A stretch of 64,000 nucleotides of DNA, taken from contig NC_015577.1 of assembly GCF_000214355.1 (NCBI RefSeq), positions 992,001 to 1,056,000 of the forward strand, written 5' to 3'. The DNA comes from Leadbettera azotonutricia ZAS-9. Lineage in GTDB: Bacteria > Spirochaetota > Spirochaetia > Treponematales > Breznakiellaceae. Positions 1 through 64,000 of this stretch are shown here, piece after piece; within the stretch, counting starts at the first letter, position 1, and every line of letters begins with the position of its first letter. The notes under the pieces are model-generated. The model did no database searches and was not told where the DNA came from. It saw nothing but the letters and a program-made list of their open reading frames with translations. The position numbers were made by a program, and so were the translations under genes.

Positions 1-1023
1 GTCTTTGGATTTCTCCAAAACCTCAAAATAATTCTTGAGGTGGCTGAAGGTGAATTTGGGGAAAAGGGGCCAGCTGTTCATTTCGATAAAGCGGTTGATG
101 TCCTGCCTGGTGGGACCGCCGCCGTGGTCTCCGACGCCGTACACCTGCAGCAGGGTTTTTGAACCTGTGAGGCGGCTCAGCTCCGGGGCGTGGGCCGCGA
201 TAGCAGGATCAGCCTTGGTGATGTACCAGAAAGGTTCGGTGTAGATCAGCAGTTCCTTGCCCGAAGGACTTTGCCAGCGGTATGCAATGTGGTCTCCTAT
301 GTGGCCCCTGCAGTGGTAGTAGTATTTTACCCCCCCCGAATTGCAGATCTCGGGCACGCTGCGGTTATGGCCGAATGTGTCAGGCTCAAAATCTATGACG
401 AGATTATCCTTGGGTATGCCGAAGGATTCGGCGAAATATTCTTTGGTGTAGAGGAGGTGCCGTGAAAGGCTTTCCCCTGAGGGCATGTTTTTGTCGTTTT
501 CTACCCAGGTGGAGGCTGTCACTTCCCAACGGCCTTCTTTTACCCTCTGCCTGATCTTTTCGAACATTTGGGGGGCAAATTCTTCGATAATTTTGTAAAC
601 CGAAGCCTGGGACTGGGAAAAGGTATAGGATGGAAACTCGTCCATCATGTCCAGCATGGTTTCCATGGTTGCAAGGGTCACGGAGACCGTCTCGTTGTAG
701 CCCCACATCCAGTTCATGTCGATATGGGCATGGGCAACGCAGAGGAATTCAAAACTCTTGGCCTCGGATGAGAGGGAAGAGAGGGCCGCCTCAGCCTTTT
801 GAACTGCCTCGGGGGTGGTACAGTGTTTTTCCGCAATGTCAGCTGCAAGCTTTTTTGCAGCATCCCTTATGATGGCATCGAACTTCCCCCCCTGGGAATC
901 GGAAAGCGCGGAAAGGAAGCGGAGTTCACCGGCTATGCGGTTATAATTCGCATTGGGCGCCTCCTTCTTGTCAAAATCCCGCAGCGCTTCGAGCTGATGG
1001 AAGTTGGTGTTAATATTGATCAT
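1..1023 (-). CDS. GH38 alpha-mannosidase, partial (C-terminus beyond the left edge)
   Basis: The frame stays open from the start at 1023 to the window edge (341 codons), so this is the N-terminal part of a protein usually 800-1000 residues long. I translated it by hand. Residues 98-107 read HAHIDMNWMW, the first metal-binding block of GH38 (H98, D100-102 region), residues about 211-220 read DFEPDTFGHN with the nucleophile Asp near 215, and a GDHGGGP stretch follows near residue 295. There is no signal peptide, so the enzyme is probably cytoplasmic and trims mannosides after import. The start is chosen because AAGGGGGA lies about 7 bases upstream of the ATG. It is divergent from the UroD-family gene. 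Family assignment is firm; substrate linkage is not visible. Confidence 0.9.
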   Translation of the reverse strand, partial: MININTNFHQLEALRDFDKKEAPNANYNRIAGELRFLSALSDSQGGKFDAIIRDAAKKLAADIAEKHCTTPEAVQKAEAALSSLSSEAKSFEFLCVAHAHIDMNWMWGYNETVSVTLATMETMLDMMDEFPSYTFSQSQASVYKIIEEFAPQMFEKIRQRVKEGRWEVTASTWVENDKNMPSGESLSRHLLYTKEYFAESFGIPKDNLVIDFEPDTFGHNRSVPEICNSGGVKYYYHCRGHIGDHIAYRWQSPSGKELLIYTEPFWYITKADPAIAAHAPELSRLTGSKTLLQVYGVGDHGGGPTRQDINRFIEMNSWPLFPKFTFSHLKNYFEVLEKSKD

Positions 1024-1123
1024 ATAAATTCCCCCTTGAAACTACGTTGATAGTTCCCATTGGCATAGAATGTATTTTATCATAGTATATAATAAGTTCA
1101 AGAGAAGAGTTTTGGAGGTTCGT

Positions 1124-2161
1124 ATGAATTCCCCTGATTTTAGAAATATAGTTGACGCCGGGCTCAATAAAAAATCCAGCCATATCCCCCTCTATGAACA
1201 TATCGTTTCCCCTCTTATTATAGAAAAGCTCACGGGCAAGAAGTTTGCCGATCTTTTAATGGGCGATTTTGAAGACAAAAAGGAATTTTTCCGGCATTAC
1301 AGCGGGTTTTTCAGGGATTTTGGTTACGATACGGTGAGTTTTGAATGCTGCGCAGGCCCTGCCATGCCCGGAAGCGGTTCTTTGGGGGGCCACAAAGCGG
1401 GGGTTATCAAAAACCGAAGGGATTTTGATGAATACCCCTGGGCTTCCATTCCGGATTTTTATTTTGAGGCAAACGGGGAAATTTTCAAGGCCTTTGCCGA
1501 AACCTTGCCCGAGGGCATGAAAGGCATAGGAGGCGTGGGGAACGGCATCTTTGAATGTGTTCAGGATATTACGGGTTTCCAGGAACTCTGTTACATCAAG
1601 GCCGATGACGAGGATCTCTACAAAGAACTCTTCGCCAAAGTAGGGAATATGCTGACTGCTATTTGGAGCCGTTTCCTCAAGGAATTCGGAGACGCTTTCT
1701 GCGTCGGCCGTTTCGGCGACGATCTGGGCTTCAAGTCCAATACCCTCCTCGAAGCTGCCGATGTAAAGGAACTGATACTGCCTCAGTATAAACGCATTAT
1801 CAGCCTTGTTCATGCAGCGGGGAAGCCCTTCCTCCTCCATTCATGCGGCTGCATCTTCAATGTGATGGATGACATTATTGCCACCGGAATAGACGCCAAA
1901 CATTCCAACGAGGATGTAATTTCTCCCTATTCAAAGTGGATCGATGATTACGGAGGCAGGATCGGGAATTTCGGAGGCCTTGATATGGATGTGCTTTGCG
2001 ATTCAAGTTCTGTGGATCTTGTTTCCTATACAACCAAGGTGTTCAAGCTCTGCCAGGCCAAGGGGCATGGGGTTGCCATAGGAAGCGGCAATTCCATACC
2101 TGATTATGTAAGCCCTGAGCGGTATAGTCTAATGCTGGAAACAGTATGCAAATTACGGTAG
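1124..2161 (+). CDS. Uroporphyrinogen decarboxylase/MtaA-family protein
   Basis: A 345-residue protein of the UroD-like TIM-barrel superfamily, which contains both haem-pathway decarboxylases and zinc-dependent methyltransferases acting on methylcobalamin. The stretch LLHSCGC in the second half followed by the DAKHSNED and GGLDMDVL blocks resembles the His-x-Cys zinc site of the methyltransferase branch rather than true HemE; that is an inference. The frame is open upstream to 1070, but the ATG at 1124 is preferred because TTGGAGG lies just upstream. It is divergent from the mannosidase, so it might handle a methylated substrate in glycan use, but nothing in the sequence proves that. No corrinoid protein is adjacent. 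Confidence 0.75.
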   Translation: MNSPDFRNIVDAGLNKKSSHIPLYEHIVSPLIIEKLTGKKFADLLMGDFEDKKEFFRHYSGFFRDFGYDTVSFECCAGPAMPGSGSLGGHKAGVIKNRRDFDEYPWASIPDFYFEANGEIFKAFAETLPEGMKGIGGVGNGIFECVQDITGFQELCYIKADDEDLYKELFAKVGNMLTAIWSRFLKEFGDAFCVGRFGDDLGFKSNTLLEAADVKELILPQYKRIISLVHAAGKPFLLHSCGCIFNVMDDIIATGIDAKHSNEDVISPYSKWIDDYGGRIGNFGGLDMDVLCDSSSVDLVSYTTKVFKLCQAKGHGVAIGSGNSIPDYVSPERYSLMLETVCKLR

Positions 2162-2170
2162 ACTAAAGAT

Positions 2171-2515
2171 ATGGACGACTGCATTTTCTGCAAAATCATC
2201 AAGGGAGAAATTCCTTCGAAGAAGATATACGAGGATGATGAATTCCTCGCTTTCCATGACATCACGCCCCAGGCGCCGGTGCATTTCCTTGTAATACCCA
2301 AGCGGCATATAAAGAATATCATGGAAACTGAAAGCGCCGATTCGGGGCTTTTGGGGCGTCTCCTTGTGAAAGCCCAGGAGCTTGCCCAGGCTCAGGGCTG
2401 CAGTGAAAAGGGAGCGCGTTTTGTGATCAACTGCAAGGCCCACGGAGGACAGACCGTGGATCATCTCCACTGCCATGTGCTCGGAGGCAGAACCCTCCAC
2501 TGGCCTCCGGGTTAA
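2171..2515 (+). CDS. HIT-family (HINT-type) nucleotide-binding protein
   Basis: A 114-residue protein of the usual HINT length. The C-terminal HLHCH at residues 98-102 is the histidine-triad signature; the middle His acts as nucleophile on nucleoside phosphoramidates and similar nucleotidyl bonds. An N-terminal CIFC pair (residues 4 and 7) is common in the family. It starts 9 bases after the preceding gene and ends 4 bases before the likely start of the histidine kinase, so the three genes probably share a transcript. The protein is cytoplasmic. Its physiological substrate is unknown in most bacteria. Confidence 0.93.
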   Translation: MDDCIFCKIIKGEIPSKKIYEDDEFLAFHDITPQAPVHFLVIPKRHIKNIMETESADSGLLGRLLVKAQELAQAQGCSEKGARFVINCKAHGGQTVDHLHCHVLGGRTLHWPPG

Positions 2516-2519
2516 TACA

Positions 2520-4850
2520 GTGAAGATACGCAATAGTGTAATGATACCTGCCGTCATCCTCATCATGGTGGCCTTTATCAGTATCAGCGCAGTCTCAAGC
2601 ATCAATTACAATTCCACAGTGCATGGGGTTATGGAATCTGAAATGAACAACATGCTGAATGCAGTGGACAACCAGCTTGTTCTTACCAACCGCGTAATAG
2701 CCATCACACTCTCTGCCCTGGATAAAAAAAATCTCGTTTTGGCCCGTATACTGGCCAACACTGTTGCTGAGGATGATCGTGTTCTTGAAATAGAGCATGT
2801 GAACCAGTTGGCCGAGCGCCTCGGCGTGGACGAAATTCATGTTACCGATGAAAAGGGCGTGCTGAGATGGGGCAATAGGCCTCAATTTTACGGCCTTGAT
2901 TTTTCTACCACCGATCAGACCAGGCCTTTTATGCGCATGCTTGAGGAACCTGATTTTGAGTTGGCCCAGGAACCTACCCCCCGGGGTTCTGACGGGCGCA
3001 TGTTTCAGTATGTGGGGGTAGCCCGGCGGGACAAACCCGGAATAGTGCAGGTGGGGATTTCCATAGAACCTATAGACGAAATACGCCGTTCCATGAGCAT
3101 ACAGAGGGGTATAGCCAACATGATAATCGGCCGTCAGGGCGGAGTGTTCATACTGGATACTGAAGGCAATATTGCCGCCGATAACCGGGGTATACTTTTC
3201 GGGAAGAACATCAGGAATGAGGTGTGGGCCGATCCCATGTTTGAAAGTCATTCAGGGACTCTCGATTTTGTTTACGGCCTTGAAAAAGAATGGGGCCGTT
3301 TCAGGAGATCGGGCAGCTCCATCATAGTGGTGTCCATGCCCAAATCAGAACTCTTTAGCTACATCTCTCGTTCAATGCTTTTCTCTTCAGGGTTTGGTCT
3401 GGCAGTAGTATTAGTACTTGCGGCAGTTCTTTACCTGGTTCTTACCCGCCTCGTTATCAGGCCCCTTGGAGGTCTTAACCATGACATGGCTATCCTCCTT
3501 CCCGGGAGCCGCATACGCAAAGACAAGTATTCAGAGACAGAAGAATTTTTTCTCCTTTGTGAATCCATCAATAAAATGCTGGAACGGCTCGACATTTCTG
3601 ACGGCCTTATTCGGGATCTCAGGATCACCGAAGAAGAATTGCATCGGGCGTCCCAGGCCAAGTCGGATTTCCTTTCCAATATGAGCCATGAAATGCGCAC
3701 TCCCATGAACGCCATTATCGGTATGACCTCCATTGCTAAATCCACAAGCGATATTTCCCGCAAGGATTACTGCCTTGCGAAAATTGAAGAGGCTTCCACA
3801 CATCTTTTAGGGGTTATCAACGACATACTGGATATGTCCAAGATAGAAGCTGATAAATTTGAATTGTCCTCAACAGAATTCGATTTTGCCGAAACTGTAC
3901 AGAAGGGCGTGAATGTTCTGACTTACCGTATGGAGGAGAAAAAGCAGAATTTTTCTCTCAATCTTGACAAGAAAATCCCTCCCTTTTTAATCGGCGACGA
4001 TCAGCGTCTTATGCAGGTTGTCACCAATCTCCTTTCGAATGCCGTAAAATTCACACCGGAAAACGGCGGTATTAGTGTTAATGCGGAACTTATCAATGAA
4101 AAAGACACGCAATCCGTTATTCAAATTGATGTGCGTGATTCCGGTATAGGCATGAGCAAAGAACAGCAGGGCAGGCTTTTCAGTTCCTTCCAGCAGGCCG
4201 ATTCCGGTATTTCCCGCAAATACGGCGGTACAGGCCTGGGCCTTGCAATCTCAAAACGCATCGTGGAAATGATGGGCGGCAGAATATGGGTGGAATCCGA
4301 GCAGGGCAAAGGTTCGGTGTTTTCGTTTACTGTAAATTTTGAAAGGGGCAGCCCGGCAAAAGAAAAGCTTCCATCCGCGGGAAAAACTCCGGGTACGGAT
4401 GAAAAAGAGGTCCCCGCCGAGGTTGATGACTTTTCCGGGCATTCTATACTTCTCGCAGAAGATGTGGATATTAACCGTGAAATAGTTCAGGCTCTCCTTG
4501 AGCCTACGGGCCTTTCCATAGACTGCGCGGAAAATGGTCAGGTCGCAGTAAAACTGTTTGCAGAAAGTCCCGAAAAATACAGTCTTGTCTTCATGGATGT
4601 TCAGATGCCCGAAATGGATGGTTACGAGGCTACAAGGCAGATCCGGGCCTTTGAAGCTGAACGTCTCAAAGGATTGGAGTTTGCGCAGCAAACCCCGCAG
4701 CAGCAATTTAAGGCTATTCCCATTATTGCCATGTCGGCCAATGTTTTTAAAGAAGATATAGAACGCTGCCTCGCTGCGGGCATGAACGACCATGTGGGGA
4801 AACCGTTGGACTTTGAGATAGTGTTGGAAAAACTTCGTCGTTATCTGTGA
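2520..4850 (+). CDS. Hybrid sensor histidine kinase with receiver domain
   Basis: A membrane-bound hybrid kinase of 776 residues from the GTG at 2520; the open frame extends to 2475 inside the HIT gene, and no start has a clear ribosome site. Order of parts: TM1 (about 8-28), a periplasmic Cache-like sensor region of about 260 residues, TM2 (about 287-310), a HAMP-like linker, HisKA with phospho-acceptor His near residue 390 ([13 protein letters not shown]), HATPase_c with NLLSNAVKF and [10 protein letters not shown], then a C-terminal receiver with phospho-acceptor Asp near 693 ([12 protein letters not shown]) and the conserved Lys in VGKPLD. No output regulator is adjacent, so signal may pass to a separate Hpt or regulator. 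The 3' end overlaps mnmG tail-to-tail by 10 bases. Confidence 0.9.
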
Positions 4851-6631
4851 AGGATCATGAGGAGTGCAATATCTCCCTGACGCACTCCGGGTATGCGGGC
4901 GGCTTGGCCTACTGTAAGGGGCTTTACGGTTTTAAGTTTTTCACGGGCCTCTGAGGAAAGCCCCTGTATTGCAGCATAATCCAAAGCAGGATTGAGCTTG
5001 ATGGCTTCCATCTTGGAAAGCTTTGCGGCAGCGCGGTTTTCTTTTTCTATATATCCCGCATATTTGATATCCAGGGCTGCCCGCTGCAGCCATTCAGCAG
5101 GGTATGCTTTTAGTTCGCTTAATTCATTTTGTTTTTCCAAAAACCCCTCGTAGTTTTCGATTTTCCTCTGCCTCATAAGTTCCCTGATGGCTTCGAGACC
5201 CTCGGTTTTTTTTGCAAATCTTTCCCAGCGCCTTTCATCTGCCAGGCCCAGTTCCCTTGCCTTGGGCGTGAGCCGCGAGTCTGCTGTATCATGGCGCAGT
5301 ACGAGCCTGTGTTCCGCCCTGCTTGTAAACATGCGGTAAGGCTCTTTTGTTCCCAGGGTGGTAAGGTCATCCACCAGAACACCGATATAGGCTTCGGATC
5401 TGCCGAGGACGAGGGGAGGCTCGCCCCGTATCTTTTGCGCAGCGTTAATGCCCGCCATGATGCCCTGGGCAGCTGCCTCCTCATAACCTGAAGAACCGTT
5501 GGTCTGTCCGGCCGTAAAAAGACCCTTCACCCGTTTGGATTCCAGAGTGGGGTAGAGATCCAGGGGATCAAGGTAATCGTATTCTACCGCGTAAGCGGGT
5601 CTTACAATGAGAGATTCTTCAAGGCTCGGTATGGTACGGACAAAAGCTTCCTGCACGTCTTCGGGAAGGGAGCTTGAAAGGCCGTTGAGGTACATCTCGT
5701 TGGTGGAAAGCCCCTCAGGTTCAATAAAAATATGATGCCGGTCCCGCTCGGGAAAGCGCATTACCTTGTCCTCAATGGAGGGGCAGTACCGGGGCCCTAC
5801 GCCTTTTATCTTTCCGCCGTAGAGGGGCGAACGGTGTATGTTGGCGCGGATAATGTCGTGAGTTTTGGTACAGGTGTAGGTAATCCAGCAGGGAACTGAA
5901 GGCCTGCCAGAAAAATTATCTCCCCTTTGTGAAGGATCAATGTCAAAGGAGAAGGGCGAGGCTTCTTCGCCGTCTTGCCGTTCGGTCTTGGAATAGTCGA
6001 TGGAATTGCCCGCAATGCGCGCGGGGGTCCCGGTCTTGAGCCTGCCCATGGGAAAGCCCCTGCGCCTCAAGCTTGAACCCAGGCCAAGGGCAGCTCCTTC
6101 GCCGAGGCGGCCCTCGGGGGCGTCATGTTCGCCTATGAAGATCTTCCCCTCCATAAAGGTTCCGGCTGCAAGTATCACAGTGCGTGCGGAAATGCGGTTT
6201 CCCCTCTGTGTTATGACTCCCTGAACTTCTTCCTTGTCGCTGCCTTTATTTGTTGTAATAAGATCCGTTACCGTATCCATAAAGATGGTGAGCCCCTTTT
6301 GGGCTTCTACGGCTTTGCGGGCTTCGGCCTGATATAACTGCTTGTCAGCCTGGGCCCTGGGGGCCTGAACCGCAGGGCCCCTCGAACGGTTGAGTATGCG
6401 GAACTGGATCATGGTTTTGTCTATGAGGCGGGCCATCTCGCCTCCCAGGGCGTCTACCTCCCGCACGAGGTTGCCTTTGGAAAGACCGCCTATAGCCGGG
6501 TTGCAGGACATGGCGCCTATGCGGTCGGGATTCTGGGTGATAAGCAGGGCGGTAAAACCCATGCGGGTAACAGCCAGGGAGGCTTCTATACCTGCATGGC
6601 CGCCGCCGACTATGATACAGTCATAATCCAT
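4841..6631 (-). CDS. mnmG: tRNA uridine-5-carboxymethylaminomethyl modification enzyme MnmG
   Basis: FAD/NADH-dependent partner of MnmE; together they put (carboxymethyl)aminomethyl groups on U34 of certain tRNAs. The N-terminus carries the Rossmann dinucleotide motif ([13 protein letters not shown]), followed by family blocks [12 protein letters not shown] and [30 protein letters not shown] lies near the middle, and the C-terminal helical tRNA/MnmE-binding region is present. From the ATG at 6631 it is 596 residues. An upstream TTG (6652) is also in frame, but the ATG puts the FAD motif at the expected distance from the N-terminus. The ATG has no Shine-Dalgarno and sits 7 bases from a -10-like box (separate entry). 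mnmE lies on the same strand about 3.4 kb upstream, separated by genes on the other strand. Confidence 0.97.
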
Positions 6632-6638
6632 GATACTA

Positions 6639-6668
6639 ATAATGTACCCCAAGAGAGGAGGAAATCAA
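6639..6668 (-). promoter_or_regulatory. Candidate mnmG promoter giving a leaderless transcript
   Basis: Read on the minus strand: TTGATT (6668-6663), an 18-base spacer, CATTAT (6644-6639), then 7 bases to the mnmG ATG at 6631. A transcript starting about 7 bases after the -10 would begin at or next to the start codon. The -35 box overlaps the ribosome site of the divergent GH31 gene. Confidence 0.4.
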
Positions 6669-6669
6669 A

Positions 6670-8679
6670 GTGGCGTCTTTATTCTCAAAAGAAGGGAACC
6701 GTTTAATATACCGCTATGATGCGGAAAAAGTCTGGATAGAGGCATGGGGTGAAAACAGCCTCAGGGTACGGGCAAGCAAAATGGCCGAAATGCCCACATC
6801 AGACATGGATGATTGGGCCCTGCTCCCGCCCAAAGCTTCAAAATCCGAAATACGGCTGGGAGATGAAGAAGCGGTAATCCACAATGGAAAAATTGAATTG
6901 CGGATCTCCAGGGCCGGGAAGATTGTTGTTTTTAATCAGAAGGGTGAAAAGCTCCTCGAAGAATTTATACGCAACCGGCGTGATGTAAAATCGGAATATT
7001 GCAGCGCCCTGGATATTGAAAACCGTGAATTCAAACCCATCATCGGCGGCGATTACGAACTCACCCTGAGGCTGGAAGAAGTTTCCACAGAGGAGAGGAT
7101 CTACGGCATGGGCCAGTACCAGCAGCCCTGGCTCAACCTCAAAGGCTGTACCCTTGAATTGGCCCACCGCAATTCACAGGCCTCGGTTCCCTTCATGGTT
7201 TCGAGCCTGGGGTACGGTTTCCTCTGGAATAATCCCGCCGTGGGGCGGGTAACCTTCGGCAAGAACATGACCGTGTGGGAAGCGCGATCAACCAAAAAAC
7301 TCGACTACTGGATCACAGCCGGCGACAACCCGGCGGAGATTGAAGAGGCTTATGCTCAGGCGGCGGGTACTGTCCCCGAAATGCCCGATTATGCCCTGGG
7401 CTTCTGGCAATGCAAGCTCCGCTATCAGACCCAGGAAGAACTCCTCAGTGTTGCAAGGGAATACAAAAAACGGAATCTCCCCATATCAGTAATAGTAATA
7501 GACTTTTTTCACTGGCCCCTCCAGGGTGAATGGAAATTCGATCCCGTGTACTGGCCCGATCCTGACGCCATGATAGCTGAACTTAAAAAGATGAACATAG
7601 AACTCATGGTCTCCATCTGGCCCACCGTGGACAGGCGCAGCGAAAATTGGGAAGAGATGCTTGAGAAAGGTTACCTCATACGCACCGAGAGAGGTTACCG
7701 TATAGGTATGGATTTCCAGGGCAATACCATTCACTACGATGCAACCAATCCCGAAGCCCGGGAGTATGTCTGGAATAAAGTGAAAAAGAATTACTACGAA
7801 AAGGGAATACGCGTTTTCTGGCTTGACGAGGCCGAGCCCGAATATGCGGTTTACGATTTTGAGCAGTATCGCTACCATCTGGGCCCGAATCTTCAGATAG
7901 GCAACATCTACCCGGTGATGTACGCTAAAACTTTTTTTGACGGTATGGAAAAAGCGGGGCAGAAAAATATCATCAACCTTCTGCGCTGCGCCTGGGCCGG
8001 AAGCCAGAGATACGGCGCCCTGGTCTGGTCGGGAGACATACACTCAAGTTTTGCGAGCCTCAGGAACCAGCTTGCCGCTGGCCTCAATATGGGCATGGCA
8101 GGCATACCCTGGTGGACTACGGACATAGGGGGCTTCCACGGCGGCGAGATTGCAGATCCCCGTTTCCACGAATTGCTTATACGCTGGTTCCAGTGGGGCT
8201 GCTTTTGCCCGGTGATGCGTCTCCATGGCAACAGGGAACCTATAAAAGCCCAGTACGGAACTACAGGCGGCGCGACTTGCCTTTCGGGCGCCGACAACGA
8301 GGTGTGGTCTTATTCGGACGAGGTCTATGGGATCTGCAAAAAATATCTTTCCTTAAGGGAAAAACTCAAGCCCTATATTGCAGCTCTCATGAAGGCGGCC
8401 CACAAAAAAGGAACGCCCGTGATGCGTCCCCTCTTCTATGATTTCTCCGGGGATAAAAATGCGTGGGAGATAGAAGACGAGTATATGTTCGGTCCCAACT
8501 ACCTTGTGGCGCCCATACTTTACGAGGGTCTAAGAGATAGAAAGCTCTACCTTCCCTTCGGAACAAAATGGACCAACGCCTGGACAGGCGAAATTTTTGA
8601 AGGCGGAAAAGAGATAAGCGTCACCGCTCCCCTGGATCAGATACCTATTTTTACAAAAGATGGGAGCAGGCTGGAATAG
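6670..8679 (+). CDS. GH31 alpha-glycosidase (alpha-glucosidase/alpha-xylosidase type)
   Basis: A 669-residue glycoside hydrolase. The catalytic nucleophile is Asp386 in WLDEAEPE, and the acid/base is likely Asp456 in WSGDIHSSF; the downstream GIPWWTTDIGGF block is also typical of GH31. An N-terminal beta-sandwich precedes the (beta/alpha)8 barrel. There is no signal peptide, so it acts on imported oligosaccharides. The start is GTG, supported by GAGAGGAGG about 8 bases upstream. The stop at 8679 is directly followed by the MATE start at 8680, so the two are translationally coupled. WLDEAEPE is closer to alpha-xylosidase-type members than to WIDMNEP-type glucosidases, but substrate cannot be fixed from sequence alone. 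Confidence 0.93.
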   Translation: MASLFSKEGNRLIYRYDAEKVWIEAWGENSLRVRASKMAEMPTSDMDDWALLPPKASKSEIRLGDEEAVIHNGKIELRISRAGKIVVFNQKGEKLLEEFIRNRRDVKSEYCSALDIENREFKPIIGGDYELTLRLEEVSTEERIYGMGQYQQPWLNLKGCTLELAHRNSQASVPFMVSSLGYGFLWNNPAVGRVTFGKNMTVWEARSTKKLDYWITAGDNPAEIEEAYAQAAGTVPEMPDYALGFWQCKLRYQTQEELLSVAREYKKRNLPISVIVIDFFHWPLQGEWKFDPVYWPDPDAMIAELKKMNIELMVSIWPTVDRRSENWEEMLEKGYLIRTERGYRIGMDFQGNTIHYDATNPEAREYVWNKVKKNYYEKGIRVFWLDEAEPEYAVYDFEQYRYHLGPNLQIGNIYPVMYAKTFFDGMEKAGQKNIINLLRCAWAGSQRYGALVWSGDIHSSFASLRNQLAAGLNMGMAGIPWWTTDIGGFHGGEIADPRFHELLIRWFQWGCFCPVMRLHGNREPIKAQYGTTGGATCLSGADNEVWSYSDEVYGICKKYLSLREKLKPYIAALMKAAHKKGTPVMRPLFYDFSGDKNAWEIEDEYMFGPNYLVAPILYEGLRDRKLYLPFGTKWTNAWTGEIFEGGKEISVTAPLDQIPIFTKDGSRLE

Positions 8680-10035
8680 ATGGCAGAAACGCAGGCGAAT
8701 AAATACAACCTCACAGAAGGAGGCATACTCTCCAAACTCCTTCTCGTCAGTCTGCCCATTATGGGAACCCAGTTCCTGCAGATGGCTTATAACCTCACCG
8801 ACATGTTCTGGCTTGGCAAGGTGGGGAGCGATGCGGTAGCTTCGGCAGGCGCTGCAGGCATGTATATGTGGCTCTCCTTCGGCTTCCTCCTCATTGGCAG
8901 GATGGGCGCTGAGATCGGAGTTGCCCAATCCCTCGGCAGGGGGGACAAAAAAGCAGCCCTGGTTTATTCGCAGAATTCAATGTTCCTGGCAATAGTACTG
9001 GGGCTGTTCTTCTGCCTTCCCATGATTTTTTTTAATAAAACCCTGGCAGGTTTTTTCAATTTTCGTGAAGAAGGGGTTGCGTCTAGCGCTTCAGTATACC
9101 TGCGAATAGTAGGCTTTGCAGTCCCCCTTAATTTTATTACCGGAGTTATTACCGGAACGTTTAACGCTTCGGGAAATTCCAGGACACCTTTTATACTAAA
9201 TGGCATCGGCCTTGTTGCAAATGTGATTTTGGATCCTCTATTCATATTGGTACTGGATATGGGAGTAAGGGGAGCGGCGATAGCAACCATTATTGCCCAG
9301 ATCATTGTGGGAATATTGATGATTGCCGGGATCTTCTTTTTTAAAGGCAGACCATTTACCCATTATTCACTGCAGTTTAGTGTTGAGAAGAAAAAGGTCA
9401 TCCAGATTTTGAAATGGGCAATCCCCCTGGCTTTGGAAAGTATACTTTTCACTTTTCTCGCCATGCTTACTTCCCGAGTAGAAGTATCCTTCGGGGCCAG
9501 GGCAATGGCAACCAGCAAAGTCGGTTCCCAGCTTGAATCCCTCTCCTGGCTGATAGCAGGCGGTTTTGGATCGGCTCTGGTTGCTTTTATAGGCCAGAAC
9601 TACGGCGCAGGAAAAGAAGACAGGATACGCAGGTGCGTTAAAATTTCTGCCCAGGCGATGGCAATATGGGGAATTATGATAACCATCTTCCTCTGGTTCG
9701 GCGGGAGCTTTGTTTTTTCCCTATTCCTTCCCGGGCCTGAAATGCTTGCCCTGGGCAAACCGTATCTCCGCATACTCTCTTTTGCCCAGCTTCCCATGAC
9801 CATGGAAGCTGTAGGTTCAGGCGCCTTTAAAGGAACAGGCCGTACAATCCCGCCTTCAATCGCAAGCATTGCAACCAATATTGTCCGCCCCATCCTTGCG
9901 TTTTTTCTCTCCCGCACTTCCCTGGGCCTTTACGGCGTCTGGATAGCTGTGAGCGCCACTGCCCTTATGCGCGGCGTCTGGGTCTGCCTTTGGTATGTGC
10001 TGGCGGAGAGGGGAAGATCCCGGCTCGGAGAATAA
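8680..10035 (+). CDS. MATE-family multidrug/metabolite exporter
   Basis: A 451-residue polytopic inner-membrane protein with about twelve hydrophobic segments in two homologous halves. The N-terminal half has LPIMGTQFLQMAYNLTDMFW, typical of the MATE/NorM-DinF group, and the second half repeats the pattern (WAIPLALESILF). It exports cationic compounds using a sodium or proton gradient in characterised members. It starts immediately after the GH31 stop codon with no gap, which suggests co-expression and perhaps export of a sugar-derived or toxic compound; that link is inference. It converges on mnmE with 27 bases between them. Confidence 0.92.
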   Translation: MAETQANKYNLTEGGILSKLLLVSLPIMGTQFLQMAYNLTDMFWLGKVGSDAVASAGAAGMYMWLSFGFLLIGRMGAEIGVAQSLGRGDKKAALVYSQNSMFLAIVLGLFFCLPMIFFNKTLAGFFNFREEGVASSASVYLRIVGFAVPLNFITGVITGTFNASGNSRTPFILNGIGLVANVILDPLFILVLDMGVRGAAIATIIAQIIVGILMIAGIFFFKGRPFTHYSLQFSVEKKKVIQILKWAIPLALESILFTFLAMLTSRVEVSFGARAMATSKVGSQLESLSWLIAGGFGSALVAFIGQNYGAGKEDRIRRCVKISAQAMAIWGIMITIFLWFGGSFVFSLFLPGPEMLALGKPYLRILSFAQLPMTMEAVGSGAFKGTGRTIPPSIASIATNIVRPILAFFLSRTSLGLYGVWIAVSATALMRGVWVCLWYVLAERGRSRLGE

Positions 10036-10062
10036 ACAAAATAGGCGCATAGTTTTCTCCGG

Positions 10063-11586
10063 TTACTTCCCCACACAAAATCTGCTGAACATTAGGTCAA
10101 GCAATTCAGCAGTGGAAACTTCACCGGTTATTTCACCCAGGCTGTCAACAGCATTTTTAATAAGAGGGGCGATGATGTCGAGAGGCTCGGTAGTATCCGC
10201 CAGATCCAGGGCTTCCCGGATCGAGGCTAAGGCATTGTCTATTAATTCCTTCTGCCTGAGCGTCCCTGGGCCTGCGGAGTTCTGATCCGCAGAAACAGTA
10301 TCGCCGGGAGAATTATTGCTGCCCGAAGCCTTTTCCAATGCCCCGGCAATTGCTCGGCTTAATTCAGGGATGCCTTTTCCGGTTTTGGCGCTGATCCCTA
10401 TGGGTACACCGGGAAGCTCCGCCGGGAGGAAATGGGGCAGGTCGGAGACATCCGCTTTGTTCCAAAGGATGAGGAGGGGCACAGGTTTATTGCCATCCTT
10501 ATCGCAGTGCCTGAGAAACTCCCTATCTTCCTCTGTAATCCCCGCCGCACCGTCAATCACATAAAGCACAATATCTGCCCTGCTTAAAAGTTCCTGGCTT
10601 CTCGCTATGCCAATCAGTTCGACTTTGTCTGTAACGGCAGCCTTTTGCCCATTCCGATCAATTATATCCCGCAGGCCTGCAGTATCGGCAAGGCGCACGG
10701 GTATGTCCTCTATGGAAATCAGGGCTTCTATCCAGTCCCGTGTGGTGCCGGGGATGTCGGTAACGATGGAACGATCTTCCTTAAGCAAAAAGTTAAAGAG
10801 GCTCGATTTTCCTGCATTGGGCCTCCCTGCAATAACTGCCAGGGCTCCTTCTGTATAGAGACGCTCTCGCCGCCAGGAATCGGCCAGCCGGCTCAGGCGG
10901 GCAAGGGCTTCTTCTGCCAGAGGTCGATCGGGCAGCAAGCCTTTTGCTTCTTCATCCGGCGAGTTAAACTCGTCCTCTGAATAATCCAGGTAGATTTCTG
11001 CCCCCACCAATACTCGTACCAAAAGCGCTTTTATCTCCGAGAGTTCTTTTTCCAATGCCCCTGTAAGGCGGCGTATTGCCTGTTCCCTGGCTTTTCCTGT
11101 CTTTGCGGATACCAGCTCCATTACCGATTCCGAACGGGTAAGATCCAGCTTGCCGTTCATAAAAGCCCGAAAGGTAAATTCCCCTGGCAGGGCTTCTCTA
11201 AAACCTGCCTGTTTTAAGGCAGCCATTATAGCTTTTACAACAGCAATGCCTCCATGGCAGGAAATGTCGGCGCTGTCTTCGCCTGTATATGATTTAGGGG
11301 CACGGTAAACAGAAACCAGGACCTCATCAATTTTTTCACCTTGAGAGCCCAGTATCCATCCATGAATTATAGTGTTGCCCGCCGCTTCTTTTAGGCGTTT
11401 AGGCTTTGAAAATATTTTAGCAAGCAAATTAACACTATTACTGTCATTATTAGCAGTATTGCAATTACCGCCCGTACTTCCCGCGAAGCTCCCCCCGGAT
11501 GTTCTTATCAGAGCCAGTGCGCTTTCTCCCAGAGGCGTGGCTATGGCAGCTATGGGATCATTGCTGCCGTAGGCAGGCTTGTCCAT
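10063..11586 (-). CDS. mnmE: tRNA modification GTPase MnmE
   Basis: A 507-residue protein with the three MnmE regions: an N-terminal folate-binding dimerisation domain (residues about 1-130, including SCHGG and LPGEFTFRAFMNGK), a helical domain, and an inserted G domain with G1 GRPNAGKSS at about 254-262, the TTRD switch, DTAG in G3, and NKAD in G4. The C-terminus ends in FCVGK, the family CxGK motif whose Cys is needed for the modification. It is about 50 residues longer than the E. coli protein because of inserts in the N-terminal and G domains. The start codon overlaps the PAP2 stop by one base (TGATG), indicating translational coupling. Confidence 0.97.
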   Translation of the reverse strand: MDKPAYGSNDPIAAIATPLGESALALIRTSGGSFAGSTGGNCNTANNDSNSVNLLAKIFSKPKRLKEAAGNTIIHGWILGSQGEKIDEVLVSVYRAPKSYTGEDSADISCHGGIAVVKAIMAALKQAGFREALPGEFTFRAFMNGKLDLTRSESVMELVSAKTGKAREQAIRRLTGALEKELSEIKALLVRVLVGAEIYLDYSEDEFNSPDEEAKGLLPDRPLAEEALARLSRLADSWRRERLYTEGALAVIAGRPNAGKSSLFNFLLKEDRSIVTDIPGTTRDWIEALISIEDIPVRLADTAGLRDIIDRNGQKAAVTDKVELIGIARSQELLSRADIVLYVIDGAAGITEEDREFLRHCDKDGNKPVPLLILWNKADVSDLPHFLPAELPGVPIGISAKTGKGIPELSRAIAGALEKASGSNNSPGDTVSADQNSAGPGTLRQKELIDNALASIREALDLADTTEPLDIIAPLIKNAVDSLGEITGEVSTAELLDLMFSRFCVGK

Positions 11587-12599
11587 CAGCTTTCCTTTCC
11601 CGGACCGGCAATTCCAAGATTGAGAAAAACTTTAGGAGCCCCTGCCGATGCCCAGAGGCCTAGCAGGCAGTAGCGTATAAAGCGGCCAAGTTCGGTGTAG
11701 GGCGAACCCAGACCCCAAAAAGAAATCGAAGCAAACAACGAATTTTCTCCCGGGAGTATAAGGCGGAGGCCCAGGTAAATTACGGCAGCCCCCGAAAGTC
11801 CAAGTATATAGCGGGCAGTCAGCAAAAATATGCCGGGTTTTTTCCCTTTTACCAAGCCCTGGGCAGTGAAAGGGAAAGAATTGATCATAAGGCTGTACCC
11901 TGCGCCAAAACCCAGGAACAGGGCAGGGAGGCTTGTATCCATAGGATAGAGGCCGTTCATAATCAGCGCTATCGCGGCGGTGCAGATCATTTGGGTCCGC
12001 TTACCCCTCATAATGAACCATGCGCCGAGCCAGGGGCTCGCCATGTAAAAAGCTGTCAGTATAATGCCACCGATGATCCAGCCGCCCAAAATATCTGTAG
12101 GGAAATGCACCCCCAGGTAGAGCCTGCTGAATGCAATGAGGAGCATGAGTATGATCGCGCTAATCCAAATGGCCAGCCTTGATTCTTTTTTCCTGCTTCC
12201 GGCCCAGGACATAATGGGAACCCAGAGGCACAGGCTGTTTTGTGCATGCCCCGAGGGGAAACCATAGCTGGATTCAAGGGCCATGCCTACAGACGGGTCA
12301 AGGTTGTACGGCCTTGGCTGCTTAAACAGGTGCTTGAATATTGTATTTGTCCAGGCGGAAAAAATGATGAGCATCCCCAGCCTGAACCCCCGTTTTTCAT
12401 CTATGCACCAGTAGACGAGCAGCAGAAAGGGGATGACAAAAGCTTCTGAACCTATGGTGGTGATGATCTTAAGAAATACGGTAAGAAAGGGGTTTGCCGC
12501 AGTTTGAATTGCCTCTATTAAATTGAGTCCCCAGAGGTAAACCGATGTCAGAAAAGGCAGGTTCTCTGCAGGCATGATTTGGATAATTTCACTGTTCAT
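11586..12599 (-). CDS. PAP2-superfamily membrane phosphatase
   Basis: A 337-residue integral membrane protein with about eight hydrophobic segments. The three phosphatase signature blocks are complete: K89-x6-R96-P97, PSGH at 115-118, and S158-R159-x5-H165-x3-D169, so the catalytic His pair and phosphate-binding residues are all present. Family members dephosphorylate undecaprenyl pyrophosphate, phosphatidate or related lipids. The extra C-terminal membrane segments make it larger than the simple PAP2 core of about 200 residues. It lies directly upstream of mnmE (1-base overlap) and 9 bases downstream of a lipoprotein gene. The exact lipid substrate cannot be seen. Confidence 0.9.
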   Translation of the reverse strand: MNSEIIQIMPAENLPFLTSVYLWGLNLIEAIQTAANPFLTVFLKIITTIGSEAFVIPFLLLVYWCIDEKRGFRLGMLIIFSAWTNTIFKHLFKQPRPYNLDPSVGMALESSYGFPSGHAQNSLCLWVPIMSWAGSRKKESRLAIWISAIILMLLIAFSRLYLGVHFPTDILGGWIIGGIILTAFYMASPWLGAWFIMRGKRTQMICTAAIALIMNGLYPMDTSLPALFLGFGAGYSLMINSFPFTAQGLVKGKKPGIFLLTARYILGLSGAAVIYLGLRLILPGENSLFASISFWGLGSPYTELGRFIRYCLLGLWASAGAPKVFLNLGIAGPGKES

Positions 12600-12608
12600 T
12601 GTTAGAGA

Positions 12609-13319
12609 CTAAAAGCCTTCAAAGAACCTGTCAAGGACGCGGTTCACTGCGGCGGATTGATCGCGGCTCAAGGGAGATGAAGTCTTTATGCCCCTGAGAA
12701 GCGCCATGGCTTGGGACGCGAAAGAAGCCTTTTCAATACTTACCAGAATAAAGAAATCCCAAGCCTCGCTACTGCGAAGCACCTCGCTGCCGCGAGGCGC
12801 CTCGTTCCCAGGCCCATCGGCTTCCGGGAAATGCCTTTTGATCCAAAAATCTTCCTCTTTTATTGCCCCTGCCCAGGAAGCGTCAGAGGCTGTCCGTATC
12901 ATGGTTTCAAAAAAGCTGCCGTACTCGTCATCCGGGTTTTTGAAAGCCGAACCCAATAAACGCTTTTCCATGCGGACTGCGCCAAGGCGGGCAAAATCCA
13001 GTTCCGGTGAAAAACCTGCCCTCCATTGTTCCAAGGCATTAAAGTTGGCCCCTGAATTCAGGCTAATAAATATATAACGGTTCTGGTATTCATCGAGGGC
13101 TTCAACTGCATTGTTCCCTCCTTCAAGATAAGATATCACCCAGAGCGGGATCGCAGCGCCTTCTGCTTTTCCCCTGTGATCTGTTATCTGCCAGGGAATC
13201 TCTGCGCTTAAAGAAGCTTCTGCGGCAGAGGTGCGGCTTTCTTCTGTCGGGGTGCTTGTGCAGCCCCATGACAGCAATACTGTTAAAACAAGAAAGATCG
13301 AGGAATAATGGTTTTTCAT
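12609..13319 (-). CDS. Hypothetical lipoprotein
   Basis: A 236-residue protein with a type II signal peptide (MKNHYSSIFLVLTVLLSWGC; lipidated Cys at 20). The mature part is soluble and matches no family I recognise. It contains two tandem 18-base coding units near its C-terminal third, each internally palindromic (12764-12799). Its start overlaps the stop of the upstream lipoprotein gene by 4 bases (ATGA), so the two are probably made together and may act in the same envelope complex; that is inference. Confidence 0.75.
   Translation of the reverse strand: MKNHYSSIFLVLTVLLSWGCTSTPTEESRTSAAEASLSAEIPWQITDHRGKAEGAAIPLWVISYLEGGNNAVEALDEYQNRYIFISLNSGANFNALEQWRAGFSPELDFARLGAVRMEKRLLGSAFKNPDDEYGSFFETMIRTASDASWAGAIKEEDFWIKRHFPEADGPGNEAPRGSEVLRSSEAWDFFILVSIEKASFASQAMALLRGIKTSSPLSRDQSAAVNRVLDRFFEGF
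12764..12799. repeat. Two tandem 18-base units inside a lipoprotein gene
   Basis: Two adjacent 18-base units, 12764-12781 and 12782-12799, differ at four positions. The second contains CCTCG and CGAGG as inverted arms. Their length is a multiple of three, so the reading frame is kept. Confidence 0.6.
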
Positions 13320-14869
13320 TGGTTTTTTTGGGTTGTTTTGGGCGGCGCAGGCTCTGCTGAATACCTTGCGGCAAATTCATCCATGACAGCTGTTGGCAGC
13401 GCTCCGGCAGGATCCGTATCATTTTTGGCAGCCCCTAGCTGGTATCCAAGCAGATTCAGATTCTTTTTAACAGGAATGTTTATTTCATCTTTTCCCAGGC
13501 TGACAGTAATAGTGTCATTTTTTGTTAAATAGTTAATTGTAATAGTACTAATTCTGTTATTTTGCGGGTGGGGGGCGATAATACGTTCCGCCTGATCCCC
13601 TGAATGCAAAGTTACGGTGAGGCCTTCAGTTTCCAGGGCAACTTCCAGGATAGCGCTATCCTCATTCTCCTCAGTGTCCTCTGATGTTGAGAAGGATGCG
13701 CGGAAAATGATGCCTTCATTCAGGGGCATAAAACGGAAGGTAAAACTCCCCCATCCCCATTCCCCGGAACCGCGTTTTTGGAGTGCAGCAGGTATATAAT
13801 AGATATCGTTTGGGCCTATGGCGAGGCCGTAAATATCATCGGCCGCCAGCCAATTTATTTTTCTTTTCGATGTGTCTTTTTGGGGAAAGGGGATAAACTC
13901 TTTTTGGGAAACTGTATTCAGAGTATCCTTGAGGCTGCCTGCAAATGTAAAATAGGCGTTTAATTTTTCTGCAGCCTTTGGGGTATCAATAAGAACCTGC
14001 TGTATATACCCCTTGGACGAAACCGGCAGAGAAAGCTCCTTCATTTTGCCTTTAAGCCTTGTCCCTGCCTTGGCAACATGGAGGGAAGGATTCCTGTTCC
14101 CATGGGGCGGGAAAGGAAGGACTTCAGCCCTGATCTGCTGGAAGCCTGTCTGGGCAGGGGCTTTCCAGAGTATACGGTTGGCCCCTTCAGAAAGCCTGCC
14201 GCTGCTGATCCTTGCCCTGCCATTATACCAGGCTATGTAGGGATCGATGTCGCCAAGGGTGAGAATTTTTGCTTCGAACAGCACATAACTTTCGGGGGGC
14301 ACCAGGTTGGCAGCTGATATTCCCGGCAGATAGGCTGCAATATCTTCTATTTCATAATCCGTGCCGCCCATGTAATATACGGTTTTTTCGGTTTTTGAAA
14401 GCGTTTCCTGATTCCAGCTCAAAACCTGGAAGACCAGTGCATAAGGGCCTGGTTCCAGTTCTGCAGGAGCTGTAAAGGGTGGGAGGCGTTTATCAAAGCC
14501 GCCTAAACGGAAAAAAATATCATCCTGTGGTTCTTCGGTCGGCTCTTCCTCCGAAACTTCGGGGATGGGCCCAATTCCCTCGGCAGTGTAAATAACCGCC
14601 CTGCCTGCCTGGGCGCCGCCGGGGGTTTGAAAAAACACCTTAAGGCTGGCTATATCCTTGTCATTAGAAACCGGGCTCACAAAGGCAGGCTGAATTTCAT
14701 CCTCTGCCTTAATGAGTGCGTATTCTTCCAGGGAAAGCTTGCCTGAGAGGGCAGCAATCTGGTAGGTCTGGGCTGAAGGGAATACAGAATCCACCTCCCC
14801 GCAGGAACAAAAAAGGAGAAGATTGAATAATCCGGCAATTGTCAGGGCCGCCGACCAACGATGACACAT
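13316..14869 (-). CDS. Hypothetical lipoprotein with possible beta-sandwich C-terminus
   Basis: A 517-residue protein with an N-terminal signal and lipobox (LLLFCSCGE, lipidated Cys near 23). The C-terminal 200 residues are rich in alternating beta-type sequence (WGWGSFTFRFMPL, ISTITINYL) as in concanavalin-like jelly-roll domains, but this is only a visual resemblance. Mid-region segments resemble Ig-like repeats. The gene comes first in a four-gene minus-strand run (this gene, lipoprotein, PAP2, mnmE) with overlaps at two junctions. A role in the envelope or in carbohydrate binding is possible; no function is claimed. Confidence 0.72.
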   Translation of the reverse strand: MCHRWSAALTIAGLFNLLLFCSCGEVDSVFPSAQTYQIAALSGKLSLEEYALIKAEDEIQPAFVSPVSNDKDIASLKVFFQTPGGAQAGRAVIYTAEGIGPIPEVSEEEPTEEPQDDIFFRLGGFDKRLPPFTAPAELEPGPYALVFQVLSWNQETLSKTEKTVYYMGGTDYEIEDIAAYLPGISAANLVPPESYVLFEAKILTLGDIDPYIAWYNGRARISSGRLSEGANRILWKAPAQTGFQQIRAEVLPFPPHGNRNPSLHVAKAGTRLKGKMKELSLPVSSKGYIQQVLIDTPKAAEKLNAYFTFAGSLKDTLNTVSQKEFIPFPQKDTSKRKINWLAADDIYGLAIGPNDIYYIPAALQKRGSGEWGWGSFTFRFMPLNEGIIFRASFSTSEDTEENEDSAILEVALETEGLTVTLHSGDQAERIIAPHPQNNRISTITINYLTKNDTITVSLGKDEINIPVKKNLNLLGYQLGAAKNDTDPAGALPTAVMDEFAARYSAEPAPPKTTQKNQ

Positions 14870-14873
14870 ACTT

Positions 14874-14902
14874 TTGAAAACGTGGTATCCTATATATAGT
14901 AT
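14874..14902 (+). promoter_or_regulatory. Candidate alr-fhs promoter
   Basis: TTGAAA at 14874-14879 is followed after 15-17 bases by TATAGT (14895-14900) or TAGTAT (14897-14902). It lies 42 bases upstream of alr, which also has its own AAGGAAG ribosome site, so this promoter would give a normal leader. Confidence 0.4.
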
Positions 14903-14943
14903 AGCGTGTAATATAAAGAATATCCATTTTTTAAGGAAGAAAA

Positions 14944-16041
14944 ATGCGGGCAGTCAAAGCCATCATTCATCTGGATAATTTCCGCCATAACATTGAAAAA
15001 GCCCGGGAAAAGGCAGGCGCCCGGACAGGTCTTTGCGCCCCGGTCAAAGCTGATGCGTATGGCCATGGGGCAGTGCCTGTAGCCCGGGCTGCTCTGGAGG
15101 CCGGAGCTAGCCATCTTGCGGTAGCTACAGTAAGCGAAGGGGCTGAATTAAGGCAGGCAGGCATAAAGGCCCCTGTTTTCCTTTTTTCCCAGGCTCTTCC
15201 AGGAGAGATGGAGGAGATAGCAGCCCTGGATCTCATCCCTCTCGTGGGCGACCGTGAAGCTGCGGAAGTCTTGGCTAAAGCAGGCAGAAGGCTTGAAGTC
15301 CACCTCAAGGTGGATACCGGCATGGGCCGCATGGGCGCAAGGCCCGAAAATGCCGCCGAACTGGCTGCTTTCATCGTATCCCAAAAAAGCCTTAAGCTGG
15401 GCGGGGTGGCTACCCACCTTTCGGTATCCGATTCCCTCGAGCCTGCGGATATAGCATATACGAAAGGGCAGCTTTCCCGATTCAGAGGGGCTGTGGATTC
15501 CATAAAGGCCGCGGGCCTGGATCCGGGCTTGATCCATGCCGCCAATTCGGGGGCGCTCTGTTTTCATGAGGATGCGTATTTTGACCTTGTCAGGCCGGGC
15601 ATCTTCCTTTATGGCTATTCCCCGGCAGCGGGCATCCCGGAGGGCCTTGACGCCGAACCGGTCATGGAACTGCGCGGCGCTGTGGTGTTTATCAAGAAGG
15701 TCTTCAAGGGCGAGGATATTTCCTATGGCAGAACCTGGACAGCGCCAGAGGATACGTATATTGGCACCCTGCCTGTGGGCTATGCCGACGGTTTGCCCCG
15801 GCTGTTGAGCAACCGCCATTCGGTATATATAAAAGGCCGGGCCTATCCCCAGGTGGGGAGGATATGCATGGATCAGTGCATGATTAATTTGGGGCCTGAG
15901 ACCGATGTTAAACGCTGGGACGAGGCGATTATTTTTGGCCCCGGCGCTGTGACTGCCGCTGATATGGCAGCCAAAATTGGGACCATCTCTTACGAAATCA
16001 CCTGCAATATCAATAAACGGGTGCCAAGGGTGTATATATGA
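14944..16041 (+). CDS. alr: Alanine racemase
   Basis: Interconverts L- and D-alanine for peptidoglycan, using PLP in the cytoplasm. Lys35 in CAPVKADAYGHG is the PLP-binding lysine, and Tyr261 in SYGRTW is the opposing catalytic Tyr. The GYADGLPR and RICMDQCM blocks of the C-terminal beta domain are present, and 365 residues is normal family length. The start follows AAGGAAG by 5 bases. The stop overlaps the fhs start by 4 bases (ATGA), so the two are co-translated although they belong to different pathways. Confidence 0.97.
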   Translation: MRAVKAIIHLDNFRHNIEKAREKAGARTGLCAPVKADAYGHGAVPVARAALEAGASHLAVATVSEGAELRQAGIKAPVFLFSQALPGEMEEIAALDLIPLVGDREAAEVLAKAGRRLEVHLKVDTGMGRMGARPENAAELAAFIVSQKSLKLGGVATHLSVSDSLEPADIAYTKGQLSRFRGAVDSIKAAGLDPGLIHAANSGALCFHEDAYFDLVRPGIFLYGYSPAAGIPEGLDAEPVMELRGAVVFIKKVFKGEDISYGRTWTAPEDTYIGTLPVGYADGLPRLLSNRHSVYIKGRAYPQVGRICMDQCMINLGPETDVKRWDEAIIFGPGAVTAADMAAKIGTISYEITCNINKRVPRVYI

Positions 16042-17777
16042 ACAAATCGGATATCGAAATTGCCCGGGAAGCCAAGCTTAAGCCAATTTCAGAAATAGCT
16101 GGCGCTATGGGGATTTCCCCCCAATGGGTGGAGGAATACGGAAAGTACAAAGCCAAGATAGACTGGAGGCTGCTAAAATCTGCGGAATTGCCCCAAAAGC
16201 GGGCGAAGTATATAAACATTACCGCCATTTCGCCAACACCCCTGGGGGAGGGGAAGACCACCACAACTGTGGGGCTGGTTCAGGGCCTGGGGAAAATCGG
16301 GAAGCAGGCTGTAGCTTGTCTCAGGCAGCCTTCCATGGGGCCTACCTTCGGCATCAAGGGAGGGGCAGCCGGCGGAGGGTACAGCCAAATTGTTCCAATG
16401 GAGGATTTCAACCTCCACCTCACCGGAGATATACATGCCGTGTCCGCTGCCCACAACCTCTGCGCAGCTGCGGTGGATGCCCGGATCTACCACGAGTCCC
16501 GCTGGGCCCCGTCTTACTTTGAAAAGCTGGGCCTCAAAATACTGGACATTGACCCTTGCAGGGTGTCCCTGGGCCGGGTGATGGATATTAACGACCGGGG
16601 CCTCCGCAATGTGATGACCGGCCTTGGGGGCAGGGAAGACGGCCCTTTGCGCCAGTCCCGTTTTGATATTTCCGTGGCCAGCGAAGTTATGGCCATACTT
16701 GCCCTGGCGAGGGATCTTCCGGATCTCAGAAAGCGCCTGGGGCGCATGGTTGCAGCTTGCAACAAGAAAGGCGATCCCGTCACCGCAGAGGATCTGGGCG
16801 TTGCAGGGGCCATGACCGTGCTGATGAAGGACGCTCTCAAGCCGAATTTATTGCAGACCATTGAAGGCCAGGGCAGCTTTGTCCACGCCGGGCCTTTTGC
16901 CAACATTGCCCACGGTAATTCTTCTATAATAGCGGATCTTCTGGCGGTGAATTACGCGGACTTTGTAGTTACCGAAGCCGGATTCGGTTCCGACATGGGG
17001 ATGGAGAAATTTTTCGACATCAAGTGCCGCACTTCGGGCCTGGTCCCTGATGCGGTAGTCCTGGTGGCAACTGTGCGGGCCCTCAAGTCCCATGGAGGCG
17101 GCCCGGCGGTAGTTCCCGGAAAACCCCTGCCTCCCGAATATAAAGAAGAAAATTTGGAACTCCTCAAAAAGGGCCTCCCCAACCTGCTGGCCCACATAGG
17201 CATAATCAGCCGTTTCGGCGTGCCTGCGGTGGTTGCCATCAACGCCTTCCCCACAGATACCGAGGCGGAATGGGAATTGGTGCGCGACGCAGCCATCAAG
17301 GCCGGCGCAGCAGACGCGGTGGTTACCACCCACTGGGCAAATGGGGGCGAGGGAGCTGCGGATCTTGCAAGGGCAGTGGAGAAGGCTGCTTCATTGCCAA
17401 GCCATTTCAAACTCCTCTATCCTGATGAAGTCCCTCTTAAGCAAAAAATTGAAACCGTGGCTGTCCGGGTTTACGGCGCCGAGGGCGTTGATTTTGAGAA
17501 GGGCGTTTTAAAGGAACTTGATACTCTCGAAGAGAAAGGTTATGGGAAGCTTCCTGTGTGCATGGCCAAGACACAGTATTCGCTTTCTCACGATCCTGCC
17601 CTCAAAGGGGCGCCCAGGGGCTGGAGGCTTCCGGTTCGGGAAGTTCGCCTTGCTGCAGGCGCTGGGTTCGTCTATCCCCTCTGCGGGGCTATTACCACCA
17701 TGCCGGGGCTGCCTTCAAGGCCCGCCTTTATGGATGTTGATATTGATGATGACGGAACCGTGAGGGGCCTTTTCTAG
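16038..17777 (+). CDS. fhs: Formate-tetrahydrofolate ligase (formyl-THF synthetase)
   Basis: Joins formate to tetrahydrofolate using ATP, the entry of formate into the one-carbon pool and a step in the methyl branch of acetogenesis. The P-loop-like TPLGEGKTTT lies at residues 67-76, followed by QPSMGPTFGIKGGAAGGGY and DIHAVSAAHN, all hallmark blocks. It is 579 residues, slightly longer than the usual 555-560. The gene overlaps alr by 4 bases. Many anaerobes use Fhs only for biosynthesis, so its presence alone does not prove acetogenesis; no other Wood-Ljungdahl genes are in this window. Confidence 0.97.
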   Translation: MNKSDIEIAREAKLKPISEIAGAMGISPQWVEEYGKYKAKIDWRLLKSAELPQKRAKYINITAISPTPLGEGKTTTTVGLVQGLGKIGKQAVACLRQPSMGPTFGIKGGAAGGGYSQIVPMEDFNLHLTGDIHAVSAAHNLCAAAVDARIYHESRWAPSYFEKLGLKILDIDPCRVSLGRVMDINDRGLRNVMTGLGGREDGPLRQSRFDISVASEVMAILALARDLPDLRKRLGRMVAACNKKGDPVTAEDLGVAGAMTVLMKDALKPNLLQTIEGQGSFVHAGPFANIAHGNSSIIADLLAVNYADFVVTEAGFGSDMGMEKFFDIKCRTSGLVPDAVVLVATVRALKSHGGGPAVVPGKPLPPEYKEENLELLKKGLPNLLAHIGIISRFGVPAVVAINAFPTDTEAEWELVRDAAIKAGAADAVVTTHWANGGEGAADLARAVEKAASLPSHFKLLYPDEVPLKQKIETVAVRVYGAEGVDFEKGVLKELDTLEEKGYGKLPVCMAKTQYSLSHDPALKGAPRGWRLPVREVRLAAGAGFVYPLCGAITTMPGLPSRPAFMDVDIDDDGTVRGLF

Positions 17778-17781
17778 GTGC

Positions 17782-17810
17782 TTTAAACTGAAGGCACAAA
17801 CCGGCATAAT
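17782..17810 (+). promoter_or_regulatory. Candidate clpP promoter giving a leaderless transcript
   Basis: TTTAAA (17782-17787), a 17-base spacer and CATAAT (17805-17810) are followed by just 6 bases and the clpP ATG. No Shine-Dalgarno is present. Confidence 0.4.
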
Positions 17811-17816
17811 ACTTGT

Positions 17817-18602
17817 ATGAAAGACAAATACTCATATCTAGCCCTTAATGATGATGAAGAGAATGAGGATGAAGAAAAATCCTCTCAGCCCGCTGCCGAT
17901 CCCCTTATCGGCAGGATGCTTAAAACCCGGACTATTCTGCTTGCAGGAGAGATCAACAAGGATTTGGCTGAACGCATCATACGCCAGCTGCTCCTGCTTG
18001 ATGACATGGGGGAAGATCCCATACAGATTTTTATTGATTCACCTGGCGGTGACGCTGACGCAGGTTATGCCATTTTCGACATGATCCGTTTCATCAAAGC
18101 CCCTGTCTGGACCATAGGCATGGGCCTTGTTGCCAGCGCGGCTGCCATTATTGAGCTTGCGGCGCCTAAGGAAAGGCGGGTGGGGCTGCCCAATAGCCAT
18201 TACCTCATCCATCAACCCCTTTCAGGCATCCGGGGTGTTGCGACGGATATAGAGATCCATGCCAGGGAGCTGGACAAACTGAGGGACAGGATTAACCACC
18301 TCATTGCAGACGAGACCGGCGTGCCCTTTGGGCAGGTTGAAAAAGACACGGATCGCGATTATTGGATGAACGCCGCCGAAGCCGTGAAGTACGGCCTCAT
18401 TTCCAAAGTCACTGCCAGCCAGGCTGATCTTAATATTCCCAAGCCGGGAAAAGCGGGTAAGGCTGAAAAGGCTGAAGCAAAAAAGCCGGCTGCCAAGAAG
18501 GCGGCGCCTGTCAAAGCACAGCCTGCGAAACCGGCATCGGCAAAACCGGCTGCAAAAAAACCTGCGCCCAAGGCCCCTGCCAAGAAGAAGCCGGGAAAAT
18601 GA
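17817..18602 (+). CDS. clpP: ATP-dependent Clp protease proteolytic subunit with basic C-terminal tail
   Basis: Serine peptidase core of Clp proteases. The triad is intact: Ser107 (LVASAAA), His132 (IHQPL) and Asp181 (DRDYW), with the same 25- and 49-residue spacing as in E. coli ClpP. Two features are odd. The N-terminus has an acidic run (DDEENEDEE, 12-20). From about residue 209 the protein continues for some 50 residues as a lysine/alanine/proline tail (KKPAAKKAAP-like units) resembling histone H1-type tails, absent from ordinary ClpP of about 200 residues. The frame of the tail is continuous with the core. The tail could bind DNA, RNA or a partner, or alter ring assembly; this is inference. 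Confidence 0.93.
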   Translation: MKDKYSYLALNDDEENEDEEKSSQPAADPLIGRMLKTRTILLAGEINKDLAERIIRQLLLLDDMGEDPIQIFIDSPGGDADAGYAIFDMIRFIKAPVWTIGMGLVASAAAIIELAAPKERRVGLPNSHYLIHQPLSGIRGVATDIEIHARELDKLRDRINHLIADETGVPFGQVEKDTDRDYWMNAAEAVKYGLISKVTASQADLNIPKPGKAGKAEKAEAKKPAAKKAAPVKAQPAKPASAKPAAKKPAPKAPAKKKPGK

Positions 18603-18654
18603 GCGCAAAGGCGCCTGCCTCAAAGCTTTATGTTTTGAAACAGGATACTCAATC

Positions 18655-19248
18655 ATGGTAGAATTGGTTTCTTTCCTGGGCAATCCTGGTTCTGAATATG
18701 CGGGCAACAGGCACAATGCCGGCTGGCTATTAGCAGCAAAACTCCCTTTTTTTGGCAGCCTTCCGTGGCGGCAGAAATTCAAAGGACGCTATGCCGAGAA
18801 GGATGGGGTGCACTTCCTCATGCCCGGCACCTATATGAACCTTTCGGGCGATTCTGTCCAGGCAGCAGCTTCTTTTTTCAAAATCCCTCCCGGCGCTATT
18901 CTGGTTGTCCATGACGAACTGGAACTGGCGCTTGGCACTATTTCCCTTAAGTTTTCGGGCGGCCTTGGAGGCCATAATGGTCTGCGATCCATGAAGGGGA
19001 ATTTCGGCACCCCCGATTTCTGGCGTCTGCGTATCGGCATAGGTCGGCCCGACGACAGGCTTCCCGGAGAGGGGGGGCATGCAGGCTCGGGCAGGGGAAT
19101 CGCGGACTGGGTGCTCTCGGATTTTAGTGCAGCCGAAATGCCTATACTGGAACCCGCCCTTGAGGCTGCTGCGGGTCTTCTCGTAAAAGCCCTGGCAGTG
19201 GATCCTCAAAGTCTGCTCCCCGAATGGGGAAAGAAGAAGATAGTTTGA
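18655..19248 (+). CDS. pth: Peptidyl-tRNA hydrolase
   Basis: Releases tRNA from stalled peptidyl-tRNA. Catalytic His20 lies in GNRHNAG, Asn10 and the YMNLSG and VVHDELEL blocks are present, and GGHNGLRS is the conserved substrate-binding loop. It is 197 residues, normal for the family. It follows clpP by 52 bases on the same strand. The ATG is preceded by no strong ribosome site, but the N-terminal LVSFLGNPGSEY alignment fixes the start. Confidence 0.96.
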   Translation: MVELVSFLGNPGSEYAGNRHNAGWLLAAKLPFFGSLPWRQKFKGRYAEKDGVHFLMPGTYMNLSGDSVQAAASFFKIPPGAILVVHDELELALGTISLKFSGGLGGHNGLRSMKGNFGTPDFWRLRIGIGRPDDRLPGEGGHAGSGRGIADWVLSDFSAAEMPILEPALEAAAGLLVKALAVDPQSLLPEWGKKKIV

Positions 19249-19323
19249 GCTTGCTGCGGGGTTGCTGAGCTATTTCATCATGAGCAGAAAAAGCGTGGAT
19301 ATTTTGACAGTAAAGGTGAATGT

Positions 19324-20718
19324 ATGGGTATTAAATTGGATAGCATTGCCGCAGATTCCGCAGGCATAAACAAACCCGCCCTGGATGATTTTGTCCATGC
19401 CCTGGAAGGCGCATCCGCAACAATGCGGGGCTTTGTGCTGCTGCGGTACGGCAAAGCAGTACAGCGGCATTTTTGGCAGCCCTACCATGAGGATGACCCT
19501 ATCTGGGTTTATTCTTTAAGCAAGAGTTTTTGTTCCACTGCCGTTGGCTTTGCCATTCAGGAAGGGCTTCTAAAGCTTGATGATCCGGTACTCTCCTTTT
19601 TTCCTGAGCATGCGGCAAAAGTCAAGGATGAAAACTGCAAAATGGTGAAAGTGCAGGATCTTCTTACCATGAGATCCGGTCATGAAGCCGATCCTACCAT
19701 GCCTATGGTGCGTACCCCCGATTGGGCAGAATATTTTTTGACCATCCCCTATAAATACAAGCCCGGAACCCGCTTCGTGTATAATTCAGGAGCCACGTAT
19801 ATGCTTTCCGCCATAGTGCAGAAACTTTCGGGCCTTACGATTTTTGAATATCTTAAGCCCAGGCTCTTTGCGCCCCTGTGTTTTGGGGATTGTGCATGGG
19901 ATGTTTCGCCTCAGGGTATCAGCACCGGAGGCTGGGGCTTCATGGTTGCCCTGGAGGATATTGCCAAGCTTGGCCTCCTTTATCTAAATAAAGGGAACTG
20001 GAATGGCCGACAGCTTCTATCGGAAGCCTGGGTAAAGGATGCTTCTTCGGCTCATGCGGATAATTCCATTACACCCGGGGCAAGCGCAGACTGGGCTAGA
20101 GGTTATGGTTATCAATTCTGGCAGTCCCGGCATGGCTTTAGGGGCGATGGCGCTTTTGGCCAATATTGCCTTGTAATGCCTGAATATGATGCGGTTCTGG
20201 CCCTCTCATGTGAAACCGATAACATGCAGGCCGTCCTTGATATAGTCTGGGATAAGTTGTTGCCTGCTTTTGCGATTTCAAATGCGGATATTGAAAAGAA
20301 AATAAGCGGAAAGGTTTTAAAAGCGAATGAAAACCCTGCCGGTATAAATTCTATCAGCCTCAATTTTTATCCCGACAGGCTGTCCCTTGGCTTTCAGACA
20401 AAGAATGGGCTGGAGCAATTTGAAGCAGGCCGCTTTGGTTGGATTGAAACCTCTGCTCGTTTGCCCTGGGGCGCCTTCAGTTTTATCCCCGTGGCAGGCA
20501 TGGCAGGGGATGGGCGGAAGATTTCATCCACTTTTCTTTGGAAAGGGAAAAATGATCTTGAGGTTCGCATGATCTACCGTAATTGCCCTCATCGGGAACT
20601 TTTGAATATCAAAATCGAAGGGAACACTTTGAAGCTTTCATGGCCCGGGAACCCTGCGGCTATAGCCATAGGAAGGGCTGAATTAAATCTTAATTCCATA
20701 GGAGACATTTACGAATAA
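19324..20718 (+). CDS. Serine hydrolase of the beta-lactamase/penicillin-binding fold
   Basis: A 464-residue protein of the class C beta-lactamase-like family. The nucleophile motif SxxK is S64-L-S-K67, and Tyr153-Asn154 in VYNSG is the YxN motif. No export signal is visible, so it may be cytoplasmic or use a non-classical route; esterases and amidases of this family vary widely. A ribosome site AAGGTGA precedes the ATG by 5 bases. It is followed after 1 base by the isomerase-like gene, suggesting shared expression. The substrate is unknown. Confidence 0.88.
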   Translation: MGIKLDSIAADSAGINKPALDDFVHALEGASATMRGFVLLRYGKAVQRHFWQPYHEDDPIWVYSLSKSFCSTAVGFAIQEGLLKLDDPVLSFFPEHAAKVKDENCKMVKVQDLLTMRSGHEADPTMPMVRTPDWAEYFLTIPYKYKPGTRFVYNSGATYMLSAIVQKLSGLTIFEYLKPRLFAPLCFGDCAWDVSPQGISTGGWGFMVALEDIAKLGLLYLNKGNWNGRQLLSEAWVKDASSAHADNSITPGASADWARGYGYQFWQSRHGFRGDGAFGQYCLVMPEYDAVLALSCETDNMQAVLDIVWDKLLPAFAISNADIEKKISGKVLKANENPAGINSISLNFYPDRLSLGFQTKNGLEQFEAGRFGWIETSARLPWGAFSFIPVAGMAGDGRKISSTFLWKGKNDLEVRMIYRNCPHRELLNIKIEGNTLKLSWPGNPAAIAIGRAELNLNSIGDIYE

Positions 20719-20719
20719 A

Positions 20720-21583
20720 ATGAAAATAGGAGTATTAACCGATAATTTCCTCTGCCCCCTGACCGGCGCAATAAAAAAAGCTTCGCGCCTTGGCCTTGCA
20801 GGAGTGCAGATCTACGCTGTCAGCGAGGAGTTCAATGCCTCGCTCCTAAAAAACACGGCAAAGCTTGATGAATACCTCAAGCTTTTAAAAGACAGCAACC
20901 TGGTGATAAGCGCACTCTGCGGCGATATGGGGGGCCATGGTTTTGAAATCGCCGGGGACAATCCCGAAAGGATAGAAAAATCCAAAGCCATTATAGATCT
21001 TGCTGCCGCTTGCGGAACCCGGGTGATCACCACCCATATCGGGGTAATCCCGGATGATGAAAAATCAGAAAAGTTCGCGGCGATGGTGAGTGCCCTCGAT
21101 GCCCTCGGTTCTTACGGCAAGAAGCAGGGTATAACTCTCGCTATCGAGACAGGGCCTGAAAAGCCCGAGACTCTGAAAAAATTCATCGATCATACCCACG
21201 GCGGTGTAGGGGTCAATCTTGATCCCGCAAATTTCGTCATGGTCACTGATGTTGATCCGGCAAAGGCAGTCGAAATTCTTGGAAAGCACATAGTTCATAC
21301 CCATGTAAAAGACGGGATTATGAAAAAGAAAGCTGACCCCCGGCTTATCTACGATTTTTTTGCCAACGGCGGAATCGGGGATATGCGTATGGCCGATTAC
21401 TTCGTTGAAACCCCTGTAGGCAAAGGCAGTGTGGATTTCGACGCCTATATCAACGCGCTTAAAAATGCAGGTTATGACGGCTTCTTCACCATCGAGCGTG
21501 AGGCAGGCCCCGATCCGGAAAAGGACATAGAGTCTGCCGCGGTATTTATAAAATCCAGGCTGGAAGCTGGGGGGTATAAATAA
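20720..21583 (+). CDS. Sugar phosphate isomerase/epimerase-like TIM-barrel protein
   Basis: A 287-residue protein of the xylose isomerase/AP-endonuclease-2 barrel superfamily. Metal-ligand blocks are visible: IETGPE near residue 140, NLDPANF near 173, HTHVKDG near 193, and IEREAG near 258. Members include hydroxypyruvate, myo-inosose and sugar epimerases; the sequence does not point to one. It starts 1 base after the serine hydrolase stop and ends 3 bases before mazG, in a tight three-gene run. Confidence 0.85.
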   Translation: MKIGVLTDNFLCPLTGAIKKASRLGLAGVQIYAVSEEFNASLLKNTAKLDEYLKLLKDSNLVISALCGDMGGHGFEIAGDNPERIEKSKAIIDLAAACGTRVITTHIGVIPDDEKSEKFAAMVSALDALGSYGKKQGITLAIETGPEKPETLKKFIDHTHGGVGVNLDPANFVMVTDVDPAKAVEILGKHIVHTHVKDGIMKKKADPRLIYDFFANGGIGDMRMADYFVETPVGKGSVDFDAYINALKNAGYDGFFTIEREAGPDPEKDIESAAVFIKSRLEAGGYK

Positions 21584-21586
21584 TCC

Positions 21587-22369
21587 ATGAAAAAAAATAC
21601 CGCCCAATCCTTTGAGGATCTTTACAATATAATCGTAAGACTGCGAGCCCCTGACGGCTGCCCCTGGGACAGGGAACAGAATCCCCTTTCTCTCAGGGGT
21701 AGTCTCATCGAAGAAACCTATGAATGTGTGGAAGCCATTGACGAGGGCAATCCGGCCCATATCAAAGAAGAACTTGGGGATATTTTCCTTCTGGTTACCA
21801 TGATTGCATATATGCACGAACAGGAAGAAAAATTTTCTGTCGCCGACGCGCTTGAAAACAATGCCGAAAAACTCATACGCCGCCATCCCCATGTATTCGG
21901 CGATATCAAGGTAAAAGATTCCGCCGAGGTTCTGGACAATTGGGCAAAGATCAAGGTGGAGAAGGAAGGAAGAAAACCCAAGGACTCGCTTCTTGACGAA
22001 GTGAGCCGCGGCCTTCCCCCGCTGGACAGGGCATGGAAGCTCCAGAAGAAAGCCGCCAAAGCGGGCTTTGACTGGCCCGACACAGCCGGCGTAATCGCCA
22101 AAATAAAAGAAGAGCTTGAAGAAGTGACAGAAGAAATCATAGCCCAGGATGATCCAAGCGCTTTGGAACAGGAACTGGGGGATCTCCTTTTTTCCGTAGT
22201 AAACCTTTGCCGTTACCTTAAGGTCGAGCCTTCGGTGGCCCTTCAGCGCACGAATATAAAATTCACCGAACGCTTCAAGCATGTGGAAGAGCGCATGAAG
22301 GAAACCGGAGCGGAGATGAAACAGGAAAACCTGGGGCTTATGGACAAATACTGGGAAGAAGCTAAATAG
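21587..22369 (+). CDS. mazG: Nucleoside triphosphate pyrophosphohydrolase MazG
   Basis: Hydrolyses nucleoside triphosphates to monophosphates, cleaning the pool of aberrant nucleotides. Both tandem MazG domains are present: the N-terminal one starts with LRAPDGCPWDREQ and has the EETYE metal block near residue 45, and the second carries KEELEEVTEEI and EQELGDLLF near 175-203. The length of 260 residues is normal. It converges on the DUF-type gene with an 8-base tail-to-tail overlap. Confidence 0.95.
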   Translation: MKKNTAQSFEDLYNIIVRLRAPDGCPWDREQNPLSLRGSLIEETYECVEAIDEGNPAHIKEELGDIFLLVTMIAYMHEQEEKFSVADALENNAEKLIRRHPHVFGDIKVKDSAEVLDNWAKIKVEKEGRKPKDSLLDEVSRGLPPLDRAWKLQKKAAKAGFDWPDTAGVIAKIKEELEEVTEEIIAQDDPSALEQELGDLLFSVVNLCRYLKVEPSVALQRTNIKFTERFKHVEERMKETGAEMKQENLGLMDKYWEEAK

Positions 22370-23906
22370 AGTTTTCAACCTTGGTTTCAAGGATCATAAG
22401 CTGGACAAAGTAATTTATCTTCTTGTAATCGTCGGCCAGCCTCTGGGCCAAAGGCGTCTTTGAGGCCAGGGTCAATTCCTTCCAGTTTATAATAAGTTCG
22501 AAGGGTTTTTTGTTGTAATCTTCAAGCAGCATTTTAAGATGCTTCCCCACGATGATGAGGCCCTGGACAGCCCTGTTCACCAGGGAGAGGGCTTCTTCAT
22601 TGATGGTGCCCACGATGCTTTCCAGGTAGTGGGCCTGGGAGGGATCGCGATCAACCCTGAGGAGGGCAGCGTGAAGCCTTGGGCCATTGCTTCCGTCCTC
22701 TGAAAGGGTTTCATCCAGAGTGTTGATCTCAGGTTCTATATCCCTCACTGTGTGGTAACCATCGGACATGGCAATGGAAGCAGCGTTATTGGTCCACTGC
22801 CCGCGCACTAACAGTATTTCTGACAGCTCCTGAATCTCCTTGTTTAAGAAATCCTGAATAAAAACCATAAGGTGGTTCAGGGCAGGAGCCATGGTATACG
22901 CTTCAAGGTCTTTTTGTACCAGAATTTTTCCGCTTTCCTTGTTGTAGAAATTAAGCCTTGTAGTGTCAATCTCGCCGAAGACCGCTTTTTCCAGTGCCGC
23001 AATCTGGGCATTCTTCTGCCTGTCTGCAATATCTGAAATTACCTGGCGTACTTCGGCAGTCTTCTGATCCAGCCAATGCGCCGAGAGATGATCTTCATCG
23101 CCATCTGCCGGGGTGCCTTTGAATTCCCAAATAGGATTTCCCGAAGCCAGTTTAATCATGAGATCAAGCATTTTAGAAGCTTTAAGATCTTTAAGGTTTA
23201 CCAAAAGGCCTGTCCATATTTCATGGGGGATAACATCAGTACCGCCGTTGCAGTATTTTAAAATCTCAAAAACCGTCTTCCAGTCATCCTGGGGATCAAA
23301 CGAAGGCAGCACAGAAAGGAATTTGGCAATATCAGCCATAATGGTATCGGTTCTTAAGGCAGAAAACTTTGGCTGTTCTGTAAAATCGCCTTCGATTATC
23401 TCAGCGTCAAATTTTTTAAGCAGCGCAGGATAATCGTAAGAAGCGAAGCGGTTCAATACCCCTATGAGAGTATAGCACTTGTCCGCCGCAGTGAGTCGGG
23501 GGCTGTCAAAACCTAAAGTAAGGGCCGCGAGATCAGCTTCAAGCTGCTTGGTAAGTTCAGGCCCGGCTGTAGCCTTTTTCCGTTCCGCAATAGCTTCAGG
23601 TGTCAGACGTTTGATTACGTCCATAGTAGACTTATCGAGAAAAGATTCGATGGTTACATGACGTACTTGCTTGTCTTTGGCAGGATCATTTATAAAAACC
23701 TTGGCAGGGTACAGGATCTTGTAGACACTGTACATATATTGCGCAAAAGAGGGATCGGCTTCTTCCTGGCGTACCTTGTAGAACCTGGTGTACTTGTTCT
23801 GCTGAATATCCTTGGCCAACTGCTTGAGCAGCACCTGCTTGTCAGATCCGCCGCTCTCGCCGTCTCCCGAGATAAACGAAATAACCTTGTTTAATACATC
23901 CGCCAT
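22362..23906 (-). CDS. Conserved hypothetical protein, spirochaete-type
   Basis: A 514-residue soluble, largely helical protein. It begins MADVLNKVISFISGDG and has no signal peptide, membrane segment or catalytic motif I can name. It resembles a long hypothetical found in treponemes, which I recall as possibly DUF5312, but that is memory and not verified. The ribosome site GAGGAATAATA precedes the ATG. It lies 60 bases downstream of nifJ behind a strong hairpin, and overlaps mazG by 8 bases at the other end. Confidence 0.8.
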   Translation of the reverse strand: MADVLNKVISFISGDGESGGSDKQVLLKQLAKDIQQNKYTRFYKVRQEEADPSFAQYMYSVYKILYPAKVFINDPAKDKQVRHVTIESFLDKSTMDVIKRLTPEAIAERKKATAGPELTKQLEADLAALTLGFDSPRLTAADKCYTLIGVLNRFASYDYPALLKKFDAEIIEGDFTEQPKFSALRTDTIMADIAKFLSVLPSFDPQDDWKTVFEILKYCNGGTDVIPHEIWTGLLVNLKDLKASKMLDLMIKLASGNPIWEFKGTPADGDEDHLSAHWLDQKTAEVRQVISDIADRQKNAQIAALEKAVFGEIDTTRLNFYNKESGKILVQKDLEAYTMAPALNHLMVFIQDFLNKEIQELSEILLVRGQWTNNAASIAMSDGYHTVRDIEPEINTLDETLSEDGSNGPRLHAALLRVDRDPSQAHYLESIVGTINEEALSLVNRAVQGLIIVGKHLKMLLEDYNKKPFELIINWKELTLASKTPLAQRLADDYKKINYFVQLMILETKVENSI

Positions 23907-23927
23907 TATTATTCCTCTAAGAGATTA

Positions 23928-23959
23928 TAACCGCAAACCCGCACGCAGGTTTGCGGTTA
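23928..23959 (-). terminator. 12-bp hairpin between nifJ and the downstream gene
   Basis: TAACCGCAAACC (23928-23939) and GGTTTGCGGTTA (23948-23959) are perfect inverted arms with an 8-base loop. It starts 8 bases after the nifJ stop. There is no clear U-run on the minus strand, so it may be a weak terminator, a processing or stabilising hairpin, or part of the next gene's promoter region; a TATAAT (minus strand) overlaps its far arm. Confidence 0.6.
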
Positions 23960-23966
23960 ACGAAGA

Positions 23967-27530
<3,564 letters not shown>

Positions 27531-27550
27531 TGTTTTCCTCTTCTCCTTTT

Positions 27551-27591
27551 TAATAGAAGGTATTAAACCGAAAATATTATTTTTAATAATA
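27551..27591. promoter_or_regulatory. Inverted repeats between nifJ and the alcohol dehydrogenase gene
   Basis: TATTATT (27575-27581) and AATAATA (27585-27591) form a perfect 7-base inverted repeat with a TTT centre; TAATA and TATTA at 27551-27565 form a second, weaker pair. Placed between two divergent fermentation genes, they could be operator sites, but AT-rich palindromes also arise by chance. Confidence 0.35.
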
Positions 27592-27593
27592 GC

Positions 27594-27622
27594 TTTTCAG
27601 GCTGAAAAATTCAAGCTATAGT
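27594..27622 (+). promoter_or_regulatory. Candidate promoter giving a leaderless alcohol dehydrogenase transcript
   Basis: TTTTCA (27594-27599), a 17-base spacer and TATAGT (27617-27622), then 7 bases to the ATG at 27630. No Shine-Dalgarno is seen in front of the ATG. Confidence 0.45.
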
Positions 27623-27629
27623 TCTGGCT

Positions 27630-28832
27630 ATGAAAACATTTACCAATTTTAACATCAATCTCTATACGGACGTTCTTTTCGGAAAAAACACCGAGCTTGA
27701 AGCAGCCAAGATGGTCAAAAAACACGGCGGCTCCCGAGTGCTTTTGGTCTACGGCGGCGGCTCAATCAAGAAATCGGGCCTCTACGACCGTGTAGCAGGC
27801 GCGCTCAAGGCTGCAAGCCTCCCCTTTGCCGAACTCGGCGGAGTCCAGCCCAACCCCCGGCGCTCCCTCGTGGAAAAGGGCATAAAAACCGCCCAGGACG
27901 AAAAGACCGACTTTGTCCTGGCCATAGGCGGCGGCAGCGCCATAGACACCGCCAAGGCCATAGCCCTTGCCCTGGCAAACAGCGGCGAATACTGGAAGTT
28001 CTATCAGGGCGCCCCCGCCGAAAAAATGGCCCCCGTCGGAACCATCCACACCATAGCCGCCGCAGGCAGCGAAACCAGCCGTTCCAGCGTTATCGTGGAC
28101 GATCTCGGCACAGGCCGTAAAATGAGCGTGAATCTGGACCCCTGCCGCCCTGTTTTCGCCATCATGAACCCCGAACTGACCTATACAGTTTCCACCTATC
28201 AAACCGGCGCAGGGGCCGCCGACATTTTGGCCCACACCGTGAGCCGCTACTTTTTCAAGGATTCCCCAGTGTGCCACCTGGGTGACGAATTCGCCGAGGG
28301 TCTTATGCGCAATGTGGTACGCTTCGGCCCCCTTGCCATTGCCAACCCCGCTGATTACGAAGCCCGCGCCGAGCTCATGCTCTCGGCCTCCTACAGCCAC
28401 AACGACCTTATGGGCATAGGCCGCTCAGGCCCCCGTGGCGGCGAGCATGCCCTGGAATCCCAAATCTCCGGCCACTACGATACCGCCCACGGCGCGGGTC
28501 TCGCCGCAGTGATGCCCGCCTGGCTTCAATATATAGTAGATAACGGCAGCCCTGAAATGATCGCCCGGATCGCCCAATTCGGCGTAGGCGTTTTTGGCGT
28601 CAAGGCGGATCTCGAAGATCCCAAGGGCACAGCCAACGCCGGCCTCCGCGCCTTCCGTGACTGGGTAAAATCCTTAGGGATGCCCCTGACGCTTAAGGAG
28701 CTCGGCATACCCAAAGCGGATCTTCCCCAGGTGGTGAAGCGCTGCATGGAACACAACAACGGCAAAGTTCCGGGCTTTATGGAGCTGGACGAAAAGGCAG
28801 TGACGGAGATTTTTGCGGCCATTGCGGAGTAG
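27630..28832 (+). CDS. Iron-containing (NAD(P)H-dependent) alcohol dehydrogenase
   Basis: A 400-residue group III alcohol dehydrogenase of the butanol dehydrogenase/YqhD type, reducing aldehydes to alcohols to reoxidise NAD(P)H. The nucleotide site is GGGSAIDTAK near residues 97-106; metal ligands fall in GAADILAHTVSRYF and in GGEHALESQISGHYDTAHG. The divergent position opposite nifJ fits a fermentative pair: acetyl-CoA formation and reductant disposal. The start is set by the family N-terminus (FNINLYTDVLFGKN). Substrate chain length cannot be read from sequence. Confidence 0.93.
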   Translation: MKTFTNFNINLYTDVLFGKNTELEAAKMVKKHGGSRVLLVYGGGSIKKSGLYDRVAGALKAASLPFAELGGVQPNPRRSLVEKGIKTAQDEKTDFVLAIGGGSAIDTAKAIALALANSGEYWKFYQGAPAEKMAPVGTIHTIAAAGSETSRSSVIVDDLGTGRKMSVNLDPCRPVFAIMNPELTYTVSTYQTGAGAADILAHTVSRYFFKDSPVCHLGDEFAEGLMRNVVRFGPLAIANPADYEARAELMLSASYSHNDLMGIGRSGPRGGEHALESQISGHYDTAHGAGLAAVMPAWLQYIVDNGSPEMIARIAQFGVGVFGVKADLEDPKGTANAGLRAFRDWVKSLGMPLTLKELGIPKADLPQVVKRCMEHNNGKVPGFMELDEKAVTEIFAAIAE

Positions 28833-28863
28833 GGGATCGCTTGCGCTAAAAAAGAAGGCAAAA

Positions 28864-28963
28864 CAGGCTCGACTCGGCGAGAAACTTAAAAGCTCTGGAT
28901 GTTCCTGTCGATAAGATTGTCAAAGCCCTGGGCCTCCCCCTTGAAGTCGTCGAAAAACTATAG
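28864..28963 (+). pseudogene. C-terminal fragment of a protein, possibly Rpn/PD-(D/E)XK nuclease family (copy 1)
   Basis: A short open stretch ending in LDVPVDKIVKALGLPLEVVEKL and a stop at 28963. No start or upstream domain survives. The sequence type (ARNLKALxVPxDKIxKALGL) resembles the C-terminus of Rpn-family recombination-promoting nucleases, an inference from memory. A near-identical copy lies 817 bases downstream. Confidence 0.45.
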
Positions 28964-28964
28964 G
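28894..28964. repeat. Direct repeat A, copy 1
   Basis: 71 bases, matching 29711-29781 with four substitutions by hand alignment. It encodes the Rpn-like tail. Confidence 0.85.
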
Positions 28965-28966
28965 TA

Positions 28967-29025
28967 CGCCCATGTTTGCAGTTTTGAATTAAAAAAAGCA
29001 GAGATGGGCGCAGTTTCAATTTTAC
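28967..29025. repeat. Direct repeat B, copy 1 (hairpin-forming)
   Basis: About 59 bases, nearly identical to 29904-29961. CGCCCAT and ATGGGCG near its ends can pair, giving a hairpin with an AT-rich loop. The reading frame beginning here (MGAVSILP) stops after 12 codons, unlike in copy 2. Confidence 0.8.
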
Positions 29026-29053
29026 CAAACTTTTATGAATGAATGAGAATTTG

Positions 29054-29073
29054 TCAGGCGTCCAAATTCTCTA
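29054..29073. repeat. Direct repeat C, copy 1
   Basis: 20 bases identical to 30278-30297. In copy 2 this sequence follows the XRE gene; here it follows repeat B by 28 bases, as if the gene body were deleted. Confidence 0.8.
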
Positions 29074-29367
29074 TGATAATATCGCCGGAATATCCCGTTT
29101 ACCATTAAGAATCCTATAGACTCGTACGGTTTTGGCAGTTTCAAATATCCGGTAAAAAACAAGATAGTCCTGCACTAACAAGCGGTGATATTTTTTGTTG
29201 CCATAATATTCGGGGCAGATGAATGGATTATCCGCAATGCTGTTTAGTTCTTTTTCTAATTTGTCAAGAAAACGATCTACGGTACCAGGATAAAATTGCG
29301 ATTTGTATTGGCAAATTTCATCAATATCAATACGCGATCTTTTAAGAAGTTTGACCTCATAAGCCAT
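29071..29367 (-). CDS. RelE/ParE-family toxin
   Basis: A 98-residue protein with the fold signature of ParE/RelE toxins: an N-terminal beta strand (YEVKLLKRSRIDIDEI), paired helices with DKLEKELNSIADNPF, and the C-terminal strands LVQDYLVFYRI and VRVYRILNGKRD. Such toxins cleave mRNA at ribosomes or poison gyrase. It overlaps the upstream antitoxin gene by 11 bases, so the pair is translationally coupled with the antitoxin first. The last bases of its gene run into repeat C. Confidence 0.9.
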   Translation of the reverse strand: MAYEVKLLKRSRIDIDEICQYKSQFYPGTVDRFLDKLEKELNSIADNPFICPEYYGNKKYHRLLVQDYLVFYRIFETAKTVRVYRILNGKRDIPAILS

Positions 29368-29641
29368 GATACTTTTCCCTTAACTGCCGGAACACCTCCT
29401 TATAGTCTGTCCATTCGGCATTTGGGGATTCCGCTTCTTTTTCCGCCTCGTTAAGTTTTTCCGCTACATAGAGATAGTGCTGATATTCTTCGATTTTTGC
29501 ATAGTCCTCGATATTGAGCAGTACAGCGGTTCCCCGCCCGTTCTTCGTAATGATAACCGGATCATGGTTTTCAAGCAGACTCTCGATCTCGGCATATTTA
29601 TTCCGTAAGTCCCTTACCGGCCTGGCTTGTATGTTCTGCAT
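29357..29641 (-). CDS. Phd/YefM-family antitoxin
   Basis: A 94-residue antitoxin. The N-terminal half has the Phd/YefM DNA-binding fold (ARPVRDLRNKYAEIESLL, VIITKNGRGTAVLLNIEDY) and the acidic C-terminal half would wrap the toxin. AGAGGTATAACA gives a good ribosome site. In known systems the antitoxin dimer represses its own promoter, which would lie in 29642-29700. It sits between two copies of a repeated unit. Confidence 0.9.
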   Translation of the reverse strand: MQNIQARPVRDLRNKYAEIESLLENHDPVIITKNGRGTAVLLNIEDYAKIEEYQHYLYVAEKLNEAEKEAESPNAEWTDYKEVFRQLREKYHGL

Positions 29642-29710
29642 TGTTATACCTCTATCATTACCGTATCACAATCGGGATACACATGCAAGCGGCCATACCG
29701 GAATCCCTGA

Positions 29711-29780
29711 TCTGGATGTTCCTTTCGATAAGATTGTCAAAGCCCTGGGCCTCCCCCTTAAAGTCATTGAAAAACTATAG
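29711..29780 (+). pseudogene. C-terminal fragment, possibly Rpn/PD-(D/E)XK nuclease family (copy 2)
   Basis: Encodes LDVPFDKIVKALGLPLKVIEKL followed by a stop at 29780. It is the second copy of the fragment at 28894-28963. The open frame extends upstream on the plus strand to 29514, but that part is the complement of the antitoxin gene and is not homologous. Confidence 0.45.
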
Positions 29781-29781
29781 G
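29711..29781. repeat. Direct repeat A, copy 2
   Basis: 71 bases, four substitutions relative to copy 1. Confidence 0.85.
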
Positions 29782-29903
29782 CGCGGCATTTATTCGTATT
29801 GAGGCTTGCCCCAGGTTGTTGATTTGTATCATCTTTAAAATTTTTTCAATTTTACTTCGCTTTTCCATCTTTTTTTAGTATATTATAGGCAGGTAGCTAA
29901 CTG

Positions 29904-29961
29904 CGCCCATGTTTGCAGTTTTGAATTAAAAAAAGCGAGATGGGTGCAGTTTCAATTCTGC
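29904..29961. repeat. Direct repeat B, copy 2 (hairpin-forming)
   Basis: AACTGCGCCCAT (29899-29910) and ATGGGTGCAGTT (29940-29951) pair over 12 bases with one mismatch. The right arm contains an ATG opening the XRE frame, so the hairpin could hide that start. A TATTAT box (29881-29886) upstream would place the hairpin in the mRNA leader. Confidence 0.75.
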
Positions 29962-30266
29962 CTGAAACTATTATGGACGAAAAAGAATTTTGGGGCCGCG
30001 TAAAGCAGCTGATAAAAAAAAGAAACACAACTCATGAAGAAGTCGCAAAGGCTTGCGGCATAAACTATGGCACTTTCCGAGGCTGGATATACCGGAGTAT
30101 CTACCCCACGGTCATTGACGGCTATGTCATTGCCCGGGTTTTGGGGGTCAGTGTCGAGTACCTTATCACGGGCAGCGATAAGCAAAGTGAAAGATGCTCG
30201 TCTAAAATAGGAAAAGCCTGCAGCCTTTTGCAGCAGGCCGAAAAGACGCTGGGCAAAATTGTGTGA
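29940..30266 (+). CDS. Small XRE-family helix-turn-helix protein
   Basis: 108 residues from the ATG at 29940, or 97 from the ATG at 29973 (MDEKEFW). The HTH spans about residues 20-72 (THEEVAKACGINYGTFRGW and YVIARVLGVSVEYLITG), like phage Cro/CI-type regulators. Neither start has a good ribosome site; the later ATG fits the usual family N-terminus better. Its first codons lie in repeat B and its end is followed by repeat C. A decayed copy of the same unit, lacking the gene body, lies on the other side of the toxin-antitoxin pair. Confidence 0.75.
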   Translation: MGAVSILPETIMDEKEFWGRVKQLIKKRNTTHEEVAKACGINYGTFRGWIYRSIYPTVIDGYVIARVLGVSVEYLITGSDKQSERCSSKIGKACSLLQQAEKTLGKIV

Positions 30267-30277
30267 GAAAATATTTA

Positions 30278-30297
30278 TCAGGCGTCCAAATTCTCTA
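30278..30297. repeat. Direct repeat C, copy 2
   Basis: 20 bases identical to 29054-29073, 11 bases after the XRE gene stop. Confidence 0.8.
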
Positions 30298-30363
30298 ATA
30301 TCAATACGTATTTATGAAATAAAATGCACAAACATGGCCTGACTTTGTGCAAATGATGGCCCC

Positions 30364-30394
30364 AAAAAAGACCCGCATCAAGCGGGCCTTTTTT
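30364..30394. terminator. Bidirectional rho-independent terminator
   Basis: AAAAAAG.CCCGC and GCGGG.CTTTTTT pair around the loop ATCAA, with one internal mismatch. T-runs are present on both strands, so it can end the lipoprotein transcript (minus) and the XRE transcript (plus). Confidence 0.88.
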
Positions 30395-30408
30395 CACGCA
30401 AATTAATC

Positions 30409-30990
30409 TTACTTCTTCCGGGACAGGGCCTGGGTCGCATCGGTGATGCGGGAACGTATGCCCGAAAGCAGGGGCCTCACGGGCTGGGCCTTGGCAACGG
30501 CATCGCGGTAGTTGTTTGCGCTGAGGCTGCGGTTGGCATCGTCGAAGGCGGACTTGGCCGAGGCTAAATCCTGGTCGCAGGCGGCAGCGTCGAGCTGGGT
30601 GCGGGGGACGGCCTTGGCAGCGTTGAGGTCGTTTTCGGCCTGGGCGATTTCGGGCCTTAGGCCGTTGAGGAGGCTGGCGGCCTCATCACGGGCCCGGGCT
30701 GCGCCGGTTCTGCCGTCGGCAATGGCTTTTTCAGCGGCCGCGATGGCCTCGGCTGCATAGTTCTTGGCAGATTCGTAACGTTTGGAATCGGCCTCCGACT
30801 GCATCTGGGTAAGGGCATCCCTGGCGCGGGTCAGGGTGTTTGCGGCGTAGGTCACTGCATCCGCGTCATTTTCGGCCTTGGTTACTGCGTCAACAGCCTT
30901 GTTCATATCCTCTGTGGGAGGGGTTGCGCAGGCCGCAAATATCATTCCCACTAAAAGGGCCGCCAGCAGGGTGCTCACTGTTTTCCTCAT
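30409..30990 (-). CDS. Helical lipoprotein (DUF4398-like)
   Basis: A 193-residue lipoprotein: signal peptide with lipobox MIFAAC (lipidated Cys near 21), then an almost entirely helical, alanine-rich mature part with heptad-like patterning (DAVTKAENDADAVTYAANTL and similar), resembling periplasmic coiled-coil lipoproteins. Treponemes carry several of these; their function is not established. AGGAGTGTATA gives a clear ribosome site and the gene is a single transcription unit ending at the terminator at 30364-30394. Confidence 0.85.
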   Translation of the reverse strand: MRKTVSTLLAALLVGMIFAACATPPTEDMNKAVDAVTKAENDADAVTYAANTLTRARDALTQMQSEADSKRYESAKNYAAEAIAAAEKAIADGRTGAARARDEAASLLNGLRPEIAQAENDLNAAKAVPRTQLDAAACDQDLASAKSAFDDANRSLSANNYRDAVAKAQPVRPLLSGIRSRITDATQALSRKK

Positions 30991-31075
30991 TATACACTCC
31001 TATAAGTAGTTATTCCAATTTATCCTGATTCTAATATATCATAAACCAGTACAAAAAGCAAAGGATAGGGGGAGT

Positions 31076-33529
31076 ATGGCGGTTTACATAACGAAAAAGC
31101 AGTCATGGATACGGTTTTTGGTTTCATTTCTTCCCGGGGCGGGTTTGGCTGTCCTGCTTTGCAGCCTGTTGGCAGGCCCTCATCTGGGGCCGCTTTACGA
31201 TTTCCTCCTGCGCAAAAGGCCGCCCTTTCCGGTTTCGGGGGAGCTTTTGATTATTGATACAGGCAGCCCTTCCCTTGCACGGGGGGCATTGGATATTACG
31301 GAAAACATTCTGGAACCTTCCGCGGCAGCTTCGGTGCTCCTCACCATGACTGAATTTCAGGCTTCTTCGCTTATACTCCAGGCGCCGGTGCTGGGGCTTT
31401 CTGCCGGGGGCTCCGCAGGGGAGGAGGAGATACGCTACCGCTTTGACGAAGAATTCGGCGTGCTTGGCCGGAACATCAGGAACCTTTTCGACGCCATCAG
31501 GACAGGATCGATAGCCCCGGCGGATTCGGCCCGCTATGTGGGGGAGCTGGTGGATCTTTCCGAGAGGGGGAAGGAGCGGCTTGTAGCCGCCCTGGTAAGG
31601 CGGGACGAGGAGGGCATGCAGCAGCTTGAAAAAGCGGCGGCGGCCTTTGGCAATGTACGGCGTCCCGGGGATCTTCTGGTTCAGGTGATCAGGGCAGGGG
31701 AGGAGGGGCATCCTGGCGCCCTGGCCTCGACAGGCGAGTATTCAAGGGCTCAAGCGGATCGCGACGGGGTGCTCCGGCGCATTGCTCCGGTGAAGGCTGA
31801 ATTCACCGGCCAAATTATGGAGCATATCATCTATGGATCTCTCAAGTCCCGTTATGGTTCTACGGAAATCGAGGTGACCCAGGACGGGCCGGTCCTTCGC
31901 ATACAGGGCGGGCCTGAAGGCGCTAAACGGTCTATTGTGCTTGATTCCGAAGGGGCCCTGCTTTTTGAAGTTCCCCGCAGAGGCGAGGATTTCCGCCGCA
32001 TACAGGCCAAGGACTTCTTCGATTACGATGAAGCGGACAAGAGCCTCCGCCGCCTTTTGAGCGAGTCAGAACCCTTGGGTATTTTCAGCGGTGTTGAAGG
32101 CGAAAACAACCCCTGTTTCCTTTACGATTATGCCCTTTCTGTGCGGGAGGAGATGCTTTCGGGCCCCAATGAGGATGGCAAAATTGCCTGGCGGGAAGCG
32201 CGGGATGCATATATGAAGAGCCTTGAGGATTTTCTTTACGGCCCTACAGAGATGATTTTGGTCGGAGGCTATGAGGAGCTTATCGCCTCCGAAGCCCTTG
32301 GCGAAGAGGGCATACAGCGCCTTGTGGATTTGCGGGATTCTTTAATCCGGGCCTTTGTAGCCCTGCGGGGAAGGTACAACGATCTGTTGGATCTGCGGAA
32401 CAAGCTTAATTCTGCCCTGGCGGATTCCTTCTGCATATTGGGGCCCGGCGCCCCGGTGCAGGCGCCAGGCGCAGCCAACAGGATGCTTCCCTTCCCCGCG
32501 AATCTTTTAAAACTTTTCTTGCCCCCTCAGACTGAACGCTTAAGCGATACCGAAGCATCAGCCCTGCTTGCCAACAGCCTCCTCACAGGCCGCGCGGTGA
32601 TTCCCGGCAGGATGATCTGGCTCCTTTTTGGGGCGCTGGCCTGCGCCCTGCTCACCGGCCTTTGCCTTAAATCGCTGGGTGCTTTATCCAGCCTCTGTGC
32701 AGGACTCCTTATAAGTTTTGTTTCCGGGGCGGTCTTTTCCTGGAGCTTCATGCTTTCGGGCCTCTGGCTCGATCCCCTGGTTCCCGCGTCAACCTGCCTC
32801 CTTGCAACCCTGGTTTCTTTTATATGGGCGCTGGCACTCCAAGTCAGCTTTAGCCGGCGCTTCCGCCTGAGTTACGGCCCCTTTGTCTCCAGGCCCGCTT
32901 TGCGCAGGGTGATAAAAGCCGGAAGGCCCAGGCCTTCTGAATCATGTACCGTCAGGGCAGGGGTAGTGGCAGTGAAAAACCCCGGCCTCCTGGTGCAAGA
33001 AGATAAAACCAATCCCCGATCAAGCGCGGAAATGGCCCTGGCCTTCAGGGAGAGAGTTGCGGAAAGTTTTAAGGAAGCAGGCGGTACCATTGTTGGCAGC
33101 GAAGGCGATCTGGTAATAGCCTGTTTCGGCTCCCCCCTTGAACGCATCGCCCTTGGCGGGAAGGATCTCGCATCCCCCTACGACGATCACATCCACGCCA
33201 GGAGCGCCCCGGCTGTCAGGGCTGTGGGCTTTGTGACGGAGCTCCTCAAACGCGAAGGAAGCAGCCTCTGGCATTACGGCCTCGATACAGGCGAATGCAC
33301 ATTTGTCTGGTCCCCCCTTTCAGGCTATTCCATCTTCGGCCGCCCCGCGGTCCGTGCAAGAATACTCGCCGGCCTTGCCCCCCGCTACAAGGCCCAGGTG
33401 CTTATCACTTCCTCTGTGAGCGAGGCTCTGCCCGATTTGCCCGCCAGGAAACTGGATGTGCTTAAGGAAAAGGATGGAAGTGGAGGTGAAGTGTTCTACG
33501 AATTGGCTTTGAAACGGTATGCGTATTAA
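31076..33529 (+). CDS. CHASE2-type membrane protein with degenerate adenylate-cyclase domain
   Basis: 817 residues. An N-terminal membrane anchor (about 13-33), an extracytoplasmic CHASE2-like sensor of about 470 residues, three membrane segments (about 514-590), then a cytoplasmic domain resembling class III nucleotidyl cyclases. In that domain GSEGDLVIACFGSP and YGLDTGECTFVW match cyclase blocks, but the first metal-binding Asp region reads VVAVKNPGLLV and the GDAVNLASRL block reads GRPAVRARIL, so one metal ligand and the transition-state Asn and Arg are missing. I infer a pseudo-cyclase acting as a sensor or partner. GGATAGGGGGAG lies directly before the ATG. Confidence 0.8.
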   Translation: MAVYITKKQSWIRFLVSFLPGAGLAVLLCSLLAGPHLGPLYDFLLRKRPPFPVSGELLIIDTGSPSLARGALDITENILEPSAAASVLLTMTEFQASSLILQAPVLGLSAGGSAGEEEIRYRFDEEFGVLGRNIRNLFDAIRTGSIAPADSARYVGELVDLSERGKERLVAALVRRDEEGMQQLEKAAAAFGNVRRPGDLLVQVIRAGEEGHPGALASTGEYSRAQADRDGVLRRIAPVKAEFTGQIMEHIIYGSLKSRYGSTEIEVTQDGPVLRIQGGPEGAKRSIVLDSEGALLFEVPRRGEDFRRIQAKDFFDYDEADKSLRRLLSESEPLGIFSGVEGENNPCFLYDYALSVREEMLSGPNEDGKIAWREARDAYMKSLEDFLYGPTEMILVGGYEELIASEALGEEGIQRLVDLRDSLIRAFVALRGRYNDLLDLRNKLNSALADSFCILGPGAPVQAPGAANRMLPFPANLLKLFLPPQTERLSDTEASALLANSLLTGRAVIPGRMIWLLFGALACALLTGLCLKSLGALSSLCAGLLISFVSGAVFSWSFMLSGLWLDPLVPASTCLLATLVSFIWALALQVSFSRRFRLSYGPFVSRPALRRVIKAGRPRPSESCTVRAGVVAVKNPGLLVQEDKTNPRSSAEMALAFRERVAESFKEAGGTIVGSEGDLVIACFGSPLERIALGGKDLASPYDDHIHARSAPAVRAVGFVTELLKREGSSLWHYGLDTGECTFVWSPLSGYSIFGRPAVRARILAGLAPRYKAQVLITSSVSEALPDLPARKLDVLKEKDGSGGEVFYELALKRYAY

Positions 33530-33582
33530 AAGGCTGAAATTATTCGTATATAGAAGGAACTGGGACTGCTCTATTAATATCG

Positions 33583-34692
33583 CTATTTCATCTTAGCTAA
33601 TTTGTCTATCACCCCGGTAACCGCCCGTATCCTCACCACCCTTCCGCCGCCCTGTTCGGGATAGGCCCTGAAGCGTTCGCCGTCGTCAGAGAAGGGGCTG
33701 GCCTTTTCACCCGGGAAGGGGGGGTAGCGGCTTTGGGTCCAGGCGAGGGAGAGGTCGCCGAGGCTGATGTCGGGATGGGCGGGATCAAAACGTATATAGG
33801 ATTCGTGGACGCCCCGTTCTTCAAGGGGGGCCTCGTCGGTGCATTGGAGATAACGGATCACCCCTGCTTTTAGATCGACGGATTGAACTATGGCGGAGTG
33901 GGCCATTTCTCCGTCTTTACCCCGGAAGAGGAGAATGTCTCCGGGGCGGAGGCTTGCAATTTCATCTTTCACCGGAACTATCTGGGTTGTTTTGGAATTG
34001 TAGAAACCGGTCCCCGCATACCAGGAAGGGTCGTCACCTTTTTTAACGCCTAAAGCCCTGCCCAGGGTACGGCCCAGATCCACGCCGTCCTGGGACGCGA
34101 TGTAGCTGAGCACATGCCAGACAAAGCCCGAGCAGTCCATGCCCGCAAGGCCGATACAGTAGAGGTAATTGTAAACATCGGTCTCTTCAAGGCCTTGTCC
34201 GCTTGTCAGCACGTAGGGCCTGTGGGGAAGACCCCGGTATGAGCCTGCTTTCATGCGGGCTATGTCGAAAAGATCCCGCGAACTGGTCCAGGTTTGCGTG
34301 GGAAGGTCGAAGATGATTACTTTTTCTTTGCCGTCGGAAAGTGTTTCTGTGTAAAGGGAAAAATCCGGGCTGTCCAGGACTTCGTTGATCTTCTCCCAAA
34401 GGAAAACAGGGTTGCCCTTGCCGCCGCCTAAAAAGCCCCAGGCTTCTTCGGTGAGTTTATCCCGCTCGTTGTTTTGGGCAAAGGGCATCCTCAGGTTCAT
34501 CACCTTGCCGCCGAGTATGCGGGTTTTGAAACAGAGCCTGTAGGCTTCCTCTATGACCCGTTCCACCCCGTTGCCCCAGACCCTGGCAGGATCGGAATAG
34601 GCTGCCAGCATCATCTCGTCGTTTTGATCGGCGAACAGCGGGGACAGGAGGAGCAGGGAAAGAAAAAGCAAACCTGGGCTATATATTTTCAC
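33583..34692 (-). CDS. Exported NlpC/P60-like cysteine peptidase candidate
   Basis: From the GTG at 34692 the protein is 369 residues with a signal peptide (cut near FA-DQ). The upstream ATG at 34752 would lie deep in nagB and before the signal peptide, so the GTG is preferred. The nucleophile block [12 protein letters not shown] and the later MAHSAIV His block match NlpC/P60 peptidases, which cut cell-wall peptides; [11 protein letters not shown] is also typical. The large N-terminal region is unfamiliar. It overlaps the nagB stop by 14 bases, so it could be expressed with nagBA and act in wall turnover that releases amino sugars (inference). Confidence 0.75.
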
Positions 34693-35470
34693 GCTCAATG
34701 TCCCGGAAATACCGCACTGTCCCAACCTTGAGTTCGTCGGTGGCTTCTTCATCGCAGACTATGATGGCCCGGGGGTGCATCTGGAGGCACGAGAGGGTCC
34801 ACATGTGGTTGAGCCCTTCTTCTACCACTGCCCGCAGGGCACGGGCTTTCTGATAACCACTTACGAGTATTACTACTTCCCGGGCATCCATCACTGTTCC
34901 CACACCGACAGTCAAAGCTGTTGCGGGAACTTTGGCAGGATCGTTGTCAAAGAAACGGGCATTAACAATGCGGGTGTCGTTGGTAAGTGTTTTAATGCGT
35001 GTCCGCGAATGGAGGGAAGAACCGGGTTCGTTAAAGGCGATGTGCCCGTCTTTGCCCATGCCCCCCAGGAATAGTTCGATGCCTCCGTGAGCCTTAATGG
35101 CTTTTTCATAATCCGCACATTCTTTTTCCAGATCCGGCGCCATGCCGTTAAGGACATGGGTATTTTTTGGATCAATGTCGATAGAATCAAAAAAATTATC
35201 CTTCATAAACCTTGCGTAGCTCTGGGGATGATCCGCTTTAAGGCCCACGTATTCATCCATATTAAAAGTCACTACCTGTTTAAAGGATGTTTTTCCATCC
35301 TTGCTTTTTTTGATCAGCTCCTTATAGACCCCTAAAGGGCTCGAACCCGTGGGGAGGCCCAGAACAAAAGGGTTTCCCTCGGCAGGGGCAAATTTAGCGA
35401 TACGTTTAGCAATGTAATCCGCAGTCCAGGAACACATCCCGGCATAGTCTCTATGAATAATAAGACGCAT
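34679..35470 (-). CDS. nagB: Glucosamine-6-phosphate deaminase
   Basis: Converts glucosamine-6-phosphate to fructose-6-phosphate and ammonia, the last step feeding amino sugars into glycolysis. Family blocks are all present: [23 protein letters not shown] with the catalytic Asp, [17 protein letters not shown] with the His/Glu pair, and SRTRIKTL. The length of 263 residues is normal. AAGGGGAAATAC gives a strong ribosome site. It lies 15 bases after nagA in the same direction. Confidence 0.97.
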
Positions 35471-35485
35471 GTATTTCCCCTTTAA

Positions 35486-36673
35486 TCAATATAAATTCTT
35501 CTTTATCCGGCCGTTGATGATGACAGCCATTATGTTAAAGTGTTCGTCAAAGACCGAAAGGTCTGCGTCATGGCCTGGTATGATAGCCCCCTTGTTCCGG
35601 TAGCGCATCACATTGGCCGGATTAAACGAAGCAGTCTTTACCGCGTCTTCAAGGCTGAAGCCGTAGGACACCAGGTTCTCAATGCCCCTGATGATGGTGA
35701 GCGAAGATCCTGCAATCACATCGTCCATCTTCCTGTGGAAAACCCCGTCGTGAAAAATCACTTCTTCGCCGTTGGCAAAGAAGGGCCCTTCCTGCTGTTC
35801 CGTGGGTTTTAAGCCGTCTGTAATCAGTACGATCTTGTCCACCGGTTTATCCCTCATGAGGAGTTTGTAGAGGTCGGGGTGCACATGGTAGCCGTCGGCA
35901 ATGATCTCGCAGGACATTTCAGGGTGTATGAGTATGGCTCCCACGGCATTGGGGTTCCTTTGATCAAGTTTGCTCATGGCGTTGAAGAGATGGGTGGAAT
36001 GGAGTATCCCCGCCTGCATGCCCTCGACCATATTTTCGTATTTGGCATCAGTGTGGCCTGCCTGAAGTATGATCCCCTTTTTGATGCAGAAGAGGGCAAG
36101 CTCCCTCATGCCCTTGAGTTCCGGGGCTACAGTCATATTGACAATGTGGCCCCCGGATGCATCCCAAAGCTCTTCCATCAAAAGAAGGTCCACAGCCTTG
36201 ACGGTTTCGGGCCGCTGAACCCCCAGCCTGTCAGGGGAGATGAAGGGCCCTTCCAGGTGCACGCCCATGATCCTGGCGCCGCTTTCCCTGCCCATGGCAT
36301 TGGATGCAGCTTTAAGCGCCTTGAGCATGTTTTCTTTTTCAGAAGGATAGAAGGTGGGGTTAAAAGCGGTGACCCCGTACTGGGCCAGTGTGCGGGACAT
36401 TTCGACTATGGAATCCGTGCCCCTTTCCGTGGTGTCAAAGGCGTCCTCGGTTCCATAGCCCCCAAACCCGTGGATATGGGTATCAATGAACCCCGGGGCT
36501 ATGAAGCCTTCGTGGACATCGATTATTTTGGTGTCAGCACTGAAATGTTTTTGATCGAAACGCTTTTTTGAAAATACATCCGCAATTTGGTGGTCCTCGA
36601 TAAGCACCGCGCAATGTTCCATGGCGGCGAAACTGGTCATTACAGTTCCGTTATACAAGCAGATGGAGTTCAT
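35486..36673 (-). CDS. nagA: N-acetylglucosamine-6-phosphate deacetylase
   Basis: Removes acetate from GlcNAc-6-phosphate, giving the NagB substrate. Amidohydrolase barrel of 395 residues with PGFIDTHIHGFGG (metal block), GVHLEGPFISP, QAGHTDAKYE, THLFNAMSKLDQRNP and ADGYHVHPD, and the catalytic Asp in LITDGLKPT. It is first in the nagA-nagB run. Its ATG has no Shine-Dalgarno and lies 6 bases from a -10 box. No NagC-like operator was recognised. Confidence 0.96.
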   Translation of the reverse strand: MNSICLYNGTVMTSFAAMEHCAVLIEDHQIADVFSKKRFDQKHFSADTKIIDVHEGFIAPGFIDTHIHGFGGYGTEDAFDTTERGTDSIVEMSRTLAQYGVTAFNPTFYPSEKENMLKALKAASNAMGRESGARIMGVHLEGPFISPDRLGVQRPETVKAVDLLLMEELWDASGGHIVNMTVAPELKGMRELALFCIKKGIILQAGHTDAKYENMVEGMQAGILHSTHLFNAMSKLDQRNPNAVGAILIHPEMSCEIIADGYHVHPDLYKLLMRDKPVDKIVLITDGLKPTEQQEGPFFANGEEVIFHDGVFHRKMDDVIAGSSLTIIRGIENLVSYGFSLEDAVKTASFNPANVMRYRNKGAIIPGHDADLSVFDEHFNIMAVIINGRIKKNLY

Positions 36674-36679
36674 GTCTTT

Positions 36680-36708
36680 AATATACTATAAACAGGGCTT
36701 ATTGGCAA
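36680..36708 (-). promoter_or_regulatory. Candidate nagA promoter giving a leaderless transcript
   Basis: On the minus strand: TTGCCA (36708-36703), a 17-base spacer, TATATT (36685-36680), then exactly 6 bases (36679-36674) to the nagA ATG. The best match to consensus of this type in the window. Confidence 0.55.
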
Positions 36709-36726
36709 ATTGGAGGACTCTGTCAA

Positions 36727-37940
36727 TTAGAGGGCTTTGACAGCCTTTGCCAATTCCCTGCCCCGTTGTTCCAGCAATGCCAGATCGTCTTCTCCGGGGT
36801 ATCCTGCCCATTCAACCGATTCCAGGCTTTCCCAGCGGAGGGGAGCGATGGCGGCTTCGTATTCCTTCCTGGCGCCGCCTACCCATCCCCATGAACCTAT
36901 GCGCAGCACTTTTTTATTGAAGATATGCTTGCGCCGTAAAATATCGATTGCATAGGCCATGGGCGGGAACATGGCATATTCGTAGGTGGGCATGGCCAAA
37001 ACCAGAGCGCTCGCCTTATAAGCGTCGGAGAGTACATATGAAACATTCTCGTCAGGCACCCGTCTTATGGAATAGGGAACCCCCTCGGCTTCAATGCCCT
37101 TGATGACTGCATCCAGCCCCGCCCTGGTATTGCCGTACATGGAACCCCATACAATGGCGATTTCCTTTTCGGCAACACCCTTGGCATAGGACGCATACCG
37201 TGCATAGCGCTCGATAATGGCCTTGGGGTTTTTGCGCCACACAAGACCGTGGCTTGGGGCAACGCAGCGTATGTCCAGGCCCGAAAGTTTTTGAATCGCC
37301 TTGTCTACAAAGCCTGAAAAAGACGAAACAATGTTGGCGTAATAGCGCAGGCTTTCTTCTTCAAAAAAGGCATGCGCTTTGGCATCATATTCATCGTCAA
37401 AAACCTTTTCCCCCAGGCTGCCGAAAGAGCCGAAGGCATCGCAGGAAAAGAGCGTCCCGGATGCGGCATCAAAGGTTACCATGGTCTCAGGCCAGTGCAC
37501 ATTGGGAGTCTCGTAGAAGCTGAGGGTTTTGCCGCCCCCAAGGTCAAGGGTGTCCCCATCCTTGACCTCTCTGAGGCTTGTATCAATCTTATAGAAGGAT
37601 TTAACCAGGGCAATGCCTTTGGCAGTGGAAATTATTTCGGCCTTTGGGGCTTTTGCCCGGAATTCCCTGAGCCAACCGGTATGATCCGGCTCAAGATGGT
37701 TCAAAATGAGGTAATCGACATCGGAAAAGGACATCCCTATGGAGGAAAGGGCTTTTTCAGCCTGATCCGCCGCCCCTGTCCAGTCCCGAAGGAGGTCTAT
37801 GAGGGCTGTTTTTCACCTTTTACCAGGTAAGAATTGAGAGAAACCCCCTCGGGTATGGGCCAAATGCCTTCAAAAAGGTCCGTAGTCTGAATATCCGCAT
37901 GGATACAGTAGATATAATCGGCGATACTTCGAGCTTTCAT
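36727..37940 (-). pseudogene. A-type flavoprotein (FprA/ROO), broken by one missing base
   Basis: A di-iron flavoprotein of about 404 residues that reduces O2 to water (or NO) in anaerobes. The metallo-beta-lactamase half carries the iron-site blocks NHLEPDHTG, NVHWPET, SCDAFG and APSHGLVW, and the flavodoxin half has WGSMYGNTR and LAMPTYEYAMFPPM. The natural start is the ATG at 37940 (MKARSIADYIYC, ribosome site AGAGGATCC). The frame breaks in a run of five A's (plus-strand T's at 37809-37813): frame 0 reads GEKQPS-stop, and the other frame continues TALIDLLRDW. One extra A, or a -1 slip on AAA, gives GEKTALIDLL, the family sequence. Could be a sequencing error, a real mutation or productive slippage. 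Confidence 0.85.
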
Positions 37941-37998
37941 CGGATCCTCTGATGTATAAGTATTGAGGCTGAGAGGAGATGTTTTTTAACGGCTGAAT

Positions 37999-38436
37999 CT
38001 AGCGATTAAGGACAGAAACAACCCGCTCCAACACCTTTTTGCGGTCCAGGGGCTTAACGATATAGCTCTTGGCCCCATTCAGAAGACATTTTTTGACCAC
38101 ATCTTCTTTCCCTAAGGCGCTGACCATGATAACGCAGGCTTCTTTGTCAAATTCAAGGATCTTCTCCAGCGCTGAAACCCCGTCCATGACCGGCATGGTT
38201 ATATCCATAGTGACCAGATCAATATTAGGATGCAGCTCCTTATACTTTTCCACTCCCTGGGCTCCATCACCCGCCGTACCGGCAACTTCAAACCCCTCGG
38301 AGGTAAAAATCTGGCCAAGCTGCTTAGCGATAAACATGGAATCATCAACTACAAGTACCCTGTAAGGGGTGCCGTCCGGTTTTGATCCTTCTGGCGGTTT
38401 GTCGTTAATGCTAGGCATATCACTCTTTGCTGTCAT
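37999..38436 (-). CDS. CheY-like single-domain response regulator
   Basis: 145 residues: about 24 residues of polar N-terminal extension, then a complete receiver domain. Acidic pocket Asp31-Asp32 (VVDDSMF), phospho-acceptor Asp78 (TMDITMPVMDG), the Ser/Thr switch in MVSALG, and Lys in VKPLDRKK are present. No output domain, so it acts through a partner such as the flagellar switch or a phosphorelay. GAGGAGCGTACCC is the ribosome site. Spirochaete genomes carry several such regulators; the partner kinase is not adjacent. Confidence 0.93.
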   Translation of the reverse strand: MTAKSDMPSINDKPPEGSKPDGTPYRVLVVDDSMFIAKQLGQIFTSEGFEVAGTAGDGAQGVEKYKELHPNIDLVTMDITMPVMDGVSALEKILEFDKEACVIMVSALGKEDVVKKCLLNGAKSYIVKPLDRKKVLERVVSVLNR

Positions 38437-38459
38437 GGGTACGCTCCTCTTCTATATAT

Positions 38460-38488
38460 ACTTTATGGCAAAGAGTTATCCGCGTCAA
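38460..38488 (-). promoter_or_regulatory. Candidate promoter of the CheY-like gene
   Basis: On the minus strand: TTGACG (38488-38483), a 17-base spacer and TAAAGT (38465-38460), 23 bases before the ATG. This one leaves room for the ribosome site, unlike the leaderless set. Confidence 0.45.
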
Positions 38489-38533
38489 GAGCTTTCTGCG
38501 GTTTTTGCTCTTTCCTTTTTTGTATATAACTTT

Positions 38534-38539
38534 GATAAT
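38534..38539 (+). promoter_or_regulatory. Possible -10 box of dus (leaderless geometry)
   Basis: GATAAT at 38534-38539 is followed by 6 bases and the dus ATG. No convincing -35 box was found at 16-18 bases, so this is the weakest of the set. Confidence 0.25.
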
Positions 38540-38545
38540 GATACC

Positions 38546-39577
38546 ATGAGCGCGCCCTACATGCTAGCACCCATGGCGGAATTGAGCCACAGGCCCCTCC
38601 GGGAATTGATCGAAACTTTTTCAGGCCCGGGCCTCTCTGGGTGCAGCGAATATTTTACCGAGATGATAAGCGCAGGCGCCTTCATCGCTGGGGGTCCCTT
38701 CGAGTCCTGGTATGCCGATAATGGCCCCTGCCCCCGGAAAATTGTCTACCAGATCGTGGGCTCTGACCCTTCCCATCTTGCCAGGGCTGCCTCTCTCCTG
38801 GACCAAAACGAGTGCCTCGGCATAGACATCAACATGGGCTGTTCAGCCCCAGCCATTGCCCGGACCGGCGCAGGGGTTCGCTGGATGGCCGACATTGGCA
38901 AGGCCGGTGAAATGATAGCCCTGGCAAGAAAAGGGGTAAAACGCCGCCTCAGCGTTAAGCTCCGCCTGAGCACAGGTTACGCCCTCCCGGAGGGTGAAGA
39001 TGAATTCGTCTACCTCGTCCGTTTCTGCCGCCGCCTCGAAGAAGCTGGCGTTGAACTTATCACCCTCCACCCCCGCACAGGGCGGGAAAAATTCCACCGT
39101 ACCGCCCGCTGGGATTATGTCTCCGCTTTACGGAAGGAACTCCGCATACCCGTAGCCGGCAATGGCGACATCGCCGACGCGGCCGGCTTTTTGGCGCGGG
39201 CCTCCTCGGGTGTCTGTGATGCCGTGATGGTTGGGCGGGCGGCGGTGAAGCAGCCCTGGATTTTCGCCCAGGCAAGGCAGATGGAGGCCGCTGGTTTGGG
39301 GGCAGCGCCGTTAGGCACAGGTGAATCTGTTGCGCAGAGCGGCGAAGTTTTTACAAAAATGAATATCAATATAGAAGAAACAGGGCTGCTTTTTCTGGAT
39401 CTCCTTGCCAAGTACCAGCCCCCGGAATTCCATCTGAGCCGGGCTCAGCGGTTTTTTGGCTATTTTTGCGACAACCTCAAGTGGGGGAATTACGTGAAGA
39501 CCCTCCTTAACAGAGAGACTGAATTGTCGGGAATAGGCAGGGCATGGAGCGGGTATTTTAGGGAAGGGGAGGAATGA
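38546..39577 (+). CDS. tRNA-dihydrouridine synthase
   Basis: A 343-residue FMN enzyme that reduces uridine in tRNA. The frame is open to 38369, but those codons overlap the divergent CheY gene; the ATG at 38546 gives the standard Dus N-terminus (APYMLAPMAELSHRPLR). The FMN-binding and catalytic block reads INMGCSAPAI with Cys99, where most relatives have GCP; KLRLSTG, TLHPRTGREKF, VAGNGDI and VMVGRAAVKQPWIF follow in order. Which position (DusA/B/C type) it modifies is not decidable here. There is no Shine-Dalgarno. Confidence 0.92.
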   Translation: MSAPYMLAPMAELSHRPLRELIETFSGPGLSGCSEYFTEMISAGAFIAGGPFESWYADNGPCPRKIVYQIVGSDPSHLARAASLLDQNECLGIDINMGCSAPAIARTGAGVRWMADIGKAGEMIALARKGVKRRLSVKLRLSTGYALPEGEDEFVYLVRFCRRLEEAGVELITLHPRTGREKFHRTARWDYVSALRKELRIPVAGNGDIADAAGFLARASSGVCDAVMVGRAAVKQPWIFAQARQMEAAGLGAAPLGTGESVAQSGEVFTKMNINIEETGLLFLDLLAKYQPPEFHLSRAQRFFGYFCDNLKWGNYVKTLLNRETELSGIGRAWSGYFREGEE

Positions 39578-39582
39578 CCCTC

Positions 39583-40554
39583 TCACCCCACGGTATTAAC
39601 TGGTTTTCCCTGCAAGAACGCCGATAGATTCCCCACCGCAATGTCCATGAGCCGTTTTCGGCTTTCTTTTGAAGCCCATGAAATATGGGGCGTGATAATG
39701 CAGTTTTTGGCTTTGAGCAGGGGGTTGTCCGCCTTTATGGGTTCAGAAGAAACTACATCCACACCAGCCGCATAGACCTTTCCCGAGTTTAAAGCATCCG
39801 CCAGATCCTGCTCAACGATAAGAGGGCCCCTGGAATTGTTGAGTATGATGACGCCATCCTTCATTTTAGGGATGGTGTTTTTATTGATGAGACCCTGGGT
39901 AGAAGGCAGGAGGGGACAGTGGAGAGAAATCACATCAGACTGAGCGAAGATAGTATCCAGGGATACATAGTCCCCTATGGCCTGGCCGGATGTGTTTTTT
40001 GCTTCATCATAGGCGATGACCTTCATGCCCAGTGCTTTGGCGATGGTTCCTGTTACCTGTCCTATACGGCCGAAACCTATGATACCCATGGTTTTTCCGG
40101 CCAACTCTATCAGAGGATAATCCCAAAAGCAGAAATCATCGCAATTTTCCCACCGGCCTTTGCGTACAGCTTCGCTGTGATGACCTATGCGGTGGCATAT
40201 TTCGAGAAGCAGGGCTATGGCAAATTGACCGACAGCGCTGGTACCATAGGTAGGTATATTTGTAACTGTAACGCCCTGTTCTTTGGCGGCGTCCGTATCC
40301 ACCACATTGTAACCCGTAGCAAGAACGCCGATGTATCGCAGATTAGGGCAGGCCTCAAGGGTTGTACGGCTGATGGGAGTTTTGTTTGTCAGTATTGCTT
40401 CGGCGCTGCCAATGCGCGGAATAATATCAGATCCTGAGGTACGGTCATAAATGGTAAAATCCCCCAGGGCTTTAAAGCCATCCCAGCTTAGATCCCCGGG
40501 GTTTTCAGTGTAACCGTCCAGACAAACAATTTTTAAATCAGCTTTATGAGACAT
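39583..40554 (-). CDS. D-2-hydroxyacid dehydrogenase (glycerate dehydrogenase-like)
   Basis: A 323-residue NAD(P)-dependent dehydrogenase. The nucleotide motif GFGRIGQ lies near residue 152; catalytic Arg in LNNSRGPLI, Glu in DVVSSEP and His in ITPHISWA complete the triad. This set fits hydroxypyruvate reductase/glycerate dehydrogenase, though lactate and other dehydrogenases of the family look similar. It converges on dus with 5 bases between the stops and lies 20 bases downstream of adk. A weak ribosome site precedes the ATG. Confidence 0.92.
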   Translation of the reverse strand: MSHKADLKIVCLDGYTENPGDLSWDGFKALGDFTIYDRTSGSDIIPRIGSAEAILTNKTPISRTTLEACPNLRYIGVLATGYNVVDTDAAKEQGVTVTNIPTYGTSAVGQFAIALLLEICHRIGHHSEAVRKGRWENCDDFCFWDYPLIELAGKTMGIIGFGRIGQVTGTIAKALGMKVIAYDEAKNTSGQAIGDYVSLDTIFAQSDVISLHCPLLPSTQGLINKNTIPKMKDGVIILNNSRGPLIVEQDLADALNSGKVYAAGVDVVSSEPIKADNPLLKAKNCIITPHISWASKESRKRLMDIAVGNLSAFLQGKPVNTVG

Positions 40555-40574
40555 AGATCTTTAAACCCCATGGC

Positions 40575-41201
40575 TTACGCTAAAGCGTGTTTAAAATTCT
40601 CCACCACCTGATCCACCGCAGGTCTGGCGTCCACATCTACGAGGAGGCCCTTTTTGCGGTAAAAGTCGATAAGGGGCGCGGTCTGGGCGCGGTAGACTTC
40701 GAGACGTTTCTGAACGGCCTCGGGTTTATCATCGTCACGGGTATAGACTTCGCCGCCGCAATGATCGCAGACCGTTTCTTTTTTGGGCTTGTCGAAGATT
40801 ATATGGAAGTTGTGTCCGCATTTACGGCAGACCCTGCGGCCGCCCAGACGTTCGAGGACTGATGTGTCGGGTATGTCGAAGTTGACCACCTTGTCTACTT
40901 TGGAAAATTCCGCCAGGGCTTCCGCCTGGGGTATGGTGCGGGGGAAGCCGTCAAGTATGTAGCCTTTCTGGGCATCTGCCTGGGCAAGGCGTTCCTTCAC
41001 CAGTTCTATGGTGGTGCCATCGTCCACGAGTTTACCCGCGTCAATGATGGCTTTGACCTTGAGTCCCAGGGGGCTCTGTGCCGCGATGGCGGAACGGAAA
41101 ATTGCGCCTGTTGAAATGTGGGGCAGCTTGAGTATGTCTACTGCTTTTGCTGCCAGAGTTCCCTTGCCTGCCCCGGGGGGGCCTAAGAAAATTAACTTCA
41201 T
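40575..41201 (-). CDS. adk: Adenylate kinase
   Basis: Balances ATP, ADP and AMP. The P-loop GPPGAGKGT lies at residues 7-15, DGFPRT at 84-89, and the LID contains four cysteines (C125, C128, C145, C148) that bind zinc, as in Gram-positive and spirochaetal enzymes rather than E. coli. The length of 208 residues is normal. AGGAGTTATCA is the ribosome site. The leader upstream carries a hairpin. Confidence 0.97.
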   Translation of the reverse strand: MKLIFLGPPGAGKGTLAAKAVDILKLPHISTGAIFRSAIAAQSPLGLKVKAIIDAGKLVDDGTTIELVKERLAQADAQKGYILDGFPRTIPQAEALAEFSKVDKVVNFDIPDTSVLERLGGRRVCRKCGHNFHIIFDKPKKETVCDHCGGEVYTRDDDKPEAVQKRLEVYRAQTAPLIDFYRKKGLLVDVDARPAVDQVVENFKHALA

Positions 41202-41217
41202 TGATAACTCCTGTTTA

Positions 41218-41239
41218 AGCAGCTTTAGCTGCTAGTATA
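41218..41239 (-). promoter_or_regulatory. adk leader: -10 box and 5' hairpin
   Basis: AGCAGCT and AGCTGCT (41218-41224 and 41227-41233) form a perfect 7-base inverted repeat with a 2-base centre. On the minus strand TATACT (41239-41234) lies directly before it, so the adk mRNA would start at or within this hairpin, 6 bases ahead of the ribosome site. A 5' stem can protect mRNA from decay. Confidence 0.4.
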
Positions 41240-41289
41240 ATCGAAGAGACCCATTAGGTCCCAAAATTCCTTTTTAAAGAGCTTATTAA

Positions 41290-42105
41290 TCAGCCCAGCC
41301 CCACATCCATCATCATCATGAGGGCGAAGCCGAACATGAGGCCCGCAGTGGCGATGTGCTCATTGCCTTCGGAATACGCTTCGGGGATGAGTTCTTCCGC
41401 TACTACGAAGATCATGGCCCCTGCGGCAAACGAAAGGGCATAGGGGAGGATGGCCTGCATGGACAAGACCAGGGCCGATCCGACGACAGCCGCAATGGGT
41501 TCCACAATACCTGAAGCCTGGCCTATGAAGAAACTCCGGGAACGGCTCATGCCATCCCTGCGGAGGGGAATGGAAACCGCGGCGCCTTCGGGGAAATTCT
41601 GGAGGCCTATGCCCAATGCCAGGGACAGGGCCCCTGCAAGGCTTGCGCCGGGTACTATAGAGGCGGCACCGAAACCTACGCCCACGGCGAGACCCTCGGG
41701 TATGTTGTGGAGGGTGATTGCCAGCACGAGGAGTATTGAACGGCCCCAGTTGGTTTTGATGCCCTCGGGGTTTCCTGCGCCCTGATGAAGATGGGGGAGG
41801 AGTACATCGGTCAGCCTTAAGAAGATACCGCCCAGAAGAAATCCTATAGCCGCCGCTGCCCATGAGGGGAGGCCGCTTCCCCGGGCGTGAGCAGCGTCCG
41901 CCATTTCAATAGCAGGGGCCAGGAGGGAGAAAAAGCTTGCGGCAATCATCACCCCTGCGGCAAAACCCAGCATACCGTCCAGGACTTTGCGGTTAATATC
42001 CTTAAAAAAGAAAACCGTCGCCGCTCCCAGGGCAGTTACGCCATAGGTAAAGAGAGTTGCCAAAAGGGCCTGCAATACGACAGGCAGTTTTGTAAACCAT
42101 TCCAT
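41290..42105 (-). CDS. ZIP-family metal (zinc) transporter
   Basis: A 271-residue membrane protein with eight predicted membrane segments. The metal path residues are visible in TM4 and TM5: [13 protein letters not shown] (His, Asn, Glu) and [17 protein letters not shown] (Gln/Asn, Glu), and the last helices contain [14 protein letters not shown]. Members import zinc or other divalent metals, though prokaryotic GufA-type proteins are this length. The TATAAT before its ATG is only 8 bases away and there is no Shine-Dalgarno. It is divergent from the small hypothetical at 42153. Confidence 0.93.
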
Positions 42106-42113
42106 AATGATTT

Positions 42114-42119
42114 ATTATA
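42114..42119 (-). promoter_or_regulatory. -10 box of the ZIP gene (leaderless geometry)
   Basis: TATAAT on the minus strand at 42119-42114, 8 bases before the ATG. The -35 region is poor. Confidence 0.35.
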
Positions 42120-42140
42120 GCAAAAAACCGGATTAAATGA

Positions 42141-42146
42141 TATAAT
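42141..42146 (+). promoter_or_regulatory. -10 box of the gene at 42153 (leaderless geometry)
   Basis: A perfect TATAAT, then 6 bases and ATG. The -35 region is poor. It faces the ZIP -10 box, with 21 bases between the two. Confidence 0.4.
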
Positions 42147-42152
42147 GATACT

Positions 42153-42704
42153 ATGGCAAAAGAAAAACCTGCTTCAAAAAAAGTTGCCTCGAAAAGACCT
42201 GCGGACACTGAAAGGGATACCCTTGCAAAAGAACTGAAATCCCTCATCCTCAAACTTGATGTTGAGGGCCTCAGCTTCCTCGTGGAACAGGCCAAGGTTC
42301 ACCTCTACAACATGCAGGTTGATGAAATCAACCAGGCGGAAATTGCCAAAGCGTCAAGCACCGGAAGCGCTTCCGGGGCGGGAAGCAAGGCGGCCCACGC
42401 CCCTGCAAAGACCAAAGCGTCCGGGGATCTTTTCCGTATAGAAGGCGCCGGAAGCGGTTCAAGTTATTATCTGGTATATAAGGGCAGCGAGTGGATCATG
42501 TTTTCCCGGGAAGAGATGGGCCATATGGCGGCCCTGGTACACGCCGGAGGAACTGATCTTGAAACAAGGGAAAGGCTTTTCAACTGGCTGTCCCGGGAAC
42601 GGGGCGATGTGCTGAGCGCCATTTTCGTAAAGGACAAATTTGACGATAAGCTTAAAGCGCTTACCGCCTTGATCAAGAAAAATTTTAAACCCGGCAAATC
42701 TTAA
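42153..42704 (+). CDS. Hypothetical protein with basic N-terminus and conserved C-terminal domain
   Basis: 183 residues. A lysine/alanine-rich start (KEKPASKKVASKRPA), a helical segment (about 18-65), a low-complexity Ser/Ala/Gly/Lys linker (about 68-90), then a C-terminal domain (FRIEGAGSGSSYYLVYKGSEW, RERLFNWLSRERGDVLSA). No export signal and no family I recognise. The two-part plan with a flexible linker suggests a nucleic-acid or protein adaptor, but this is only an impression. Confidence 0.72.
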   Translation: MAKEKPASKKVASKRPADTERDTLAKELKSLILKLDVEGLSFLVEQAKVHLYNMQVDEINQAEIAKASSTGSASGAGSKAAHAPAKTKASGDLFRIEGAGSGSSYYLVYKGSEWIMFSREEMGHMAALVHAGGTDLETRERLFNWLSRERGDVLSAIFVKDKFDDKLKALTALIKKNFKPGKS

Positions 42705-42706
42705 TT

Positions 42707-42750
42707 GGAAGCCTGGCGGCATTTTAAATTCAAAAACGCCGTCGGCTTCC
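42707..42750. terminator. Long hairpin after the hypothetical gene
   Basis: GGAAGCC-T-GGCGGC (42707-42720) pairs with GCCGTC-GGCTTCC (42738-42750) through 13 pairs, with one bulged T and one G:T pair, around a 17-base AT-rich loop. It begins 3 bases after the stop codon. No U-run follows. Confidence 0.6.
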
Positions 42751-42764
42751 CATCGCTTAATCAG

Positions 42765-42789
42765 AGTCTGTCTATAATGTAGACAGACT
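42765..42789. terminator. 10-bp hairpin between convergent genes (rhamnose operon end)
   Basis: AGTCTGTCTA (42765-42774) and TAGACAGACT (42780-42789) are perfect arms with the loop TAATG. It lies 9 bases beyond the rhamnose isomerase stop on the minus strand. Confidence 0.65.
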
Positions 42790-42798
42790 TCTTTGAAA

Positions 42799-44034
42799 TT
42801 ACTTGCGCTTGCTTAGGACTTCCTTTTCGTACTTTTCTACTTCGCCGTACCAGTCTGCGCCCGGAACCTTCTGGCGGGCGAGGTATTCGTCCCACACTGC
42901 ACCGAAGGGCAGGGTTTTGAGTTCTTCCTGCATTGCCAGGAGCTTGGAATAGTTTTCAGAATCCTGGAGTTTCTTTAAATCGGCATGGGGTATGAGGAGG
43001 GCATTGAGTAAAGCCTTTTGGAAATTCCTGGCCCCTACTGCCCAGGCAGCAATACGATTAATGCTGGCGTCAAAATAATCAAGCCCAATGAGGACTTTGT
43101 CTTCGGCCTTGTTCCTGATGATCTCTTTTGCGATTTCTTTTATTTCATCTTCAAAGAGAACCACATGATCCGAATCCCAGCGTACCGAACGGGTTACGTG
43201 GAGGGCCATCTTGTCAAATATAGAAAGGAGGGAAGAAATTTTATCTGACACTAATTCTGTGGGGTGGAAGTGCCCGTTGTCCAGGAGCATGTAGATACCC
43301 CGGGAAGCGGCGTAGGCAATGTAGAAGTCAGAAGAACCGGTAGTGTAGCTTTCCAGACCTATGCCGAAGAGTTTGCTCTCCACTACATCGACGATGTATT
43401 CTTTGTTGTACTTGACAGAATAAATCTCATCCAGGGCGTCCCGCAAGCGTTCACGGGGGCCCAGCCTGTCTGCGGGTACATCCTTGATGCCGTCGGGAAT
43501 CCAGATATCATGAAGGCAGGGGCTGCCTTGTTTCTCGCCGAACCATGCGGCTATTTTGCGGGTAGCTTTGCAGTGGCGTATCCAGTACTCGCGCACTTTT
43601 TTGTCAGGCGAAGAAAGGGTAAGGCCGCTTGCTGCCATGGGGTGGGAAAAGGGCGTTGCATTGAAGTCAATACCTATGCCCCGTTTTTTTGCCCATTTAA
43701 GCCAGGGTTCAAAATGCCTCGGCTCAACCATGTCGCGGCCTACGCTTTCGTCGGTAATCGCATAATGGGTGTGGAGGTTGAGCCTTTTCTTCCCGGGTAT
43801 GAGGGAGTAGACCATGTCCAAGTCCGACTGCAATTCATCCTTGTTCCGGGCCTTGCCGGGATAATTCCCCGTGGCCTGAATACCCCCGGAAAGAGGGCCT
43901 GCGGATTTTTCAAAACCCGTTACATCGTCGCCCTGCCAGCAGTGCAGGGAAACAGGAATCGTGGCACATTTCTTGATGGCCTTCTCCGTATCCACTCCCC
44001 ATTTTTTGTACACTTCCATCGCTTCTTTGTACAT
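42799..44034 (-). CDS. rhaA: L-rhamnose isomerase
   Basis: Converts L-rhamnose to L-rhamnulose. 411 residues with the RhaA blocks SLHCWQGDDVTGFE near the N-terminus, LNLHTHYAI, GIGIDFNATPFSHP, HDIWIPDG, and the metal-site region DNGHFHPTE and VRWDSDHV; these fit the RhaA group, not the RhaI-type found in pseudomonads. CGGAGG is the ribosome site. It follows rhaB by 36 bases. A mutarotase, aldolase or transporter for rhamnose is not seen in the window. Confidence 0.94.
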   Translation of the reverse strand: MYKEAMEVYKKWGVDTEKAIKKCATIPVSLHCWQGDDVTGFEKSAGPLSGGIQATGNYPGKARNKDELQSDLDMVYSLIPGKKRLNLHTHYAITDESVGRDMVEPRHFEPWLKWAKKRGIGIDFNATPFSHPMAASGLTLSSPDKKVREYWIRHCKATRKIAAWFGEKQGSPCLHDIWIPDGIKDVPADRLGPRERLRDALDEIYSVKYNKEYIVDVVESKLFGIGLESYTTGSSDFYIAYAASRGIYMLLDNGHFHPTELVSDKISSLLSIFDKMALHVTRSVRWDSDHVVLFEDEIKEIAKEIIRNKAEDKVLIGLDYFDASINRIAAWAVGARNFQKALLNALLIPHADLKKLQDSENYSKLLAMQEELKTLPFGAVWDEYLARQKVPGADWYGEVEKYEKEVLSKRK

Positions 44035-44070
44035 CTTTGCCTCCGTTAGTTTATATGCATTCCTGTATGC

Positions 44071-45474
44071 TTATTTTCCTTTAACAGTTTTAATGTCAAA
44101 AGAATTTTTAACCAATTCGACATACCCGTCTTTTACCGCAGGATCATTGGCCTGCTTCATCTGGAGCAGTATGTTCCCGATGGCGGTAGCTTCTGTAGGG
44201 CCGGCATTGACAGGCTTGCCCGTGTATTCAGCGGTAAGGGCATTAAGATAACCGTCCTTGCTGCCGCCTCCGATGATGGAAACAGAAGGATATTTTTTGC
44301 CTGTGATGTGTTCCAAATCGTCGATGGCAACTTTGTAACACTGCGCAAGGCTGGTGTAGATACAGTAGGCAAGTTCTCCGGGCGACTCGGGGACCTTTTG
44401 GCCTGTCCTCTGATATTCAGCCTTGAGGGCGTCGATCATCGAAGGGGGGGCCAGGAACTGGGGAAGGTTGACATCGACAGTCCAGTTTGGCTTTGCGGTT
44501 TTTTCTGTTTCCCTTGCCATGGTCTCAAGTTCAGCGAAGCTATACTTATCCTGGAGTTCATGGCGTACTGACTGTATGATCCAGAGGCCCATGATGTTTT
44601 TAAGGAAACGGATTTTTCCGCCGTGGGTTCCTTCGTTGGTGTAGCCCGCAAGCCGGGCAGCGTCATTCAAGACCGGATCGCCTGAAACGCCCAGGAGGCT
44701 CCATGTTCCCGAAGAAATGTAGAGGGCGTCTGAGGAGACTGTGGCAACCGCCGATGCAGTGTCGTGGCTTGCGACCATCACTACCCTGGCATTAAAGCCC
44801 GCTTCGTCCTGTATGGCTTTGCTTAATCCTCCGATATCGTAGGGAGGCTCTTTAATAGGCTTGAAAAGCCCTAAAGGCAGGCCGAGGCCTGAAAAAATCC
44901 CTTCGGCCCAGGCTTTCTTTTTTGCATCCAAAAGACCTGTATTAGAGGCTTGGGTATATTCATTGTATTTTTTGCCTGTCAGATCCCCCGCAAGCCACTG
45001 GGAAAAATATTCAGGCAGCATGAGAAGGTGTTCGGCTTTGTCCAGTCGGCCTGCGGCCTTGTCAGAGAGAACCTGGTAAATGGTATTGAAGGGCTGGAAT
45101 GCAGTGCCCGCAGTTTTATAAAGTTCTTCGTAGGGAATGGCGGTCTTAAAAAAAGGCTCTGTCCGGGCATCCCGGTATGCGTAAACTGGTTTAATGACCT
45201 CGCCCTGCCTGTCTACCAGGGCATAATCCACGCCCCAGGTGTCAATGCCCACGGAAACGGGTATTTTCCCCGCCTGGCTGCATTTTCTGAGGCCCGCTTT
45301 CATTTCCCTGAAGATGAGGTCGTCATCCCAGATCAGGGAACCGTCTTTTTTTTGGGGACCATTGCTGAAACGGTGGATTTCTTCAAGTACGAGCCTGCCC
45401 TGTTCCACCCTACCCAGGATGTGCCTCCCCCCGGAAGCGCCCATATCAATTGCCAAATAGTAATTGTTCACCAT
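44071..45474 (-). CDS. rhaB: Rhamnulokinase
   Basis: Phosphorylates L-rhamnulose to rhamnulose-1-phosphate. A 467-residue FGGY kinase: N-terminal AIDMGASGGRHILG phosphate loop, GIDTWGVDYALVDRQGE with the catalytic Asp, VVMVASHDTASAVA, and the C-terminal SIIGGGSKDGYLNALTAEYTGKPV adenosine block. It is the first gene of the rhaB-rhaA pair. The ATG has no Shine-Dalgarno and lies 6 bases from a -10-like box. Confidence 0.95.
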   Translation of the reverse strand: MVNNYYLAIDMGASGGRHILGRVEQGRLVLEEIHRFSNGPQKKDGSLIWDDDLIFREMKAGLRKCSQAGKIPVSVGIDTWGVDYALVDRQGEVIKPVYAYRDARTEPFFKTAIPYEELYKTAGTAFQPFNTIYQVLSDKAAGRLDKAEHLLMLPEYFSQWLAGDLTGKKYNEYTQASNTGLLDAKKKAWAEGIFSGLGLPLGLFKPIKEPPYDIGGLSKAIQDEAGFNARVVMVASHDTASAVATVSSDALYISSGTWSLLGVSGDPVLNDAARLAGYTNEGTHGGKIRFLKNIMGLWIIQSVRHELQDKYSFAELETMARETEKTAKPNWTVDVNLPQFLAPPSMIDALKAEYQRTGQKVPESPGELAYCIYTSLAQCYKVAIDDLEHITGKKYPSVSIIGGGSKDGYLNALTAEYTGKPVNAGPTEATAIGNILLQMKQANDPAVKDGYVELVKNSFDIKTVKGK

Positions 45475-45480
45475 GAAAAC

Positions 45481-45508
45481 AGAATATCACATTGAATTAT
45501 TTTGCCAA
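45481..45508 (-). promoter_or_regulatory. Candidate rhaB promoter giving a leaderless transcript
   Basis: On the minus strand: TTGGCA (45508-45503), a 16-base spacer and TATTCT (45486-45481), then 6 bases to the rhaB ATG. The -35 box lies over the last codons of the upstream TraB-family gene. Confidence 0.45.
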
Positions 45509-46696
45509 TAGCCCTGCCAGGGAAGGTATGGAAATAAAGTTCCCTATCATTCCTCCAATGGACGAAAGGAAGAAAACCAGCAGGGCCCTGGTGATGCGGT
45601 TGTGGTATATGCCCCTGAGGCTGCCCACGTCTTCCGCTATGTTCTCGGCATCCCCCACCCTTGGCTTCCTCATGGTGGCTTCGGTAATCCCTGAGAAAAT
45701 GCCCACCCCGATAAAGGGGTTGATGGTCGCTATGGGAGCCCCGACAAAGGAGACCAAAATTGAAAGGGGATGGCCCAGGGCAAGGAGAGTTCCCAGGGCC
45801 GCAAGAGAGCCGTTCCAGAGCACCCAGCGGAGGAGCATGCTGAGGCTTACACCTGCCCCTGCCTGTATAAAACCCACCGCAATAAGGGCAACGATGATCA
45901 AGGGAATGAGCCAGCCTGCCGCCTTCGAGAGGAAACCCGGGGGAGGTATGATCTCGAGGGCTGACACATCGGCGCTTTCTTCGTTGGCGAAGATTTTTTC
46001 CAGATGCGACTTTATTCCCTTTATGTGGCCTGCGCCCACTACGGCGATTTGTTTGAGCCCTTTCTCGGTTTTGGCTTCGATGCCTGAGGACCAGATTTTG
46101 GCTGCCAGATACCTGTCCCGTTCATCGATGAGTGTTTCTTTAACCTTGGGCAGATAGGATGAAAGCTCGTCCATCATGCCTTCAAGTTCATTGTGGTTTT
46201 TGAGGTTTTCGATTTCTTCCTCGCTCATCTTTTCTGTGGTGAAAGCAGAGGAGATAAGGGAAGCCAGGAGCTTGCACTTGCTCCAAAGCCCGCAGCGGGC
46301 CCAGGCCCTGCGGAGTGTGATTTGTATTTCGCGGTCGCAGAGGCCGTGGGGAATGCCAAGTTCATTTGCGGTTTCAAGGGCGGCCTTCATCTCTTCACCG
46401 GGCTTGACCCCCAGTTCATCCCCCATGCGGCGCTGGAAGCCCGATAGCACCAGGTTCGCCATAAGGAGGAAGCCCTTGCCTTCCTTAAAAACCTTGGCTA
46501 TGTTCAGTTTTTCCCAACTGTCATTTTGTGAGATAGAGGCGTACCTTCCTGCATCCAATTCCACGCAGACTTGCCCGGGGCTCTCTTCCCGAATAGTTCT
46601 GGTTACTTCGTCGATGCTTTCCCTGGATACATGGGCAGTGCCTATGAGGATTATCTCCCGGTCTCCAAGCTGTATGGCTATTCTGGTGTCGTTCAT
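45497..46696 (-). CDS. TraB/PrgY-family membrane protein
   Basis: 399 residues. The N-terminal part has the family GTAHVS motif (residues 19-24), the later block VELDAGRY, and in the middle VVGAGHIKGI; the C-terminal third contains several membrane helices. PrgY of Enterococcus limits peptide pheromone activity, and related proteins have been proposed to be metal-dependent peptidases; the role in spirochaetes is unknown. AAGGAATAATT is its ribosome site. Transcribed in the same direction as rhaBA, 22 bases upstream. Confidence 0.85.
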   Translation of the reverse strand: MNDTRIAIQLGDREIILIGTAHVSRESIDEVTRTIREESPGQVCVELDAGRYASISQNDSWEKLNIAKVFKEGKGFLLMANLVLSGFQRRMGDELGVKPGEEMKAALETANELGIPHGLCDREIQITLRRAWARCGLWSKCKLLASLISSAFTTEKMSEEEIENLKNHNELEGMMDELSSYLPKVKETLIDERDRYLAAKIWSSGIEAKTEKGLKQIAVVGAGHIKGIKSHLEKIFANEESADVSALEIIPPPGFLSKAAGWLIPLIIVALIAVGFIQAGAGVSLSMLLRWVLWNGSLAALGTLLALGHPLSILVSFVGAPIATINPFIGVGIFSGITEATMRKPRVGDAENIAEDVGSLRGIYHNRITRALLVFFLSSIGGMIGNFISIPSLAGLLAK

Positions 46697-46715
46697 AATT
46701 ATTCCTTAATGTTGG

Positions 46716-48110
46716 TTAAAAAGGCTTGATGCCCCTGGTTTCAAGAAACCATTCATTGAGCCGCCATTCGGGCAGGGCTTCCTGGCCCATCTGCTTGAAT
46801 TGGAGGAAGTATTTGTCCGCCAGGGTGTTGTTGCCCCTGATATCAAAATAGTTAGCCAGGTAGAAGACCATGCGTGCTTTGACAACCACGTTGGTTTCCT
46901 TGTCGGTTCTCTGGAGCATGTCGTTTTCCCCTGAGTACACCCGGCCCGAAAGGTCATAGAAGAGGCGGAACATGTAGTATTCCATGGTGTCCCGTTTGAG
47001 CTTGCCCATTGCCTGGTTAAGGAATTGCCGGGGGGAGGCCTGGTTGCCGGCCTTCATGGCGCTAATCGAAGCCAGAAGGGCGTAATACCATTCGTTGGGA
47101 ACCTGGCGGTAAACTTCCGTAAAGGCATCCCTTGCCTGGGCCCATTCCCCTTCCCTCATTTTGTGCATGCCCACGCCTTCGAAGGCATAGTAGTAATCGG
47201 GCTTAAGCTTGGCCAGGGTTTCATAATCTTTTCCGGCCCCTTCAAAATCGCCCAGATCGTCCTTGATGCCTGCGGTATAAGCGTAGGCCAAGAATTCTTG
47301 CGGGTTTAGGTTGATTGCCCTCTGGTATTCCTGCAGGGCCAGCTCTTTTCTGTTGAGATCCAGAAGCACGTTCCCGCGATCCAGGGCTATCCAATAGTCA
47401 TCGGGGGCAAGGGCTTTCGCCTTGTCCAGATCCGAGAGGGCCTGTATGGGATAGTTGGCGCCTCGGTAAAGCCTTGCCCTTTCGTGCCATATTAAAGCTA
47501 CATCGGGGTAGGTTGTTATTGCCCTGTTGAGGAGGTTCTCTGCATTCTTGGGATCCCGGCTGAGACGGTAGAGTCTTGCCCTGCCAAGAAGGGCTTCCAG
47601 GTTTTCGGGCTGTATCGCCAGGGCCTGATCGTAATATTGGGCCGCCAATTTGTTGTTGTTGGTATTGCGGCTAAGGGTTCCCAGGTCTGTAAGGGCTTCC
47701 ACGTTTTTGGGATCGGCCTTGATGATTTTCTCGAGCAGGGCCTTTTGCTCCTTGTTCCGCCCTGCGGCCCCCTCAATGGCGGAAAGCACAAAGAGGGCTT
47801 CCAGGTTGTTCGGCTCAGCTTTGACAACTTCTTCAGCCAGGGTCCTGGCTTCCCCTTCATTGCCTGCCGAGTTGAGCACCGATGCTTTGAGGAGTTTGAT
47901 TTGGGAACTGTCTGCATCCGCAGGGGTGATGTTATCGAAAAGCGCTATGGCATCGGAGTATTTATATTCCGCCAGGAGCCGTGAAATTTCTTCCAATATT
48001 ACGGGAGTCGGCCTTGCCTGGGGCTCGGCAGCAACAAGAATAGACCGGAAAAATCCTGAAAACACGACCAAAACGGCTAATGCGATTCGAAAGCGGATTT
48101 TATTCATCAT
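46716..48110 (-). CDS. Exported TPR-repeat protein
   Basis: About 464 residues from the ATG at 48110 (or 48107), which puts a signal peptide (ALAVLVVFSGFFRSILVAA) at the N-terminus; the frame is open to 48212 but that start would precede the signal by 34 polar residues. The mature part is a run of tetratricopeptide units (for example DPKNVEALTDLGTLSRNTNN, QPENLEALLGRARLYRLSRD, NPQEFLAYAYTAGIKDDLGD), probably seven or more. Such proteins scaffold periplasmic or envelope complexes. The gene lies 19 bases downstream from the TraB-type gene region end and diverges from the next gene. Confidence 0.85.
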   Translation of the reverse strand: MMNKIRFRIALAVLVVFSGFFRSILVAAEPQARPTPVILEEISRLLAEYKYSDAIALFDNITPADADSSQIKLLKASVLNSAGNEGEARTLAEEVVKAEPNNLEALFVLSAIEGAAGRNKEQKALLEKIIKADPKNVEALTDLGTLSRNTNNNKLAAQYYDQALAIQPENLEALLGRARLYRLSRDPKNAENLLNRAITTYPDVALIWHERARLYRGANYPIQALSDLDKAKALAPDDYWIALDRGNVLLDLNRKELALQEYQRAINLNPQEFLAYAYTAGIKDDLGDFEGAGKDYETLAKLKPDYYYAFEGVGMHKMREGEWAQARDAFTEVYRQVPNEWYYALLASISAMKAGNQASPRQFLNQAMGKLKRDTMEYYMFRLFYDLSGRVYSGENDMLQRTDKETNVVVKARMVFYLANYFDIRGNNTLADKYFLQFKQMGQEALPEWRLNEWFLETRGIKPF

Positions 48111-48252
48111 CCTTTTATTGTCGGCAGAAAAGGGCCTGAACGAACTGGAATTCATAAGCCTGAATGGTATAGAATATCGATGAAACCGGCAAGGCTCGTA
48201 CATGAAAGTCATAAGCGAGATTCGCAGCGGGCCGGCATAAAAGGATTCCCGA

Positions 48253-50061
48253 GTGATTAAGAAACCTGTTTTTCCGCGTGTCCTTCTCCTCCTCTTGCTC
48301 TATGGGGCTGTCTTTGTGTCACTGGTGATGATCCAGTTTGCCAGGCAGGGGAGCTTTACCCAGCGGGTCGGCAATTTTGTGGTCTCCGGCCAATACCGCC
48401 AGGGCGAAGAAAACACCCCTCCCCTCGGTTCAAACGAATACCTTATAGGGGGGGATACTTCGGTTTTCTTCGGGGGCATGGAATTCTGCATGGGGTCTGA
48501 AAACGAGGAGAGCGTCCTCAGGCTCGTCAGGGGTACCGGCGAAAGCGGGGAGGCCCTGCCTGACCGCATGGCTTTGTCTGGGGAGTCAGCAATTTTTTAT
48601 TTTCCCGACGGAACCGATCTGACTTTTATCACTCAATACACAGGGGGCGCCCTGGAACTCCGGGTTTCGTGCAATTTTGCCGAAGGGGTTGAAGAGCTGG
48701 AGCTTCCCTATAGGCCCTTGCGCAAGACCGGCATGAGGGATTCCGGGGATGGCCAGTTCATTATCATTTCCGACGGGGTGAATTACAGCTTTGGGAGATC
48801 CCCCCTGGATTCAGGCCGAAAAGTCCTCTTCCTCAGGGCAGGCGGCGCGCCTTTGAGCTACAAGGCAGTGCCTGAAAAGAAAGCCTTTAACCCTGCGGAT
48901 TTTATCATCCCCCAGGCCCAGACCAGCCGCAATTACGAAGCAGTAGTGAACCGCTGGAAGGATGAGAATTTTTCGTTCTGGAACAGGACTGCCGCAGCCC
49001 AAAGCAATGAGGAGCTTATTGTTGCCCTTGCAGGAGAGGCCCTGGTAAGGGGGACTTATAAGGCCGCAGTTTCGGCAGTCCCCGCAGGCTTTATAAACAG
49101 CCCGCAGCGTACCCATGAATCCACGGTTTACCTTGGGGGTCTTATGGATATTTACCGCTCCCTCGATTCCGCGGACCGTGAAAAGATAGCCCGCCTTTCG
49201 AGGCTGATAAATGAAAAGTCCCTGGACTTTTTAAAGGAACCCCATGTAGTCGAGTTTTTTGCAGTCCGGGGCCACGGCAATTTTATAGATGAAGGCGCCG
49301 AGCTTGTTCGTTCCCTGGACCCCGCCACCCTGGCCCTTGATTTGACCCCCGGCATACTTGAAGGCTATGTAGACTGGAAGACTTATAGACCGCTAATGGA
49401 TAACCCTTTTGAGCGCCTGGTGGATCAAGCCTGTTTCGTTATTTCCGAATCCCTCAGGATGAATACCGAAGGCGACAAAGTTTTTGCATTTTATGGCAGC
49501 CAGGGGGATGGGGAATTCAACCTCCGCCTGGGCAGGGCGCTTTTGGAATGGGCAAATGCTGCCAATGACGCTTCCTGGGCCGGGGCCGCCCGTTCGCTAA
49601 TACTGTCGGTTCTTTCCCTGAGCGATAATTCCGGTTCAGCAAGGGCCGGTTATATCCTGAACGATGAGGACGAAATGTCCGAAAATGTTCAAACCCCAAA
49701 GGTCAGTACTGCCAGGCTTTACCGTATTTTAAACCCCGGCGCTTATGCGCCCAAGGCTCTTTCTATAGGCGCTCCTGTAAACAGTATATGGGCATGGACT
49801 GCTGCCCAGGCAGTGAGCGCGGCCCAGGAAAATAACATACTTGATATTGGAGTGACCTTCCCTGCAGGAGAGGCCCATTACATGGTAGTCCGGGGCATCA
49901 GGCCCTTTACCAAAATCCAGCTTTACGGCATGGACTTTAGGACAGATCCGCAGTTTGAGCGCTACGATTCTTCAGGGTGGGCTTATGCCGCTGCTGAACA
50001 GACTCTGCTGTTAAAGATGAAGCACCGGGGCACTGTCGAGCATGTCAGGATTTTCTACTGA
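48253..50061 (+). CDS. Large membrane-anchored hypothetical protein
   Basis: 602 residues. The start is a GTG at 48253 with AAGGA 8 bases upstream. One N-terminal membrane segment (about 9-29) anchors a large extracytoplasmic part with beta-rich N-terminal and helical C-terminal regions. No known motif recognised. It is followed after 2 bases by the pseudo-caspase-type lipoprotein gene, so the two are co-expressed and may form an envelope complex together with the divergent TPR protein (inference). Confidence 0.75.
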   Translation: MIKKPVFPRVLLLLLLYGAVFVSLVMIQFARQGSFTQRVGNFVVSGQYRQGEENTPPLGSNEYLIGGDTSVFFGGMEFCMGSENEESVLRLVRGTGESGEALPDRMALSGESAIFYFPDGTDLTFITQYTGGALELRVSCNFAEGVEELELPYRPLRKTGMRDSGDGQFIIISDGVNYSFGRSPLDSGRKVLFLRAGGAPLSYKAVPEKKAFNPADFIIPQAQTSRNYEAVVNRWKDENFSFWNRTAAAQSNEELIVALAGEALVRGTYKAAVSAVPAGFINSPQRTHESTVYLGGLMDIYRSLDSADREKIARLSRLINEKSLDFLKEPHVVEFFAVRGHGNFIDEGAELVRSLDPATLALDLTPGILEGYVDWKTYRPLMDNPFERLVDQACFVISESLRMNTEGDKVFAFYGSQGDGEFNLRLGRALLEWANAANDASWAGAARSLILSVLSLSDNSGSARAGYILNDEDEMSENVQTPKVSTARLYRILNPGAYAPKALSIGAPVNSIWAWTAAQAVSAAQENNILDIGVTFPAGEAHYMVVRGIRPFTKIQLYGMDFRTDPQFERYDSSGWAYAAAEQTLLLKMKHRGTVEHVRIFY

Positions 50062-50063
50062 CA

Positions 50064-52289
50064 ATGCGGAAATTTTTAATCATACTCTGTATCCCTGTTT
50101 TCTTTTTTTCCTGCCGTAAAGAAAAAGAAATTCCTTTTTCTTTTGTTCCCCTTGGCACGGTCTCCTCCGAGCATGCCGCTGCGCTGGCGGAGGCATATGC
50201 CAGGGATACTGCTGAAATTCCCGATGCCGCATTTAGTACTAATACTGACAACAGTGTGAGTATTGCTGCTAAGGATGGAACAGAACTTCTGCGTGTTTAC
50301 AGTATCGCCGATCAGTGGATTATTATTACCCCGGAAGGCTATTATGACGATTCCATCGACGGCGCATCCCTTTTGTCTGTGGTAAAAGGCGAGACCCGCT
50401 ATACCCTGGATCAGCTGTTTGAATCCCTTTACAGGCCGGATTTGGTTTTAAGCGCCATGAAGGAGGGTGTCCTTCATGGCGTTCTTAACGTTGAAAAACC
50501 GAAATCCGGGCTTGCAGAACTGCTTAAGGATGATAAAAAACCGCCGATTCTTTCGGATATGAGCATTACTGCGAATATTGACAGTATTACTGTTAATGTT
50601 GCAGTCACTGACAATGGGGGCGGCACGGGGATTCTGTCGGTTTTCGGGCGCAATCCCGGGGAACAGGACGAGCTTTTGGCATTGTATGCTATTGAAAACG
50701 CGGAGCAACCAAAATACAGCAAGGTAATCCCCCTGAACCGGGAATTCAGCCTTATTGGCGTCTCTGCTTTTAACCATGACAGGACTATCGAATCCGAACA
50801 AGCCTGGATGGAAATTGGCGGGATTTTGCCGTCCCGAACTGCGGAGCCAGCTGTTGAGCCGGGAATTCCCGGCTTTTACGCATTGTTTGCAGGCAATGCA
50901 AATTCTTCCGTGTCTTTGGAAAATCTCTTCGCCGAGCAGGAACAGGGCAGCCTTTACTCAAAGGTCAATATCCGGAAATTGGAAAACTCTGGCTTAACGG
51001 AAGGAGGTTTTTCGCAATTTATAAACAGCGTTGCATCTGATGGCAAGAAAGGGGATGTGCTTATTGTCAATCTTCCCGCTCAATTTGACAGCGGAGGCGA
51101 TTTTATTTTTAACGATCTGAATAAATGGGATCTGTTGGAAAAGCTCCCCAAAATAAGCACCCGCAATTTTCTCATATTGTTGCATGCAGCCGAAAAGCCT
51201 GGCATCGAAGAAGAGACAGCCTTTGCAAGGCTCAGGAAGTGGTTGGCCGGGAAGGGTATGGCCCTTGTGCCGGAAGCAGATGTCTTCCCGGAGTCAGTTT
51301 CTAAAATCCCTGCGGCCATGGAAACACCCCGCCCCTTGCAGCAATTCTTTACCGCCCATGATTTTCTCGCCCTGGCCCAGGGGTATGGCGACACAATGAT
51401 TTCATTGCCCTCTGAAGATTTCAATCTTTTTGACCCCTATCCCGGTTACGGTGTCCTGCGTATGCAAACTATGGCATCCGGTACTATTGCTATCGAAGGT
51501 TTTGATATGCCCCCCCTGGCGCTTACCTTTGGAGAAACCCTTTCAAGGCGTTTACCCGGCGGTACTTATACTGTCACTATGACTTTCCGTAATGGCCACA
51601 AAGAGACTAAAAGCGCAACCCTCAAGGGGAAGGGCAGCGAGTGGCTTATATTCACCTATGTTCCTGATCTTCTCGCAGGCGATTTGAGAGGGATGCTGCC
51701 GGGTTTTGGTGTCTACATCGATGAACTCAACCCTGCTAACTATAATAAATACGAACCCGTGGTCCTTAAGCAGATGGAGCTTCCCATCTGGAATCAGGCA
51801 TTTTTGGCTGGTGAAGAGCTCTATAAAAAGGGCAGCTATGATGGGGCAATTGCTGAATACAACAAGGCTATTTCTTTTAAAAACGATTATACCGGCGCGT
51901 ATGTTTCGCGGGGCAATTCATACCGCCGAAAAGGCGATGCTGAAAGGGCGATTGCGGATTACACCAGGGCCCTCAAATTGAAAAGCGATTACGCGGAAAT
52001 CTACAATTACCGGGGTTACCTGTATTGCCAAAAGGGCGATCACAGCGCTGCCATAGCCGATTTTACCCAGGCAATAAAATTCCGCAGCAATTATGCAGAT
52101 GCTTTTTTTAACCGGGCCTATGCCTATGGAAAACTAAAGGACTGGGACAAAACAATAACCGATTACAGCCAAGTGATAAAGCTCGAGCCAAAAAACGCAA
52201 TCGCCTATAATCAGAGGGCCGGCGCATATTTAAACAAGGGCGATTCAGAAAAAGCCGAAGCAGATTTTGCAGTGGCCGAGAAGCTTTAG
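50064..52289 (+). CDS. Lipoprotein resembling caspase-family proteins, catalytic motif lost, with C-terminal TPRs
   Basis: 741 residues. A lipobox FFFSC gives lipidated Cys near 17. The next 180 residues follow the plan seen in bacterial caspase-like proteins: WIIITPEGYYDDS, LDQLFESLYRPDLV, then PPILSDMSI with TVNVAVTDNGGGTGILSVFG. The following region has the beta-alpha pattern of a p20 domain (GDVLIVNLPAQFD and NFLILLHAAEKPG), but no FSGHG His block and no catalytic Cys are visible. The C-terminal 170 residues are four TPRs (YDGAIAEYNKAISFKNDYTG and repeats). I infer a non-catalytic scaffold. The homology claim is by eye only. Confidence 0.7.
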   Translation: MRKFLIILCIPVFFFSCRKEKEIPFSFVPLGTVSSEHAAALAEAYARDTAEIPDAAFSTNTDNSVSIAAKDGTELLRVYSIADQWIIITPEGYYDDSIDGASLLSVVKGETRYTLDQLFESLYRPDLVLSAMKEGVLHGVLNVEKPKSGLAELLKDDKKPPILSDMSITANIDSITVNVAVTDNGGGTGILSVFGRNPGEQDELLALYAIENAEQPKYSKVIPLNREFSLIGVSAFNHDRTIESEQAWMEIGGILPSRTAEPAVEPGIPGFYALFAGNANSSVSLENLFAEQEQGSLYSKVNIRKLENSGLTEGGFSQFINSVASDGKKGDVLIVNLPAQFDSGGDFIFNDLNKWDLLEKLPKISTRNFLILLHAAEKPGIEEETAFARLRKWLAGKGMALVPEADVFPESVSKIPAAMETPRPLQQFFTAHDFLALAQGYGDTMISLPSEDFNLFDPYPGYGVLRMQTMASGTIAIEGFDMPPLALTFGETLSRRLPGGTYTVTMTFRNGHKETKSATLKGKGSEWLIFTYVPDLLAGDLRGMLPGFGVYIDELNPANYNKYEPVVLKQMELPIWNQAFLAGEELYKKGSYDGAIAEYNKAISFKNDYTGAYVSRGNSYRRKGDAERAIADYTRALKLKSDYAEIYNYRGYLYCQKGDHSAAIADFTQAIKFRSNYADAFFNRAYAYGKLKDWDKTITDYSQVIKLEPKNAIAYNQRAGAYLNKGDSEKAEADFAVAEKL

Positions 52290-52300
52290 CCGGGAATTTT

Positions 52301-54748
52301 TTAAAGCCCCGGGCTGCCCCCGCTTTCCGATTCCATGAGTTCCGCCAGCTCTTTATCGCTGTCCGCAATGATGCTTGCGGCAAGGAAGCGGGCTGCCGCA
52401 GTTTCGGTAGTGTAAGGCCCCATGGGTACAGCCCCGGCGCGCCAGAGTTCCCTGGATGTGGTATAACCGGAGAAGTCTACGATGCCTTCCTGCTGGGAAG
52501 AACAGTAGAAGCGGCAGCCCCGCCTTTTGCCTATGGTAAATGCCCGCTTAAGCGAATAAGGGCCTTCGCGGAAACCCGCAGTTCCGGTGTCGTAAAGTTC
52601 GAGGAAGAAATTCTTTACCCCCTTGTCCATAAGGGAGACAAGGTAGTCCGAGCGGAGGCCGGGATAGATCTTGATCACGCACATGGAATTTACCGCATCC
52701 TCAAGAAGCTGAGAAAGCACGTACTGGTCGGCTTCCAGCGGGCCTGTGAGAAGGGAAGAGCCTTCGAAGAGAGGCCGCTCGGTATTCCAGTTCCTGAACT
52801 GGTCAGCCCCAAAACCTATGCGTTCAAATTTGAGGTTCAGGGCCGAGAGGACTTTTCCTCCGTGGACCACATATACCCCACGGGGCTTGTTCAATGCCAG
52901 GGCCACTGCCTTCTGCATGGTTCGTGCAGCTTCGGTGCTTTGTCCGGGAGGAGTGGAGGAGGCTGCCAGGATGATAGGCGCCCCTGCGTCGGCAAAGAGC
53001 CAGTAGAGCAGGGGGGCAGTGTAGGAGAGGGTGTCGGTACCGTGGGCTACCACGATGCCGTTGGCTGTCCCGGAGTTGAGTTTTTCCGCGATGGTTTCGA
53101 TGAGGGCAGCCCAGTCTGTTGGGACTATTTCTTCAGAGAGGAGGCGGCCGACCTGTATGGATTCAAACCGCACCTTTGAGGGATCAATCTGGTAGAGATT
53201 GTCCTGGTTGTTGGCAGTGAGAAGATCTTTGAGTATAGTTTCGTCGCCGCTTTCGACAGCCCCGTCTTCGCCTACGCTGCCGGAGATGGCTCCGCCCATG
53301 GAGAGGACATAGACAAGGGAGACTGAAAGTTTGTCCCTCAGCACTTCCTTTACCAGCATGGGCTCGGCAAGCCCCGAGGTTTCTTTCATGATGAGTCCTG
53401 TGAGGAACTGTATGGGGCCCGCATCCCCTTCGCGTATGCGCCGCACTTCCTGGGGGTTGGCTTCTATCACTTTAAGGACTATGGCTTCGATAGCTTCGCG
53501 GTCCCTGAGCTGTTCCCAGCCCTTTTCGCGTATGAGCCCTTCGGGGTCGCGGTCGTCTTCGAGCACAGCGGTGATGAGCTGTTTTGCAATGCTCCCGTGA
53601 ATGCGTCTTTCAAGGAGCATTTTCAGGATATGGGAAAAACGCCCGGGGCTGAGGGGGGAATCGTTTAAGGAGAGGCCCAGGCGGCGTATCTCTTTTATGC
53701 ACCAGGAAGAAAGCCATTGGGCTGCCTCGCGGGGAGGCGCGCCCAGGGCTGTGGTTTTTTCAAAATAGTCCGCCCTGTTCTTTTCGTCGCAGACAAATTC
53801 AGCCTGCAGCCTTGTAAGGCCGTATTCGTCCATAAGGCGGTCCCGCCTGGACTCCGGAAGCTCTACAGTGAAATTGTCCAGGGCTTCCAGAATCTCGGGC
53901 CCTGGCACAAAGGGCTTTATTCCCGGGGGTATTTCGAAACGGGGCTTTTCTTCGTTGGTGCGCACCTGAAATGGTTCGGTGCTGTTTTTGGCCTCGTTCC
54001 AGATCCGGCTTTCGCTGAGCACTGCTCCGCCGGAAGTGATGATCTCCTCCTGACGGGAGATTTCGGCATTGATGGCCTTGTACACAAAATTGAAGGAATT
54101 GAGATTCCTGAGCTTTACGAAATAGTCGGGCGCCTGGGGGTAGGGCATAATGGCAACATAGGCATTGCAGCGTATAAAATTTTCTGCGGGGAACTTCGCT
54201 GGAATTCCCGCGGCCTGGGGGAGTATGCCGAGGTATTGTATCCTTCTCCTCAAGTCTGATAGAAAAACCTCGGCTTCTTCGCCGATTTCGAAGTCCGCCG
54301 CAGTTTTTAAGCGCAGCGACGGGAGGCCCGCAGTGGAATAATCCCAAAAAGTGCCTTTGGCTGTGTGCATGAGGCGGCCTGCGTCCTCTTCAATCCTGAT
54401 TTCGCTGATTCCTATCTTCTTCCTGCAGAGGTGGAACGTAAGATCTATGGAAGCATTTTCCCCCAGTTTGACCGAATAGCGGGAAAGGGCGTGGCCCTCG
54501 GGGGCAGTAGGGGTAGTGAGATTCCGCTCATAGGCGGCTTCTCCGATGATGGCGCCCCCCAGGCCCCGGGTGAGGAGGTAGGCTTTCCGTGCTGCCAGAG
54601 GGTTCAGGATAGGCGCCGCCCCCGGTTCTTCCCTGCAGATGGGGCAGGACGAGGCAGGGCCGCAGGGGCAAAAAGCTTTTACAGCCGGGATATTAGGTAT
54701 TTCGCCCAGGAGGATCCGCACTTCCAGGGCTATATGGGGCTTATACAA
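52301..54748 (-). CDS. GatB-like/asparaginase fusion protein with altered active-site residues
   Basis: 815 residues in one continuous frame. Residues 1-474 match the tRNA-dependent amidotransferase subunit GatB: zinc cysteines C27, C29, C35, C38, EEDAG at 120-124, NLNSF at 215-219, the helical region, and a YqeY-type tail (FLTGLIMKETSGLAEPMLVKE). Residues 475-800 match a type I asparaginase: HGTDT at 569-573 and the C-terminal SSQQEGIVDFSGY. Key changes: GLEVH reads ALEVR (His to Arg at 10), RCDANVSI reads RCNAYVAI, and the asparaginase TGGTIA reads MGGAIS, so the nucleophile Thr is Ala487. Archaeal GatD/GatE pair the same domain types as two proteins. No gatA or gatC is adjacent. Confidence 0.85.
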   Translation of the reverse strand: MYKPHIALEVRILLGEIPNIPAVKAFCPCGPASSCPICREEPGAAPILNPLAARKAYLLTRGLGGAIIGEAAYERNLTTPTAPEGHALSRYSVKLGENASIDLTFHLCRKKIGISEIRIEEDAGRLMHTAKGTFWDYSTAGLPSLRLKTAADFEIGEEAEVFLSDLRRRIQYLGILPQAAGIPAKFPAENFIRCNAYVAIMPYPQAPDYFVKLRNLNSFNFVYKAINAEISRQEEIITSGGAVLSESRIWNEAKNSTEPFQVRTNEEKPRFEIPPGIKPFVPGPEILEALDNFTVELPESRRDRLMDEYGLTRLQAEFVCDEKNRADYFEKTTALGAPPREAAQWLSSWCIKEIRRLGLSLNDSPLSPGRFSHILKMLLERRIHGSIAKQLITAVLEDDRDPEGLIREKGWEQLRDREAIEAIVLKVIEANPQEVRRIREGDAGPIQFLTGLIMKETSGLAEPMLVKEVLRDKLSVSLVYVLSMGGAISGSVGEDGAVESGDETILKDLLTANNQDNLYQIDPSKVRFESIQVGRLLSEEIVPTDWAALIETIAEKLNSGTANGIVVAHGTDTLSYTAPLLYWLFADAGAPIILAASSTPPGQSTEAARTMQKAVALALNKPRGVYVVHGGKVLSALNLKFERIGFGADQFRNWNTERPLFEGSSLLTGPLEADQYVLSQLLEDAVNSMCVIKIYPGLRSDYLVSLMDKGVKNFFLELYDTGTAGFREGPYSLKRAFTIGKRRGCRFYCSSQQEGIVDFSGYTTSRELWRAGAVPMGPYTTETAAARFLAASIIADSDKELAELMESESGGSPGL

Positions 54749-54982
54749 GGAGCACCTCTAACTTTTTCATCGAATTTTTCTTTTCCTTATAAAAAAATAA
54801 TGGCAAATTTGGCATTATGAATGTATAATAAATTAGACCTTGAGGCAATTCCCGCATCAAGGGGGTAAATTTGAAAGAACTTTGACACCTTTAGGGGCAT
54901 TATTTGTTTGACTTTTTATAGGCGATAGAGTAGGCTAGAAGGTATTTGCAGTGACTATACAACGAAGTTTTGAGGAGCAGGT

Positions 54983-56407
54983 GTGACCAAACGCGATTTC
55001 CCCAAGATCCATTTTTACGATCAGGATTTTGTCGACATATATGATAAAACCTGGGCGTGGATTCAGGATTACTGGAATACAGGCAGCGAGAAGAGCGTCA
55101 TCGAGGGGAAATTTTTTTCGTACCCTGGCAGTCCGGTGATTCAGCAGGTGGACGCTATTTTTTCGTCTTTCTTTCTGGTTTACTCCAACAGGATATACCA
55201 GGCCAGCCCCTCGCTGGACGTTTTTTACCAGCGCCAGGAGCCTAACGGGGCCATACGCTCGGCATACAACATAGAAACAGGCCTCCCTGTTATTGACGAC
55301 GACAACCCCGAAGGCCTGGGCCTCCCCCTTTTCGCCTGGGCCGAATTCAACCTCTACCATAAATCCGCCAACAAAAAGCGGGTCAAGGATGTGCTTCCCA
55401 TACTCCAGAACTATGTGAAGTGGATAGATTCGGTTTTTAAGCAGCCCAACGGCCTCTACCGGGTTCCCCTGGCTGCAACGGGCATGCCCAACTCGCCCCG
55501 TGAAAAGGCAGCCTATCCCCTGGACTTCAACACCATGATGGCGGTGAACATACTCTATATGTCCGCCCTCGCCGATATCCTAAACGACAAGGAATCGAGC
55601 TTTCAATACAAGAAGCAATACTTTTCCCTTAAAACCCGCATCAACAGCCTCATGTGGGACCCCGAGGACGGTTTCTACTATGACATCGACAAGAACGAGA
55701 AGCGCCTTTCTGTAAAAACCATCGCGGGCTACTGGCCCCTTTTGGCCGAGATCCCCAACGACGACAAGGCCGAAAAGATCATAGCCAAGCTCCAGGACCC
55801 CAAGTTTTTCGGCGCCTCCCATCCTTTCCCCACAGTTTCCCTCTCGGAAAAAACCTTCGACGATTCGGGCCACGGTTACCGGGGCTCGGTGTTTCCTCAT
55901 CTTACCTTCATGGTGATAAAGGGCCTTGAGCGCTACCAGCGCTGGGATCTGGCGCGGGAATGCGCCATACGCCACCTCTATTTTGTGCTTGACTCCATGA
56001 GTCCCGACGGGAACCATCACAAGGGCAAACTCTGGGAAGCGTACCTTCCTTCAAAAGAGGGTCCTGCCCAATGGCCGGGAAAACCCGAGTTTCCCCGGCC
56101 CCAGTACCTTACATACGCCGCCCTTTCGACCATCTGTCTTACTATAGAAAACATCGTTGGTCTTTTCATCTCCCTTCCTCGCAAAACTGTAGACTGGATT
56201 ATTCCCAACTTGGAGATCATGGGGGTCGAGAACCTCTCGCTCAAGAAAAACATGATCACCATTCTTTCCAACAAGTCGGGCAGGGGCTGGGAAATCCACA
56301 TGGAAAGCGAAAAGCTCTATTACTTTACCATTAACATTTTGGGGAAGAAGAAAAAAACCCTGCCTATACCCTCGGGGAAGTGTTCGATGTTGATTGATAA
56401 GCTGTAG
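54983..56407 (+). CDS. GH63/trehalase-like glycoside hydrolase
   Basis: 474 residues from GTG 54983, preceded by TGAGGAGCAGG. An (alpha/alpha)6-barrel pattern with the acidic blocks GLPLFAWAEFNLYH, LDFNTMMAVN, MWDPEDGFYYDID, and GYRGSVFPHLTFMVIKGLERY matches GH63 and trehalase-type enzymes, including mannosylglycerate hydrolases. There is no signal peptide. The catalytic acids cannot be assigned with confidence by eye. A possible promoter TTGACT (54908-54913) with a weak -10 lies upstream. Confidence 0.78.
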   Translation: MTKRDFPKIHFYDQDFVDIYDKTWAWIQDYWNTGSEKSVIEGKFFSYPGSPVIQQVDAIFSSFFLVYSNRIYQASPSLDVFYQRQEPNGAIRSAYNIETGLPVIDDDNPEGLGLPLFAWAEFNLYHKSANKKRVKDVLPILQNYVKWIDSVFKQPNGLYRVPLAATGMPNSPREKAAYPLDFNTMMAVNILYMSALADILNDKESSFQYKKQYFSLKTRINSLMWDPEDGFYYDIDKNEKRLSVKTIAGYWPLLAEIPNDDKAEKIIAKLQDPKFFGASHPFPTVSLSEKTFDDSGHGYRGSVFPHLTFMVIKGLERYQRWDLARECAIRHLYFVLDSMSPDGNHHKGKLWEAYLPSKEGPAQWPGKPEFPRPQYLTYAALSTICLTIENIVGLFISLPRKTVDWIIPNLEIMGVENLSLKKNMITILSNKSGRGWEIHMESEKLYYFTINILGKKKKTLPIPSGKCSMLIDKL

Positions 56408-56429
56408 AGGCTGAAAAAGCATAACCCTA

Positions 56430-57270
56430 TGAAAAACGCTGCTGGTGAAGATGCAAACAAAATAGCCGGTATTCTTGAGGAAGTCAGGCGGGAACTGCCG
56501 CCTGCTGAACTGAAACAGGGGCGGATTTTGATTTTCTTATTCTGGACAAGGCGCAGAAGATCAAAAACTATGAAACCAAAACCGCATCGGCGATTAAGCG
56601 CCTAAAGACAAAACACAAGCTGGTTATTACCGGGACGCCTATAGAAAACCGCTTAATTGATATTTATTCGATCATCAATACCATAGACCCCTATTATCTT
56701 GGACCTCTTTGGGAATTTTCCTGGCAGCATTGCCTTTTTGATCCCCTAAAGACGAATAAGATTGCCGGGTACTATGATCTGCAAAAGCTGAATACGTCCC
56801 TTGCGGGCTTATTGATCCGCCGCGAAAAGAGCGATGTCCTGAGTCAGCTTCCCATGATTCAGCAGCAGGATGTGCCTGTTGAACTTTCCCCGCTGCAAAA
56901 GGAACTGCACGCCGGTTTTATGAAAGGCATTGCGAAGCTCATCAGCAAGCGGTTCCTGACGCCTTATGACCTGCAGCGTTTAAACTTGCTTTTGGCCAGT
57001 GCCCGTATGGTGTGCGATTCGAGTTATTTAATTGATGATAAAACCCACGATTCCCCAAAGCTGATTGAGCTTGAGGATATTTTGTTTGAAAAACTTGATA
57101 TTACCCATAATTCCCGTAAAGTCATCATTTTTTCCGAATGGATAAAGGTGCATAAAATAATCGGGCAGATGCTGCGGAAACATAAAACAGGTTTTGCCGA
57201 ACTGAACGGCAAAGTCCCGGTTAAATTCCGGGGCGACCTGATCAAGCATTTTGAGAATGACCCCAATTAA
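56430..57270 (+). pseudogene. SNF2-family helicase relic
   Basis: A decayed gene. A start-like segment (MKNAAGEDANKIAGILEEV) shifts frame near 56519 into LILDKAQKIKNYETKTASAI, where motif II reads DKAQ instead of DEAQ/DEAH; VITGTPIENR (motif III) and later the C-terminal helicase part (KVIIFSEWIKVHKII) follow, and the frame ends at 57270 before motifs V and VI. The large N-terminal half with the P-loop is absent. The region looks more AT-rich than its neighbours, consistent with foreign origin. From 57271 to about 57370 I see no gene. Confidence 0.85.
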
Positions 57271-57374
57271 ATTGAAATTGTTCCGGCTTACCGGTGAAGT
57301 GCTGCTGCGCTTTAAGGTAAAGCAAGGATGATGGATCTACCCCGGTTTTAAAGATGACCGTGCTGTTTAACCAG

Positions 57375-57402
57375 TTGATCCTTTTATCCTAAGCTCTATA
57401 AT
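57375..57402 (+). promoter_or_regulatory. Candidate ppx-ppk promoter with near-leaderless geometry
   Basis: TTGATC (57375-57380), 16 bases, TATAAT (57397-57402), then 9 bases to the ATG at 57412. An AAAGGG lies between the -10 and the ATG; if transcription starts about 7 bases after the -10 it would not be in the mRNA. Confidence 0.45.
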
Positions 57403-57411
57403 TAAAGGGTT

Positions 57412-58944
57412 ATGGAAACAAAACCCCGCCATGTCGCGGTGCTGGAAATAGGTTCCACCGGGATCAGGCTTTTAGTTGCTGAAATATACGGGACAGGCGG
57501 CTGGAAGGTCCTCGACAGGGCAGGGAAGCCTGTGGCCCTGGGGAGGGATGTGTTCACCTCGGGCTGGGTTTCCCGGGAATCCTTTATGGAATGCCTTTCG
57601 GTGTTGAGGAATTTCAGGGAATTTCTCGCCGGCTGGGGCATTGCCGATGAAGATGTCCATGTGATTGCGACCAGCGCTCTCAGGGTGGCGCGGAACCGGG
57701 ATGTTTTTGTGGACAGGGTGCGGCAGGAGACGGGCTTCCGTTTGGCGATCGTCGAGGGCATCGAGGAAAACCGTCTCATGTACCTGGCGGTGCGGTTCGC
57801 GCTGAAAAGCGATTTCCCCCTTTTCTGGCGGGCCAATTCCATGATCCTCGAAATAGGCGGGGGCTCAACGGAAATCATGCTGCTCCGCAGGGGGCAGATG
57901 GTGGCGGCTCACAGCCTCAAGCTTGGGACTATATTGATTGGCCAGGCTTCGCGTTTTGGCTCGGCTGCTGTGCAGGGACGCTACCTTAATGAGAATATCC
58001 GCAATACTTCGACGCAGCTGAGTGCTGAGCTTGATCTCGCTTATGTTCGTACTTTTGTGATTGCAGGATCCGATGCGAGGATTGCGGCTGTCAATGCGGG
58101 CACAGAAGTTAACGAAAACTGCCGTGTGATTCCCCGGGAGACCTTTATCGACTTTGCCAAACGCATTCAGGCTTACACGGTCGAAGAATGCATGGAGAAA
58201 CTCCAGATAAGTTTTGCCGATGCCGAGGGCCTCATTCCGGGGATACTGGTGTACAAATTCCTCCTTGAGCAAACCGGGGCTGCCCAGGTGGTGGTGCCCT
58301 ATGTTTCCATCAGGGAGGGGCTGCTCATCGATCTTGCCCAAGGGGTGGATTCCTCTTTGCAGGAAGAGTTTTACTCCCAGATCACTGCTTCGGCGCTGAA
58401 TCTTGGCAGGAAGTACCATAACGACGAGGCCCATAGCCGCCATGTGGCAAAACTCTGTATGTCCCTTTTTGACGCATTGGTGAATGAGCACGGAATGGGG
58501 CGCCGTGAACGCATGATGCTTGAAACTGCCGCCCTGCTGCACGATATAGGTATGTTTATCAAGGCTTCGGGCCACCAGCTTCACGGCCAGTACATCGTGG
58601 CCAATTCGGAGATTTTCGGCCTTCCCCACGAGGAGCTTGCGATCATTGCCAATGTGATACGCTATCACCGGGGCGAGCCTCCTTCGTCTACGGATATTGA
58701 TTATTTGGCCCTTCAAAGGGAGGAACGCATTCTGGTATTGAAGATGGCTTCTCTCCTCAAGGTCGCGGACGCCCTGGATCGGGGACATTCCCAGCAAATC
58801 AAGGAAATCTCGGTGGAGAAAAAAACCGAGTCCGTGGTGCTGCACACAACCGGTAACAGGGATCTTTCCCTGGAGCACATTGGCCTTGAGGAAAAGGCGG
58901 GCTTGTTTCAGGAAGTATTCGGGTTTAAGGTGATATTGAGTTAA
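57412..58944 (+). CDS. Ppx/GppA-family phosphatase with C-terminal HD domain
   Basis: 510 residues. The N-terminal ASKHA domain has VLEIGSTGIRLL (first phosphate loop), ATSALRVARN, and EIGGGSTEIMLL; the C-terminal HD domain carries the metal residues in AHSRHVAKL and LLHDIGMF. Members cleave polyphosphate or the stringent nucleotide pppGpp. It is followed after 11 bases by ppk, so degradation and synthesis of polyphosphate are encoded together. The ATG has only a near-leaderless promoter upstream. Confidence 0.93.
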   Translation: METKPRHVAVLEIGSTGIRLLVAEIYGTGGWKVLDRAGKPVALGRDVFTSGWVSRESFMECLSVLRNFREFLAGWGIADEDVHVIATSALRVARNRDVFVDRVRQETGFRLAIVEGIEENRLMYLAVRFALKSDFPLFWRANSMILEIGGGSTEIMLLRRGQMVAAHSLKLGTILIGQASRFGSAAVQGRYLNENIRNTSTQLSAELDLAYVRTFVIAGSDARIAAVNAGTEVNENCRVIPRETFIDFAKRIQAYTVEECMEKLQISFADAEGLIPGILVYKFLLEQTGAAQVVVPYVSIREGLLIDLAQGVDSSLQEEFYSQITASALNLGRKYHNDEAHSRHVAKLCMSLFDALVNEHGMGRRERMMLETAALLHDIGMFIKASGHQLHGQYIVANSEIFGLPHEELAIIANVIRYHRGEPPSSTDIDYLALQREERILVLKMASLLKVADALDRGHSQQIKEISVEKKTESVVLHTTGNRDLSLEHIGLEEKAGLFQEVFGFKVILS

Positions 58945-58955
58945 GAGGCAGGGAG

Positions 58956-61082
58956 ATGGAAGCAGCAAGGTTTTTCAGCCGTGATTTATCATGGATAGAT
59001 TTTAACACAAGGGTACTCGAAGAAGGCTTAAGGCAGGATCTTCTGCCTCTGGAACGTTTCAAGTATTTTTCCATTGTTTCTTCCAATTTTGATGAATTTT
59101 TCATGGTCCGTGTGGCTGCCCTGAAGCGGGCAGAGAAAGCAGGCTCGCGTCCTGATCCTTCCGGCCTGAGCCCCGGGGAGCAATTAAAAATTGTGTCAGA
59201 AAAAGTGCGGGTTATTATACAGCGCCAGTATAGCGCATTAAAAGCGGAAGTGTTTCCCAGCCTTGCAAAAGGCGGCCTTTATCTTGTGCGTCCCTCTGAC
59301 TGGAATGATACGCAGAAATCCTACCTGGATTCGCTTTTTCAGAGGGAGATACTTCCCCTGCTCACGCCGCTCCGGGTGGAAGACGGGGAAAGCCTGCCGG
59401 CAATTGACAGCCTATGGCTTCATGCCGCGTTTCTGCTGGAGGGCGATGATGGAGATGAGAAAATTTCCATCATCAGGATACCTCCGGTTTTGGAGAGGAT
59501 TGTGTGGCTGCCGGAAGATGCGGCTTCCCCTGGCGAGGGCATAGGCGGAAAGGCTTCCTGGGCTCTGCTTGAGGATCTGGTGTTAAGCTGGGGTTCTAGT
59601 CTGTATCCTGGTTTTCAGGTTAAGGAAAGTTTCCTTTTTAAGATAAACAGGGATGCTGATTTTTCTGTTGATGAAAAACGGGACGAGGATTTTATCGAGG
59701 CCATGGAAGAGGTGCTTGAAGGCCGTGAGCGATCCATGGCAGTACGCATGGTTTTTTCTCCCGGGTCAATGCGGCTTAAGGATTATTTTGCAAAACGCCT
59801 CAACCTTTTAGAGCAGGATCTCTACGAAATTGACGGGCCCATAAATTTGGGAAGCCTTTACGATTTAGTCCTAGTCAGGGGTTTTGACAAACTTAGGGAA
59901 AAGCCCTGGAAGATCTATGCCCCCGCAGCCTTTCCCGAAGATGCTTCCATTTGGGACAGGATCAAAGCCGGAGACGTAGTGCTGCACTTTCCCTATCAAA
60001 GTTTTGATCCTGTAGTGCGTTTTTTCCTGGATGCAGCCCAGGACCCTCAGGTGATTTCCATTAAGACCGCCCTTTACCGCACCAGCGGCAATTCCCCTAT
60101 AGTGCGGGCTTTGGAACAGGCAAGCCTCGCAGGCAAGCATGTTACCGCAGTGGTGGAACTTAAAGCCCGTTTCGATGAAGAACGCAATATCTCCTGGGCC
60201 AACAGGCTCGAAAAGGCCGGGGTCATCGTAGTGTACGGTCTTGCAAGGCTCAAGGTACATGCAAAAGTTTCTGTGGTGATGCGCAGGGAAAACGAACGCA
60301 TCAGGCGTTATGTGCATCTTTCCACAGGGAATTATAACGACAAGACTGCAAGGTTTTACGAAGATATTTGCCTTTTCAGCGCCAGGGAAGATCTCGCCTA
60401 CGATGCAGGGCTGCTCTTCAATATGATCACCGGCTACTCCGAAGCCCAGGGCATGCGCAAGCTGGTGATCGCCCCCCTGGGCTTGAAGCGCAAACTTGTG
60501 GATCTCATTGACAGGGAAATCAGGAGATCAAGCCCCGAAGCTCCGGGCCGCATCATGGCAAAGATGAATGCCCTTGCTGACACAGATATTATCAATGCGC
60601 TTTACAGGGCTTCGCAGGCAGGAGTAAAAGTGCTGCTTAATGTGCGGGGTATCTGCATGCTGATTCCCGGAGTGCAGGACTTGTCGGAAAACATCAGGGT
60701 TGTAAGTGTGATAGATCATTACCTCGAACATTCGCGCATTGTGTATTTTGCCAATGGCGGCGCCGACGAACTTTACCTTTCCAGCGCCGACTGGATGCCC
60801 AGGAACCTGGAACGCCGGGTGGAACTCATGTTCCCCGTGCTGCAGGATGACAGCAAACGCCTGGTGCACCGGATTCTCGAAGGCTATTTTAAGGATAATT
60901 GCCAGGCATGGGAGCTCTGTTCTGACAGCAAGTGGACACGGCTCAAGCCCATCCCGGGCGACGAGCCCTTCCGGGTTCAAGCCGGGCTTTTGGCTCTGGC
61001 TGCTAATCAGGCTGAACAGACCGGAGATGCCCATGATGAATTTATTGTGAGAAGAAGCCAACCTAATTTGGAGGGAAAATAA
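58956..61082 (+). CDS. ppk: Polyphosphate kinase 1
   Basis: Makes polyphosphate from ATP. 708 residues with all PPK1 parts: N-terminal FSRDLSWIDFNTRVLEE, middle FFMVRVAALKR, and the two catalytic histidines His435 (LKVHAKVSVV, the autophosphorylated one) and His592 (LEHSRIVYF), at the same positions as in E. coli. YVHLSTGNYNDKTA is the family signature. GAGGCAGGGAG gives the ribosome site. It overlaps or abuts the next gene within 1 base (TTG start at 61084). Confidence 0.97.
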   Translation: MEAARFFSRDLSWIDFNTRVLEEGLRQDLLPLERFKYFSIVSSNFDEFFMVRVAALKRAEKAGSRPDPSGLSPGEQLKIVSEKVRVIIQRQYSALKAEVFPSLAKGGLYLVRPSDWNDTQKSYLDSLFQREILPLLTPLRVEDGESLPAIDSLWLHAAFLLEGDDGDEKISIIRIPPVLERIVWLPEDAASPGEGIGGKASWALLEDLVLSWGSSLYPGFQVKESFLFKINRDADFSVDEKRDEDFIEAMEEVLEGRERSMAVRMVFSPGSMRLKDYFAKRLNLLEQDLYEIDGPINLGSLYDLVLVRGFDKLREKPWKIYAPAAFPEDASIWDRIKAGDVVLHFPYQSFDPVVRFFLDAAQDPQVISIKTALYRTSGNSPIVRALEQASLAGKHVTAVVELKARFDEERNISWANRLEKAGVIVVYGLARLKVHAKVSVVMRRENERIRRYVHLSTGNYNDKTARFYEDICLFSAREDLAYDAGLLFNMITGYSEAQGMRKLVIAPLGLKRKLVDLIDREIRRSSPEAPGRIMAKMNALADTDIINALYRASQAGVKVLLNVRGICMLIPGVQDLSENIRVVSVIDHYLEHSRIVYFANGGADELYLSSADWMPRNLERRVELMFPVLQDDSKRLVHRILEGYFKDNCQAWELCSDSKWTRLKPIPGDEPFRVQAGLLALAANQAEQTGDAHDEFIVRRSQPNLEGK

Positions 61083-61083
61083 A

Positions 61084-62418
61084 TTGAAACGAATCATAAT
61101 GAAACCAGGGGAAGAACGCCGCATAACCCTGGGCCACCCCTGGGTCTATGACAACGAGGTTGCCCAGATCCTTACTGGCTTCGGCCCCCAGACTGCGCCG
61201 GCCAGCCTTGAGCCCGGTGAAATTGCCGATGTGGAAAGCGCGAACAAGAAGTACCTGGGCAGGGCCTTTGCAAACCCCAATTCCAAAATCATTGCCCGTA
61301 TCTACAGCCCCTCCAAAGATGGCGCGGACAAGGGATTTTTCAAACGCCGCATACGGGAAGCCCTGCTTCGGCGTGATGGCGCCAGGTGCCTTTACGATCT
61401 CCGCTGCGAGTCCGCACGGGTGCTCTTTGCCGAAGCTGACTTCCTTCCGGGCCTTATCATCGACCGCTTTGTGGGTTGGCCTCTGGAGGAGCTTGAAGCT
61501 GCTGTCCCGGATAGGCCCTTGAGCTTTGAAGCCGCCGAGGCTGCCCTGGGCCCGCCTCAATCCTGGCTCTCCGTGCAATTTCTTTCCTATGCTATAGACG
61601 CGCGGCGGGATCTTATCCTTGAAGCACTTGAGGAAACCCTGGGCGCACCCCTTTTGGTTGGCAGAGAAGCCCTGGGTGTGCCTGCGGGCATTGTCGAGCG
61701 ATCTGCCCAGGTACGGGAGCTTGAGGGCCTCCCCCTGAGGGAGGGTATTATCAAGGGCGCTTTCCCCCAGGGTGGAATCGCGATTTTTGAAAACGGCTTC
61801 CCCTTTGCGGTGCATTTGGAAGAGGGCCAAAAAACAGGCCATTACTTGGACCAGAGGGATAACCGCCGCCTCGCTGCTGCCTATGCCGCGAATGCCAAAG
61901 TTCTCGATGCCTGCGCCTATACTGGGGGCTTTGCCGTCCATGCCCTCAGGGCCGGCGCCGCCTCGGCGCTCTGCGTGGACGTTTCAGCTTCAGCCCTGGA
62001 AATAGCGAAAAAGAACGCCGCCCTCAATGGGGTAAGCGAAAAAATTGCTACCCTGGAGTCCGATGTTTTTGAGTATCTCAGGGGGGCCGAACACAGGAAA
62101 GAGCGTTTCGACCTCGTCATCCTCGATCCTCCGGCCTTCGCCAAAACCCACACATCCCTGAACGACGCCCTGAGGGGCTACAAAGAAATCAACCTCAGGG
62201 CCCTTGGGATACTTAATCACGGCGGCATACTGGTAAGCTGTTCCTGCAGCCACGCCCTGGACGAGGAAAGGTTCAGGCGGGTGATTGCTGAAGCCGCGGC
62301 GGATGCCGGGCGGCGGCTCATTGAACTGGATTTGAGGCGGCAGAGCCCGGATCATCCGATACTCGTTGGCTATGGGGAATCCCTCTACCTTAAAGCAGGC
62401 TTTTACCGGGTCATATAG
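61084..62418 (+). CDS. RlmI-like rRNA cytosine methyltransferase with PUA domain
   Basis: 444 residues. An N-terminal PUA-like domain (PGEERRITLGHPWVYDNEV, GEIADVESANKKYLGRAFANP) followed by a class I SAM methyltransferase: motif I DACAYTGGFAVHAL near residue 279, and the catalytic ILDPPAFAKTHT near 345. This is the RlmI (23S m5C) arrangement. The start TTG at 61084 is supported by GGAGGG 8 bases upstream; ATG 61099 is an alternative. The gene is third in the ppx-ppk run. Confidence 0.9.
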   Translation: MKRIIMKPGEERRITLGHPWVYDNEVAQILTGFGPQTAPASLEPGEIADVESANKKYLGRAFANPNSKIIARIYSPSKDGADKGFFKRRIREALLRRDGARCLYDLRCESARVLFAEADFLPGLIIDRFVGWPLEELEAAVPDRPLSFEAAEAALGPPQSWLSVQFLSYAIDARRDLILEALEETLGAPLLVGREALGVPAGIVERSAQVRELEGLPLREGIIKGAFPQGGIAIFENGFPFAVHLEEGQKTGHYLDQRDNRRLAAAYAANAKVLDACAYTGGFAVHALRAGAASALCVDVSASALEIAKKNAALNGVSEKIATLESDVFEYLRGAEHRKERFDLVILDPPAFAKTHTSLNDALRGYKEINLRALGILNHGGILVSCSCSHALDEERFRRVIAEAAADAGRRLIELDLRRQSPDHPILVGYGESLYLKAGFYRVI

Positions 62419-62421
62419 GGC

Positions 62422-62450
62422 TTGCACTATTCAACAGGCTTCGGCATAAT
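62422..62450 (+). promoter_or_regulatory. Candidate promoter of the antiporter gene
   Basis: TTGCAC (62422-62427), 17 bases, CATAAT (62445-62450), about 60 bases before the ATG, which itself has TTGGAGG. The direct repeat AGCTTTTCA lies between (from 62478). Confidence 0.4.
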
Positions 62451-62511
62451 ATTCCTATAAACGCGATAGTTTTCTAAGCTTTTCATAGCTTTTCAAGACA
62501 TTGGAGGATAT

Positions 62512-64000
62512 ATGCCGGAAACTGAATCGGTAACCGAGATTATGGCAATGCTGGCGCTGCAGCTGGGGATCATCCTTTTTGCGGTGCGTTTTTTTGGCCG
62601 CATGGTCAAACGTGTCGGGATTCCCCAGGTTTTAGGGGAGCTTTTGGCTGGGGTTGTCATCGGGCCTTATGCCCTGGGGGGCTTGCATTTCCCCGGGTTC
62701 CCCCAGGGTGTTTTCCCCCTTGGCGCAGGCACCTTGGCGGTGAGCACCGAGCTTTATGCTTTTGCTTCCATTGCTTCCATTATACTTCTTTTTGCATCGG
62801 GGCTTGAGACCGATATCGGCCTCTTCCTTCGCTACTCTCTGGCGGGGGGCGTTATAGGCATAGGGGGGGTGATTTTCTCCTTTGCCTTTGGGGATCTTGT
62901 GGGGGTGTTTTTCATCCCGGGGTCGACTTTTATGAGCCCCCAAAATCTCTTTTTAGGGATACTTTGTACTGCCACTTCTGTAGGCATTACCGCCCGGATA
63001 CTTTCGGATCAGAAGAAGATGGATTCCCCTGAGGGGGTGACCATTTTGGCCGCTGCGGTTTTCGATGACGTGCTGGGCATCATCGCCCTTGCTGTGGTGC
63101 TGGGCGTTGTGGCGGTTATCACAGGGCATGGGGTTGCGGGAGCCGATTCCCTGAACGGCCTCCTCATCCTTGCTATTGCAGGGAAGGCTTTTGGCATATG
63201 GCTTGGCTTTACCGCCCTTGGCCTTGTCTTCTCAAAACACATTGCCAATTTCTTAAAGATTTTTAAGCATAGTTACGATTTTTCGATTCTTGCCCTGGGT
63301 ATTGCATTGCTCCTGGCAGGGGTTTTCGAAAAACAGGGCCTGGCCATGATCATAGGCGCTTATATCGCAGGGCTTTCCCTTTCCAAGACCGAAATTGCCC
63401 CGGTGATCCAGGAAAGGATACATGGGCTTTATGAATTCTTCGTTCCTGTCTTTTTTGCCGTCATGGGCATGATGGTAAATGTGAAAGAGATCATGGCGCC
63501 TCCGGTGCTGATCTTCGGCGCGCTTTATACTGTAGCAGCAATACTTTCAAAGGTCATAGGCTGCGGAGGACCCGCCCTGCTTCTTGGCTTTAACGGCAGG
63601 GGGGCGCTTCGCATAGGAACTGGAATGGTGCCCCGCGGCGAAGTAGCCCTCATTATAGCGGGCATTGGCCTGGCGTCGGGCATACTGGATCAGAAGATAT
63701 TCGGCGTTGTTATACTTATGACTTTGGTCACCACCCTTGCAGCTCCTCCTCTTTTAAGTGCAACTTTACGAATTCCCGGTACAGGAACCCGAAAGCCCGT
63801 CAAGGGGGACGAATCGGCTTCCACAACTTGGGAATTTATTTCCGATGAAATTGCAGATCTTGTTGTGGATACTCTTCTTAAGGATCTCAAAAACGAGGGT
63901 TTCTATGTTCAGATGTTGAATATAGATGAAGGACTCTCCCAGGCCCGTAAAGACGATATCTCCCTGTCTATAACGGAAGAAGAAAGCAATGTTACCATCG
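62512..64000 (+). CDS. CPA2-type cation:proton antiporter, partial (C-terminus beyond the right edge)
   Basis: At least 496 residues, about twelve membrane segments in a Kef/NapA-type plan. VGIPQVLGELLAGVVIGP, LLFASGLETDIG, ATSVGITARIL, and the ion-site AVFDDVLGIIAL (conserved Asp pair) are present, as is MVPRGEVALIIAGIGL. The cytoplasmic tail after about residue 425 continues past the window edge; it may contain a regulatory domain. The transported ion (Na+, K+) is not readable. Confidence 0.92.
   Translation, partial: MPETESVTEIMAMLALQLGIILFAVRFFGRMVKRVGIPQVLGELLAGVVIGPYALGGLHFPGFPQGVFPLGAGTLAVSTELYAFASIASIILLFASGLETDIGLFLRYSLAGGVIGIGGVIFSFAFGDLVGVFFIPGSTFMSPQNLFLGILCTATSVGITARILSDQKKMDSPEGVTILAAAVFDDVLGIIALAVVLGVVAVITGHGVAGADSLNGLLILAIAGKAFGIWLGFTALGLVFSKHIANFLKIFKHSYDFSILALGIALLLAGVFEKQGLAMIIGAYIAGLSLSKTEIAPVIQERIHGLYEFFVPVFFAVMGMMVNVKEIMAPPVLIFGALYTVAAILSKVIGCGGPALLLGFNGRGALRIGTGMVPRGEVALIIAGIGLASGILDQKIFGVVILMTLVTTLAAPPLLSATLRIPGTGTRKPVKGDESASTTWEFISDEIADLVVDTLLKDLKNEGFYVQMLNIDEGLSQARKDDISLSITEEESNVTI

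Follow-up and report, generated by a model that had tools for sequence, protein, structure and literature searches.

The frame break in an fprA-like flavodiiron gene of Leadbettera azotonutricia ZAS-9: signs of a sequencing slip or a very recent mutation, not of a built-in switch

We analyzed a 64,000-nucleotide stretch (the window) of the Leadbettera azotonutricia ZAS-9 genome, a single contig of 3,855,671 bases in which the window occupies positions 992001 to 1056000, and found that its fprA-like gene is divided between two reading frames at a run of five A's. The evidence favors a sequencing slip or a mutation of very recent origin over a built-in switch, which makes the break an ordinary one. 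A base-call or assembly error, with the gene intact in the cell, is the most likely cause, a judgment we hold with moderate confidence.

The gene lies on the minus strand. Its upstream piece (37797..37940) runs from an ATG at 37938-37940, with a Shine-Dalgarno (SD)-like AGAGGA just 5′ of it, through MKARSIADYIYC...SLNSYLVKGEKQPS to a premature TAG at 37797-37799 and comprises 47 codons. The downstream piece (36727..37812) occupies the −1 frame. A TGA at 37813-37815 blocks this frame, which beyond it reads KTALIDLLRDW... and stays open as far as 36730, giving 361 codons plus the stop codon; the piece's own first ATG is at 37734. Since only 13 bases separate the TAG from the TGA, the frame switch must fall in fewer than 20 bases, as the preliminary description had stated, and the A5 run at 37809-37813 is the only A run between the two stops that is able to join both frames. 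A frame-aware coding HMM trained on the genome itself and blind to homology placed the frameshift at 37809, and the observation of a frame break therefore stands.

Judged by its sequence, the gene is an ordinary class-A flavodiiron protein gene of the FprA/ROO type. Proteins of this type join a diiron metallo-beta-lactamase domain to a flavodoxin and reduce O2 to water or NO to N2O, and O2 or NO reductase activity is predicted for the window protein from its family membership. The downstream piece contains the metallo-beta-lactamase-like diiron domain, with 64.3 bits to Pfam ODP (cut-off, 27.2) and 34.1 bits to Pfam Lactamase_B (cut-off, 22.7). It also contains the C-terminal flavodoxin domain, to which the alignments with NCBIfam flavorubredoxin models and PDB flavodiiron chains extend (to at least residue 355); FMN_red alone was below the Pfam cut-off, and the NCBIfam flavorubredoxin equivalogs matched the piece but scored below their curated cut-offs. 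The likeness to class-A flavodiiron proteins (FprA, ROO, and the flavorubredoxin core; PDB 6etb, 1ycf, 2ohh, and 1e5d) covers both the lactamase and the flavodoxin domains, with E values from 8e-56 to 6e-32 for these four structures. Unlike these proteins, the deposited window gene is split after codon 47, and the one continuous frame of about 400 codons expected of the class is interrupted at 37809-37813.

Of 145 sampled genomes of the family, 119 contained a match to the downstream piece, as did 33 of the 36 better-assembled ones; these counts include more distant flavodiiron homologues at about 31 to 41% identity. For the junction itself, we examined the best 29 relatives' loci from the family search and 80 loci kept from a named genome collection, two overlapping sets whose 109 loci represent 85 distinct proteins. 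Relatives with names are termite-gut and other spirochaetes, including Breznakiella homolactica. Both halves of the gene share one frame, from the N terminus through the junction, in all 109 related loci, and among these loci, the break is unique to the window gene. Together with the HMM call, this result makes the frame break more than a chance layout of open reading frames (ORFs) and bears out the earlier claim that the gene is broken in the A5 run and that the −1 frame restores the family sequence. The preliminary description had further read GEKTALIDLL across the junction as exactly what the family has here; the −1 frame does resume the family sequence, but "exactly" is too strong, because the residue after the junction lysine is T in 40 and I in another 40 of the 85 distinct relatives. 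The comparison of A-run lengths that had been proposed showed six or seven A's at the lysine codon in 44 of the 85 distinct relatives, versus five in the window, and the simplest description of the break would be the loss of one base from this run.

The rest of the gene is in good condition. The window protein departs from the family at 1 of 131 near-invariant columns (median among relatives, 1; maximum, 5), and its end branch in a maximum-likelihood tree is 0.14, versus 0.25 for both its sister and the next row. These two measures led us to reject pseudogene decay of the fprA-like gene. The low number of departures, along with the alignment of the downstream piece to solved flavodiiron proteins, also agrees with the earlier statement that the iron-site and flavin blocks are intact. 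Because the remainder of the gene is without decay, the break is either young or not real.

The preliminary description had offered sequencing error, fresh mutation, a phase-variation-like switch, and programmed slippage as causes; the first two fit everything that we found, and the last two gain no support from the evidence given with each below. Under the error explanation, the deposited sequence would be one base short in the A run near the 5′ end of the gene, and full-length FprA would be made normally in the cell without recoding. We infer an error rather than a real mutation because the one-base difference sits in a homopolymer that is longer in about half of the distinct relatives (the 44 of 85 with A6 or A7), because every related locus is unbroken and the window gene has no other damage, and because two other single-base breaks occur in otherwise conserved genes within 864 kb of this genome. 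Moreover, excerpts of the GeneTack survey state the expectation that homology-validated singletons are sequencing errors and not genuine indels (PMC3711429). The window gene resembles the singleton frameshifted genes described in those excerpts in being validated by homology, confined to one genome, due to a single base, and without stimulators found (PMC3711429). Against an error stands the fact that a genuine new mutation would leave the same trace in the sequence. The two additional breaks could likewise be real mutations, and the one in a BadF-type activase gene has the look of a base gained next to an A run, not of a homopolymer loss. A base missing through error would concern annotation only: the gene would not be a pseudogene, and the organism would not lack a flavodiiron protein. 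We found no report of this fprA frame break in the literature searched on the organism, on homopolymer frameshifts, and on flavodiiron frameshifts.

It is a serious possibility, although we think it somewhat unlikely, that the sequenced strain truly lost one base very recently and with it the function of its sole flavodiiron protein. Such a deletion could, for example, have been fixed in laboratory culture under anoxia; the 47-amino-acid product would be useless, and a product reinitiated at the ATG at 37734 would be missing roughly its 68 N-terminal residues. A runs commonly lose a base by mutation, the undamaged remainder of the gene is what a young null would show, and two rubrerythrin-family proteins encoded in the genome could maintain part of the oxidative defence. 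However, a search of this genome found no second flavodiiron gene, and since the piece has a match in nearly all of the high-quality family genomes (the 33 of 36 given above, distant homologues included), the loss of fprA would be unusual and a fitness cost would be expected outside the laboratory. Nor did this genome yield a match to the desulfoferrodoxin family (superoxide reductase) that might stand in. If the break is real, the strain that was sequenced no longer has the one flavodiiron O2/NO reductase that its genome was found to encode, a loss that would bear on oxygen-tolerance work with it.

Phase variation, in which the length of a polymorphic A run would flip in the population and turn the gene on or off, is very unlikely. 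Exactly one A separates the window from many relatives, as such a switch would have it, but the gene is in the on state in 109 of 109 related loci and the run lacks the length of an unstable repeat. At A5 to A6, it falls short of the homopolymer of at least 7 nt that the GeneTack authors, in the excerpts cited, took as the criterion for phase variation (PMC3711429). A/T runs of at least 5 are also commonplace in coding sequence, with 1,488 eligible runs in 464 kb of this genome.

Still less probable is the production of full-length FprA from the broken frame by programmed −1 ribosomal frameshifting or RNA polymerase slippage. The tRNA-Lys could re-pair from AAA to AAA one base back within the narrow switch window, a likeness to the −1 frameshifting of dnaX and IS3-family transposases, where an A run permits the same re-pairing; unlike those cases, the window site is without a heptamer, structure, or conservation. 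An SD-like AGGUGA is present just upstream of the site, but it abuts the A run, whereas an SD that stimulates −1 frameshifting usually lies 10 to 14 nt upstream. We found no unusual downstream stimulatory structure in four stretches around the site, with z-scores of −0.12, 0.25, 1.16, and 0.46 when folded without pseudoknots. A shift is needed in none of the 109 related loci, so there is no conserved shift site in homologues. The sequence GGT GAA AAA CAG offers neither an X_XXZ_ZZN heptamer nor an efficient tetramer but only T_GAA_AAA and A_AA.A. In excerpts of a study in E. coli, A_AA.A ranks last of six shifty tetramers tested with a pseudoknot, the six spanning 0.26% to 5.6%, and shifty tetramers without a pseudoknot are barely or not shifty (PMC4066793). 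Transcriptional realignment, according to the GeneTack excerpts, usually involves runs of at least 8 or combinations of two shorter runs (PMC3711429). Finally, 77 of the 390 long ORFs in our sample contain GAA_AAA_C in frame, 91 times in all, where codon use predicts 58; the genome therefore does not avoid this string in intact genes. We rejected programmed slippage on four grounds: conservation, folding, motif class, and how often the string appears in intact genes. A newly arisen, lineage-specific, low-level frameshift at A5 that would throttle the sole flavodiiron protein of this anaerobic spirochaete and make O2 reduction depend on translational slippage is equally improbable.

The error explanation draws in part on other breaks in the same record, for which we scanned the window and 40 stretches of 20 kb (864 kb in total, about 22% of the genome). 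A simple overlap-gain score was too noisy, with spurious starts on top and the fprA site 73rd (gain, 12.6), and we used the frame-aware HMM instead, which recovered 189 of 262 simulated one-base losses. The first 464 kb gave 23 raw calls, 10 of which, including the fprA site and the call at L130 8673, had both segments of at least 60 bases. The second 400 kb gave 13 calls; five pairs, among them the candidate at L140 5755, were taken to Pfam, and the other 8 were judged by eye. By HMM and homology, two further single-base frame breaks were confirmed in the 864 kb. The first (L124:4550, G000:C1 near 2444550) is in a gene for a BadF/BadG-type CoA-dehydratase activase of about 1,500 amino acids, whose last roughly 190 residues are in another frame; the tail piece was matched in 25 of 38 other genomes, and nearly all of the top matches lie within a single long frame. 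This break looks like one extra base beside an A6 run. Relatives put the change just after the run, which led us to reject a loss within it and not to count this gene as a homopolymer case. The second (L142:17580, G000:C1 near 757580) is a one-base break in a gene for an MFS_2 sugar transporter, the two pieces of which align one after the other to a single Pfam model; the HMM boundary lies by an A8 run, and by comparison with relatives the change falls immediately 3′ of that run, in A-rich sequence.

The two further cases in 864 kb make one-base breaks part of the background in this record, which we flag as holding other such breaks, and they fit a general level of sequencing errors or recent mutations rather than a peculiarity of fprA. 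Extrapolated roughly from three cases, with fprA itself the starting point and several HMM calls undecided, and in view of the recovery in simulation, the whole record may hold about 15 to 20 single-base breaks.

Most of the other HMM calls that we classified were not taken as frame breaks. The call at L122 5356 spans two different genes (a BrnA antitoxin and UPF0175), those at L150 1214 and L156 fall between different genes by Pfam, and those at L117, L122 15914, L126, and window position 11593 appeared by eye to be overlapping genes. The L128 call, which has no family in its first part and then DUF3842, is undecided to ordinary. At L140:2271 (G000:C1 near 382271), the frame may change downstream of a Na+/H+ exchanger domain, and the second piece is without a Pfam match. 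Within the window, the HMM call at 56512 falls in a remnant of an SNF2-type helicase gene (56408-57270, plus strand), where a 253-codon open stretch matches the SNF2-related domain. This remnant corresponds to part 697-925 of a family of about 1,000 residues, with no full-length gene around it, and is probably a pseudogene.

What the first reader, a model, noticed from the sequence alone, without database searches (positions are those of the whole stretch)
52301..54748. One polypeptide joins GatB to an asparaginase domain, with changed active-site residues in both halves
Seen: a single 815-codon frame with a GatB-like half (zinc CxC...CxxC, EEDAG, NLNSF, YqeY-type tail) and an asparaginase half (HGTDT, C-terminal block). 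The metal His of GLEVH is Arg, RCDANVSI is RCNAYVAI, and the asparaginase nucleophile Thr of TGGTIA is Ala. Known: archaea use GatD (asparaginase-like) plus GatE (GatB-like) to make Gln-tRNA, while bacteria use GatCAB. Inference: a repurposed or regulatory protein, or an asparagine/tRNA-sensing device, rather than a normal amidotransferase.
Basis: partly seen in the sequence, partly recalled or inferred. Interest (0 to 1): 0.8.

Follow-up and report, generated by a model that had tools for sequence, protein, structure and literature searches.

The report
Dead tRNA-amidase/asparaginase fusion in Treponema
A termite-gut-type Treponema keeps, at the place where its relatives have the gene cluster that makes asparagine on tRNA, one protein made of two enzymes that have both lost their catalytic residues, which suggests that an asparagine-making enzyme was turned into an asparagine-responsive regulator.

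Summary
It is not an assembly join: 27 relatives in two Treponema families carry the same fusion, and all 27 loci with enough flank place it divergently beside the same glycosidase gene. Other Spirochaetia have gatC–gatA–gatB::asparaginase–aspS (non-discriminating) beside that glycosidase gene. There the fusion is usually the only, normal-looking GatB, so the window gene is the stripped-down descendant of an operon that makes asparagine on tRNA(Asn). In that ancestral form the asparaginase-like half already lacks its nucleophile (Thr→Ala, 25/25) but keeps other pocket residues. In the Treponema form the GatB half has also lost catalytic residues (His→Arg, Glu→Arg, Asp→Asn, Glu→Lys in 26–27 of 27). 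Constraint has moved to the asparaginase-like half; low dN/dS shows it is no pseudogene. The genome has a separate gatCAB, a non-discriminating AspRS, GlnRS and AsnRS, and no AsnA or AsnB. Best reading: a double pseudoenzyme whose asparaginase-like half binds Asn/Asp without hydrolysis and acts as a regulator. Death of both active sites is well supported; ligand and target are inferred. It is not GatDE-type. I found no description of it.

The parts
52301..54748 (-). GatB-like::asparaginase-like fusion gene, 815 aa, TTG start (stop codon included)
   Evidence: homologues start at the same place
53324..54748 (-). GatB-like half, residues 1-475 (GatB_N residues 33-281, GatB_Yqey 327-474)
   Evidence: model m898e6d79c502 matches S. 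aureus GatB 2g5i_B, Z 35.9
54635..54670 (-). zinc-knuckle cysteines C27, C29, C35, C38; kept in most family f1 copies, often lost in family f2
54716..54718 (-). R11, in place of the metal-ligand His (GLEVH); Arg in 27/27 type B, His in 49/49 other GatBs
   Evidence: metal ligand per PMC4027206
54311..54313 (-). R146, in place of the metal-ligand Glu of PLLEIVT; Arg in 26/27 type B
   Evidence: PMC4027206
54164..54166 (-). N195, in place of the Asp of RCDANVS; Asn in 27/27 type B
54113..54115 (-). K212, in place of the Glu of VEIKN; Lys in 27/27 type B
52304..53323 (-). asparaginase-like half, residues 476-815 (Pfam Asparaginase 479-638; Asparaginase_C 691-804, below its cut-off)
   Evidence: model matches type I asparaginases, Z 28-30
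53288..53290 (-). A487, in place of the nucleophilic Thr12 (GGT to GGA); Ala in 25/25 type A
53030..53044 (-). HGTDT (569-573), with the kept Thr89 and Asp90 equivalents T571 and D572
52829..52831 (-). K640, the kept Lys162 equivalent (NLK)
54983..56407 (+). divergent neighbour, MGH1-like/trehalase-clan glycosidase; marks the ancestral gatCAB-aspS locus
54749..54982 (.). shared divergent intergenic region (234 bp); no Rfam match

Best explanation
The gene descends from the gatB of a spirochaetal operon gatC-gatA-gatB::asparaginase-like-aspS (non-discriminating AspRS), which makes Asn-tRNA(Asn), and through it asparagine. There the asparaginase-like domain on GatB had already lost its nucleophile, so it most likely binds Asn or Asp without hydrolysing it and reports asparagine supply to the amidotransferase. 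In Treponema, gatC, gatA and aspS are gone from this locus and another GatB does the chemistry. The remaining fusion then lost the GatB metal site (acidic and His residues became Arg, Asn and Lys), leaving a double pseudoenzyme under selection. Its most likely action is as an Asn/Asp-binding regulator whose GatB-derived body binds tRNA or the GatCAB/AspRS machinery. Shown by sequence: descent, position, loss of both sets of catalytic residues, continued purifying selection and the shift of constraint to the asparaginase-like half. Inferred: the ligand, the partner and the direction of regulation.
For: Same divergent glycosidase neighbour in all 27 type B loci with enough flank, and in 12/12 fetched type A loci beside gatA-fusion-aspS (gatC). 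In most type A genomes the fusion is the only GatB although GlnRS and AsnRS are present. The downstream synthetase passes TIGR00458, aspartate--tRNA(Asn) ligase. Thr12 to Ala in 25/25 type A and 23 of 26 type B, with Ser58, Asp90 and (mostly) Lys162 equivalents kept. EcAII T12V is inactive yet binds Asn as wild type does (PMC7567106); human ASPG T19A is inactive (PMC5443537 abstract); Asn-bound T13A and T19A crystals are among the structural matches. H11R, D195N, E212K in 27/27 and E146R in 26/27, while ATP-site E9, T149, N215, S218 stay (yeast GatB residues from PMC4027206). Mean identity is GatB 0.71/Asn 0.56 in type A but 0.55/0.64 in type B; median dN/dS in type B about 0.18 and 0.12. Own genome: gatCAB, ND-AspRS, no AsnA or AsnB over cut-off, no other PF00710 protein.
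Against: No binding or regulation was measured. Two family f2 copies carry Thr again at the nucleophile position and three have lost Thr89. Family f2 Treponema with type B have AsnA, lack GlnRS and show no ND-AspRS-level match, so the tie to tRNA-made Asn does not hold there. Many Treponema lack type B, and it is broken in one (L060), so it is dispensable. Some type A relatives run a GatB without the domain.
Confidence: 0.5

Rival explanations
1. A decaying relic of the old operon, kept by chance.
For: gatC, gatA and aspS are gone from the locus; one family f2 copy is broken into fragments; absent from many Treponema.
Against: dN/dS 0.06-0.23 across 22 type B pairs, open frames of about 800 codons in two families, identical catalytic-site replacements in 26-27 of 27 copies.
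Confidence: 0.1
2. Still an asparaginase or glutaminase, using Thr571 (HGTDT) or water as nucleophile.
For: Thr89, Asp90 and Lys162 equivalents are kept in family f1.
Against: Both the nucleophile Thr12 and its proton relay Tyr25 are replaced; T12V of EcAII and T19A of human ASPG are inactive.
Confidence: 0.12
3. A structural partner of GatA/GatC that modulates the working GatCAB by forming alternative complexes; the asparaginase-like half is only a scaffold.
For: GatB fold kept with Z near 36 to GatCAB GatB chains; 18 of 69 columns invariant in other GatBs are kept.
Against: In type B the GatB half, not the asparaginase half, is the less constrained; interfaces were not tested.
Confidence: 0.18
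4. A one-chain GatDE-like amidotransferase in which the asparaginase half feeds ammonia to GatB.
For: Same two domain families as GatD and GatE in one chain.
Against: Neither site has its catalytic residues; type A operons carry gatA for the ammonia; scores to gatD_arch and gatE_arch lie far below cut-off.
Confidence: 0.02

Closest known systems
Bacterial GatB (TIGR00133), subunit of GatCAB
   Same: fold, zinc motif, ATP-site residues, YqeY tail; shared ancestry
   Different: score below cut-off, metal-site residues replaced, no gatA/gatC at the locus, extra C-terminal domain
Type I L-asparaginase (TIGR00519, Pfam PF00710)
   Same: fold; Ser58, Thr89, Asp90 and Lys162 equivalents
   Different: nucleophile Thr12 and Tyr25 replaced, score below cut-off, fused to GatB
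Archaeal GatDE
   Same: also pairs a GatB-type with an asparaginase-type protein
   Different: GatDE is two chains with an active GatD; here one chain of bacterial GatB descent with both sites dead
ND-AspRS + GatCAB route to asparagine (Deinococcus, Thermus, Bdellovibrio; PMC4206432)
   Same: AsnRS and GlnRS present, ND-AspRS and GatCAB, no AsnA/AsnB in the window genome
   Different: GatB carries a dead asparaginase domain in relatives, and a dead GatB fusion persists in Treponema
HisZ, the catalytically dead HisRS paralogue that regulates HisG (own knowledge)
   Same: a translation enzyme turned into a regulatory pseudoenzyme of amino-acid synthesis
   Different: unrelated fold; here the regulatory role is inferred only

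Membership tests
GatB (TIGR00133) | score over curated cut-off (314.8 bits) | tested here: not met
   234.5 bits; 236.4 bits in the genome search
GatB (TIGR00133) | metal-site His and Glu, and conserved Asp/Glu of RCD and VEIKN | tested here: not met
   R11, R146, N195, K212
GatB (TIGR00133) | ATP-site Glu, Thr, Asn, Ser | tested here: met
   E9, T149, N215, S218
GatB (TIGR00133) | fold | tested here: met
   Z 35.9, 389 aligned, rmsd 3.6, to 2g5i_B
Type I asparaginase (TIGR00519) | score over curated cut-off (260.5 bits) | tested here: not met
   95.6 bits
Type I asparaginase (TIGR00519) | nucleophilic Thr and its Tyr | tested here: not met
   A487 and V498
Type I asparaginase (TIGR00519) | Thr-Asp-Lys of the pocket | tested here: met
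   T571, D572, K640
Type I asparaginase (TIGR00519) | hydrolysis of Asn | not testable with these tools
   needs an assay
GatDE | GatD and GatE model scores over cut-off | tested here: not met
   88.5 against 324 and 44.4 against 319.55 bits
tRNA-dependent Asn pathway in this genome | ND-AspRS and gatCAB present, AsnA and AsnB absent | tested here: met
tRNA-dependent Asn pathway in this genome | tRNA(Asn) with U1-A72 | not tested
   tRNA genes were not fetched

The most novel reading that the evidence does not exclude
A naturally dead asparaginase domain is the asparagine feedback sensor of tRNA-dependent asparagine synthesis in Spirochaetia, and Treponema turned it into a free-standing double pseudoenzyme that reads both asparagine and tRNA or the transamidosome.
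Probability: 0.33. Interest if true: 0.8.

Novelty: new variant of a known kind. Interest (0 to 1): 0.62.

Why it matters
I know of no feedback sensor for the tRNA-bound route to asparagine. A GatB with a built-in substrate-trap version of asparaginase, and its doubly dead descendant, make this directly testable and give a clear case of an enzyme becoming a regulator in steps that can be read from gene order.

Tried and rejected
Assembly join: rejected, same fusion in many independent assemblies. GatDE-like enzyme: rejected on residues, operon and model scores. Link to the neighbouring glycosidase as a functional partner: not claimed, since that gene is in 376 of 395 Spirochaetia with or without the fusion; it serves as a landmark. 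Link to absence of AsnA: does not hold in family f2. Riboswitch or T-box upstream: no Rfam match. Literature for this fusion: none found in the held library. Fusion outside class Spirochaetia: none seen in a phylum sample of 120 genomes. gatC was missed by the genome search in family f1 but is weakly recognised upstream of gatA in this genome. The GatB tree is midpoint-rooted and type B is on a long branch, so descent rests mainly on gene order.

Full report
What is there. The frame reported at 52301-54748 is on the minus strand: 815 codons from a TTG. Pfam places GatB_N, GatB_Yqey and Asparaginase in one chain, all above their cut-offs; Asparaginase_C is below its cut-off. Two more catalytic changes were missed: Glu of PLLEIVT to Arg (R146) and Glu of VEIKN to Lys (K212). 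An AlphaFold2 model has mean pLDDT 85; its halves match S. aureus GatB (Z 35.9) and type I asparaginases (Z 28-30). The genome is one contig of 3,855,671 bases; from memory that is the size of Treponema azotonutricium ZAS-9, which I did not verify.

It is a family, in two forms. Similar fusions lie in 13 other loci of a genome collection and in about 60 of 395 genomes of the class. In a phylum sample of 120 genomes, relatives outside the class match only the GatB part. Type A has a normal-looking GatB half and, in most genomes, is the only GatB. Type B, which includes the window gene, occurs in two Treponema families (f1, f2) beside a separate GatB.

Gene order ties them together. Type A genes lie in an operon gatC-gatA-gatB::asparaginase-like-aspS. 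The synthetase passes the model for non-discriminating aspartate--tRNA(Asn) ligase (TIGR00458). AsnRS is found in nearly all these genomes and GlnRS in most, so this operon most likely serves asparagine synthesis on tRNA(Asn), as described for Deinococcus, Thermus and Bdellovibrio (PMC4206432). The operon is transcribed away from a conserved glycosidase gene in 12 of 12 fetched type A loci, and the same glycosidase gene is directly divergent from the fusion in all 27 type B loci with enough flank, the window included. In one type A genome the ppx and ppk genes that flank the window locus also lie close by. So the window gene sits where the operon was, with gatC, gatA and aspS gone. The working gatC-gatA-gatB of this genome is elsewhere (about C1:2399285-2402640) and its aspS stands apart.

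Two deaths, in order. All 25 type A proteins carry Ala at the asparaginase nucleophile (Thr12 of E. coli AnsB), and the Tyr25 position is Ile or Val, while Ser58, Thr89, Asp90 and mostly Lys162 equivalents stay. EcAII T12V is inactive yet binds Asn as the wild type does (PMC7567106); human ASPG T19A is inactive (PMC5443537); Asn-bound T13A and T19A asparaginase crystals are among the structural neighbours. The domain therefore looks like a natural substrate-trap mutant. In type B the GatB half then changed: His to Arg, Asp to Asn and Glu to Lys in 27 of 27, Glu to Arg in 26 of 27, while ATP-site residues stay (roles of His, Glu and ATP-site residues from yeast GatB, PMC4027206). Of 69 columns invariant in 49 other GatBs, 25 are lost in type B, all in the catalytic cradle.

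Still under selection. Type B pairs have median dN/dS of 0.18 (GatB half) and 0.12 (asparaginase half). Mean identity within type A is 0.71 for the GatB half and 0.56 for the other; in type B it is 0.55 and 0.64. The weight of constraint has moved to the asparaginase-like half.

How it most likely works. The genome has no AsnA or AsnB over cut-off and no other PF00710 protein, so tRNA-made asparagine looks like its only own supply. I think that the asparaginase-like domain binds Asn or Asp and reports it: first in cis to GatB (type A), later as a separate protein (type B). My odds: both active sites dead 0.9; positional descendant of the operon 0.9; Asn/Asp-binding regulator about 0.45; acting on tRNA or GatCAB about 0.3.

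Limits. No ligand or partner was shown. Family f2 copies drift more (nucleophile Thr present again in two, Thr89 lost in three), have AsnA and show no ND-AspRS-level match, so the function may differ there. The protein is dispensable: many Treponema lack it and it is broken in one (L060). The tree is midpoint-rooted with a long type B branch.

Novelty. Searches of the held literature found no description. Parts and pathway are known; the fusion with a dead asparaginase and its doubly dead descendant are a new variant.

Noticed in passing
L060 (G100), 6091-8461: The type B fusion is broken into three frames in this Treponema: a pseudogene beside the conserved glycosidase gene.
   Followed up: partly
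L064/L065 (G134), L082/L083 (G116): Genomes with two full gatCAB sets, one with the asparaginase-fused GatB plus ND-AspRS and one plain, although GlnRS is present.
   Followed up: partly
G430 C109:16337-21512: A Spirochaetota genome outside the class has asparaginase-like and GatB-like frames close together, perhaps an archaeal-type GatD/GatE pair or contamination.
   Followed up: no
L070 (G092) against L063 (G028), same genus: GatB without the asparaginase-like domain, followed directly by aspS: the domain seems cleanly lost in one species.
   Followed up: partly
window 54983-56407: MGH1-like/trehalase-clan glycosidase found in 376 of 395 Spirochaetia genomes sampled; its function is not obvious.
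   Followed up: partly
window 54741-54770: A 9-codon frame (MKKLEVLLV) just upstream overlaps the TTG start of the fusion gene in another frame.
   Followed up: no
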